Shown one piece after another: positions 1-64,000 of a DNA stretch of 64,000 bases (position 1 is the first letter of the stretch; each line of letters begins with the position of its first letter). The DNA lies in the NCBI GenBank assembly GCA_030248135.1, contig JASANC010003917.1:1-64000 (forward strand), written 5' to 3'. The DNA comes from Theristus sp. LFF4_11. Taxonomy: Eukaryota > Nematoda > Chromadorea > Monhysterida > Xyalidae. The position numbers were made by a program, and so were the translations under genes. The notes under the pieces were generated by a model that was given only the letters and a program-made list of their open reading frames with translations, was not told the origin of the DNA and did not search any database.

Positions 1-395
1 ACGCAGTGATATCTGCCGATGTTGGATTATAGGGTGCCCGGTGCCAGCTTCCACACATGGTGTTGTGTGTGTGTTGACGCAAACGTTTTTTATTTTGTTT
101 TCGTTGTATTTTGCAGCCGCGCGCGCAACAACACGTGGTTCTGGAAAGTTTTCAAACCGCGTCATTTTCTGCGCCACATGCTAAGTTCACGCAATTTCTT
201 TTGTCCCAATTCGCGTCTATTTCAACCGTTTCCATTCCATCTAACTGAAAACCAGCGTGTTTTTTGCCACAATCAAAAAGGGAGAGGGAGACCTTCAAAC
301 ATAGCACGCATGCTGATTGGCTCATTTACTGGGTGAAGAGCGGCGTGAGCGCGACCACACGTTTTTTGATGGTCTTGCTATGCGGCATGCACACG
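1..395. other. Left-edge non-coding stretch
   Basis: I see no supported gene, RNA or repeat here. The only open frame (19-336) has no motif and no splice context. The last eight bases (388-395, TGCACACG) are one copy of the target duplication of the hAT-like element that follows. Confidence 0.5.
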
Positions 396-1439
396 TAGGG
401 TTAGGGGCTTTGAAAAAAAATTTTTTTTTATTTTTTTTTCGTTTTTTTTTAAATTTGGATTTTTTTTCAAATTTAAAAAAAATTTGAAAAATTTTTCTTC
501 TACTTTGCTCTGAAAATTCGATTTATGGCATAATTTTTTGAAAGTTCAAACCAAATTTTCTTCCTAACTTTGTGTGCTTAGGTAAATGTCATTATTTGGT
601 CATTTTGACCGACGTACTCCATGTTTTTCGATTTGGATGACTTCTAGAGTCAATTTTTAGCGTTGAAATGACTTAACTGAATTGAAATATCGTTTCAGAA
701 ATCGTTTTCTTGCAACTTAGAACACGTTTTTCAGTCGGTAGGCCATGAGATGAACATGATATCTTGTTGATTGGCGTATGTTATAGGTCTACAATGGAGT
801 TGTGCGATATATTGTTAAACAATTGGAGCGGAGATGTTGGTTAATACCACATCACACGACCGTTTTTCAGATACCCGATAACATGGCCACATGTTAAAAC
901 TTGCGTGCTGAGCTAAACTAACGTGTTAAACTTGCGTCTGTCAGTTGCCCGCAACGTGATCGCGAAATCATGGTACGTGTTTTCGATACGATGATTTGAA
1001 GAGTGGGCTTTTTTGATTGAATGCTCTCGCCATGTGGCAGATAGCATGGCTGGTTGAACCTGAAAGTAAGTGTCTTGGGGGGGGGGCGACCGGGTCGACA
1101 GGGGTTGCCGACTTAGCTACAGCAAACAGGAATTTTTGAACACAGTCAAATTTTGGTAATTTTCTAAAGAGGAACAACTAAGAACGGTTCAATATTCAAG
1201 TACACGTCGAAAATTGTCCTGTTTTACTGTTGAAAATGCAACTTTCCCTCTATGAAATGGACATAATTTCAATAAAACACGATTTTCGCTCTTATAGTTT
1301 TCCGGATCGTTCTGAAAATAGTCCAGATGAACTCAGCTCGACGAGACGCTTCGAACAAACCTAACTTGTAAAATAAAAATTTAAAAAATTTTTTTTTTTT
1401 TAATTTGAAAAAAATCCGGATTTTTTTCCCCTAACCCTA
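396..1439 (+). mobile_element. Non-autonomous hAT-like element, family A copy 1
   Basis: The 1044-bp element begins TAGGGTTAGGGG and ends with the inverse CCCCTAACCCTA. It is flanked by a perfect 8-bp direct repeat TGCACACG (388-395 and 1440-1447). Eight-base target duplications with T/CA-R-G-rich inverted ends are the hAT superfamily signature. There is no transposase frame, so it must be mobilised in trans. The interior is A/T homopolymer-rich near the ends. A second copy lies inverted at 39025-40029. The terminal sequence resembles telomere repeat TTAGGG. Confidence 0.88.
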
Positions 1440-1532
1440 TGCACACGCACCCACCAACAAGAGACAACACGCGAGTGTAAATTCGCAAAGCAACCTTTTC
1501 AACTTTCATTCAACTTTTTTTCAGATTTTTAG

Positions 1533-2669
1533 GGCCTTTAACAAAACCACGGAGGCAACACGGAACACGGAGGCTGCACGCTTAACAAAACCACGGAGGC
1601 AACACGGAGGCTGCGTGCAGCTAAAGTGACCCATATTTTACATGCACACAACACGCTGCGCACCTTTAACAAAACCACGGAACACGGAGGCACGCGGATT
1701 TGGGGAGATTTGGGGACAGGACAAATCCGTCCCCCTCCAAAAAAATTATGTTTTTGTTAAATAAACAAATAAATAAATAAAGGCGCAATAAAGCAAAGCA
1801 AAGCTAAATGTCAAAACTAGACTTCAAGGATTACGGTAGCTCTCTAATGGGTCTCGACACGATTTTTTAAAAACGTTCTTTTATTGCCAAGAACTGTTAC
1901 TAGAATGGTGGATACCGTTCACATGATTGCATGAAACAGTCATATGTCTGAAGTAAGGTCCCACGGGTTACGGTAGCTGTAGTTCGGTCTTGACACGAAG
2001 TTGCTGAAAACTACTTTGCTTCTTGCGAATAACAGTTGAAACCATTTAGAAACACGCAGCGTTTTCACAAAATGTCAAAACTTGAGTTCAAAGAATATGG
2101 TAACTCTGCTGTGTGGGTCTCGACGCGATTTTTTTAAACTGCCTTTTATTGCCAGGAAAATACTAAATTGATGAACACCGTTCACATGATTGCAAGAAAC
2201 AACTGTTATTCACAAGAAACAAAGTAGTTTTCAGCAACAAGTAGTGTCAAGACCGAACTGCAGCTACCGTAACCCGTGGGACCTTACTTCAGACATATGA
2301 CTGTTTCATGCAATCATGTGAACGGTATTTTTTAAGAAATCGTGTCGAGACCCATTGGAGAGCTACCGTAATCCTTGAAGTCTAGTTTTGACATTTAGCT
2401 TTGCTTTGCTTTATTGCGCCTTTATTTTATTTATTTGTTTATTTAACAAAAACAAATTTTTTTGGAGGGGGACGGATTTGTCCTGTCCCCAAATCTCCCC
2501 AAATCCGCGTGCCTCCGTGTTCCGTGGTTTTGTTAAAGGTGCGCAGCGTGTTGTGTGCATGTAAAATATGGGTCACTTTAGCTGCACGCAGCCTCCGTGT
2601 TGCCTCCGTGGTTTTGTTAAGCGTGCAGCCTCCGTGTTCCGTGTTGCCTCCGTGGTTTTGTTAAAGGCC
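1533..2669. mobile_element. Fold-back element with ~0.5-kb inverted arms, Mutator-like
   Basis: The 1137-bp element starts GGCCTTTAACAAAACC and ends with its exact complement. A 9-bp direct repeat GATTTTTAG flanks it (1524-1532 and 2670-2678). The two arms are nearly identical over several hundred bases, differing by a few indels, and carry subterminal direct repeats of ACAAAACCACGGAGGCAACA type. Long arms plus a 9-bp duplication fit Mutator-like (MULE) or Foldback elements. No transposase is encoded. It lies 61 bp upstream of the CCPG1-like start codon, so it occupies that gene's promoter or 5' UTR. Confidence 0.85.
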
Positions 2670-2730
2670 GATTTTTAGTTTTAATACGGCAGGTAGACAC
2701 AGAATAGAAACTAACAAAAAACGAAGGCAA

Positions 2731-5700
2731 ATGTCTGAAAGTACGCCAGCGTCGATAAGATCTGAAAATGAAGACGAGCAATTGCACGAGGAAACCGCCG
2801 AGGTCGAGGATGAACGGCGGGGAGGCGGCGGCGATTCTGGATCGGAAATTTCAGACGGCGAATGGACGCTTTTGAACGATCGCGGCACGCAGATAAAGGT
2901 CTGTGTGTGGTTTGGTTGTGTTCAGTACCGAAGGCGAAAGCAAATTTTCGAGGGGGGGGGGGTGTCGTCACGTGGGGGTTGGGGGTAGGGGTGGTAAAAA
3001 ACGGTTTTTTTCAAATCCATGTATATAAAACGGTTTTTTATACCGCGTCCGGTTCTTTATACCCGGTTTTTTTACCGACCCAGTATCTGAAGAATCTTGT
3101 GATTGCGACAATTTCTGGTACTCTGATTTTACGCAAACCGCTGAATAATGAGTAAAAGACCACAATTCTAGCCAGAAACTGTATGTGTTTCAATGGAAAC
3201 GTATTCCAATCTTGATTTTATTTGAATCGGTGGCGCTTAGAGAGAATGCAGCATCAGAAAAATTATCAGATGCGAGTTTAAAACAAAAAAAACTAACGCA
3301 AGACAGATTGACATGTGCAACAGCAAGGTATGTGATACATGCAAATCAATTGAACTGACACGATCGAGAGATATGTAACTGCACAATAATTTCACCGCGT
3401 TTCTAAATAAAAGATCACCGAAAGACAAAAAGAATCACGAACCCGCACAGACGAAAGAAGTGAACCAAGAACAAAATTGAAAGAGCAAAAAAATCAGATG
3501 GAGATTCGGGTCACTATCACCAGTACAACAGCACGAAGACATCACCAACAAAACTTTGAGCAATTTCCGAGTTCAAAGACACAAAATTTCAGGAAATTTG
3601 ACTGAATAAATATCACCCATTCACCCGATTTTTGTCTATTCATCATCATCATCATGAGTATCATCAATGCAGCCGTCACCATCATCATCAGTGAAGTCGT
3701 CATCAGAGCTGTCCACACAATTTGCCGATGCAAGCGCAGCAATGTTCTCAGTGGCAGCAGCTGACGCTGCCGACGGGGACTGCGAATCCGTGCTGTCGCA
3801 GTTTGACGGCAACGATTCCGTGCTGTTGCCAGCAACACTTGACACGGGTCTCAGGGTGCTTTACTTATACCAAGAGCGTGAATTGTGTTCTCCGGAACAT
3901 CAAGTTATGAAGTGGCGAAAATGAAAATTGAAATGGATATGCGGAATACAGTGCATTTTGAGTGATTTCAAAAATTGAAATTTGGGTCTTTCGGCGGTAT
4001 AAAAAACCGAAAAAAAAACCAAAATTTACGCGGTAAAATATCGGTAATTTATTTTGGCCATTTTTTGGCGCTGGTATAAAAAACCGTTTTTTATACCGTT
4101 TTTTATACCGAAAAAAAACCGTTTTTTATACCGACCCACCCCTAGTTGGGGGTGCCGAAAATTTTTCAGTGGGGGGTGTCAGTCATGGTACAGTGACACC
4201 CCCCCAGGCGTGGGCCATGGGGGGGGGGTGCACTATTGTAGAAAATTTTCTGGGGGGGGGGGGTGCACACCCCCCACCCCACCCATGAGATTTTTTCGCT
4301 TAAATTTTGAAGGAAAAACGCTAAATTTTGCTGCAAAATCTTTGAAATTACAATGAAGAATGTCAAGTTATCATATATTTAGCTAATATTATAGACTTTA
4401 AAGACAAAAAATCATGATTTTTGAGCAAAAATTCATGATTTTTGGGTGGTCCGAGAAAATTTTTGGGGGGTGTCACTGTTACTTAGGTCCATCTAGGGGG
4501 GGGGGGTGGGGGGGGTGTCTAGCAAATTTCGAGGGGGGGGTGTGGATGGTCCAGTGTCAGGTTTTGGGGGGTGGGTGTCGCGTGACCCCCCCCACCCCCC
4601 CACGCGGAGGTCTCGGGTGCTCTGGGGGGGTGTGTACCCCCCACCCCCCCTCGTCTTCGGTACTGGTTGTGTTGAGATGAGACTAGAGATGTCAAGAAAA
4701 AAAATTTCTATTTTTTTTCTGTTAAAAAAAAAATTTTTTTTTAATTTCTTTTTTTAAAAATGAAAGTTGTTCAGAATTTTTCAGGGAGTCCGAATATCAC
4801 CATCTGAGGAGCCACCGACTTACCATATGACCCCCACTCATATGGGAGGAGGGTGAAAATTTCAGACTTGGTTTCGGCGACCCCATTTTCCCACCGACGA
4901 CATCACGTCTCGTGTTTTGCCTCTCAATTCACCTCAAATAACATGGAAACAAGTTCCACAACAAACCGGTGTGATCATGCTGACGACACGAGGCGAAACA
5001 GCAACGAGCAACCAACGAAGTTACGCTTGCAGTGGCAGACAGTGCAATTTCCACCTTTCGAGATCCTGAAAAACGATGCGTAAATGTGAGTTCTCTGCTT
5101 CTATCTCACCTTAGCGACATCGGAATTTGTTGAACTAGCCTTTGCGACGCTCAAGTACTTCAATGCGCGAGTCGATCATCACTCACCAAGGCTGAAAACA
5201 GTCGATAAATCAATCCAGAATACCACCTGCAGCGTTGAAGACTAAGTGACAAGGTAAAGTCAAAGAAAATTTTTGTTGAACTTTCGAAAAATTATGCCAA
5301 AAACGGCATTTTCAGGGCACATTAAAGAAAAAATTTCAAAAATTTTTAATAAAAAAAAATAAAAAAAATGCTCATTTTTTTTACTTTTAAAAAAAATTAA
5401 AAAAAAATTTTTTTTTTACCCTTACATCTCTAGATGAGACCGTTTGTGTGTGATAGTTAGTTATGTCCACAATGTTATCTTGTTTCACAGGAAACCCCGG
5501 TGCAAACGAACACGCCAGCGAGTTCAACGGCAGTGGGTCAATGGAGCAATGAATCGGAGGGGGTCGGGATCGCTTTGGACACATGCTCCGATGTTGATGT
5601 TGCAATCGCGTCAAATCATCAAAAAAATGGCGAAGAACAAAGTCGTGTTCGAAGGTCAGGTGTTGTGTTTTCATGTGATTTCCGGTCTTGTCACTTGACG

Positions 5701-8700
5701 GATGACGAGTCGATATTAGCGTTCGCTTTGGCATCAGCCAATCACCAGTGTTGCTGTTTTATCGTGTGTGCCTGTGTGTTTGCGACTGTTCGGTGTTCAT
5801 TGAACATGATTGCGCTCAAAACAGTATGTACCACTGGCTTCCGATTCGGGCTTTTCCAGCTAAAAACGCAGTTCTCAGTTGTGTGAATCACCGCCGCCAC
5901 TGCATATCTCATGTTTTTTTGCATCGGTAGCGCATCAACGAGCAGCGCCGATGGCGAATTCGCGCGAGTGTCCAGCTGCTCGTCGGAGCGCACCACCACT
6001 GACGTCGAGTCAGAAGCAGACGACGACGATGAAGATGACTCGCTTTTGGTGGCCGATAATCCGCTAAGATCTGCGTCAGAGCCGCCATTGTTGTCGGCGT
6101 CGCACATCTCGACGTGTGCGTTTTTTTTTTATTCTGATCCTTTTTGTTGATTCTGATTTCTTACCACCACCACCGCAAAATCAGTGCCCAAACGCTCGCG
6201 GCGGTGTCACAGTTCGCAGCCACACAGTGAAACACTCGACCGTTCTGTCTTTCTGTTTCGTTCACGTTACTTGTGGACAAAACCACCAATTCCAGCGAGC
6301 ACCTCGACTGCGGTGCCGCCGCCTAAGCAGCCATCATCATCCTCGACGACGACGGCCATGACCGAATCGTCGATCTCGTCCGCCAGTCGTCTGTCGGACG
6401 CCGATCAGCTGATGGCCCACTCTGAGGTGGACGACGACGCGCTGCTGGTGGTGGTGGAACGCGAGCGCTTGCTGTCGGATCACACCACGAACTACCGGGT
6501 CGATCCGGCGCAGGTGGCGCGACTGCTCGACGCGCTTTGTGAGCGGCTGCTTTTTGCTCCGGTTTTTTTATGCGTCGTGCTTTGTCGCAATTGCGGAATG
6601 GCGATCTACTTTACCTAGGGATGGAAAAAGTTTTTTTAGTGCCATCAATAACTACTACCAACCAATTTGGCGTCAGCCAGACCCAAGGCAGCATGTCCAT
6701 TCATTTCCCCACCGCCGCGGTTGCTATTTTTTGTTACCGTTGGTGAAAACTGATAGTTTACGCCCCCCCCGGACGACATCGCGCGGCTTGCTTGACTTGT
6801 CAGTGTGACGGACAGAACATCAGACCTGCCGAGAACGATTTTTTTCAATCGTAATTGACGTTCCAGAACACTTGTTTTTTTGTTCGGGGCGGGGCAGTCG
6901 ATATTTACCCTGTCGTTTCATGAAATCACGATTCACGACTCAGCAATATTGTTGCGTTTCGTCGTCATATTTCCATGTCAATACTTGAATATTGCGAAAT
7001 CCGTTTTATTCAGACGTCATGCAGTTATTTTCCTTTCGCTGGCGAAAAATGTACAGGTACAAAAAGTGTGCCAAAACTAAAAAAAACTGGCCTGGATCGT
7101 GAGCGTCATCATTGCAGCGTACCATTTGGACGAGACGGCGAGCGCGCGGCAGCGTCAGCAGAGCGAGTCGACGCAGCACTCGAGCAGCTCCGACGATCCG
7201 ACGGACGAACTGCGACGGAGGGAGCAGATGCTGCCGCCGCCGGTCGACCTGGACGAGACAGACGAGACGTTCAGCGAGGAGCTGCCCGTGAATTTTGTTC
7301 AGCGGTGCGTTTTTTGTTGCTTTTCTGATGGCTTTGAATAAAGGTGGGGTTTTTTGTTTGACGTTCCAAATGTCGATTATCGACAAGTATGAAATTTTTG
7401 AACCGAATTCAAAACGAGACGGCTGGATTTTGGGTTTTGAATACGGATGCGTATTTCGCCAGGCCACAGTGACACCATGGAACCACATGCCACGAGCGAA
7501 ACGGCCCTTTTTTGGTCTAACGTTCCACAATCAGAAGCCATGCAATGGAGAAACCATTCACCATGATTTAGAGATGACAGGTTTTATTTCCCATGCGAAA
7601 CCCAACGATGATTCACCACCACGAATCGAACGAAAAAGACCAACTCTGTGCCTGTCCTGCAGATATGCGTCCTCTATGCATAATTACATTCATCACGCGA
7701 ATCCGAGGTTGAATCGTTGGTTGACGTTTGGTCTGGTGGTCGCCGCTGCAACGGTGCTCGGGGTTGGAATCGGTCACTTCGTCGGTGAGAGACGGGCCAG
7801 GCCAATGGAGTTTGTTATCTGTTTGAGAGGTGGTACTGACGACGACGGGTTTTATTGAATCGCTAAGCGTTACAAACTTAATAAAAGCCATAAAGCTCAG
7901 TGTGTCGGATTTGAAAACATTGAGCAGGTTTTTTCGCACGATGTACTTCGTCACACGAAGGCAGCAATGTTTTACTGTCTGACAATAATTTGTGGTTGGC
8001 GGAAGACGAAGGTAATTGGCAAGGCTTGGCATTGGCTGCTGCTGGCTAATAAAAGTGGAAAGTTGTTGCAAACAAAACAGCAGTTCCCTTTTGTGATCTA
8101 CCACGTAACACCGATTTGCTCCGTAACAGATAACTCAATAAAAAAACTTCGATTTGACGTTGCATAATCATAACAATGCACGCGCGCTGTTTTGCAGATT
8201 TTGTTTTACCATGCGTCCGTTTTTGACCGTCCGTTTTTTTTCTATTTGTTTCTCAGTCTCAATACAAACACGCACATGTGCGCAGTGTAACACTGTCGTG
8301 CCTGTGTGTTTGTTTGTTGCTGTGTGTGACGTGACGTTAACTGTTTCAGGAGTGTCAGCGCTTTGGCACCGTGTGAACTGTAGCAGTTAGAAAAAATGAA
8401 AAACAAGGCCTCTATTGGAACGGATAGCGAATTCCATTTTTTCATTTTAGGCACCACGCATTCCTGGCTCCGGCGGCATCGGTTCGCACGCGAACAGGTG
8501 GAACAAATGAAACAGCTACAGGACAACTTGGTGGGCTGCTTGGATCGATTGGACAACAGTCGGGTTCGTTTGTATCGTTTTGTAATTGAGGGATGGGAAA
8601 TTGCGGTTTCGCGGAAAGCAGGAAACTCCGATAAAACTGCACGAACCGCTTGTAGTACGGAGTGCCAGGTGCTGATGAGCCTTTGATCACAACACAACTG

Positions 8701-11700
8701 ACACAGTTTGGAAAGTAAAACGACTTGGCAAAACATGCTTATCGTTTGCAAATTGGTGGTTCAGTCGGTCTCCACACGATCGTTGACCTGGATTGTGACT
8801 GCAGTGTTTCGCTATTATTTTTGATTTCGATTGCGAAATTTCGGTTACTTTTGTGCGCAGCAAGTGCACCAGATGGAGCTGACCGATCTGCGTCGTCGTT
8901 ACCACGCGTGCGCGCAATTGGAGCGAACGTGCGCAGCGCATGAACGACCTTCAGACGCACATGGCTTGCAGTCGTCAGCCGCCGCGTGCACGAACGATCT
9001 GGAAACGTGCAAACACGACATGAGATCATTGGTGCGGCTTTTTGAGAATCGAAATTGTGGAAGGGAAACAGCTTGCCTCGGGTTGAAAAGCCGATCTTGT
9101 TTTGCCTTAACAACGGTGCCGATGTTCTGGCCCAGCAACGAAATGGTGATTGGTTTTCGTGCGAATATTACTGTCCAATAAACGCCGCTGACGCTTGAGC
9201 TCCTCAGATTCAGCATGTAGTGAGCGCACGTTGGAATTGAAACGCAGTGTGTGGATGTCTTGCGACTGGACGAGAACAGACTTGTGCACTGTGTAAACGG
9301 CCAGCCACTCAGCGTGTGTGCGTTGAAAACTATCACCAATAAGAACAACCCACTCCCGTGCAGGATCAAATGGTACAGCGTACGAGCGCGTTGAATCGTC
9401 TCATTCTGAACGAGAACGCTGAGCAACGAGCGACGATGGAGCAGTACAGCGAACAGTTGAGGCTGGCGAATGACGTACCGCAACGGTTGAGGCGTGCCAT
9501 TCAGACCGTGCATCAGACGCTCGCGCACAAGGTACGCCACGTTCCTGGAAACCTGTCAAATTGATTAGCGGAATGCAGGGCTCGCGAAGAAAGAACGGCA
9601 TAGGACTTGGAAAAAAGACGTATTTTGACGCAAATGTGGCAAAAACGGCCAAACCGTTCAGGAAATCTCGCGCACTCCGTAAATTGTGCGGCAAAAGCTG
9701 ACCGGTTTGAAGAATACACACATTGTGGTAGAAGAATGCTAGAACTCTGGACAGTTGGAATGTGGCACTGTAGCCCCAGACCCTCTCCCAGAGCAACTAT
9801 AATTGTACCTGGCCTTTTAGTCTTGTTTATTTAGGTTTGTCTTTCAATTCCCATATTTCCACCATTTTTTGTTAGTTCAGTTTTTCCGAGAGAAAAAAAA
9901 ACTTTGCAGATCGACAGCGTTGCCAGCCAGGAGCGCGCAAGCGCATCCGCACAGGAGGCGACATTGCGCCAAATCATCGCGCAATTAGAGGCAAACACGC
10001 ACACGCTGCGCCAGGCGTTGTCCGCTGCGGAGCGGAGGAGTCATCAGTTGCAACAGGCGTTGGTGGTGCAACAGCAACAGTGGGACAAGGAAGCAGGTGG
10101 ATGATGGGTGGGGAAGTGGTAACTGAATGGGGTAGCGGAGACCCAATGAAAGAGAGATACAGTTTGGATTTTGTTTCCAGTCAAGCAAGGTTTTCCACGT
10201 TTTACGAACGTGATTTTTCATCATAGGTTCGTGAATTCGATTTGATGTCACATCTTCCAACAAACACACAGGCACACCAGTCCAGCAGGCAATGTGTAAT
10301 ATATATCGCGTGTAAAAGTTTGTGTTGTGTTTGTGTGTAAAAACAGACGCTCACAAAATTTCGCAATTTCTTTATTTCAGACAACAGCGACAGCGGGGTT
10401 CAAGAAGATCCACTTGAGCAGCCAGAATCAACCGCGGATTCGTTTGAAAGCTCACCATGGGACGATTGGCATCTAGATCTGGTGTTCGAAAATGCCACCG
10501 AATTTCTGTCCGCCTCGTTTGAGACGGTGCGACCGAAAGTGCAACGGATTGTGGAACAAGCCACGGATTCGGCGCGTAAAGGCGTCGACAGTGTTGGTGT
10601 TTGTTTATGGTTTTGGTTTTTTTGGTTTTTTTAGGTTTTTATAACTTGCTAACAAAGAATCAATAACGAAAGCATAAAACTGCGAAATTAGATTGAGCCT
10701 TCCGCATGTGAAAATAAAAAAAGAATTGTGTGAAATCTGACAAAAATTCAGTTTTTTTCTTCAAATGTGAAAATAATCAAAAAATTCGCGCAATTTTGGT
10801 AAAACTTCGGTGCACCCTCCAAATCTGTGCAGTTGCGCCGCGAGCATCTGCCGGCGGTGGAGCGTCGGCTGAGCGAGTTTGACGCTCAATACCGCGCGCT
10901 GACGGCGCAAGTGACGACCGCGTTGGCGCGCGTCTGGGCGGAAACAAGCGTCGCCATTGAACAGCAGACGCGAAACACCGCTTCCAAGGTGGGCGCAACT
11001 GGTTTGGTTTGGTTTCAATATTCAAAATACGGCTTGTATTGGTGTTTATCTTGTTTCAGTATTCAAAATAAATACGATTTTATGCTCTCACTCCATCCAT
11101 ATGACGGAAGTCATTTGCTGTCAACCCGTTTACCGTTTCGCGCGTTTCGTTTTTTTTTCACAGCTTGTGTGTGTTTTACCAACTCGCAGGCAATCAGTAT
11201 CAGTGTGTTGCGGGACAAATCTGCTACGTTGAACTGTACGGTCGAGCTCTTAATATTGCGCCATTTTGTGCAATCAGAAATTTTAAATCTGGCACGCTGA
11301 TTTGTTGTCTTGAAGTGGCAGGGATCGGACCAACATGTGACTGTGAGCCCATTCGAAAAGCAGTCAGTTGGTTGATATATTGTAAGTTTGATGATGTGTA
11401 ATTGCTGTTGTACTACAACCTACATTTTGGCAGCTTTGTAATTTGCGTTGTGATTGACAATATTAGCCTTTTATTGTTTTCTGTTTATGGGGTCAGGTGT
11501 GAATGAGTGTTTTTTTCTTGTCGCGCAATTTTATCGGTAATTTGTTTGTTCAGTTGTTGTTCTGGGTTGTTGCCGCATGATGATTGCGCGTGAAACAATA
11601 GCGGAAACAAAAAAGCGTAATTTGTTTCGTTTGTCAAGAAGGTGTAAGTTTGAAGAACAGGAAATTGCAATCAAGTTGCGCGTTCAGTTTTTGAACGCAT

Positions 11701-14700
11701 AGCATTTCTTAACTTTTATAGCATCTTATGGCCGCTGTGGTTTTTGTAACCAAGCGTGGAAAATGCGAAATTTCGTTGAATTTATTATCGTTGTTTCAAT
11801 GTCAAGGCAAATTTCTTATGTTACTTGACAAAAACACAATAACGTCTAGCGGTGGGGTTTCATTCAAACAACGAACAACTATTCCAGAGGAAGTGTGTAT
11901 GTGTGTGCTGCGATTATCGGTCTCCAAAAAAACTTGATTTTTAAAGCAAAATAGCACGTGATAAATATTATTGTGAAATGTGCAACAGCAACGCACCCCT
12001 CAGAACAGCGCAAATCGTCTCTGTCGGAGCAGTTTTTTTTTGTCAGTTGTAAAACATACACAGCTGTTTTGGGACCACATGATTTGGGGCCACGCTGTGT
12101 GATGAATACTTGAAAAAAAGTGCGCGGTGTCTTTGGTGCAGTTTTTTGGCAACAGTTTTTGTGCGTTAAAAAACAGAAAATATGCGTGTTTGCTGTTTTG
12201 GGTGATTGTGTAGTTGTTGGGTTTGGTTTTGTCGCGCGGGTTTGTTATGGTTTGTGTGTTCGTGTTTTCGACAGTTGTCAGTTCACATGTCAAAAGGGAC
12301 TGACTGACACTGGTATCAGATGCATTTCATGTTGAGTGGGAAATTCATTGTAGCGCAGGTTTTAGTCTGAATTGTTTGAATTTAGGGACGCTATTTTCGG
12401 ATATTTTTTTACCAATGAGCTCTGTGGTTTCAATAATCCCGGGGGTGCTCCATTGTTTTAAAAGAGTTTCCTAAAGTTTCAAGATTTTCATATGAAACAG
12501 GATGCATTTCACACTCACAATTGCACGCTCATTCGCCGAACAGTGCTAGTTGGTACGGCCAATCAGTACCCACGCACTAGAGTAAAATTAAGTTTCAAAA
12601 AAGTTGATTTTTGGAAGAAAAAGACATTTATCGCCTGTGCACATGAAGCATGTTTCAAAATGCATGACAGCAAAACAACCGCTATTTTTCAACTGGGTTG
12701 GCTGAAATGGCAAATGTACTTTTGCGGCCCAAGAGATTGCGGCCTGGACGATTGCGGCCGAAGCGTAGCGGCCTGAAGGATTGCGGCCTGGACGATTGCG
12801 GCCGAAGCATAGCGGCCTGGACGATAGCGGCCTGGACGATAGCGGCCTGGACGATAGCGGCCTGGGACGATTGCGGCCTGGGACGATTGCGGCCTGGGAC
12901 GATTGCGGCCCGGGACGATTGCGGCCCGGGACGATTGCGGTCTGGGACGATTGCGGCCCGGGACGATTGCGGCCTGGGACGATTGCGACCCACAAAGTTT
13001 TCATGCTTTGTCACCTTTCCAGGTCAATTTCTATCTATCTAGAAAATTTGCTCCAGCCATCTATATCGCCCCCCCCAACACCCCTGCTCTGGAACAACAA
13101 TGGTTTAAGCCATCGTCGTCGTCGTGTCTGCTGCGTTTGCGTCGAATCGATCGTTGATATTTGCGCCGCTGTTAGCAATAAAATAAATTGAATTGAATGG
13201 AAATTGAATTGAAATTGAAATTGAATTGAATTGTTGTAGTTTGTTGTCCGAATCCCTATGTTTGAAAATCCAAGATTCTGGAGCTTTGATTTGAAACAAA
13301 TGCTGGGGTGGGGTTAAGGTTGTTAAACAAAAATCGAATTTTTTTGTGTGATTAAAAATGCCGATTAAAAAAAATCGAAATTTTTTTCTCTAATATGCTC
13401 TGAAAACCTTAATTTTGGCACAATTTTTTCAAAAGTTCAACAAAAATTTTCTTTGATATTACCTCGTAAAACCGTCAGTAGTCAACTTTGGACCGTTTTA
13501 CCAACTGATTTTAGGCTTCGACAACTTCGGCGATAAAGTTTTTGAGCGTTCCACAGCTTGGCTTACCATTTCCGATGCAGATAAGGTGACAATTCGCCTT
13601 GCAATCTGATTTCTGAGCGTCCGAGCTGCTCCGTTTGCAAGCGCCACGTTGTCTTGTTGCTGTTTCGTGTCCTGTCGTCGCGCCATTATCAGAATTCATC
13701 GAATTTCAACCCGGTATGTGTGTTTTCACTTGAGCTGGGGACAATTAGTGACGTTTTGGGGGTCAAAACACAAGAAGAGGCATGGTAACGGTTTGGAAAA
13801 GGGGTAAATGAGGTCACCCAAACAAAATCTGGAAAGTTTTCGGGAGTCATTCAGGAGGCGCTTGCACATCAAATGTGGTTCTTCGAACTCCCTGGTTGAT
13901 TTAGCACACCTTTAATTTCTGATTTTTTTCAATTAACAAATGACGATTTTTGTTTTTTTCAACAACCCTAGGTGGGGTCTCTGCCTGAGGACTCGACTCG
14001 AGACAAAAGAAGATTTTCAGATATCTAGATATTTTCATAAGAAAGTACAGTTTTAATTTTTAATGGGAATTTTTGTTGGTTTAATTTTAAATAATTAATT
14101 GGTAGTTTAAAACTTTAATAACAAATTAAACAAAAAAGGCTCCGAAGAAATATAGCTCTGCTCGGCGACAAGGAAAGTTGAGCATGGAAGATTTCGATTT
14201 GGGCTTCTAAGAAAAACATAATTACTAATCAATAAACAAAAAATTTTTTTTTGAAAAAAATAATTGAAAACTCGTGTGCGAGAATAACATAACCAGTTGC
14301 GTGCGACAAAGACAATGACAACGCTTTAAAATTTCGTGGGCTGCAATCGTCCCGGGCCGCAATCGTCCTGGGCCGCAATCGTCCTGGGCCGCAATCGTCC
14401 CGGGCCGCAATCGTCCTGGGCCGCAATCGTCCCAGGCCGCAATCCTTCAGGCCGCAATCGTCCAGGCCGCAATCCTTCAGGCCGCAATCGTCCTAGGCCG
14501 CAATCCTTCAGGCCGCAATCCTTCAGGCCGCAATGCTTCGGCCGCAATGCTTCGGCCGCTATCTAATGGGCCGCAATCGAACGCACGCCGCTGAAATACA
14601 CATGGTGTGCTGTTTTGAAATACACCATTATTGATCGCGTTTCCTGCTTCTTTTGTTTTTGAACGGTGGTAAGCTGGGCGAGAAAAGCTGCTGTTGAAAT

Positions 14701-17700
14701 GGAAGAAAACAGAAAGACAAGCAATATATGAATCCATTATCACCAGTTTCTTGTTTTGCCCGTGGGATTTTCCAGAATACGTCGTACTATTATAACCGAG
14801 GTGAAGTAACTTTCACGTTGAGCTGGGGGTCTGTGAGTTATAATTGGACGAGGAAACCAGGATTTTAATCTGGAGCTTGCAAAATGCGGGACCGATTAAT
14901 TGATACTGGTGCTTTTGCTCCGTCCGCACAGCTTTTGCCAGGTCTGGCCTGTCCATCCTTTCAGTTGTTATTACCAGGTAACGTCAACGTTTAATGGGTT
15001 TCGTTATGCAGAACAAGCGTGCGTGTGCATATTGAATCGAATAAATGAAAAATGGATTGTATGAATGGGATGTGAAAGCGCGCTTTTTTCTTTCCCAGTT
15101 TGTTTTGTCGCGGAATGTGGTGCTTGCTTTTTGCGATCTCAAAACTTTCGGCAATACGCTGATTATACGGTTGTGAGTAAGGCTCACTGATGGTTTTACC
15201 GGTTGCATTCAGCTAATTGATGTGGCTGCCAAAATGCCAAGTTTTTTTACTGTATGTGGTGCGGTGTCTGATTCAATTTTTAAATTCAGTGTTCGAGTTT
15301 ACGATATGCTTTTGATTGACAGTTAATACTTTCTATCATGCCCTGGAACAAATCCTCCACGCTAATTGGTTGTAACTGTAACATCATTGTGCGACCAATC
15401 AGCACAAGGCGAGCAGGTGAAATGCAACCCAGCCAATCGGCTAGCTGTTTACTATTAAATTCAGCTGACTTTGTTGTTGTTTGTTTATGTATTTGAGCGA
15501 TGATGTGATGACCTTTCGTTTTATTCGAAATGCTTTTTTCATTCTATTTGCGCAGCTGCCAGCCTGATTGATTGATAGAAAACTGTGGTGGTTTACGGGA
15601 TTGAATAAAACATTGCGAAATAGTGGAAAATTGAATGAATAATCTGAGAAAACTTGAACAACAGCAACAACAACTAAAAAGTGGGGAGGGCACTCGTGTT
15701 ATTGGAAAGAAATGAGAAATGAAGAAGTTGAGTTGACTGACAGTTGTGTGAAAGTTCTGTGTCAATATTCTGCCTTGCTATCATCACGCGTTCGTGGTTA
15801 AGGGGTGGTCTCATTATTCACAATCACTCACAATCGTGTGAAACCAGCTAATTGGTTGCATTTTGCGTTGAGTTCGCTTATTGGTCGCACACCAGTTTGA
15901 TTTAACCAATCAAGGTTCTTGATCTTTTTATTTGCATGCAATGTTAGTCAGCGAAGCCACAAGGCAAAAACGCCAAAGACGCTCAACGACGATTCATGCT
16001 GTTCCGTTGCATAAATCACCCAAATGCATTCGTTAAATCGCTGAAATTCTACCACTCATTCATTCAGATTACTCAATCAATCCAGTCAATGAGCAAATAA
16101 ATCACTGAATCCATCAAGCAATCAATGAGTCAATGATTTAGCCAGCCAATCAATCAATCAACAAACCAATCAAACAACCAATCAATCAACCGATCAATCA
16201 ATGCCCCAATTTCAGTGGAGCCACCAAATCAACGACCACCTGGCCAACAATGAACTGCCCGCTGTGCTCCGCGACGGCTGGACTTCGCTCGTTGAGCAAT
16301 TTCGACAGGCGCATACCGCCCCGTTCCTGACCCCGCGCGGGGAAGAGTCGACTGCCGGCGGGAACGCCGAGGATCAAGTGGACGGGGAGGAGTATTGTGA
16401 TGCACCGAATCGGGACGAGGACTTGATGGAATATGGTGAGAATGGAGTGTTTTTACGGGGGCAGGCTTGGTTAGCGGTTTCGTTTTGTTACGCAAGCTAG
16501 TTCTTGAGCTGTGTGGTTTTTTCATAGTTTGTGAGAAGTGGTGCACAAATTTACTAGAATTAGACGTTTTTTTCAACTTTTTAGATGACGAAATGAATGC
16601 CACCTTGGGCCCACACGACGGTTGTCTCCGAGACGAGCCGACTTTTCCGTCCCGTCAACTGACACTGTTCACGCGTGCCCTTGAACGATCGAAACTGCCG
16701 AAAATCATTGGCCAGTCAGTCGCGAGCAGCTACATTGAAAGGTGAGTTTTTAGTGCAGGCAAATTGTGGACAGGTTAAAATCTGGGTAATTTGATTGCTT
16801 TGTTGCTTCAACGAAATTGACACGCTGTGCTGAGAGCCGTGAACGAAACCAATGAACAAAGCGAGACAGGACAGTTGGATCGCTTGTTTCTGTAAAAGTC
16901 ACCGTGCACGTGTCAACACAACCGATGGCAGGCTAAAGCACGCTCAGACACAACAACTCCCCATCAATCTGATTGCAGAAAAAAACTGTCGATAAAACTG
17001 TTCAAACAGCGTGAGCTTTTTTGTCCGTCACTCATCAAAACGGTCACTAAAAAGTAACAAAAAATCAACACCACCGTTTGTTGCAGGCTGCGTCACGTCC
17101 ACCACCCGGACGAAGGCTATGAGTCGGAGCAAGAGCTGTTGTACACTGACGCTGACCCCTTGTTACACTACCCGACCACAGAAGAGGCCCGGTGGCTGAT
17201 CGCTCAGCGAGCGTGGTGGACACAGACGGAGCATTCAGGGTCTTCTGATTGTGTCGCTTCGGCGTTTTTGGAGACGTGGCAGCGTGAAGGCACGAAATTC
17301 GACAGGACTCGATTCTTGAAGGATCATCGAAATGTGCGTGTTTTCAATTTTTTCAATAGCGGCGCATCACTTCTGTATCTCTGACGTTGGTCAGGCCGAA
17401 ATGCAGAGAACCATCCAACACAAAAACTTGGTTGATTTGTTGGAAAGTCATTGTTTGAAGACCGGTCGACCACTGTGTATACACGTGAACTCAATCGATG
17501 CATTGCTGGAGTACCGCGTGCTTGCCTTTGCCAGTGTGTTTCTTTCTGAAAGGAACTTTTTCTGAATCGTTTTAGTTAGTCAGTCAGTCAGTTTTATTCT
17601 GCAGTGCACGGCATAATACCAGAGAAGTGTAAGACACCATGAGTAGGCAAGCCAAAATTTAGTAAAACGACCTAAAAAGACAGTAGTTTTATGCAACTAA

Positions 17701-19512
17701 GCGGTTTTTCTCTCCCACTTCAGATTGCCGCCATTCTCTCCGCATTAGACTCGCCACTTATATCAACAACGTGGTCTCGCAACGAAAACGACGACGACGA
17801 AGATCATTACTGTCATAATTTCAAGAAACCATGTGTTAGCGATTCGGTATTGCCGACGCCTGAAACGAAGCCAAAAGACGACTGGGCCGCAAAAAGGGCC
17901 AAATATCGCCAACAGGCCAGAGAAGCGCAAGAGATTGATGATTGGCTGTTCGATCGCTCCAGAGAGCGGCAGGTATGTGTTGTGATGTGATTTTGATAAC
18001 AGCGACACCCGGCTGGCCGCAGAAACACACCGCTATTAAAAGCTGCAGTGTTTATTGAAATAAATGATGAACGGCTAAATGCGTCCCGTGAGCCAGAAAG
18101 TCTTTTTCTTACCCTCGCCTTATCTAACTCACGCGTTATCCTGATGGGCATTAGTGTTTTTTTTGCCTGACCCGACTTCTTCTGGTCGGCCGCTGGGCGG
18201 TGAGTCCGAACGTTGATACTGTGGTGGTAATTAGGAGAGCGGAACACCAGTCAGCGGCGATAGTGTGTCATCGAATCCTCGACCATTTTCGTTAATGCGC
18301 CAGAAACTACTTACTAAGTTCTCACGCTTTTCCCTATGTTTTCTCATAAAGCCGCCAAGACGGAGTTTCGTTAAGACTCGCAAGGAAGTGAAGAGAAACA
18401 CGCAAAAACTGGTAACAATAAATGAACCTGGTTGTTGATGAATGCAATCTCGTCTCATCTCGTCTTTGTGCCGCGCGCAGGCGCACCGTCAACGTGCTTC
18501 CGAATCGGAGTGGCTGTTCGATCGCAGTCGAGCGCGTGCCGAGAAACGAAAGGAGCAGTGGGAGACCGAGTGGATGTTCGAGCGGAGGAAACAGAGGGCG
18601 TCGGCGAGGGAGAATCAGGATGAGGAGGATGAGGATGACGAAGATGAGGTTGGTGTGGTGGTGTTAGGTTGTTGTTGTTGACTGCGAAAAGGTGTGGCAC
18701 CAACTTTGCGTCAGCCAGAGTCGCCACGGGCGCGATGTTAGTCTTACCACACCACCCCGGGCCATTGCAAGAGGTCAGGTGCCCTTGGTGAGGTGCCGGG
18801 CAGTGCTGTCAAACGCAAGCGCAACTTGGCAAGTGGCGCTGGTGAACGCCACCAGACCTCGTGAGCTCCGTGCGAAGTGGTCGTCGTATTTAGCGATCCA
18901 TAGAAAAGAGTCTTTGACACGCTCACGTGTGAAAGTGTTCATACGTGCCCCACCTGAGTACCTTGTTTAGGTCAGTTACAGTCATTGCAGAATCGGTTTT
19001 TGGGTGTGTTCTAGAGTTCTCTAAAACCAGAGTTCCCTCGCCACACTCCAATCCAAAGAGTGCCCTTCTCACCAGAGTTCCCTCGCCACACTCCAATCCA
19101 AAGAGTGCCCTTCTCGAGACCCCACTGGCCGATCCCGATTTTACAAGCGTTTGAAAAGCAGCGAATCATCGGCTTGCATTCGATTCGAACGTGTTCTTTT
19201 CTTGTGTTCCAGGACGACGACGACGACAAACGCAGTCAGTATCGGCGATTCTCGAACGACAAAACTCATCGAAACGTAAACCACCGTCAGAAGCGACATT
19301 GGAATCCTCAGAAACACCAGCAACGCCAACCGGCAAACAACGATGAGACATTCAATCGAAAACCGAACAACCATCGCCGCCAGTATGACGTGCCGATTGC
19401 GGAGCGCTGGGGTGCGCTTCGAAAACACGAGCATTTGGTCAGAAACGGACTGAAATGGGCGGAAAAGACGACCAGAAACGTTCTGAAACAGTTTGCCGAT
19501 CAGTTTGATTGA
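2731..19512 (+). CDS. CCPG1: CCPG1/PBXIP1-like single-pass ER membrane protein (19 exons)
   Basis: Exons: 2731-2898, 5491-5654, 5931-6115, 6185-6538 (or 6296-6538), 7118-7304, 7663-7784, 8451-8563, 8861-9031, 9364-9531, 9910-10096, 10381-10598, 10833-10988, 16216-16435, 16585-16741, 17087-17333, 17395-17517, 17724-17972, 18481-18648, 19213-19512. Phases agree throughout and give about 1218 residues. Residues 45-48 read W-T-L-L after D-G-E, an LC3-interacting motif placed as in vertebrate CCPG1. An acidic Ser-rich cytosolic part follows, then a membrane segment near 372-393 ending G-I-G-H-F-V-G, close to the CCPG1 segment, and a long coiled-coil region. The C-terminal third repeats the motif WLFDRSR (17.9 and 18.5 kb; diverged form WMFERRK) and ends in acidic and basic tracts. 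CCPG1 is an ER-phagy receptor in vertebrates; that role here is inference. The exon 4 start and exon 3 donor are the least certain points. Confidence 0.72.
2923..4665. mobile_element. hAT-like element with CAGTACCGAAG ends, hosting a nested element
   Basis: The left end CAGTACCGAAG and right end CTTCGGTACTG are inverted, and an 8-bp direct repeat GTTGTGTT flanks them (2915-2922 and 4666-4673). The interior has long runs of G and C (for example 4201-4275 and 4495-4650). A second element (2986-4144) is inserted inside it. It lies in intron 1 of the CCPG1-like gene. No transposase frame is present. Confidence 0.82.
2986..4144. mobile_element. Nested hAT-like element with TAGGGGTGG ends
   Basis: The ends are TAGGGGTGGTAAAAAACGG (left) and an inverse ending CCCACCCCTA (right). 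An 8-bp duplication GTTGGGGG occurs at 2978-2985 and 4145-4152. The subterminal parts are packed with CGGTTTTTTATACCG palindromes. The 1159-bp element interrupts the CAGTACCGAAG element, so it is the younger insertion. Short acidic frames around 3640-3920 have no recognisable homology. Confidence 0.84.
4684..5432. mobile_element. hAT-like element with TAGAGATGT ends
   Basis: This 749-bp element has ends TAGAGATGTCAAG and CTTACATCTCTA, with an 8-bp duplication GATGAGAC at 4676-4683 and 5433-5440. It shares an internal block (about 5236-5320, reverse strand) with the other A/T-rich hAT elements of the window. It starts ten bases after the right duplication of the preceding element, so intron 1 of the CCPG1-like gene is almost entirely transposon. 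Confidence 0.85.
12724..12990 (+). repeat. 16-bp minisatellite, left array of an inverted pair
   Basis: About 17 units of GGCCTGGGACGATTGC are present, with shorter variants (GGCCTGGACGATAGC) at the outer end. It faces a complementary array at 14338-14577, and homology continues for some 20-30 bases past the inner edge of each array. This suggests the long inverted ends of one ~1.85-kb element rather than two independent satellites. No flanking direct repeat was found. It lies in intron 12 of the CCPG1-like gene. Open frames across it are artefacts of the repeat. Confidence 0.8.
13315..13970. mobile_element. hAT-like element, TAAGGTTGTT/AACAACCCTA ends
   Basis: This 656-bp element is flanked by a perfect 8-bp duplication GGTGGGGT (13307-13314 and 13971-13978). 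Its ends are imperfect inverted repeats (TAAGGTTGTTAAACAAAAA against TAGGGTTGTTGAAAAAAAC). Near 13393-13470 it carries the block shared by several hAT elements here (TCTGAAAA, TTTTGGCACAA, AAAGTTCAAC). It sits between the two inverted minisatellite arrays. There is no transposase. Confidence 0.82.
14338..14577 (-). repeat. 16-bp minisatellite, right array of the inverted pair
   Basis: This is the reverse complement of the 12724-12990 array, with units GCAATCGTCCCGGGCC and GCAATCCTTCAGGCC. The outermost unit reads TTGCGGCCCATTAGAT on the minus strand, close to the outer unit of the left array (TTGCGGCCCAAGAGAT), which supports paired ends of a single fold-back element. Confidence 0.78.
19026..19115. 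repeat. Two-copy 45-bp tandem duplication
   Basis: Two essentially identical 45-bp units (core AGAGTTCCCTCGCCACACTC) lie head to tail in the last intron of the CCPG1-like gene. The duplication looks recent, with no functional signal. Confidence 0.75.
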
Positions 19513-21813
19513 TTGAATTGGGCCAGTTTGGTTGTTGTTGATCCACAGGTGAACACACATTTTGGGTTAGCTCAGCGCGAAAGTGAAAGTCGATCGATTT
19601 TGATGAAACGGAGGAATGGTCAAATTGAGGCGAAAGGCGTTGTTTTTTTTGGAATGTTTTGCCAGTCGGTTAAACCAACTGTGTGTGTGTTTGGCTGTGA
19701 TTGGTTGATGTTTGATTGTGGTTTATAGATGTTTGCCCCCTTTTACAATAGTGAGAAAAACAGAATCATTAATTCGGTTATACTTTGTAAGTTTCCAAAC
19801 TATATTACCATCAACAAGCTTTCAAACGGAAATCTAATGCATGAATGCAAAAAACACTGCAGTCTCTTCTCTTGTATTCTTGAACTTGAACTGCTAATGA
19901 GTAAAAAAATCACTGGTGGTCTTACTTATTTAAAAAAAATCCAATTTGTATTTCATTTCTTCTGCTTTTGATATATGGATACTTCTCAGCATTTCAAATA
20001 AATGTGTGTAACTTTTTTGATTTTCACAGCTGGTTTAGAAAGAAGCAAACCTTCAATGTATCACAAAAGCAAGTTGTTTGGTGTTGTTTTTTTTGTGAGC
20101 GAGAGCGAGGTATGATAGTTTGATTCCATTTTTGGTCAGCGTTTGTTTCGTTGTTTGTGGTAACATCGGGTTTGTAAAGTCTTGGTTGGTTCACTCTGAT
20201 TGGTTGGTTTTTTGGCAGTCTGGTTTTCAACAAACTTTGAGCGTTGTTGGGTTGACATAAAACAAGCGGTTAGTTAAGTTTTCAAAATTTCTTCCTGTGC
20301 ACCATCTTTTTGTTCTTGTTTGGTGTTTTTTCATTTGTAAACCTGGGTTTCAATAATTAGTTGAAATCGTGGTTTACTAATTTTTGATTGAACTGTACAG
20401 TTAGGCGGAAGTTGTGCTAGCGGCTAGCCCTAAAAAGGTGGGTTTTGTGCATTGTTTTTTTCTAGTTCTTCCCTGTCTTCATTGTTTTCATTGTTGTGTG
20501 CTTTCAAGCTTCTGTCGTAACACATTTCATTGGGTTTTCGATTAATATCCCGAATCTTTCCACTGTGAAATTTATCAATTGCAATGGTACAGAAAACTAA
20601 ATAATTCAAAACGTACAATTAAAATTTTTTGGTGGTTCTTTTGACGTTTCAAATATTGTAATTGCCAGGCACACTGTAGGTCCAGAACTGTAAATTTGTG
20701 TACATAATCTTGTAAACTTTGATGCGCAGCGTTACACGGACGAGCTGATTGGTTGTTTTTTAATTTAGTTCGCTTAGTGGTTGCATTGTTTAGAGTGTAG
20801 CCAATCAGCGTGTCCAGAAAGGTAACGGCTGCAAAAATTCTGTATGTTCGCCTGTTCCTTCTGTACATTTTTTTCGTTGGCGTCCAAAAATCTTGCTTGT
20901 GTTTTGATGGTGACAACTTTGTGAAGTCCGATAATAGTCATGTTTCATAATATGTGCATAGCGGTTTTTTTCTGGATTTATGGTATAAAATAATTGTCCT
21001 GTGGAATTAGCAAAAGGTAACCAAAGGCTAGTTGAACGAAATGTGTATTTCGTGAACTCGTATTTCATGCCATGCGTTTCTGAGACCCTGTGAAAACGTA
21101 ATACGATAAATTACTATTAACAGAGCAGGGTGTTTTTTATCTGCTCATATGCTGGATTACAAAACGTATCTCACAGGTTCTAACAAACTGACTGTAATGG
21201 TTTTGGAAGTGTGAAAAACTGATAACTGAAAAAATAGTCATTTCAAATTGATGTCTGCACATTTTACTGTGGTGTGGCAAAATAAAATAAAACGCTATAT
21301 CTCGGTTGGAATGATTTTGGATTGCAAAGCTGGAATTTGCGTTATGTGAACGCACACGATTTGAAAAAAGATGTCGTGTTTAAAGAATGAAAGAAATTTT
21401 ACACGGGCTAATTTCAATCCGATTTTGTATGTTTTTGGCTTGAATTTGATTGTCACAATTTTTTATTTGGATTTTAATCGCATTTTTGAGAATCGCATTA
21501 AAAATTACAAATTGAAATTTTTCTGAAGGATGACGGTCTTGTTTGAATAACCATACACTTTCAGCGTGTGTTTTCGCCGTAATCTCGCACAAACACACCA
21601 GCAAGCATAACGCTGTCACGTGCAAGCACTGTCGCACACCTGCCAGGCGTTTTTTGTGACAACACTGACCATCAGAATCAGAATGACACCTTTGAAAAAC
21701 ACGGATTTGAGATGAGGACTTCAGCTGCAAGAAAAACATTTCGCTGACTATTTTTCAAAAAAAAAACGTTTTTCACGGAAAAATATCGCAGAAAAAAAGA
21801 AAAAACCCGGACA
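19513..21813. other. Spacer between CCPG1-like and SECISBP2 genes
   Basis: No exon can be supported here. An AATAAA at about 19997 could end the CCPG1-like transcript. GCTGATTGGTT and CCAATCAGC motifs lie near 20735 and 20800 and form an inverted pair like several others in the window. The SECISBP2 promoter should lie in the last few hundred bases. Confidence 0.45.
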
Positions 21814-24800
21814 ATGGCCGTGTCGTACAGTGAGGCGGTGCGCAATGCGGGACCGCCGAAAGCCGCCCGGCCGCCCGCGCCCGGCATTCTGCGGCTGAAT
21901 CCAACCGCCGCAATGCCGCCGGAGCAGGAGGCAAAACAGAATAACAAGAAAAGACCGTCGAAAAATCGCATGTCACTGTTTGACTTTGTGCCGGTGAAGT
22001 CTGCGCCTGAACAGACGGACGAGCGCGCTCGACTGCCGACTCTGGTTTGTTGCGATTTCTTTGTCGATGTTCAGTTTATGATAAACGTTTCCATTTTAAG
22101 GCTCGTTTATACCTGGACGTATGCAGACGTACGTCGGCGTACGTTAGGTATGAACGGTTGTAATCATACGGGGACGTGACGTGCCGTGCCGTATGCGCAC
22201 ACGTCCGGTATAAACGGGCTGTTAGTATTTGCGCATTGAAGGCAGCGCGGTTTTTTTCACAAGTTTCAATCGAATGCTGTTGTCGCAAGCCACCAGCGCC
22301 GCTGCCCCACGCGCGCGCACTTCTGTGCTTGTGCGTTTGCTTGCGCATGTGCACCATGAAATGAAAAAAAAGTGAAGAAATGAATCGCATGTCGATAAAA
22401 GTGCAAGAGGCCTTCAATTCAGCAGAATAGCTTTTAGTGGCGTTTTTATTTCAGGACGAACAAGCAACAGCAGCACAGTCACAGCCGGTGTCACCACCAA
22501 AACAAACTGCAAAAGCAACCACCAATAATTCAAAGGTGATTTTTTTACATGGACAGTTTGATTGCAACACGTCTGGTTGGATTGTTTTTTTGGTTTAATT
22601 CAGACATTGGCCCTTCAGACATTCAGACGTTGGGAACTTGGAACACTGAAATTTTAGGCATGATGACTGAAACTCGTTTTGAACAACTTCCAGTCACGCC
22701 AAGCAATCGCCAGTCACAAGTTTCTGCCCGTCAATCCGAACACGTTATCGAGTGCGAATGACATTATCGCTCACAAGGGCAAAACACGGCAGAACTCGAA
22801 GCAGAAAAAGACACCACTGAAAAAGGTACATTTACTTGATAACATGATGATCAGGAAATCAAAACCCTTGTTTATGGCGAAATATGTCGTTTTTCAATCT
22901 CGGTACAGTTTCTTTCGTCTTTTGCGCGCACAGTATTTTGCTAAAAAAAGGTGACAGGTTTAAAGGAAACTACTGTACTGTGTTTCAACAGAGGGCACTG
23001 TCTTCAGACTGGGACTTCACTGTTGTGTGAGTGGTAAAACCGGTTTGCTTCAGGTAATTTTACAAGAGCGACAGTTGCGACACGCAGCGAACAATGAGGA
23101 AAACAACGACGACGACGTTTGTGGCGATCATGAAACTGACCAAAAGCATCCGTCCACCTCAGCACTGAAAACGCCGGAGCCCGAGCCATTCAGCAAACGG
23201 TTTCGAAGGTAAGGTTGTGTCACGCTCGTGGCCTGGTGGGTAGCGCGTTAGACTATTGTCCGTGCGGCCGGGGGATCGAGCCCCGCCGAGGGGTGTATAG
23301 AAACTGAATGACAGAAAAAACTCGATGGGCGCCCTACTCAATGGCGTTCTGTATGCGCTTTTCTGGGTTAGCCCTGGCTAAAAACATCGCCTAAATTCTC
23401 AACAACAACATCAACAACAACAAATATTTCTCATTTTTCTTCTCCTGCAGTTACTGCGAGAACGCACGCACGAAAGCGCTCGATGAGGCAGCGCTCGCGT
23501 TTCTTGGCGCGGTCAAGAAATTCCAAGATCGACTGCACGCAAAAGACGCTAGAAAGGTGAGAACCGCAAAAAAAGTCTTTGATGACTCTAGTTTTGGAGT
23601 TCTTCCAAGTAAACAACACTTTTACTCGAAACGTTGTCATTGCCGAATGCGCGACTGAGTTGAAAACCGGTTGTTTTTGCATATTTTCTAAATTTCAAGG
23701 CGCGTATCAAGCGTCGACTGGTGTTCGGCCTCCGCGAGGTGACGAAGGAGCTGGCACTGGAGAGTGTCAAGTGCGTCATCATGGTACCGGACATGGAGCG
23801 CGTGTTGAGTGCCGGTGTGTTTGTTGTGTGTGTGTGTGTGTGTGTGTTGTGAAAATTTGTGGAATTTTTGTTTGCGTTCTCAACTTGTGTGCCCGCTGAT
23901 TGGTTGCATCTCGCGCGTTTATGACCAATCAGCGGCACGCCCTGGTTTCCGATACAGCTATTATGGTGTGGTGTCCTTGTCTGCAATTAACGGTGCGTTC
24001 TGGTGTGATTACACAGTGAGAAACAAACACACTGGCGCACCTGCGATCGTAACACTGCGGATCGTGTGACTGTGCCCTTTCTGTGTTTCTCGCCTGTCAT
24101 GGTGCAACATTGGAGCAGAAATCACGTGTAAAAACAAGTGCACCAGTTTTCAGGGATATTATCAAATTCTGTTTTTTTTACAGGCGGACTAGACGAACGA
24201 ATCGGCGCAATCAAACAGCAGTGCACCGCGCAGGATGTCGTCTTCGTGAACGCGCTCTCGAAACGCTCGCTGGGAAACGCGGTGAAGAAGTTCAACACCT
24301 CCTGCGTTGCTGTGCTGAATTATGAGGGCGCCGAGGTGAGAGATCTATTATAGTTTCTTGTTTCTAATTTACTTGAGGTCATCTCGTGTTGACTTTTTCG
24401 ATAGTATTGTGTTTTGATTGGTTGTTCCGGCAACATGATGCAGTCCTCCGGCCATTCAATGTTATTGATTTAAAGTTTTTTTTTGGATTACTACGCGGTC
24501 AAAAGATAAATTTTGACAGAAAAAAAGCGAGAATGAAAAAGTCACATCGATTATGGTTGCTCGGGCTAAGTTTAGGATGATTTATCCTGGTACGAATTAC
24601 CCCTTTTAGGTGCAATACAAGGCGATGCTTGCCGAATTGGATGCAGCGCGCGCGCTTCTCACGGCCAACAAACAGCAAGCGGCCGAAATTCATTCGGCCA
24701 AACACGAAGACACAAGCGCAGACGAGTCAGATGACCAACTTCATTTGAATCTATTGTTCGACGAACTCGATGTTTGGTCGGATTCGAAAACTTCGCCCCG

Positions 24801-25230
24801 GGAAAATTTGGCCCAACAATCGCCTCGCTCAGAAATGGAGCAGCGACTTGGGGCGGCCGAGTTTGTGCCGCGCACCGACCTCCAGTATCAGACGAGGAGC
24901 CTGAATTTCGGCTTTTCGAATTACACCCCAGGCTTCGAAGTCCCCATTTACCCGCCGAACCGATTGCCCCCAGGTACTTTTTTGTACGGTCAGCCTGCCC
25001 CTTTTGCCCCAAATGAAATTCCGTCTTTTCATAACCCCCTGTCTTTCTACCAGTCACAGCCGCCCCCATTTGGGGTGCTTGCGCAGCAACAACAACAGCA
25101 ACAATTATTTGGGAACTTTTACCCAAATCCGCAGTTTCCATTTGTGCAATTGCCCCAAAATGCGCCCGTCACAAATGACACAATGATTCAGACGCATTGG
25201 TTTCCAAATGGTACCACCAATTATTACTGA
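21814..25230 (+). CDS. SECISBP2: SECIS-binding protein 2 (selenoprotein synthesis factor)
   Basis: Eight exons (21814-22044, 22455-22535, 22694-22825, 23054-23208, 23451-23556, 23700-23814, 24184-24335, 24610-25230) splice in frame to 530 residues. After a Pro/Lys-rich N-terminus comes VILQERQ, matching the vertebrate SECIS-dependent domain. The L7Ae-type RNA-binding domain then spans exons 5-8: FQDRLHAKD, RRLVFGLREV, a C-V-I-M strand, GGLDERIGAI, NALSKRSLGNAV and NYEGAE, all colinear with human SBP2. The protein binds SECIS stem-loops in selenoprotein mRNAs and recruits the selenocysteine elongation factor to recode UGA. The long N-terminal region of vertebrate SBP2 is mostly absent, as in other invertebrates. 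The last exon adds about 170 residues rich in Pro, Gln, Asn and Phe. Intron 4 carries a SINE. Confidence 0.88.
22099..22220. mobile_element. Short palindromic MITE-like element
   Basis: This ~120-bp sequence has inverted ends GGCTCGTTTATACC and GGTATAAACGGGCT and a CGTACG-rich core. It lies in SECISBP2 intron 1. The same acgt-rich palindromic style recurs at 27365-27625 and 53365-53520, suggesting a family. Confidence 0.6.
23224..23425 (+). mobile_element. tRNA-derived SINE
   Basis: The head resembles a tRNA gene: an A-box-like GGCCTGGTGGGTAGCGC near 23230 and a B-box-like GGGATCGAGCCCC near 23272. The body ends in an AACAAC-type simple tail (23400-23425). The acceptor stem does not close properly, so this is not a functional tRNA. 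It sits in SECISBP2 intron 4. Part of the body recurs inverted at 49136-49161. Confidence 0.75.
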
Positions 25231-28200
25231 TATGAGTTATCTGATATTTGTTGTTGATTTCTCGCTTGATTCTCATTGAATAGCTGGATTTGAAACAAAC
25301 TTGATTGGTGATTGGCTGATTGTGTCTACTAACTAAGGGTAAGATCTTGCAGCACCTTTGAAGTCAAGCATTTCGAATTGTTTGCAGTGTTCTACTTCTC
25401 TGCCTTATCTACTTTCCCCGTGCGTGAAATTATTAAGTTACTTATTCCGCGTTTTTGCAAAGTAGTAGAGGCACAGCAATTGAGTGGAAATTCAGTCTGT
25501 GATTATGAAATGTCAGATGATCAAATATTTAGAACCAGGCGGTGAAATAATTCGATTGGAATGAATAGTTGTTGTCTGTGCTCACGTGTCATATCTTGTC
25601 ACATATATCAGAATTCTGTTCCAGATTGTTTTTTTAATCGATGAAATGGAAAAGCTAAAATAAACCAGAATCAAAATCATGGTCGGTCTTTTTTACTCAT
25701 CCGCAAAGGTTTCTCCACTCTAGACGAGACCATGTTCTCATGCGCTACCCGTTTGAGTGACAAAAAAAGAGAGAAAAACGCAACAAAAATTTGCATTTTC
25801 GTGCGCTTCGTGCCTTTTTTCTGTCACTCCACCGGCAGTGAATGGGACGGCGGTTATCGTGATACTATGATGAAATGATGTTTGTACTGTTTTGGAGCTG
25901 GTTTTTAGCACTCTGCAATCCAGGAAATTTAAATATTTTTTCTTTCACGGCATGTCCTGCCAGTTTCTGAGGTATGGTGGATTTTTTCAAGCCGCGCGGT
26001 TGACTTTTGTTGGAGTTTGTTCTCCTAACGCGCATTACTAAGAATAAATTTGCTTTTAAAAGTGGCTGTTACTGAAACGCGTTCGTTATGATACACCGTG
26101 TTTGCTTAAACCTGTCACTTTTTGGAGAATACGGAGCATGCGAAACTTGGAATTTCGTCGAGTAGAACGCAGGTGTCGTGAAATCAAACATATTTGTGAA
26201 ACGTGCTTAGATTTTTTTAACCTCTGTTAAAATTTAAATCTATGATGCCAATTTGACAAGACAGTTTGCGTCTTTTGCCTCATGCTCATCTTTGTGCTTC
26301 CGTGCATGCTGGCTCGTGGCATCCTACATACACTTCGCGGTTACTAAGCTGGATATAGCATATTATTATCGATTTGCATATATGCAGCGCGCATGTCATC
26401 ATAACAACCAACATGTTTCCTCAACATCAACAAACGGTTTTCGAGCACACAGTTTTGGTTATTTATTGCCGCCGTTTATCACATGTGCATGAATTCCCAT
26501 ATATGAAAACTGAATATGCCTCATTGCGCAACCTATAATTCGACGCCACACGACACGTGATGTTATTCATGTGCGCGTGAACAAAATGCGAAGTAGAAGC
26601 GAAATTTGCTGGGGTACCGTCAGGCAGGTTCTTTTGCCACCGTTGAGACGTAGTTTTACGCAACGCAAAAGCAATTTATTCAGCTGGAGTTGAGAAGAAC
26701 TGTATTTAGTAAAGTTTCACCAGATGCAGTCTTGAAATTTTGAACAGCTCAGTTAAAAAAGTATCTAAGCTTCAGATCAGACAAGCGTCTAAACACTGTC
26801 AAAATCATGTTTGAACGTTTGAGCTAGTAGATCGGATTGATTGCTTTTATCTACTGGAGAGTAGGACAACAGGTATCTCATAATACCGTATGTATCCTTG
26901 TTTTCACTCCCGTCTGCCACGGTTTTCTCCATGAAAACCAGAATTTCATCTCAGTTGAATGCAGATTTTAAATTTATGTGATCGCGGTCTTATGCAATAT
27001 AGCAGCTGCCTCGCGTACCCATTTATAAATTATCTATGGGTCGTTCACAGCAGTGCAGCACTGTTTTGTGCCATGCGTCAGGATCTCAGTTGCATATTGA
27101 TTGAGAACTTTGTTGCAAGTTTTCTTTTTCATTGTGTTTGTCGGTGCATCTGGTTATGACGTTTTGAGCATTATCTTGTGCACTTTTGCGGCTCGATCTC
27201 GTCACGAACTGCCATTGCCAGTTGAGTTGTTTTTCGGCGTTGTTGTTTCCAAAATTGCAACAGCAGCTGGGGGATACCAGTTGACGTTTTTCCTCTCAGG
27301 TGTTTTACAGTTAGCCGTGCTCACCAGGCATTTCATTCTGGGCATCTTAGCATCTTAACACCGACTCCTATTAACGTACGTCGACGTTACAACAACACGG
27401 TGCATACGGACACGTAAGCGTGAACGATGATAATGTCACATTGACATTACGTTTTGCGTTACGTTACGGCTCGTCACGTCACGTTAAGGCCCGTTCAAAC
27501 TTACGTTTGCTGACGTACCTCGACGTACGTCAAAGACACGGCTCCATGAACGGTAGTATGAAATGACACGAGACCTGGCGTGACGGCACGGCACGTCACG
27601 TAGCGTTACGTCCGGGCGTGGGTCATGAATGAAAGTCAGGTCAGCATGACATGAAACAATGATTCGTGGAATAACGTTCTGCACACCACACCACCGTTCA
27701 AGTTGACGGGTATGTCCGCACGTTTTCGTACGTCAACCTTGCTGCGATCACATTGGCTACGAGTACCCACATTGAGCGCAACCCGTGTCCCCCCCTCCCT
27801 CGCCACATCCAGGTCCCCCATACAGCCATTACACGTCGAGATATAAGCTGCGTGTTCATTTTGCTGTACATTGAGTTTTTAGCGATGCTAGTTTGCTCCT
27901 ACACCCGCATGCGCGCACACACACACACTTCGCTCACAAACTGCTCACGAAGCATGTGTGCTTGCTGGCTTGCTTTAAGTGACGCCGCTCCGATTTGTCG
28001 TAATGCGTTAAGTCACGTGGTTGCTTCGTGACGTCAACTTTGTTTGTTTGCTTGTTGTTATTCGCCACTTTTCAAAAGTGCAAAGCAAATGGAAAACCAG
28101 TTTTATGATTGGACATTATCCGAGTTTTTTTTTACTCCGTAGAAATTCGAACTTTCAGTTTTTTTGTTCACACACCACAACCGAACGATGTTCAGTCCGC

Positions 28201-29782
28201 CAACGATCTTCAACAAAAAAAAATACAGAACAACCATGACGTCAAAAAGTAGACTTGAGGCTTTTTCGACGAATTTGAGCAGTCACACGGCCACCGGAAC
28301 AGCAGCAGCCGCGGCGTCCTATATGTCGCGTACAGCTTCAATTTGACGTTTAGGTGCTATACTCGCCCCTTAGCCACCCAGGGTCTGTCTCGGTCGTTCG
28401 TTGTTGCCGCCTGATTGAATTGAGCACACTGCCTGGTCTATCTGTGGTCGGTCAGCAAACGCCAGAGAGAGAAACAGAAATATGCTAAACAGATCCGGGT
28501 TTTTTTCTGCCCTCACACACACGTGCCTTCGATCTGGGCAAAATCATTTGCTTTGCCCTTGAATTTACAGTGGCGTTTGTTACACCCGTTTGCCCAAAAT
28601 GCGAGGTCCCTGCCAGTAATTGAGTCCATAAATCGGGCTGATTTGCAATCGTATCAGTAAAGTTTTATTTCCGGCACGTTGCAATGATTTAGCGACGTTC
28701 CGCTTGACTTTATCAATCAAGAAGGTGGTTTTCTATATGTGCACAACACTGAGAACATTTTGCTCAACAAATTACTCAACAACTGGTCGAGCTAGCTCAA
28801 CAGAACTAACAATTTTGCGATTTTGGACGATAAATGTGCGCTGCGAATGCGATGCTAGATTTCGCTCAACTTGAGCTAACATCTCAGTGATCGCCATATC
28901 GGCCCGTACAACTACGTCACGTGAAAATCTGCCAACTCACCAACTACGGTATCAATACCGTATTTGCGTCTTGATAAGATACTTCGGCATAAGACCAGTG
29001 TGACATTTTAGTATGTCACTGAAAAAATCGACACAAAACAAATCTGCTTTAACTGTAGATAAGGGCTGCTGGCTACTGTACTAAGCGATTCTTTACTGTT
29101 GTGGCCGCAGACTGTACAAACGCGGTGGCTGTGACGATGTCACGTTCTTACGTAATTTCTTCTGCACGCGGATTTGAGTTTATTATCATGTACTTTCCAG
29201 GAAAATGTACAAATGTACTTTTCCTCCACAACGAGCCTTTTCTCAGCGTTGCTGTGCTGCGTTTGATAGCAGAAAAAGAGACAACGCACACGGCATGAAA
29301 ACATATTGAAAGGAAAAATAACTGTCGCGAAAGTAAAAGATACAGAGACAGAAAAAACTGCAGCATTCATATTCAATCATAATCATCTATCTGTAGGTTC
29401 TCTGGGCTTGTTCGTCGCCAAGAGCGATATCGGCCAACAATTCACTGTAAAACACCGCTATTTATACGCTAGCATATATTCTACTTTATCGAAAGTTTTA
29501 GAAATACCACAATTTCCTCTTTATATGCGACTATTAAACACTGGAATCGCATCATCAAGAACAGCAATACTACTTTACGACATCGTTGCATTCCACTGTC
29601 GTCTGCGAACCTGTTTGACGACGTCGACTCGATTACGGCTGCTCAACAAACAAACGTCAAGGACAACCGACCAACCACAACGGCGATTCCTGCGTCTCGG
29701 CGTCGACCATCGTGCAAAGTTGGACGATCGCGATTGGTGGCGGTCGCTGCTTGATCCGCATTATCATCCGTTCACTTCGGCG
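25231..29782. other. 4.5-kb spacer between SECISBP2 and the thioesterase gene
   Basis: I find no supportable exon. Contents include candidate poly(A) signals (about 25660), an acgt-rich palindromic cluster at 27365-27625, a CA run near 27915 and an isolated 37-codon frame at 28233-28346 with no splice partner. A short upstream frame runs into the thioesterase ATG and is probably its 5' UTR. Confidence 0.45.
27365..27625. repeat. ACGT-rich palindromic MITE-like cluster
   Basis: Repeated short palindromes built on ACGTACGTCGACG, TTACGT and CACGTCACG fill about 260 bp. They resemble the element at 22099-22220. Clear ends and target duplications were not found. Confidence 0.5.
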
Positions 29783-33365
<3,583 letters not shown>

Positions 33366-33865
33366 AACCGCCATCATCAATGTCTTTTTGAACTTACAAC
33401 AATGGACGTCATCTTAAAAGTTGTAAAAAGGCCGTCATTTTAACAGTAATATATTGATTGACCTGGTTTTCGCACAAAACTGTGAGCTTTGATTGGTTGC
33501 ACTTGCTTTTTTCAAACTGTTCTAGTTTTCAAACCGGTATTTTTGTAGTTTGTATCAAACTGTCGACTGTGTGAAGTTGTGCTGAAGTCATTGGGCATTT
33601 TTCGTTTCCCGTCATGTAATTGTTATCAGGAATTCGGTTTCCGTTTGAGAATTGCCCGCAGTGATACAATTAAGACAGTGGTAAAAAGGTTAAAAAACCT
33701 GTGTTGTCCAAATGTTTGAGTGTTTTTTAGTTTGCTGAAAACCGTTCGAAATTTTATTTTTTTTGTTCGTTTTCCTGTGCATTGTTTATTGACAGTTTTG
33801 AGTTCGTTTTTTATGATGATCTGCAACTGACGACGCATATCGAACCCAAGCATCAGACCAGCTGA

Positions 33866-34128
33866 TTGGTTGCAGCAGCATGGACGCAGCCAATCTGGTT
33901 GCAACAGCATGGACGCAGCCAATCTGGTTGCAACAGCATGGACGCAGCCAATCTGGTTGCAACAGCATGGACGCAGCCAATCTGGTTGCAACAGCATGGA
34001 CGCAGCCAATCTGGTTGCAACAGCATGGACGCAGCCAATCTGGTTGCAACAGCATGGACGCAGCCAATCTGGTTGCAACAGCATGGACGCAGCCAATCTG
34101 GTTGCAACAGCATGGACGCAGCCAATCA
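33866..34128 (+). repeat. 29-bp minisatellite, nine copies
   Basis: The unit GGTTGCAACAGCATGGACGC plus AGCCAATCT is repeated nine times with almost no divergence. Each unit has a CCAAT box, and the array starts at a CAGCTGATTGG motif and ends in AGCCAATCAGC. Long frames on both strands across it are repeat artefacts. It lies 0.5 kb downstream of the thioesterase stop. Confidence 0.93.
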
Positions 34129-34460
34129 GCAAAGCAAACAATGTTGTTGTTCTAACATTCTGGCTTTTGCAGGTGCGAAACTCAAAACGTCATTTTTTTG
34201 CTTGTTTTCAAGTATCATTGTGTCAATTCCACAACGAAAGGAAAATTAATTTCAACAAAAGCAAACATTTCGTTGTTTGATTGGAAATAAAGATTTATGC
34301 AGACTTTCTGTGTTGAATGTTGAACCCCAATAAAAAATAATGATTTTCATCTGTGAAGTATTCTTATTTAGAACTGTGCACATCCAAATGTTACCGCAGT
34401 TGATAATTTCATGGACAACTGGGTGATAGGCTCAAGCTTAGCTTACGCTTAGCCTTCAGG

Positions 34461-34544
34461 GCATTCATGAAGCAGTATTTAGTGACCGCGTAGCCATGTT
34501 ATAAGCTAAACAGCTACGCGTCACAAATACTGCTTCGTGAATGC
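34461..34544. mobile_element. Palindromic MITE (GCATTCATGAAGCAG family), copy 2
   Basis: Inverted ends GCATTCATGAAGCAGTATTT and AAATACTGCTTCGTGAATGC surround CGCGTAGC and GCTACGCG, forming a near-perfect hairpin. Confidence 0.8.
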
Positions 34545-35633
34545 CACTTTACTTCACTAACACCTCGCAACAAACCACCAAGCGAAAACTAGACAAAAAA
34601 AACTGATTTTATAGATGAGAAATTCGGAATCCTTAGTATTCATTTTTTTTCAGAAAAAAACATTTGTCTGTGACAGAAAAACGTTGGGCGTTTGTAAGAA
34701 CCTCACCGAAATGAAATAACTGGTCATTCTTTGGCCACTATTTTGGACTGATGGAACTATGAAAACGCACGCACACAAACGTATTATCCACAAAAAGTAA
34801 CAAACAAAACGAACTAAAAAAATGTACCCAAGGACAAAGGCCGAACAGTGAAAATCGCTGGGCTACGTAGCCCGCCAGCCCACCACGCCTTCGAATGCCA
34901 AAAACGGATGGAAAACGAAATCGAAGGAAAAACCAAAAACAATGAATAAAGATTACGCTTCAGCAGGCAAACTTCGAAAAAACTGACAATTGGCTACCAA
35001 GTGCGATGAAAAGAACAAGTCTGAAAAAAGAAAATAACGAACATAGAAATAGAATATTGCAGTGAATGCCAAACCAATTCATTTCATTTTTAAACGAGAG
35101 GTAGTGAAAAGGACAAATGTAATTAATTCAGAATTCTCGATTCAGAAAAATACACTACCTGGAACTATACCAGTTAACTTTGGGAAAACATCACACATCC
35201 ACAAACAGGCAACCAATCAAAATCGTTATCGAAAAAGCTAACCAATCACAATCACTAACCAAAATTACATTCAATCTCTACCAAAAAAAAATCAAACAAA
35301 CTGTTCGTTTGATTAAAAACATATTCAAAACAAACAAAAAACGACAAGATCTATGACAAAAGCACGATGAAGAAATCCATAATGAAAAGGGCCAGAGTTG
35401 GCACTGCCAACTTGGCAGGAGAATAAAAGGATTTGAAGAAAAAAACGCGTTGGCCCAGTGTGGAGGCCTTAAAGTTTTGCCTCAATGTTTTTATAAACTT
35501 TAAACCGGCTTAAAACCGGAAAACGGTTTTTGCCAACCCAAGAAACGACAACCCGACAATAGAAATAGAAAATCCATGATGAATCATACAAAAGTTTGCA
35601 AAAAACGTCAAACCACATTCGCTTGCGCCCCGC

Positions 35634-36981
35634 TCAATGCCACGTATTACGCCAGTTGTTGTGTTCGCCACGAATACGACGTACCAGTTGGATGTCTCTT
35701 GGCATGATCGTGACACGTTTGGCGTGAATGGCGGCCAAATTGGCGTCCTCAAAGAGGCTCACTAAATACGCCTCAGCGGCTTCCTGGCGAACAAAAAATA
35801 CGTTTTTTTCGTTTGAAAGTCTGAAAGAACGTTTTTTTGGATGCGCACAAAGCGGCATTCATGAAGCACCGTTTAGTGACCGCATCGCCATATTTTAACA
35901 CAGCTACGCGTCACTAAATACTGCTTCATGAAAGCCCATTTAGCCGTTACAAAGTGACTCGTGATTGTAAAATGCGGTTTTCGGAACACACATTTAGGCA
36001 AGCGCGCCACTGAAGCGCAGGCGGCAGCTTCAGCATGATTCATGAATGATGCAGCATAATCAGCACAGCCGCCGCAGCATTTCAAAAAGCTACATCACCT
36101 AAAAAACGCGATTCACAAGTGCTTCAGTTCCATCATTCATGCCATGCCAAATCTTCCACCTGCGTTTTCAGCGCGCGCGTGCTCAAAAACGTAAAGCGAC
36201 GTGAAGCAGTGCTGTTTTTTCAGCGTGAAATGACGCTTCAAGCTCCATGAATGGCGCTTTAGCATGGAAACAGACGCCTGTCACTGTGCTCATACGACTG
36301 ATAATGGCATTCAGTTGAAAAGACAAGACAACCAATTAGAAGGCACAAAAAACGATATGTCGCATTTCGCCTGTTGTTTTCACCTGCAACGCGCACAGCG
36401 CAGTCGCCTGAAAACGCAGGTCGCTCATGAAGCCGGTGGCGACCTCGCGCACCAAGCGGTAAAATGGACGATGCGGAATGAGTGTCTCCGTGGAGCGTTG
36501 GTATTTGCGAATCTCTTGCAGCACTCGCTGGCCTGCAACAACACAAAAACATTGCGATTTCAAACAAAAAACACAGATTTCGTAATGTCGAAAACCAAAC
36601 GCGCTTGAACAACGCTTTATTGGCGACATCTCTTCCAGTTCACCAGTTCACAACTCCAGGTACAGGGGACAGCGTGTTGCTTATTGGTGTTGAACGGACG
36701 GACAGCAGAGTCCCACGGCGTTGCACGCTCTTGCCCCCCCCCCCGCTTCGGCATGGACAATCCCAATGAGTGTAAACAGAAATTGAAGAAGCAACGAAAC
36801 AACACGAACCTGGCTTGTAGCGTTTCTTCTTCTGCTTCACTTTGTCGCGCCAATCTGGTGCGCGCTGCTCGCCACGCTTCGCCAGCAGCTGACGTTTGTT
36901 TTTTTCGGCGAGCCCATTCTTGAAAGCCGATGTCGACGGCGCTGGCAGCGTTTTCTTCGCCGTTTGCTTCGTTCGAGTCAT
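35634..36981 (-). CDS. Divergent, intron-containing histone H3 variant
   Basis: Three exons (36981-36810, 36532-36384, 35783-35634) join in frame to 156 residues, against 136 for canonical H3. The N-terminus TRTKQTAKK keeps K4 and K9 but changes A1, R8 and S10 (T, K, T). The rest of the tail is 13 residues longer. Aligning RQLLAK with KQLATK puts Q at K27 and R at S28. The histone fold is well kept ([54 protein letters not shown]) with loop 1 of normal H3 length and F84 and T107 retained. This argues against a typical CENP-A despite EAAEAYL in helix 2. Both usual helix-2 cysteines are Ala. The C-terminus extends past RIRGE with a Trp-rich tail. Introns imply a polyadenylated, replication-independent gene. 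Role unknown; CENP-A or germline H3 remain possible. Confidence 0.9.
35854..35935. mobile_element. Palindromic MITE (GCATTCATGAAGCAG family), copy 3
   Basis: GCATTCATGAAGCACCGTTT and its approximate complement flank a core with CAGCTACGCG. It lies in intron 2 of the H3 variant, about 70 bp from exon 3. The adjacent stretch to 36255 carries further ATTCATGAATG palindromes that may be older relatives. Confidence 0.72.
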
Positions 36982-37109
36982 TTTCGATCCTATGATCCAG
37001 CAGATCCACGTTTCAGTTCGTATTCGTTGATTTCTTTGTGTGTTCTTTGCCACTGTCTTTCCTGGAACGTGTGAAGTGAAGTGAAGTGAAGTGAAACGGC
37101 CAACGGGCC

Positions 37110-39003
37110 TAAAGCTTCATTACTAAAGCGCACGCGCACGCGGCATCGGCATGCTCATGCTCATGATCCACTAGCGCACGTGCACACGCTCCGGCCCCAA
37201 CAAGAACTTGTTTAAAACGCAATTGTTCTGACATCTTCCTTCTTAAAAAGGCTTGGCTTAGGTTAGGATTAGGTCAGGAGTGTGTTTAGCTTTGAATTAG
37301 GCTTTAGGATTAGGTTTTGGTTTAGGCTTGTTTAGGCAACGTCTGCCAACATCAGTGCTTTGATTTAGTACGACAGGCCAACCCAAACGGGTACTGTTAA
37401 AGAATCATGGCTACGTTACTTACAAATACGTTCAGTACCGTGGGGGTGCCGCCCTCGGAGTGCTACATTATGTTTATGAAAGAAATGCACATGCATACAA
37501 ATAAAATTGATTGATTGATTGATTGCATCTTCATCAAAAATCCATTCCACTGGCACGGGTGCAGCGGCTGCACACGCACAGCATTTATCCATCTGTGGGA
37601 AAGTGTCGGGAACCAAACTGTAAAACTTGTCGATGCGGAAAATGGATCAGAAAACAAACCAGAACAATGAACTGATTCCATTCATTATCAGTTTCTCTTT
37701 CAATTCACCTTTTTTTGTTCCGAAGGTTGTGAGTTCTGTTTGTCTGTTCCCTCTTCTTCCACTTTCGTTACTTAATTGTGTTGTGTCTTTGTGTACTGCA
37801 ACCAATTTCACGGACTGCCGTTGTAAATTTCCTTGATTGATTGATCGATTGAGTCAAAAAATGCATTGAGTTTTGAACGACGTTGGTAGAAAATGGATTC
37901 AAGTTTTCAAAACAATCAACTTCCAATTCTGATTCTGTCGTTTCAATGAAGAATGAGCATTGACTTTTGAGCACCAGTGATGAAAATGGGCTTTATTTAT
38001 GAAGATTGACTAAAATCAATTTTCAGTGATATTTTGCTTGTCTCTTGTGCAGCCCCGTTTGTTCAGTTTAGAGATCCTCCGAATTTCGTCTGCGATTGCT
38101 GCGTGTTTAGATTGGCTGCTGGGTTGGGTTTGGATGTTCCCTGAGTGAGTTTGGCTGCCACAATTTTTTTGATGATGCACAAAGTTTCGAACAACCGATC
38201 GAAACGTGCGTCCAGAAATTTTTCGTCGTGGTAGCCTGGTGCAACCACCAATTAGCGTGCTAGGTTCGTTTTTCATTTGTTTTCTTGGCCAACCAATCAG
38301 CGTGATCGATGCTCGTTTTCTTATTTGTTTTCTGGGCTTCCCAATCAGAGCGCGATCAACCAACCGACCATCATTTAAGTTTCCTGTTTATGGTCATCAT
38401 CGTGGTCTTGTGCAACCAATCACCGCGTCACTTGTTTGCTTTTCTGGGTCAACCAATCAGAGCGACCTTTCGCCATTGGGATCGCGGGCAACGGCCGAAA
38501 GCACACGAATGGCGCCGCTTTATTTTCAGCTTCTTCACCACGTTCCTTAACTCAAGAAGTTGCAACATGGAACTGCATTTTCTTTTCTTTGATTGAAAAA
38601 TTAAACGAATGAAAACTTAATGAATTGGCTGCTACATCTTTCTAAAACGTCTATTTCTATTTCTAAGGCGTGATTGCTTATAATTCACGCTCTGGTTTTC
38701 TTTCTGCTGTTTAGTACAAAATATTTCTTTCCCTATACTTTTCTAAAAACCGACACACTCGTTGTCGGACATTGCTAAAACGGACCTAGTTCTAAATCCT
38801 AATCCTAAAGCCTAATTCTAAGCCTAACATAATCCAAACCGAATCCTAACCTAAGCCAAGCCTTTTCAAGAAAGAAGATGTCTGAACAATTGCGTTTTGA
38901 ACAAGTTTTTGTTGGGGCCGGAGCGTGTGCACGCGCGCTAGTGGATCATGAGCATGAGCATGCGGATGCGAGGTGCGCGTGCGTTTTAAAAAAGAAGCTC
39001 CAG
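37110..39003. mobile_element. 1.9-kb element with ~230-bp inverted ends
   Basis: Sequence from about 37112 to 37345 (GAGCTTC-like end, GCATGCTCATGCTCATGATC, GCTCCGGCCCCAACAA, GGCTTGGCTTAGGTTAGGAT) returns inverted at about 38780-39003 at high identity. The interior (37430-38790) has no transposase or other recognisable frame. A target duplication could not be identified, so the class is open. Its right end abuts the 8-bp duplication of the hAT copy at 39025. Confidence 0.68.
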
Positions 39004-39024
39004 CTACCGGGGGCGGGGGGGGAG

Positions 39025-40029
39025 TAGGGTTAGGGGAAAAAAATCCGGATTTTTTTTTAATTAAAAAAAAATTTTTAATTTTTTTTTACAAGTTAGATTT
39101 GTTCGAAGCGTCTCGTCAAGCTGAGTTCATCTAGACTATTTTCAGAACGATCCGGAAAACTATAAGAGCGAAAATCGTGTTTTATTGAAATTATGTCCAT
39201 TTCATAGAGGGAAAGTTGCATTTTCAACAGTAAAACAGGGCAATTTTTCACGTGTACTTGAATATTGAATTGTTCTTAGTGGTTCCTCTTTAGAAAATTA
39301 CCAAAATTTGACTGTGTTCAAAAGTTCAAAATTACCATAAGTCGGCAACCCCTGTCGACCCGGTCGCCCCCCCCCCAAGACACTTACTTTCAGGTTCAAC
39401 CAGCTATGCTATCTGCCACATGGCGAGAACCCACTCTTCAAATCATCGTATCGAAAACACGTACCATGATTTCGCGATCACGTTGCGGGCAACTGACAGA
39501 CGCAAGTTTAACACGTTAGTTTAGCTCAGCACGCAAGTTTTAACATGTGGCCATGTTATCGGGTATCTGAAAAACGGTCCTGTGATGTGGTATTAACCAA
39601 CATCTCCGCTCCAATTGTTTAACAATATATCGCACAACTCCATTGTAGACCTATAACATACGCCAGTCAACAAGATATCATGTTCATCTCATGGCCTACC
39701 GACTGAAAAACATGTTCTAAGTTGCAAGAAAACGATTTCTGAAACGATATTTCAATTCAGTTAAGTCATTTCAACGCTAAAAATTGACTCTAGAAGTCAT
39801 CCAAATCGAAAAACATGGAGTACGTCGGTCAAAATGACCAAATAATGACATTTACCTAAGCACACAAAGTTAGGAAGAAAATTTGGTTTGAACTTTCAAA
39901 AAATTATGCCATAAATCGAATTTTCAGAGCAAAGTAAAAGAAAAATTTTTCAAATTTTTTTAAGTTTGAAAAAAAATCCAAATTTAAAAAAACGAAAAAA
40001 AAAATTTTTTTTCAAAGCCCCTAACCCTA
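39025..40029 (-). mobile_element. hAT-like element, family A copy 2 (inverted)
   Basis: This 1005-bp element is near-identical to the reverse complement of 396-1439. It has the same TAGGGTTAGGGG ends and a perfect 8-bp duplication GGGGGGAG (39017-39024 and 40030-40037). The differing target duplications prove two independent insertions rather than one duplicated segment. Confidence 0.9.
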
Positions 40030-40109
40030 GGGGGGAGGGAGGGTGCGCACCCCTAGGATTGTTAAACAAAAATGAAAAATTTTTTTTTTAAAGTGATTAA
40101 AAAAAACAA

Positions 40110-41240
40110 AAATGCGGAGTGCTACATTATGAAAGAAATGCACATGCATCTTCATCAAAAATCCATTCCACTGGTACGGGTGCAGCGGCTGCACACGCAC
40201 AGCATCTACCCATTTATGGGGAAGTGTCGGGAACCCATCTGTAAAGCTTGCTGATGCGGGAAATGGATCAGAAAGCAAACCAGAACGATGAACCGATTTT
40301 ATTCATTGTTACATTATCAGTTTCTTCTTCAGTTCACCAGTTTTTTATTGTTCCAAAGGCTCTGTCTGAGCTTTGTCTGTCTGTTCCATTTTCCATAATG
40401 CAAGCACGAAGTTTTGAACAACCGATCGAAATGTGCGTCCAGAAATTTTTCATCAAGGCAGCCAGGTGCAACCAACCACAGATCAGTGTGCCAGAATCGT
40501 TTTTCAATTGTTTTCCTGGGCCAACCAATCAGCGTGCTAGATTCTCGTTTTCTTATTTGTTTTCTGGCCGGGCTACGGCTACCCAATCATCAGGGCACCA
40601 CGGCACGATCAACCAACCGACCATCATTTAAGTTTTCAGTTTATGGTTGTCGTGGTCTCTCTCGTGAAACGTGCAACCCAACCGATCACCGTTTCACTTG
40701 TTTGTTTTTTTGGATCAACCATTCAGGGTGGCCTTACGCCATTGCCCATTGGGATCGCGGACAACGGCCAGAAGCACAAGAATGGCGCCGCTTTATTTTC
40801 AGCTTGTTCACCACGTTCCTTAATTAAAGAAGTTGCAACATGGAATTGCTTTTTCTTCTGTTTGATTTGAAACTAAACTAAACTAAATGAGTTGGCTGGC
40901 AGTGGCACACCTTTCTAAAACATATATCCCTGAAGCGTGCGTGATTGCTTATAATTCGCGCTTTGCTACTTTTTTTGCTGTTTAGTACAAAATATTTCTT
41001 TCCCTATGTAGGCCAACCACAAAAATGCCGATTTTTTTTTAAATTCGAAAAATTTTCCTCTAATATGCTCTGAAAACCTCAATTTTGGCACAATTTTTCG
41101 AAAGTTCAACAAAAATTTTCTTTGATTATACCTCGTAAAACCTTTAGCAGTCGATTTTGGACGGCTGCCCTTCTTTTCTAAAATCCGCTCAGGTAAAACA
41201 CGCTCGTTGTCGGACACGGCCAAAAGCTGGCACTTGGCAG
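40110..41240 (+). repeat. Diverged partial duplicate of 37430-38790
   Basis: Several blocks match in the same order: GGAGTGCTACATTATG, CATCTTCATCAAAAATCCAT, GCACACGCACAGCAT, AACAACCGATCGAAA, AGTACAAAATATTTCTTTCC and the CTCGTTGTCGGACA end. The copy lacks the inverted ends seen around the first. It is interrupted near 41008-41175 by sequence of the hAT family found at 13315. Frames here are not coding. Confidence 0.72.
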
Positions 41241-41771
41241 CCACGTTTTTCAAAGTGGACGATGCTGCACATAAGTTTACCACTCAAGACAAAAGCAGTG
41301 AACCATTTACCATTGAACAGAACACTAAACTAAAGAAACGCTCACTGATCACATGTCAAATGCACAATAACAAAACCAACAAAGCACCGAAACAAATTTG
41401 TCAAACCATTGAACAGCTCTGAAACAGAGGAATCAACTCGGCCTTTCCGGTCGGATCCGGCAAAATTGCGCCGGAATCCGGACCGGATCCGGATTCAATT
41501 TTAGGCGCCGGAATCCGGAAGACCGGACCGGAACCGGCTCCATCCCTAGTAACGGCTTGGAAAAGGGGTAAATGAGGTCACCAAAACAAAATCATGAAAG
41601 TTTCGCCATACGGAAGTCATTCGGGAGGCGCTTTGAAATAAATTGAGAATTGAGGCGCTTGCATATCTTATGTGCTTCTTCGAACTCCCTGATTGATTCA
41701 GCACAACTTTGATTTTTGAATTTTTTTTAATTAAAAAAACAAGAATGACGATTTTTTTTTCAACAGCCCTA
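41008..41771. mobile_element. Mosaic hAT remnants with a CCGGATCCGG-rich insert
   Basis: Parts at 41008-41175 and 41540-41771 match the 13315-13970 element (TTTTGGCACAA, AAAGTTCAACAAAAATTTTC, CGAACTCCCTGATTGATT, end AACAGCCCTA). Between them lie duplicate-segment sequence and a stretch at 41435-41536 with repeated CCGGATCCGG ending GGCTCCATCCCTA, itself resembling a hAT terminus. No clean target duplication remains. Confidence 0.6.
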
Positions 41772-42356
41772 TTTGGAATCGTTTCGTACAAGAAGACAAG
41801 CGTAACGACGCTTTTTGTTATCGCAGTTATTTTTTCTGGCCAATGTACTACCGTTTTTCGGCTGGCTTGAACGCCTTGCGCAGCACCGGTCAATTCTCCA
41901 GCGTTCGACCTCAGGTTTCTTTCAATGTTTGAGTTTGATAAAATGGCGGGTGCGGTGGGGTGACAAAGTTTCATTCATCATGCTGCTTTTAAACGCGCCT
42001 GTCATTGTCATCGTGCTGCGCGTTTTTGAACGTTTTGTTTCGTCTTGCCCATTTTGTTCAAATTCAAACATTCGAATTGCTCAGGTTTGCACACGCACAC
42101 AAACGGGGAGCCAGCTTGCTGACAAAAAGAGACACAACAACATTTTGTTCACGCTTTTCCATTCCATTCATTCAATTCAATCGATTCCATTCCATTCGAT
42201 AGCGCTGGAAAACCAGCAATTCCACAAGAGAAAGAAAAACACTAAAAAAACACACAAAACCAATCAAACAGTCAAACAAAAACTCGGCAGGGTTTCCGCG
42301 GATCGTCCAAGTCGTCGCCGTCGCCCGGTGAGATCACGTTCGACACAGGCCAGACG

Positions 42357-44199
42357 ATGTCGATGCTTCGTGCCGCCTTGAAGAAACAGGCTGCCACGGC
42401 TGCGGCGCTCCAGCAGGCCGTGCGAGGCGCCACCGCCGGTGCCGGTTCGTTCGGAAATGAACACGTTTTTTCAACGTTGTCGCTTGTTTGCTTCGTGAAA
42501 CTCTCTTTGATTCTGTCTGGCTAACACTTTTGAATTGCGTATGTGCAACGACGACAGCCATCGAGCGTGCTGCGCGCGCATTGACAGCTTTGCGTTCGAA
42601 ACGTCACGCGGTGTCTCGTTTTCAGGGTCTCTTTTCAAAATGATTTACTTGAGAAACGTTTATGGATTGTTGTTCGGGCTGGTAGAAAACCGGTTTTTAA
42701 TCATTTCCCGAGTTGTTGTGATTGCTGACAGGTTGCGAATTGTGAGTAGCCACTATGAAGCGCCGTCTGAATCTGAGAACAATAAAGTGTTATCACCATT
42801 GACAATCTGATCCTGAGAACAATGAAGTGTTATCTCAATTGACAATTGTTATTCTGTTGTGTTTTCGCTTCGCAATCTATCATTGACAATCACAAGACAA
42901 AAAAGGTGCATGCTTCGCCATTTTGCCGTGCAAACAATCATGATTTAAAAGACGCACACGATTTTAAAGCATTTTCCCGTGCAGGTGGCAGCAGTGTGAC
43001 CGTGGGAACAACCGGCGAACCGGCGCCGTATGGCGATCCGAACCTGATGATGGGGGTGAGAGGTTTTCTATATTTTTTGTCATTTTTATAACCATTTGGC
43101 CTGTTTTTTCTCAACGGGTTTTTTGCTTCCAGTCGGAACTGTAAATCAAAGGATTGTTGATGGGTCCAGTCAGCAGGTCGGATTAGAATGCGAAAAGACG
43201 CAACATTGCGCATGTCGACTGGTTTTCATTCGATGTTTCTGTTATGAAGCCCCGAATAAAACCGCTTTCTTTGTGATGGTGGTTTTTCACTTCCAACACA
43301 ACAGCGCTTACAGCATCAGTAGCCGTTGCTCCACACGCCCACACACAACTATTTTCTTGCGTTCATTTTGCAGCGAGACGGAAAACTGATTCCGAAACTG
43401 CCGAAGGGCACCAAGGTCGGTCGTCTCGTGATGGGCGACCACGGCATGTATTATCCGCCGTTGAAGAAACTGTCGCTCGAGATCATGGTGCGTTCTTTTT
43501 CTCGTTTTGCCGTTTTTTTTTGTTCGAGATCGGTCAAAGATGGGAAACGTAAAAAACCGGGGATAAAAAATTAGAGCAATAAACAAACGATGTTTTCGTT
43601 CATAATCGAGTGGAGGAGAAGTTTCTAACTTCTTCAATTTTTGTGTCAATAAATTTTTTTTGTGAAAACCCCTGCCCTGACGAAATAGCAAAATGTCCAA
43701 ACCCTTGCCATGGCATTGTGCACCGCGGCGTGATTCCGTCAAGCCGTGAGAAGTTTTAAAGAAATCGCCTCCAGCTCGGGGTTGCTGCATGCATGTGATG
43801 TCATACGCAGCTCCCAACTCCGTGACCGTGCGAGCAGCAATTCAACTCCGAACCGCACCAACTTTTTGTCAACGGGTCTTGGTGTCTTTTGACGCCTGCC
43901 GAGCTCAGAGCTTAGGTCTCTGACGAAAAAAAAACCAGCGTTTAACGAAAATAAAGCCATTCCAAAACTGAACTGTCAGCAGCAGACGCGAATAAACGCG
44001 GTGTTTTTGTTGCATTCAGCACGCCACCGACAAGAACAACATGACGCATTACGCAACCCGCGGCACGTACATCCGCTGGCAGTTCGGCATGGTCTGCATC
44101 TTCCTCGGTCTCTTCATCACGCTCTACAACACGTACACGATGGCGTTCGCCGGAAAGTTGCTCTTCCCACTGAACGTCATCGAGGGGCGCGAAAAGTGA
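42357..44199 (+). CDS. Small single-pass protein with mitochondrial-type N-terminus, function unknown
   Basis: Four exons (42357-42444, 42985-43055, 43374-43487, 44020-44199) give 150 residues with consistent phases. The N-terminus MSMLRAALKK followed by QAATAAALQQAVRGATAGA has the Arg/Lys/Ala/Leu pattern, free of acids, of a matrix-targeting presequence. The middle (LIPKLPKGTKV, MYYPPLKKLSLEI) is basic and polar. A membrane helix near residues 112-131 (FGMVCIFLGLFITLYNTYTM) precedes a short tail ending GREK. Size, presequence and one C-terminal helix would suit an accessory subunit of complex I, complex IV or ATP synthase, but I recognise no family and assign none. A second in-frame ATG lies two codons downstream. 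The gene converges on TAK1, 1.1 kb away. Confidence 0.75.
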
Positions 44200-45334
44200 T
44201 CGTTGCTTGTGCGTTTTCATGTCTTCTTTCAGCTCTGGATTTCTTGTGGAAACACTTGCAGCATTCAGTTGTTGTTGTTTTTTGAAACAACAAATATAGA
44301 ACTTGCTTGTATATTTCGCTTCAACAGTTCTCTGTGCATTTTTAGGCGAAATGTCGTTTTGGTTGGCTTTTCTGATGAGAGCTATCGAATATGTTTTGTA
44401 CACAGCCAATTGTAGGATGATTTCAAGGTTCGTTTTGAAAGGCGTACTAGCACCACAATGCCCGGTTTAGTAAGTTAATGTACGAGAATGAAGCGGCATT
44501 CATGAAACAGTATTTAGTGATGCGTAGCTAGGTTTACATAACGAAGCGTAACTAAATAATGCTTCATGAATGCGGTTTGAGTTTTGTGTTTCGACGTGAA
44601 AGTCAAAATTTGCAACTTGTGACACCAAGTTTTAGTAAATACTTATTTTCGTATCGAGAATAAACATCGAAACTGATTTTAACTGACATTTTATTTTCGT
44701 GTGTACTGAACTGAAACAGACAAAATTTACATGATTATTTACCAGACCACTACTATGTACAGTTTTGTGTTCAACAAATCTACAGATAGGAAATACCGAT
44801 ACAGTATGGCCGAATAAAGGAGACAGTCCTTGTATTCTCCATCAAGGCGTGATCAGTCGCAGACTAGGAGTTGTCTTTTTCAAGAATGGCCAGAAATTCC
44901 CAATCGTGTGTGCAAGAAAGAAAGAATGAACAGAATAGCACGAAGAATCAATTAGTTTAAACAAACGCGTCAAATTTGACACACGATTAGGTTTCTGAAC
45001 GTATTTTTTTCTTTCACGCTCCTTGCATGTTGAAAAAGCTGCCATGTTTACTCGGCCATTCCGTAGAAAAATGCAAACCGCGGTGGAATCAATAAAAATC
45101 TTCCATTCGATTGTTAGTTTTCGGTGTTTTGTGCCCGAAGCGCGGCGAGTTTTTGCAGCAAAACGTCCTGAAAAGCCATTCTTTAACGTTTTCGTTGTGA
45201 TTTCGGACATAATGAATGCCTGTGCGGTTCTGGTATGCAAAATATCGCTGATTCGATGTGATAGATTCGGTAGAAATCATGTGATTCGATTAAAACACGT
45301 CCTAATCGCCTACTGACGCTTTCAAAAGCAACAT
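44200..45334. other. Spacer between convergent genes
   Basis: No gene is seen. The interval holds AATAAA at about 44660 for the upstream gene, a complementary AATAAA near 44693 for TAK1, and one MITE (44496-44574). Confidence 0.5.
44496..44574. mobile_element. Palindromic MITE (GCATTCATGAAGCAG family), copy 4
   Basis: Ends GCATTCATGAAACAGTATTT and AAATAATGCTTCATGAATGC form a hairpin with GATGCGTAGC in the core. Confidence 0.75.
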
Positions 45335-46549
45335 TTAACCACTGACCCTCTTTTCCAGCATCACCTTGTACTGGTGGCTACGTTTGATAATTTCGTAATT
45401 TTCTCTTCTGAAAAAAAAAACAAATGAAATGAAAATGAAGTGGAATATTAACAACGGAATTTATTTTGCCGAGAAGTGTTTTTCAATTGAAAAAAAAGTA
45501 AAACGGACTCACTTTTCCTGGATCAAGTCATTGCGTTCACGCTGTATCAGCAGGAATTCGTCGGCTAACTGAAAACAGTTGATTTTTTTAAATTTAATTG
45601 AGTTCAACCGTTGGAATCTAGCTGCAGCTTGAATGGTTGCGATATGGTTCTCCAGCTTAGAGTGTCACTTGCGGCGAAGCGAGAATTGCACCTAAAAATT
45701 CCATAACCTGTAAATTTTCGTGAAATATCGCTTGCGACTGTTCGTGGCCGACGATTGGTGGAAGCGGCTGAAAATGACAATGAAAGCTGCTCACTATTGA
45801 TCGGAAGACTTGCGTGAAATCTGTCCCATTGTGACTGAAATTTTGTTCGAAAAAATAACCACCTCCCTACTTGGTTTGAAAAGCTGTGCGATTCAGCGAA
45901 ACAAAGATTTTACACAGATCTGCGGTAAAGAAAAATCGTGTTTAGGAGGGAGACTCTGAGGAACATAACGAAACTGTACTGCAAGTGTGGATATACCATA
46001 TGGTTAAGTTGAGGTGAAACGTCCGATTTTATAATATAACAGAAAAAGCGAACCCTCAAGTTCGGTTCGAGCTCATCATAACGTTGCAAGCACATCGGCT
46101 CAATATCGAGCAGCGCACGCTCAATGGGCGTCGTGGTAGAGTTGCTGCTGACAGTCTGCCTCGCTGCTGGGATGCTCAAACGAGTGGGCCGTTGCTCCGA
46201 TACGGCGCCTGCATTCATGAACGCACACGATTTCTGCACAAATATTTGTGATTTTGAAATTCATCTGCAAAAAACACATAAAACTTTCGGGTTCACTGCT
46301 CATTGGCGATATAACAGCGACCACCGAAACTGAAATAGATCTCGGATCACTGGTGCCACTACAAGGAGCGGCTGTCCGTGTAGTCCTCGCGTGGAAAACG
46401 CATTTGACTCTCGAGACGTGTGGCCTCAACAACCACCGAAGTTTGGCGTTTTTGAGTTTTTGGGACCCACCCGGGAAACCCAAAAAGTGTTCCAAGTCTC
46501 CAAACAGCGCCGCAGTGTTCAGATCTTACCGGCAACATTGTCGCATATC

Positions 46550-46586
<37 letters not shown>

Positions 46587-49500
46587 GCGGCTGATAATGT
46601 TCATGCATGGTCGACAACGACCTGCTATGCTGCGTTCTGCATGACTTGTCGTGGTTGTGCGCATTGTGCTGCCGCTTGTTGTTGTTGCATTCATGAACGC
46701 CGTTGACGCGCGTCGCCGGCTGCAGTTTGATCAACGCCGTTTCGTGTGAGCCGCCGCGGCGATGGCCTTCAGCAAAAAGAGTGAAAACTTCTTTTTGGAA
46801 GAAAATACTCCATTTCAGCTTTATTGTTTCGTTAACACATCTTCCAATTGAAATTGGGCAATTTGTGATACACCGTTTTCTCCAAAGTGAGGATTTTGTG
46901 CTAATAGCTGGACGGGGTCGATTTCAAACTAAAGCTGCATTCATGAAGCAGTATTTACTGACGCGTAGCTGTGTTAAAACAGCAATGCGGTCATTAAATA
47001 CCGCTCAAGAACATAACGTAAATCTTGGCTAAACGGGTAAACGGGCAGATTTTTTCGTTGTTTTTTACATTTTTAGATCGCAGTGCAGCAGATCAGCTCC
47101 GCAGCGACGAGACTCCTTTCACCAAAAAGAAAATCGGCCAAAGTCGCAGCAACCTTTGGTGGCGTTGGTGTTCTGCTCCGGTGGATAGACGTGCTTTGAG
47201 TCGGTTGACGTCACCCGGTTCCTGCCGACTGCGTTCACGTGAAACGCTGCGTCCGAGTAGCGCCGCGACGGACCGTCGAGATCGCTCTCCATCATCAGAC
47301 TCGTGATCGGAGTTTCCTGGCGGCGAAAAAACATCATCACGACATTATGCTGACATATTGGAGTTGTGGTGCAATGTAAACTGATTTTAACGAGTCGACT
47401 CGAAGTGACGTCATTCGCTTGACAACGCTGCCCGTCACGTCACGCACCGGCAGGCAAGCCGGCATTTCAGCTTCGGTCACATTTTCACGGAGTTTCGCAC
47501 GTGTGCAGCGATCACCAAAAAGACTGAAAGTCCGACTTGTTGTACATGCGCGACCGGACGAACGCAACGTTTGGAGCACGTGATCTTTTTTGATCCGGCA
47601 CGTTTCAAAAAATGGGCTATGTCGAGAGCGAAGTTTTGTGATGTGAGTAAAACTTGTGATCTGTAAAACTTTCAAGTAACAATATCAAGCAATAAGCTGC
47701 GGAAAACTTTCGAAATCCTTTTGTGATTCATCAAATATAACTTGGGCATTTTTTGCATTTTCACCAGACAAAAAAAAACGACTCGTACGAATGACTGAAC
47801 CAGATGCGAAAATGCCTGCTGATGACATTGACAGAACGGAAACAGCATGAATCTCTTCAAAACATCTTCAACAGTAAAGGCACGGTCGTTACACTAAACT
47901 TCTTCAAAAGTCTGGACCCGTCGGGTCAACCAACTATATCTCAGTGAGGTTTTGTGGTAAGTATGACCTATTTTTTCAAACGTGTCCCACTGAAATGACG
48001 TCATGTGCCGCCAAACATGCGCTTGCCGTTCACAGCAAACAAGATTTTCCATTTAACCGGTTTCTTCCCGTAAACAAATGGTGAATGTCGAGTCAGTCAC
48101 ACCAAACTATATGACATTTTAGTGCCTGTACTTTGACAAACGGGCGTTTTTTAAAGCAAATGACGTCATTTTAGTACGGACACGTTTGAATAAATCCACA
48201 ATACTCTGCAGAAAACTACGCTCACCACCACCGCCACCGGTGTCCTGCCGAAATAGGCCGGCAGACGACTGAAGGACCGCGGCGACGGCGTTCTGTTGCT
48301 GGTGTGCCCATGCGGAGTGCCCGGAGAACCAGGTACACCCAGGGTCGCCAGTGACGGGGTGCCTGCGAAACGCCAGTCGTACCGTAATGTTACTTTCGCT
48401 TCGTTACCAACAATCAGTGTGCAGCATTTTGCTGTTTATTTTTTGTCAAATGTATAGGGTCATTGATGCCATGGCATCAACGCGTTTTCACCTTCAATGG
48501 TCGACACAAAGTGTCAACTCTCCGCCTACAACTTACCAGTTGGCGACTGCACAACGGCAGGTGACATCGGCTGTGCGGCACGTGCCGTCATCGGAATCTC
48601 AACAACCGAGCCTTTCGTCTTCAAACGCGCCAATGGTTCGTTTGCACCGGGGAAATACTGGAACAGTGGCCGGCAAATGGTAAAATCATCTTACAAAGAT
48701 ATTACTATTGTAGTTTCTTCAAAATGTCTAATTCAGTTTCCAACCTAACCCCATCCCAAATTAATTTATTGCAGCCAATCCCGTTCGCACTGGCAGTGAC
48801 GCACCCAGTGTGGTTTGAAACTGACACCAAACCAGCGGCAACCAAAACACCGCCAAACCCAAAAACAACGCAGCAAAGCCCATCAGGAAAACCTGCAACA
48901 ACTCAGCCAGCGTCTCAGCGGCCACTTTCATCGGGGGCCGCTGTTCCGGCGCCTGCGCCCAACAGTCGGCCATCAGCGTCTCGAGCGGCTCAGGGCAATC
49001 CTGGATCAAGTGGGGACGACGACCCTGAAAATGGGGCGCAAACAATGACACACTGTGCTCAGTCGAGCTCTATGTGACAGGCAATCAGCTGATTGGTTGG
49101 TGATCACGAACGAATGGTGATTTTTGGCGATGTTTTTAGCCAGGGCTAAACCAGAAAAGCGAACAGAAAATCACGCATGCATGTGCTTTCTGCTGTGGGC
49201 GTTGCTGTGGAGGTGGACAGTCTGTGCTGCATAGACAGCACGCATGCACGTGGTAACCATCAACAAATCAGGCGATTGCCGATTTAACAGTTCTACTGTA
49301 GATCAGCTGTGAATTGGTTTGCACCAACAGTCCGACACGATCAGATTCGGTTGCCGTTTGCGAAATAATCGCGACTCATGAACACCAACCACCAACTTTT
49401 CCACAGCAGCGAGGCAAATGAACAACAACAACAACAACAAGAAAAAAACTTCATAAAAAACATGATACATTGCGAAAAAAATTTAAAAAAAAAACAAAAA

Positions 49501-51825
49501 TCTCACCAGATGCACATGCCAGCAGATGGCCAACTCACGTCCGACCTCCCGGCCGAAGTCGGCGAACGGTTTCTGTCGACTGAGCATCTCCCAGAGTATG
49601 ATCGCGAACGAGTACACGTCGCATTTCTCGTTGTATCGACCGCCTGCACGCAATCAATCAATATCGGCAATTTCCGAAATATCTGTCAAACATCTTGTCA
49701 CTTCACAGAAACTTCCTATTTTTTTGCCATACCCCCAAAAGACCCTCGATGATTCTTCACAGAAACTTCCGATTTTTCGCCCCCCCCAAACAGACCCTCC
49801 TTCCGATTTTTCGCCCCCCCCCAAAACAGACCCTCCTTCCGATTTTTCGCCCCCCCCCCCAAACAGACCCTCCTTCCGATTTTTCGCCCCCCCCCAAACA
49901 GACCCTCCTTCCGATTTTTCGCCCCCCCCCCAAACAGACCCTCCTTCCGATTTTTCGCCCCCCCCCAAAACAGACCCTCGAACACTTCGGGCGCCATCCA
50001 GACGGCCGTGCCGCGGTTGTTCGTCAGTGTGGTCTTGTCGAAGTCGACGGCGCAACCGAAATCGCAGATTTTTAGCAGTCGACATTCGTTGGACAGGAGC
50101 AGGCTGAAACGAAGCACTCAATTGAACATTGAATCTGTGAATACATTGAACATCAGTGAATCTTCGCAAATTGTCTGCAAAATTTCCGGTTTAGCATGCT
50201 GGTGTGGCGGACATTCCAATTAGATTGGTAAGCATGGGTGTGCAGGTGTCTTGAACAGTGAAATCACTCTAATTATAGCGAAAACTGAACTCCACACACA
50301 CACACACTTCCGTCAACATGTGATCAAACTCGAACAAAATAATCCAACACGACCAACTTTGGCGATTTCAGGTCGCGATGCAACATCGGCGGCTGCATAC
50401 AGTGCAAATAGTCGACTGCGGTGGCACATTGGTACGCCCAGCTGACCGCGTGCGCGGCGGTGTACGGCACCTTGGATTCGTGGTGAAGCACTGCAGCAAA
50501 AACGAATTGAATGAACAATAATGTTGAAAATCAGTCCAAGCCAACGCGAATAACGTTTCTCCAGCGTTGTTTGGAAGCAGGTTGTACCACAACTCAATAA
50601 ACAACACTCAAAACTCAACAATGTACCAAAACGCTTAAAAACTAAACTGACACTCATAGAGCGATCCATCTTCCATGTACTCGATGACCAGAAAGACTGC
50701 TGGTGAGCGTTGCGATGACATCGCGTACATTTGCACGATGTTGTCGTGGCTGACACGCGCCAGTTGGCGGCACTGTACAAGTGTAAATTGAAAAAATGGC
50801 AAAAATGAGTGGGTTTGAACGGCGTGTGCTCATCGGCTGCAGTGGTTCACATTGCAGATTTGAGAATTGAAGATTGTGTAAGAAACTTTTCCAAAGATTG
50901 ATTGAAGTGCAATGCCAGAATAGTGTCGCTGTTGAGTTACACGTGGAATCTTGAAGAGAAAAATAAAAACAATCAAGTGAAAAAACTGCCCGGCCTCCAG
51001 GCACGCTTAAAGCCAGGTCACGTTTGGTTTACCTCAACGCGAAAGGCCTTCTTTCCTTTGACGTCCTCAAAGATCTTCATCGCCCGCACGCGACCGCCAA
51101 AGCGACATTTCATCACGCGCCCGAAGGCGCCACGACCAAGTAACTGGAAACTTGGATTTTTTTGATAGATATAAAAAAACGAATTGTTTCATCGTTTGAA
51201 ACTTGAAAGCCTTATGATTCGAAAATCAACCAACTTTGCCATTCAAAAACTCATAGAAAACCAATCAATTGCATGTGCTGTGAAAAAAATCGCAGTTGGT
51301 TCATGTTGACGCACGGTAAAAAAAACGACAAGAACCCGAGCATCATCCCACCCCAATGTCTCTTGTAATTATCTCTGAAGGTGACGCGAAAAATGCCGAA
51401 AATAGCGGAACAATAGAAGTCCATCTATCAACAAAAAGCTCAGTCTCTCAACTGCTCGTCACAAATCAACCTGCATCTGCAACAACAACAATCAGAGAGC
51501 TCTCGCAAATTCGAGCAAAAGACACAAAACAGCGCAGTCGTCTCAGCCACACCTGCAGCTGTTCAATGCAGTCGCCGTTGTCCAACTCGGTCACCGCAGC
51601 CGCTCTGACGCTGATCGGACTGCCGGGCACGTCGTTCGGCGTCTCGCCGCTCGCCTGCGGGCCGCGTGCGTCCGGCGGCAAGTGAATTTCGCCCTCGGCC
51701 GCCGGCGGCAACGCGCGCTGCCCCTCGCTCCACCGGAGAATCTCGCCGTCATCCGACTCGACGTCGCCTTGCTCAGGGACACCCAACGGACCGTCGCTGT
51801 CGACGACGATGTTCAGTGGTTCCAT
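45335..51825 (-). CDS. MAP3K7: MAP3K7/TAK1 protein kinase
   Basis: Fourteen exons (51825-51553, 51143-51033, 50772-50652, 50490-50358, 50103-49976, 49643-49507, 49024-48893, 48657-48537, 48362-48226, 47316-47154, 46766-46530, 46208-46054, 45568-45513, 45407-45335) give 658 residues; human TAK1 has 606. Kinase motifs follow in order: [11 protein letters not shown]-binding Lys in RAMK, HRDLKSPN (Asn split across an intron), KICDFG, activation loop [43 protein letters not shown] and YFPGANEPL are TAK1-specific. The C-terminal helix ([15 protein letters not shown]) matches the human TAB2/3-binding end. TAK1 relays TGF-beta, TNF/IL-1 and Wnt signals to JNK, p38 and NF-kB. Oddities: a 91-residue acidic N-terminus unlike the human one, a CAA-encoded poly-Gln tract in exon 11, and a minisatellite at the intron 5 donor. 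Confidence 0.93.
46546..46592 (-). repeat. CAA microsatellite encoding poly-glutamine in TAK1
   Basis: About 13 uninterrupted CAA codons (read as GTT on the plus strand) lie in MAP3K7 exon 11, in the linker between the kinase domain and the C-terminal coiled coil. A pure triplet run is prone to length change. Confidence 0.88.
46937..47014. mobile_element. Palindromic MITE (GCATTCATGAAGCAG family), copy 5
   Basis: GCATTCATGAAGCAGTATTT and GACGCGTAGCTGTGTTAAAA are intact; the right end is degraded. It lies in TAK1 intron 10. Confidence 0.7.
49136..49161 (-). repeat. Fragment of the tRNA-derived SINE
   Basis: About 26 bases read on the minus strand as CGCTTTTCTGG followed by TTAGCCCTGGCTAAA, matching the body of the SINE at 23224-23425 with one base missing. 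It lies in TAK1 intron 6. Confidence 0.6.
49742..49978 (-). repeat. ~37-bp minisatellite starting at the TAK1 intron 5 donor
   Basis: On the minus strand exon 5 ends CGAGG and the intron begins GTCTGTTTTGGGG. This junction motif (GGAGG-GTCTGTTTGGGG) then recurs about five times at ~37-bp spacing, with GCGAAAAATCGGAA completing the unit, followed by a diverged unit with TCGAGGGTCTTTTGGGGG. Each unit has a run of 8-11 G. Confidence 0.9.
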
Positions 51826-52675
51826 GTTGGCAGGACGGGTCACGATTGATGGTTTTTTTTGGATTTGGAGGCGTCACATCTTCGGTCGCAGCAAATGACT
51901 TCGCACTGGCATATGCGACCCTTCTATATTTGCCAGTCTGAAAGCGAAAGTTTACCTTCAAGCGGTTTTTTACCCGTTTTTTGAGACACCCTGTTTTTGT
52001 GATACGCCACATGACAAAATCGAAACTTCCGTTTCCTGTATTTATCGTTTTATATAAGCTGCGTTTCCGAACCTGTTGCGGTTAGTTTTCCGATGAACAT
52101 CACATGAGCAATCTGAGAAGCAGGCCAGAGACTCGTTAACGTAGTTTAGTTTGCCAACGTGTTAGGAAAAAAATCTTTCGCCCGTTTTTAACCTCTTTCT
52201 CTCCGAAAATACGTTCACACACCCTGTACGTGTGTGGTTCGATAGCGAGTTCACATTTTCATTCTTCAAATCCCACAACCAAGCTGACTCAAATTTACAG
52301 AAAATTTTTTATTCCATCATTTCATCATTTTATTCAACTACAAAAACATACAAAACACGAACGACACAGGTCCTGATTGTAACGAAAACAAAAAAAACAC
52401 CGTTAACAAACACACACACGAACGCAAAGAATTATTATTACCCATGTGCTCAGATAGAAAAATACTCGGTAAATTAGAAAAACGACGTCAATATGAGAAC
52501 AACACAGCAAAAAAACCCAAAGATACTAAACTCGAAAAATGTCCGGACAAACAAACAAAAAACAAGTTAACTCCTGTATCTGAATTTCAAAAAAAACCTC
52601 AACAAGCAGACCAAGCATTTCCTCTCAAACACCAATCCAACCAAATCATCAATCAAACCAATAATGAGGAATCAC
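51826..52675. other. Spacer: TAK1 promoter side and U2AF1 3' side
   Basis: No exon is supported. A minus-strand AATAAA near 52330 could serve U2AF1. A TAK1 promoter is expected close to 51826, but no specific element can be named. Confidence 0.45.
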
Positions 52676-55579
52676 TCAATATCGTCTGCGACGTTCACGT
52701 GGTGAACGGGAACGACGACGGGGTCCCCCATATCGATCACCACCTCGAGGCCCACCGCCACCACCGCCGCCGCCGCGCGCTGCGTCCGGGTGATCGGGTC
52801 TGAGAAAAAAACACGATTGTGAGTTTTGAAAAACGAAGCATTTTTGTAAAACTGGTTATCATTTATAACAAAAAGTAGACGCTGACTAACCAACGGGTAC
52901 GAAAATAATGTGCCCGTTCAATTTCCGAACACACAAGAAAATTTTAAAATGCGGCAACGTGTTCACCACGTTTTTTACCCCCTGAGCCGATGATCGGGCG
53001 ACAATCGGCTGACTTTCGCCGCGGACGCCCTGCTCCGACGGCTGTACAGACGACGACGCAACTCGCGACTGATCGGCTTCAGGTGCATGAAGTTGCAGAA
53101 GCCACCTTTCGAGCATTCGCTGCAAAAGTGACACAACACGGCAGTAGGAAAGAATACACTGGTTTTGGTATTCATTGGAAACTCATCATCGACTGGCATG
53201 ACCAGGCCAATCAGTGTGCGCCATCATCTCAAACGCATCCAATCAGCAACACCAGACTGCACGTTATCACCGCGTTTTTATTCGACTACACTCGCCCGGC
53301 AACGTACCGTACAACTGGTAATGACCACCCATTTGTCATCTCACGACGAATGGTGCCACCAAAGGCGCGTTTAGCAATTAAGTTTTTTTGTGCGTACGCA
53401 CGGACACGACACGTAAAAAATGGCCACGCGATTTAGAAATCGTGTCGTGTGTGCTATCTTAATGCATTACGGACACGATTCGTTTGCGCACGGGATTTAG
53501 AGCGACGTTTGTGCGTACGGACGAAAAACTAAATGGTGTTTCCGCCTTAATAATTAACAAACAATAACGCGACCTGCGGTACAGTAGTACTACAGTGCGA
53601 ATGTCATCCGACGTTCCAAAACCCAAACCGAAAGCAAAGCAAGCCACCAAGCACCAACCCCATTTCATACTGCCGACAGCAGGCCTCACGAAAGTCGGTC
53701 ACCGGCGACAGCTCCGCATAAACGGGATTATGGTTGAACCAACGGTTGTTCAGCATCTCCTCAGCGCGCGTCGCGTCTTCCTCGCGTCGAAACTGCAAAA
53801 AAATGCACGAAAACACCTGGACATTACGGTTTTTTTCCGGTTTTTTACAGCTTTTCTCCCTCCGTTCATAGCATTCAAATCTCACTACACTTGAACGTTG
53901 ACCACACATTTCGCAGCAATACTGTGGTGGCAAAATTCGATGCAACTGGAGAAGGAGAAATGGAGATTGGAGAATGCACGAACTGAAGGTATTCTCAAAT
54001 ATCAAAACACAAAATGTCTAAAAACCACAATTTTTACGCTGTTGCACAGAACACAGCTGACGGAGCAACGGTTCCGCGGGCAGGGTTCGCTTTCGCGACA
54101 GCACAAACCGTGACCACCACAAAGTCACACACACACAAGGACACAACCCCCAAAAACGCCACAAAAACCACGAATACCTACACACAAGAACACAACCCCC
54201 CAAAAACACCACAAAAACCACGAATACCTACACACAAGGACACAACCCCCCAAAACGCCACAAAAACCACGAATACCTACACACAAGAACAGAACCCCCA
54301 AAAACACCACAAAAACCACGAATACCTGCACACAAGGACACAACCCCCCAAAAACACCACAAAAACCACGAATACCTACACACAAGGACACAACCCCCCA
54401 AAACGCCACAAAAACCACGAATACCTACACACAAGAACAGAACCCCCAAAAACACCACAAAAACCACGACTACCTTGACATAAACGTTTCCGATCATGTG
54501 CTCGCCAAGGTTGTCGCAGACGTTCATCTCCTCGATCTCGCCGTACTTGTCCTCCAACTCGACGAACACCTCCTCAAAGAACTCGTCAAAGTGATTCTGT
54601 GCGTCGTCGTCGGGCAGCTGCGTTTGACCGCCGGACGCAAATTCTGGAGAAAGAAAAACCAGGACCTGTGATGATTTGGGCCATTTTTGGAAAAAAACTC
54701 GGATCTGATTTGGACCATTTTTTGATTGTGAAGTGCATTTTTTTGAGAAAAAAAGAACATTCTGTGCAGATTAGCAGCCTTGTTTTCTGATTCAATTTGT
54801 GCATCCTGAGACGAATCACCATGTGCTAATTGGCTGTGTTATTCGTCTGAAATTCAGGAATTGTATTCTGAAAACGATAGATTGACTAGCCGCAGGTGGA
54901 TACAAAACACAAGCAATCATGCGAGCTTGCAACGTTTTATTCGAAATATTCAATGGGTTCCATGTTGTTCATGGAAGTTGCAACGGTTCTCATTTCTGGC
55001 GCCGCAGCGCACCAGCAGCAGCTTGAATCAGTCATGAATCTTGAATCAGATTGAACGACCGCAGGAAGATTGGAAACGTCGAGGTTAAAAGTTCGCAAAC
55101 AAAAAAGAACACTTCACACGAACGCATCGCAGCAGACGCCTGTCGCAAATCAAGGTTCGGCTGCTGGTAGAGATTCTGCAGCAGCAGCGTCTGAAATAGA
55201 AATAAGCAAAAAATGTTATGAAAGAACATCGAAAGATCGAGAAAACGAAAAGCACCGTCAATCTGCAGATCGACAGCTAACAAACTGACTGACCTGACTG
55301 AACGTTGGCTTGTTGTGCAGACGCGAGCATTTGTCACCATGGCGGCACGCCCCGATTTTGAAGAAGAACGAACAATTTACCCTAGAATGAGCTTTTATGA
55401 TGCTTCAAGCTGGCGGCAACTTTTCAAGCGCACAGTAACAAGTTTCCACTCATAAAAAAAACGTTAAAACAAACAGTGAAAGAGAAAATTTGTTGAAAAG
55501 TAAACTGAAAAAAATCGTACTTGTCTTTTTCAGTGCCAAAGATGGATGCCAAATATTCCGCACCTGAAAGGCCGCTCAT
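52676..55579 (-). CDS. U2AF1: U2 snRNP auxiliary factor small subunit (U2AF35)
   Basis: Seven exons (55579-55521, 55381-55294, 55190-55124, 54643-54474, 53792-53659, 53119-52979, 52799-52676) give 260 residues; human U2AF1 has 240. It opens with [14 protein letters not shown] and the first CCCH zinc finger ([20 protein letters not shown]). The U2AF-homology RRM follows ([61 protein letters not shown]) with the second finger [19 protein letters not shown]. The tail has a glycine run and [14 protein letters not shown], a short RGG/RS region. U2AF35 binds the AG at 3' splice sites together with U2AF65. The exon 6 donor (GG-gtaaaa) was chosen because it opens the RS-rich frame of exon 7; this adds residues between the second finger and the glycine run. 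A 47-bp minisatellite starts at the intron 4 donor. Confidence 0.94.
54128..54473 (-). repeat. ~47-bp minisatellite starting at the U2AF1 intron 4 donor
   Basis: Exon 4 ends GTCAAG and the intron starts GTAGTCGTGGTTTTTGTGG. Downstream, about seven units of ~47 bp each contain GTGTAGGTATTCGTGG then TTTTTGTGG and a G-run, so each carries an AG-GTATTC donor-like sequence equivalent to the true junction. Minus-strand frames across it are artefacts. Confidence 0.9.
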
Positions 55580-56998
55580 GTTGAGGTGCCTTCCCTTTTT
55601 CCGGTTCGTTTTGCCCAAACGACCTAAAATCCGTTGTTGTGCAGAGAAATCACAGACGGATTCTGAAAACCATGCACTCTGCCAGATCAAAACACAATGT
55701 GGTGTTGCACCGTCACTACAAACATACACATGCGGCGATACCGCAGCAGCGCGTGGTGTTACTTTTTCTATGAGTGTAGACTGGAGACTGTGCAACATCA
55801 ACAAAGTGCACCGTTTTCAAACTGGGACTTTATCTTCACATTAAAAATGTAAAATATGTCGCCTTCAAAAGGCACTGCTTGAGCGGAATGAAACCACAGA
55901 CGCATCAAAATATTGAGCCCAAACTCAAACGGTCCGTTCAGTTATACTTTATACAGGTGTGCTCCTTTTCGGGAAACCACAACCAAGAGAAACTCGAGTG
56001 AAAATTAAAGATACAGAGCATTTCTCATGAACAAGAAAACTGTTCAACCGAGACAGCAATGAAACTGGGATCAAGCATCATAAAAACTCTTGCGATCACA
56101 ATAAATCGTTTAATGAAATATTTAATAAACACAGTTTGATAAACAAGGTTTCAGTGCGCAGGAGTTTAACATAATTATAATAATAATTAAAATAAACGGA
56201 AAAAAATAATATAAATCGGGTAAGAATAACTATCCCTGACCGAATGTAATGAACGACGACAACCACACCGGAAATATAAATTTAAAAAAATGTCATAAGG
56301 CATTTCGTTTGAGTAGGACGAGGATAAAGTAATTTAGTCTTTGTAAAAAATTTCGAACTCCAGGAAACTGGCTGACTCGCTTGATTGGTACGGAGAAATA
56401 AAAAATTCATGCTTATGAAAAAATTTCAGCCATTACTCAGCAAGTAAACCAATGCTAATGAGTTGAAGCAAAAAAATGTTATATCACAGTGCGGGAAGCA
56501 TAATGGTGTGTGTGAAACAGTGATCGCGAACCACCCAAAAACATTCAGAAAATCACATACAAAATTTTAGAATTAAACATAGCGTACTAATCAGTAAAAA
56601 ACAAAATACACATTTTCTCTATTTCAAATCAAATTGAGAATAATAGTAAGTAAACGCAAATAAATACCGGTGCGGCGAGTACAAGATTCGGGTAAAAAAA
56701 CACGTGAGAAACACCGGAATGTTTGTGCAGGTAAGCAAAAAACAGTTATTTGATAAATCGAGAATAAGGAAAAATGATACATACTCGAATAAGTAATGTC
56801 GGATGGATAATGTCAATCTGACGGACAATAAATTTAATGTCCGGAAAAATTCCACCCAGAATCCACCATTCAGTTTGTTTGTTAGAGCTTGACGTATGAT
56901 ATATAATAAGATTTAAAAAAATCGTTTCAACTCAACGTTTAACAACGTGGAAAACAAAAAAGACCGAAAACGTTGATCAAAATTTCCGGTGCCCTCCA
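55580..56998. other. Spacer between RALGAPB and U2AF1
   Basis: This is A/T-rich with no supportable exon, RNA gene or recognised repeat. It should contain the RALGAPB 3' UTR and the U2AF1 promoter. Confidence 0.45.
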
Positions 56999-59900
56999 TC
57001 ACTCTTCGGCCGGCAGCAGCAGTGAACAGTACAACTGTTCGGCGGTTTGTTTGCGGGCGAATTTCGTGGCAAATTCGTTTAAACGCTGACGACGACGAAC
57101 GTGCGGTGGGGTGAAGCTGGAAATTTTCAAAAATTTGGGTGAACTACAAACGAAACTGCGAATGGTTTGGCTGTTTTTGAACGGTGCGCGCACAGTGACT
57201 GGTCCAACCAGCTCGATGCAACCATATCAGCAATCAGCATGCTAGGTGCCAAGCAAACGCCACAATGAGCAAATTACAAAATGTTTTACAGTTTAGCAAT
57301 AACCGTCAGCGAAAAGTAACAGTGGTGAATCTCAATATCACTCCACAACTTTGTCCAAGTACAATACACAACAAAAGAGTATGCCAACCACCATATTCGT
57401 TATCAGAACAACGTGAACGAACAGTTCGACATCGAAAATATTGAACCAAACAACACGAAACAACCACTGACCCCTCCTGCTCCAAGGCTCTCCGGCGTGC
57501 GAGACAATCGGCAGTGCCACGAAGTGCAGACGCCAGTGAACGTACGCTCATGACCGAGCCGTCCAACAGGGGCACCGGATTGCCAAGTCTGCAAACAAAA
57601 ACTTCCTACAAAAACATGCTACTTGCATCGGGCTGACCGAAATTTCAATCCTGCAGTGTACTGAATGGCAAACATGCGATCTGTATCTGCGTGTGGCATC
57701 GCATTGGTTTTCGGAACGTTCGAAAAGTGCGCGCTCCTCCGGTACAGGGTGCGCGGACTAGAACGTTACCTGCCAGTCGGAGGCATCATGGTGCGCACGC
57801 GCAATAGACCGTTGCCATTGGTCAACGGATGCACAAACACCGTGTAGACGTCCAGTTTAGACGGTGTCTCATCGCCACCGTCCGTATACGCGATGAAATC
57901 GTCTGACATTGAGTTTTTTTTTACGAATGATGTCATGTACTACTTGCTGGTTACTTGTTCAGTAAAGTTCAGTACTTCTTGAGACCCACTAGTGCACCCG
58001 ATTCAAAACCAGCAAATAAAGCAAGCAGCCAATCAGCTCGACAAAAATGTTCCGATTCGCTTACAACGAAAGGGGTCTTTCACAAATAAATCACTCAAAG
58101 AAATCACCAATTTTCAACGAAATCAGATCCTCATATCGCTGCAGCCAAAACACCAGCAGCCGGTAATCCTGCGTGGGCAGCGGCGACGAGGCGCCTCTGA
58201 TACCCGCGAACGACTGTTTATGGTACGATTGTCGACTGAGCGGCGATTTCTGAGCGCCAATGGCCGTTGTTTGCGGGGACGACGATTTCGTGCCCGTTAT
58301 CGAGTCCTGCGACATGAACGTTTTACTCCGCGGTGGTCGCACGGGTACGGCGCCGGTGCCGGCACCGCATGTTTCCGACGTATTCCCGCTACCGGGCGAC
58401 GTTTCGTTTGCGGTCGCTGAATGGTCGACGGCGTCTGAAAGGATTACTTTTAAAATCGCTCAAGTTTTCAGTTTGTTTTTCACAGAGAATTTGCGTTAAC
58501 TGGCAGTGGCGGGACAGATTATGGGGTGAACAAGATTGATAGCTTGATAGAGACGAAATGGGAATTCAAAAAGATGGAAAAGAGACACGTTTTCACGGTG
58601 CGGGATTGTGTTATTGCCATCGTTTAACAGGCTGTAGCGCTCTAGTATCAAGCAGGGACCAGCTGAAGCACGTACCCGCAGTTTTCTGCATTATTTCTTT
58701 TTTCAAGCTGTATTGCTGTCAAATGCAGAACCCAATGAAGCTAGATAAAAACAACGCTGTTGAACGCGAACGTTGACATTGATACCACTGAAGACGAGAC
58801 GACAGAACCGAATCTTCTAACGTTTCGCCGACGAAATGTAAGCGCATGTCAAGATGAAACAAACACAAAACAATCGCCACTAAAAGCGAACTTATTGCTG
58901 CCATCATCAAGCGAACTGGAAAGCCACACGAGACCAGGAGAACACGCAAGAAACACAGTCGATATCGGAGAAGCGAAGCAGCAAAGGGACAGCGCGACAA
59001 TATCACGCAGTAGTAGCACTTTAGTAGCAGGCTCACGCGACACGTTTGCGTAGGCTTTCAGAGCAAGATTTCTTTGTCCATGACAGCTAATTCAGCCTGA
59101 ATGGTCCGAACGATTTCGCAGATTGAAAGTTTCTCAATTCGACAAACGATAGGACATACAAACCAAAGTGTCAGCCCACAGCCGCCGAGACCATTCAGAC
59201 CTTTTGCCATATGAAGGAAGGAAATCCTTGCTCATGAACTCTGCCCAGAAGCGGGGCTCGCGTCGGCAGCCGAGAGAGTCTCTCAGTCCAACTTGCCGGT
59301 TGTCATCAGATGGTGAGCCTGCGCGTCACCGCCACCGGCACTGTCACCGCCAAACTCCACACTCGGTCGATCCGTGGTACCGTCCTGCTGTGACGCAGCA
59401 ACAAAACCCCTCTCGCTGTCGAGGGTACCCTCTGCGGGGTACAGTTGCTCCGGTGTCGTCGCCGTCGACCGACGTTTCGTCGATCGCCAGAACGAGAAAC
59501 TGAATCGATTCGAGTTGCTGTTGTTCGACGGTTCGGCGTCACTTTGCTGCTGTTGCTGGTGAATGTGGGCGCGCGTGGCACGTCGCTTCACCCAGGACGG
59601 CTGCGGCTGGACAGCGCGCTGCGGCGGTGGCGACTGCGATTGGTGGACGATGATGATCGACCCGGCCGGCGCCGTCACCCGTCGCACGCCGCTCACCGGA
59701 AGTCGCTCGTGTGCCGTCTGCACCACCGGCGCCGTCGTGCGGCGAAGCGGCGTCTTTTTCACCGGATCCGCCGCCGGTTTCAGCTTCTCAACCTTCGAGC
59801 GTCTATCCGGCTTTATTTCCGATTTTGGCGTTTCGGTCGTCACGTTCACGTTCGCGCTGCCCGTCTGTCTCTGCGAAAATGAGCCGCCGTTCGGACTCGG

Positions 59901-62900
59901 CGATTTCGTCGAGCGCTTTTCCGGCGACGTCCGGTCACTCTTCGCGCGTTGCACCGGCGAGACGGGCGCCGACAATCGAACGGACTCCTGCGATTGTTCC
60001 GAGTCGGACTGCCGTCCGGAGTCGGACGCCACCCCGAGCAACATCGCTTTCAGCGAGCCGCGTCGTCGGTGCGGCCGCTTCGAGGGCGGCGACGCCGCTG
60101 GACGGTGCTCCGAGTGTAACTCAATCGTGCCACCACCTTCAATCGCGCACGCCGCACCCGGCGACGCCGTGCCTTGTGTTCGACTGGCCGCCCGGGCGTG
60201 TTCCTTCGTTGCGGCGTCGACGGAGCTCGATCGTTTCCGGTGGTAGCGTCTGATTCTGGCCACTTGCAAATCCGGCGACTGCGGTCGTACATTTCCGTCG
60301 CTGGCATTACGGGCGAGCTGTTGGTGGTGCTGCGGTGTGATCACAACCAACGGCAGTGTCAGCAGTGGCATCCGTGTGACTGCTGCGCACGTGTGTGTTT
60401 TTCGGTAAATTTTGGTATTACTTGGCTAAAAAAATCGGTTGTGCGTACTGGTGGTGCTAGCGGCAGTGTATTTCTGTCATCAACGCACAAATAGTAGACT
60501 CTTGCAAGATACTTTCTGCAAAGTGAGCAGACGCTTAAAAAACTGAACAGCTCAAAAACCGAACCACCACTTTCCTAGTCTGCGCACTTTTAAGCGCCAC
60601 GTTTGTGTTTTATCTCTGTGGTGTTGGCTTGATTACTGACACACAAACACACTAGCACGTTCATATGTGTACCAACTGTTCACGTCTGTGTGCAACCAAG
60701 ACGACAGAATACGTCTCGCAAATCTGCGTTATCATCAAACAAAGGCTACTAATGCCTAATACACCCACCATCCAACACAATCCAACGGCCAAAAAACAAC
60801 ATGAACGCTGTGATTCATGGATTTTTCTGCAGAATTCAACCAAAAGACTGCAAAACGCCACCCAAATTAACAAAAAAAAAACAACGCACATCTGGATCCG
60901 GTAGGATCGACCGAGAACGACATGCTGCTGCTCAAGGGGCCGTTCGTTTGGACGTTCAACAGTTGATCGAGTTGATGCTGCGTTGGCAAGACGGAGTCAC
61001 GTCGCGAGTCGGAACCTGCAGCACACAAAAAATGCTGGAGTACGTGTCTTCTCGAGGAGCCACGGACTATTCCGATTATTACTTGTTTAGACCTGTCACC
61101 TTCACCTTGTCACAGAATACGGAGCATGCAGAACTTTAAAACACAGCGAGAATAACGAATGTGTATTGCGTTTGACTGAAATCAAAGCATCCCATTTGTG
61201 GTGTGTTGTTGCGACTTCGACCCCGTTCTTTCATTTTTACACGAGCTCCGCATTCTGCGAAAAAAGTGACAGTTTTGTGCAAACATGCTGTAGACTGCAC
61301 GAACGGGCTTTCAATCCACGACTTCAAATTGGCCACCAATTACCGATCTAACCACGCAACCAACGCGTCAGACTGGAGTTTGGTGTTTAGCACATTTTTT
61401 GCACAGTGTTTCGTATACCGATGCACAAAATAAGGACACAAAGGAAATGAATGAGAATGAGCTGTCGTTGCAAACATCAACAAAGCACACGAACTAACCA
61501 ACGGTGACGCTGATGTCCGGTGGCAGGTTGACTTTCGGTGTGTTTTGCGACGGCGCCACAAACGCCAACTCACAGGCGCTCGTCTGTGCATACAGCGCGT
61601 GCCGACGCCCATCCAGGCAGCTCACTTCGTCGTTGTGATCCGTTTCTGTGGCAAATGCGATGTGTCTATTTTACTTCACGCAATTCAACAAAATAACAAA
61701 GTAAACGAGGGATACAGCTCACGACACAAAACTATGCACCATTTTTTTCAATCAAGAAGTCACTCACACAACAACAGTCGGCAAGCACACTGGCAGACAA
61801 ACAATGGCACGTGCGTGCCTGTGTGTTTGTCTGCGAGTGCGTGTGTGTCGCATCAGCAGCAACATCAGAAGACGCAGTACACCAGAGCATTCAGTGGACA
61901 CAAATCACAATAAGCAGCAACTTGACAGCCCGACAGATCAACAACAAACCCATAAATACTCTGTCTCACCGAACGCTAAGCTGTCATTCGCTGATTGGCC
62001 GTACGCAAAGCTCGTCTCCCAGTGGCCCGTCCAATGATTGTGCTTCTTCACGTCAATCACCTCACCCAGCTGATCCAAAAGCGACCAATACGCTTCGCAA
62101 GTGTTCGCGCAAACGTTGTTCTGGACGAAAGTTTGAAAATGAAATCAGTCGGTTGCCAATTTTGTCAAATTGCTAGTTATGGTTTATGAGTAACTCTTGT
62201 CCTGAAAGCACATTCATGAAATAGTAAGTATCGCGACGCATAGATAGTAGCACAGTGATGCTTCTTTTGCAACAATCAGCACTAGCTAGGCGACTTTTGC
62301 AAATATATCAATCTACTTTAGTCCTGCACATATTCCACCGAATCGCAACTGCAACCGAGGGAATCAGGAGAAAACGTAAAGCGATAAAAAGTGCAAAACC
62401 GTGAAGTATTAACTACAGACGTATAATTTTGCAATCTTTGTTTTTGCTTTGAAAACTGATTAAAATCTATGCAAAAGAATGTCAAAACCACCATACCCCA
62501 TTTTCGAGAACTTTCTCTGTTTCAGTTTCAGACGAAACAACATAAAACAGATGCATCGTAGCAACAAGGCGGCTCGGTTGGCGATCAACCAAAGTTCTCA
62601 GTGTTTCATAGAAACCATCCGCTCGACTGTCCAATGACACGACGTTCTGCAAAAAAAGATCAATAAAAGAAGCCTCGTTTACATCCTACGCTGCTGATTG
62701 GCTCTGATACTTGAATTAATTGTGTGCGTTGATTGGTCGAATCTGTATGGAGAATGATGCAGCAGATCACGTTGTTTTTCGCAACTTTCTATCAACAATG
62801 AACCAATCGATGGATCAATCAGATCTACAACACAATATGACTAGACGATTAAAAAGGACTGGAAAAAAATTTTTTCTCAACAATGACCAATAAAAATCAT

Positions 62901-63948
62901 AGTAACCATTGACTTTGCCAATGACCAATAGTAAAATTTCACCTCAGTGTTTCCAGGACGCAAGAATCCCAGATCATGCAACAGCAGTCGGCCGATTTCG
63001 CACGTTGGGCTCGGTCTAGAAAGAAACGAAACAAAAGCAGATTCGACAAAGAAAACATGTGCGATGAACCTGCAAAAAACCCGGTTCCAGCAAAGGTCTC
63101 CGTTTGATACGCTGTTCTTGCAGTTTTATCGGAGCTCCTGCGGTTCGCGAAATAAAAGAAATTAATAAAATTATATGAATTATATGAATGAAATTAATTA
63201 TATGAAACGGTTCAAAAACGCGACCAATCAGCTGGCATCACAAAAAAGTGCGCATTCCACTTTCTAATAAAAAAAACGTTCACAAAAACAACAAACGCAT
63301 GCGGTTTTGACTCGTGCGTCCGAAAATCGGAAGCTTTTGGTTGATACTGATCCGCTTCGGACGCAGCCGCTACCAATTTCTCGGTCAATCGGCGAGTTTC
63401 GGACGTTTGGCGAAGTTCCGGAGTGAGATTGTCACTGGAAAAAAAACTGCTTCATAACCGTTTCAAAAAAAAGCGTTACCAACCCGACATTCGCAATCCA
63501 AACTAAAAATCACAAAGTGATGACTACACAACTACACAGAATCCAAAAAAGAACCTGTCAACTTGGTGGTTCTGCAACCCAAAAGCTACCGGTTGGGTTT
63601 GATCCCCACATGAAAAATGGATGACACACATTCGCCCGTGTGTAGCACGCTGTTCTAGTAACTTACTTTCCGATTCGCGTCTTACTTCCCTCCCGGTCAC
63701 GCCACCAATGCAATACAATACTCACATTGCACATTTACTGTTCACGAACAGCTCGGACGGCATTTGCGCGGGCCACTGCCTCAGGCCGGAGAGCGGGCGG
63801 CTCCCGCGACCGTCAACGGGCGGTGCGACGGGTCGCGGCACCCAGTCGGGCGGGCACGGGTCGCCCGGGAGGCGCGGTCGCAGTTCGAAACGGTACGCGC
63901 GCGCGCGGCACTGCGCCGACCGCAACACGCAGACGCACGTCGGCACAC
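56999..63948 (-). CDS. RALGAPB: Ral GTPase-activating protein subunit beta, 3' part
   Basis: Twelve exons are visible (63948-63726, 63434-63312, 63015-62943, 62646-62497, 62120-61970, 61645-61499, 61015-60890, 60382-59330, 58434-58108, 57902-57770, 57588-57472, 57116-56999), about 912 residues. The 5' end lies beyond the window. Family markers in order: EIGRLLLHDLGFL, LFYVVSSE, HNHWTGHWETSF, SACELAFVAPS, LLVFWLQRYEDL, VFVHPL, PVPLLDGSVMSVRSL, TPPHVRRRQRL. RALGAPB is the non-catalytic partner that supports RALGAPA to switch off RalA/B downstream of Akt. The 1053-nt exon at 59330-60382 encodes ~350 disordered Ser/Arg/Pro-rich residues between the AFVAPS and LLVFWL blocks, far longer than I recall for the human linker. 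Intron 1 of the visible part carries a SINE-like repeat. Confidence 0.88.
62207..62275. mobile_element. Degenerate MITE (GCATTCATGAAGCAG family), copy 6
   Basis: GCACATTCATGAAATAGTAA and CGCGACGCATAG resemble the left half of the family; the right half is eroded. It lies in an intron of RALGAPB. Confidence 0.4.
63540..63665 (+). mobile_element. Possible second tRNA-related SINE
   Basis: CAACTTGGTGGTTCTGCAAC resembles an A box and D arm, and TTGGGTTTGATCCCCA about 45 bases later resembles a B box and T arm. A closed acceptor stem and a poly-A or simple tail are not clear, and only one copy is in the window. Confidence 0.4.
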
Positions 63949-64000
63949 CTGAGAGATTGTGGAAGGCCGGCGTTTAGGGTGCAGTCGAAGTCGGAACTCT

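Follow-up and report, generated by a model that had tools for sequence, protein, structure and literature searches.

Gene A, on contig JASANC010003917.1 of the nematode Theristus sp. LFF4_11, raises the question of what kind of histone a diverged H3-type gene encodes: a variant of general chromatin, the centromeric H3 of its lineage (CENP-A or cenH3), or a decaying copy. An earlier note, made from the letters alone, had favored a novel H3 variant and left the centromeric alternative standing. Within the 64,000-nucleotide (nt) stretch analyzed here (the window), we read positions 34500-38500 and all reading frames, and we searched the rest of the assembly and protein databases. These sequences are best read, it appears, as an H3 variant made independently of replication and with a mark code partly of its own.

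Gene A is an intact three-exon gene of predicted H3 type

Gene A runs from 36981 to 35634 on the minus strand and encodes an H3-type protein of 156 amino acids. The exact exon model bears out the gene, its coordinates, and the two introns described earlier. Both introns are GT-AG, and the frame is intact across the three exons. The features are as follows.

36810..36981, minus strand: exon 1, 172 nt; N-terminal tail up to KQKKKRYKP plus the first base of a Gly codon; from the ORF, the splice donor GTTCGT, and an exon match in the same genome.
36533..36809, minus strand: intron 1, 277 nt; phase 1 within the Gly of KPG; codon and phase as in the genome's own H3.3 gene.
36384..36532, minus strand: exon 2, 149 nt, as long as exon 2 in paralogue B and in H3.3; alpha-N, alpha-1, loop 1, and the start of alpha-2 (elements named from the homologous parts of H3).
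35784..36383, minus strand: intron 2, 600 nt; phase 0 between ALQ and EA; position as in H3.3.
35849..35941, no strand assigned: small MITE-like palindromic repeat within intron 2; related copy at 34459-34551.
35634..35783, minus strand: exon 3, 150 nt including the stop; remainder of alpha-2, loop 2, alpha-3, and the C-terminal tail.

The palindromic repeat family of intron 2 is also present on contig C1199, at 8890-8985 and 32923-33018.

The Pfam histone profile PF00125 matches exon 3 at 61.6 bits and exon 2 at 46.7 bits, over a cut-off of 26.4, which places the predicted protein in the histone H3 superfamily. Its best sequence matches in the PDB are H3 chains (142.5 bits). Among the ten long ORFs of the window, none scored over the Pfam cut-off, and two gave weak matches below it. 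A protein search with the tail of A alone returned three candidates, none at an E value of 10 or less.

A diverged paralogue, gene B, lies on contig C1199. Pairwise comparison of A with B (NG86) gives a dS of 0.768 and a dN/dS of 0.138 for the fold, and a dS of 1.29 and a dN/dS of 0.271 for the tail (29 of 53 aligned columns identical), values that place the pair under purifying selection; as pairwise estimates, they are also compatible with one of the two having lost its function recently. Given the intact frame, the GT-AG introns, and a paralogue with this fold dN/dS, gene A is a genuine gene and not a chance ORF. Neither ratio is near 1, the value by which the earlier note would have recognized a pseudogene. 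One could still suppose that A is decaying or not expressed, as it evolves faster than B (end branches of 0.17 versus 0.08 in the LG+G4 fold tree and 0.20 versus 0.055 under the mixture model). However, both genes retain intact frames and splice sites, and both pairwise ratios are low, so that we regard decay as extremely unlikely.

A and B share their gene structure with H3.3

A PF00125 profile search of the 159-Mb assembly (3744 contigs) gave 47 matches. The H3-type genes comprise ten full-length canonical H3 genes, which lack introns and fall into two types, and two partial ones, together with one H3.3 gene that has introns (C2018), A, B, and a cenH3-type gene on contigs C1344 and C2364. 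A, B, and H3.3 have their two introns at identical codons and phases, and exon 2 measures 149 nt in each, which suggests that A and B originated when an H3.3-type gene was copied at the DNA level. The fold is identical at 78 of 94 positions between A and B, 67 of 94 between A and H3.3, and 69 of 94 between B and H3.3. Intron 2 of the H3.3 gene (locus L009) is GC-AG where A and B read GT-AG.

In an Infernal scan of 13 loci, the histone 3' stem-loop was found just behind seven of eight canonical H3 genes (five over the gathering score and two below it) and, at locus L002, only behind H4. For A, B, H3.3, and both copies of cenH3 the scan listed no such element (RF00032), with L010 and L032 covered up to an E value of 5. 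A and B thus appear to share with H3.3 the combination of introns and no detected stem-loop that marks replication-independent genes. The introns in common with H3.3 and the missing stem-loop together support the earlier suggestion of replication-independent expression and point to an H3.3 derivative.

A and B are nevertheless not H3.3 itself by a strict sequence definition, that is, a near-invariant protein with A87, I89, and G90. Residues 87/89/90 are T/L/C in A and S/L/C in B. A differs from the H3.3 of this genome in its rebuilt and longer tail, the loss of ARKS around residues 27 and 28, Cys for G90, Pro for R63, Tyr for Q68, Ala for T107, and an added Trp-containing C terminus.

We also considered a segmental duplication as the source of the pair. 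Comparison of the window, which is 64 kb of a 216-kb contig, with all 87 kb of C1199 returned the exons and further matches, the longest of about 1 kb, with no collinear run of genes, and this candidate was rejected. The matches outside the exons are read as dispersed repeats.

Several other features of the assembly came to light. The nematode telomere repeat TTAGGC is carried by the assembly, with 3752 forward and 4220 reverse exact five-unit matches and none for the repeat spelled backwards. TTAGGC arrays are very numerous; on C16 (10305-12415) they form interrupted blocks across about 2 kb, and they also occur on other contigs. The H4 Cys73 and the H2B start are what we take to be nematode states. 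A search for COX1 found nothing, and neither SL1 nor SmY turned up among the 50 of 43697 and 56 of 30766 candidates scored, respectively, in searches where the controls gave no signal either. Three H2B variants have H3-tail-like tails (L023, C3303:92500-94500, at 615-1091, minus strand; L003, at 571-1098, plus strand; L004, at 2391-2900, minus strand). One begins MARTKGRPPK, and the other two, which adjoin the second canonical H3 type, contain ATRKQLAVKT (compare PRKQLATKA of H3).

Relatives of A and B occur in other nematodes

A protein search with A, of which the best 120 of 7990 scored candidates were listed, returned mostly ordinary H3s together with P0076 from Toxocara canis and P0079 from Syphacia muris, both with an A-like tail start and KKRRxKPG. 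A search with A, B, P0076, and P0079 (best 120 of 7991 scored candidates listed) added fifteen more. This makes at least 17 relatives among the matches listed, which is not a census: 14 are from named nematodes and three are unnamed proteins. Second models of Brugia and Wuchereria genes (P0153 and P0158) were excluded from the counts. Syphacia, Gnathostoma, and Toxocara belong to the Spirurina by NCBI taxonomy, as presumably do the remaining named relatives. The database labels are H3, H3.1, H3.3C, or none. Judging by these matches, proteins of the A/B kind are already in the protein database in other nematodes, under H3-type labels or unnamed, and the proposal that the variant was new to its lineage does not hold. 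Among the papers listed by our literature searches, none was recognizably about an A/B-type family of nematode H3 variants.

Like A and B, the Spirurina proteins (P0076 of Toxocara, P0136 of Parascaris, P0079 of Syphacia, those of filarial worms, and others) have the ten-residue tail start, KKRR[YF]KPG, LL[IM]P, V127, the Ala at 110 seen in A, and, in two gene models, the intron positions. Residue 110 is Ala in all 17 listed relatives and Cys in B. Further states of A and B recur among 16 relatives: P63 in all 16, V127 in 15, K42 in 14, R46 in 13, and Q49 and R56 in 12 each. The models P0153 and P0158 carry extra residues exactly between KP and G and between ALQ and EA, which are most plausibly introns, placed as in H3.3, that were retained in the models. 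The predicted structure of the Toxocara relative (mean pLDDT 69.5) finds H3 chains, though with a query TM score of about 0.38, and is of little help here.

The Spirurina proteins differ from A and B in loop 1, which is three (16 proteins) or four (one protein) residues longer in all 17 listed relatives and not in A or B. They also have an xFGR-like C terminus in place of HNNWRNxW, Leu54, and Phe120. On tail start, KKRRxKPG, P63, V127, and tree position, A and B would belong to this nematode H3-variant family; they lack the longer loop 1 of its listed database members, and we therefore file them as a putative short-loop sister branch. Functions may differ between the two branches, given this difference in loop 1.

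Phylogenetic trees included all of the 17 relatives but P0146, hence 16, and the full-length H3 set consisted of 15 rows picked from the matches. In the fold-only tree under LG+G4, A and B plus the relatives separate from all H3s and cenH3s with support of 94.5/91, and A and B pair at 93.4/94; under the mixture model, the grouping with the relatives receives 77/84. Full-length trees without cenH3s set A, B, and the relatives apart from the 15 H3s at 99/95 and 99/96.7. The fold-only AU test rejects none of the alternatives: A and B with the H3s (P = 0.155), with the relatives and all cenH3s (P = 0.146), with the genome's own cenH3 (P = 0.197), or with H3.3 (P = 0.148), or the relatives with all cenH3s (P = 0.147). 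At full length, constraining A and B with H3.3 gives a P value of 0.09 or 0.025 depending on the column filter, and constraining them with 14 of the 15 H3s gives 0.147 and 0.171. The grouping of A and B with the relatives, which draws on tail plus fold, is therefore likely rather than proven.

These data also bear on whether A and B could be a recent, lineage-specific derivative of H3.3 that came to resemble the other nematode proteins by convergence. Such an origin would fit the loop 1 length, in which A and B differ from all 17 listed relatives, and the fold-only AU test does not reject A and B with H3.3. Against it stand the many states in common (Lys8 in 17 of 19 members, K42, R46, Q49, R56, P63, and V127), the 99/95 full-length support, and the A-B synonymous divergence of 0.77 in the fold, which speaks against a recent origin. 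We consider convergence very unlikely.

The tail keeps K9 and, except in B, K4

The mature tail of A begins as the earlier note described, with A1T, R8K, and S10T and with R2, T3, K4, Q5, T6, A7, and K9 kept. It is also 13 residues longer than that of H3.3: RYKPG of A is preceded by 52 residues, RYRPG of H3.3 by 39. The proposed changes of K27 to Gln and S28 to Arg are found in those columns of A in the MAFFT alignment, but at K27 the residue of B is Lys, so that K27Q is peculiar to copy A and no trait of the pair.

The same note had held that the protein could be marked at K4 and K9 but not at K27. Across A, B, and the 17 listed relatives, this stands as a family trend: K4 is present in 18 of 19, K9 in 19 of 19, Lys8 in 17 of 19, and a tail ARKS in none. 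B is the exception at K4. It has Thr at this position and has also lost R8 and T6, with frame and splice sites intact. Tail marks would thus not be conserved within the A/B pair, and on sequence grounds B shows K4 to be dispensable in at least one copy.

In the fold, the earlier description is largely accurate: A retains Phe84 (LRFQ) and a normal loop 1, with seven residues between VRE[IV] and LRFQ as in H3.3, has Tyr in place of Q68 (as does B), has Ala96 and Ala110 in place of the helix-2 cysteines, and ends in an added Trp-containing tail. It erred at residue 107, said to be Thr: A reads FEDANL, with Ala107, and B likewise has Ala107. H113, R116, and D123, which take part in histone pairing, are also kept in A, as is most of the fold that faces H4. 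Residue 90, Cys in A and B, is Ser, Leu, or Thr in 16 tabulated relatives.

The genome has a separate cenH3-type gene

The cenH3-type gene that the earlier note had proposed to look for is present in two near-identical copies, C1344 and C2364. They differ at 6 of 330 nt in the fold exons, and their flanks have diverged to 92 to 97% likeness; the copies may be alleles, or uncollapsed haplotypes. In our alignment their fold has Q68S, F84W, T107S, and a loop 1 longer by two residues. The introns lie between SRV and VREV, different from A and B, and between LQE and AS. The gene probably has a long acidic tail, to judge by ORFs that lie upstream of the present gene model.

PMC4359364 gives as marks of CenH3s an extended loop 1 and the loss of three residues (Gln, Phe, and Thr); it prints the Thr as 118, and we took 107 as meant, since human CENP-A keeps Thr118 in the alignment. 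The genome's own cenH3 has all four of these features, and A and B have two. Their loop 1 is not extended (seven residues) and F84 is present, whereas Q68 is replaced by Tyr and Thr107, which we assume to be the residue printed as 118, by Ala. A as the main CENP-A was accordingly set back, the same assembly holding a gene with all four diagnostic features. We had also tried the ranking of PDB matches as a way to tell CENP-A from H3 and dropped it, as H3 chains likewise come out on top for the fold of C. elegans HCP-3, a CENP-A/CenH3, and for the genome's own cenH3.

The separate cenH3 weakens the idea that A is the centromeric H3 of the lineage; in its favor remain the replaced Q68 and T107, the aromatic C terminus, and the extended loop 1 seen in the relatives. 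The check set by the earlier note, a separate CENP-A gene together with a tree position apart from CENP-A, turned out in favor of an H3 variant: A and B do not group with the own cenH3, though the fold-only AU test does not reject that grouping. We infer that A and B are not the main centromeric histone; their expression, incorporation into nucleosomes, and mark readout are likewise predictions.

A more limited centromeric role can be proposed, in which A and B are a second centromeric histone: a duplicate of H3.3 recruited to the kinetochore, with an aromatic C-terminal tail meeting the CENP-C motif, much as the hydrophobic tail of CENP-A does in other animals, and with C1344/C2364 as a parallel, faster or meiotic cenH3. 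Like human CENP-A and the own cenH3, A and B have lost Q68 and T107, and a hydrophobic C-terminal tail is common to them and human CENP-A. The longer loop 1 of 17 of 17 listed relatives and the aromatic residue near the C terminus in A, B, and 13 of those 17 point the same way. The CENH3s of plants likewise begin with ARTK and have LLIP and a Trp at the C terminus. According to PMC7475651, the C-terminal tail of CENP-A, which is hydrophobic, is the part that CENP-C motifs contact, so that the aromatic C terminus of A and B counts in favor of a centromeric role. Meloidogyne reportedly has two old CenH3 lineages, of which the conserved one is used in mitosis (as cited in PMC9577544). However, A and B retain F84, and their loop 1 is no longer than that of H3; Q68 is retained in 15 and T107 in 11 of the 17 listed relatives (107 is not Thr in the other six); a gene with all four features is present in the same genome; and the trees do not join A and B with the cenH3s. 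In C. elegans, moreover, a long CENP-A tail is required for KNL-2 binding (PMC8259991), whereas the tail of A and B is short and H3-like at its start. We regard a second centromeric histone as possible but doubtful.

A broader version appears unlikely to us: that nematodes keep, beside a canonical CenH3, an ancient second H3-type histone derived from H3.3 that has K4/K9-type marks, no K27 motif, and an aromatic C terminus acting at the kinetochore, and that would serve as a hybrid of centromere and chromatin histone on holocentric chromosomes. CENP-A has been mapped by ChIP in Ascaris, according to PMC8065839.

An old nematode H3 variant is the preferred reading

We think it probable that A and B belong to an old nematode family of H3 variants that arose when an H3.3 gene with introns was duplicated at the DNA level and whose proteins, most likely, replace H3 in nucleosomes outside S phase. 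With H113, R116, D123, and the H4-facing fold kept, A should pair with H4 and, through the H3-H3 contact, with itself, and the fold of B may do the same. G90 matters for H3.3 chaperones, and with its change to Cys, loading would probably follow a route other than the standard H3.3 one. The tail would offer K9, and K4 except in B, in an H3-like context, with no ARKS around K27/S28.

If the family is a general chromatin variant, nematodes would have a conserved, replication-independent H3 able to carry K4/K9-type marks and with no K27 site for Polycomb to read. If it is centromeric, nematodes would have two ancient centromere histones that differ in build, and this would bear on how holocentric chromosomes are specified. 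The presence of A and B beside a full cenH3 in one genome means that the chromatin and centromere readings may be separable by localization.
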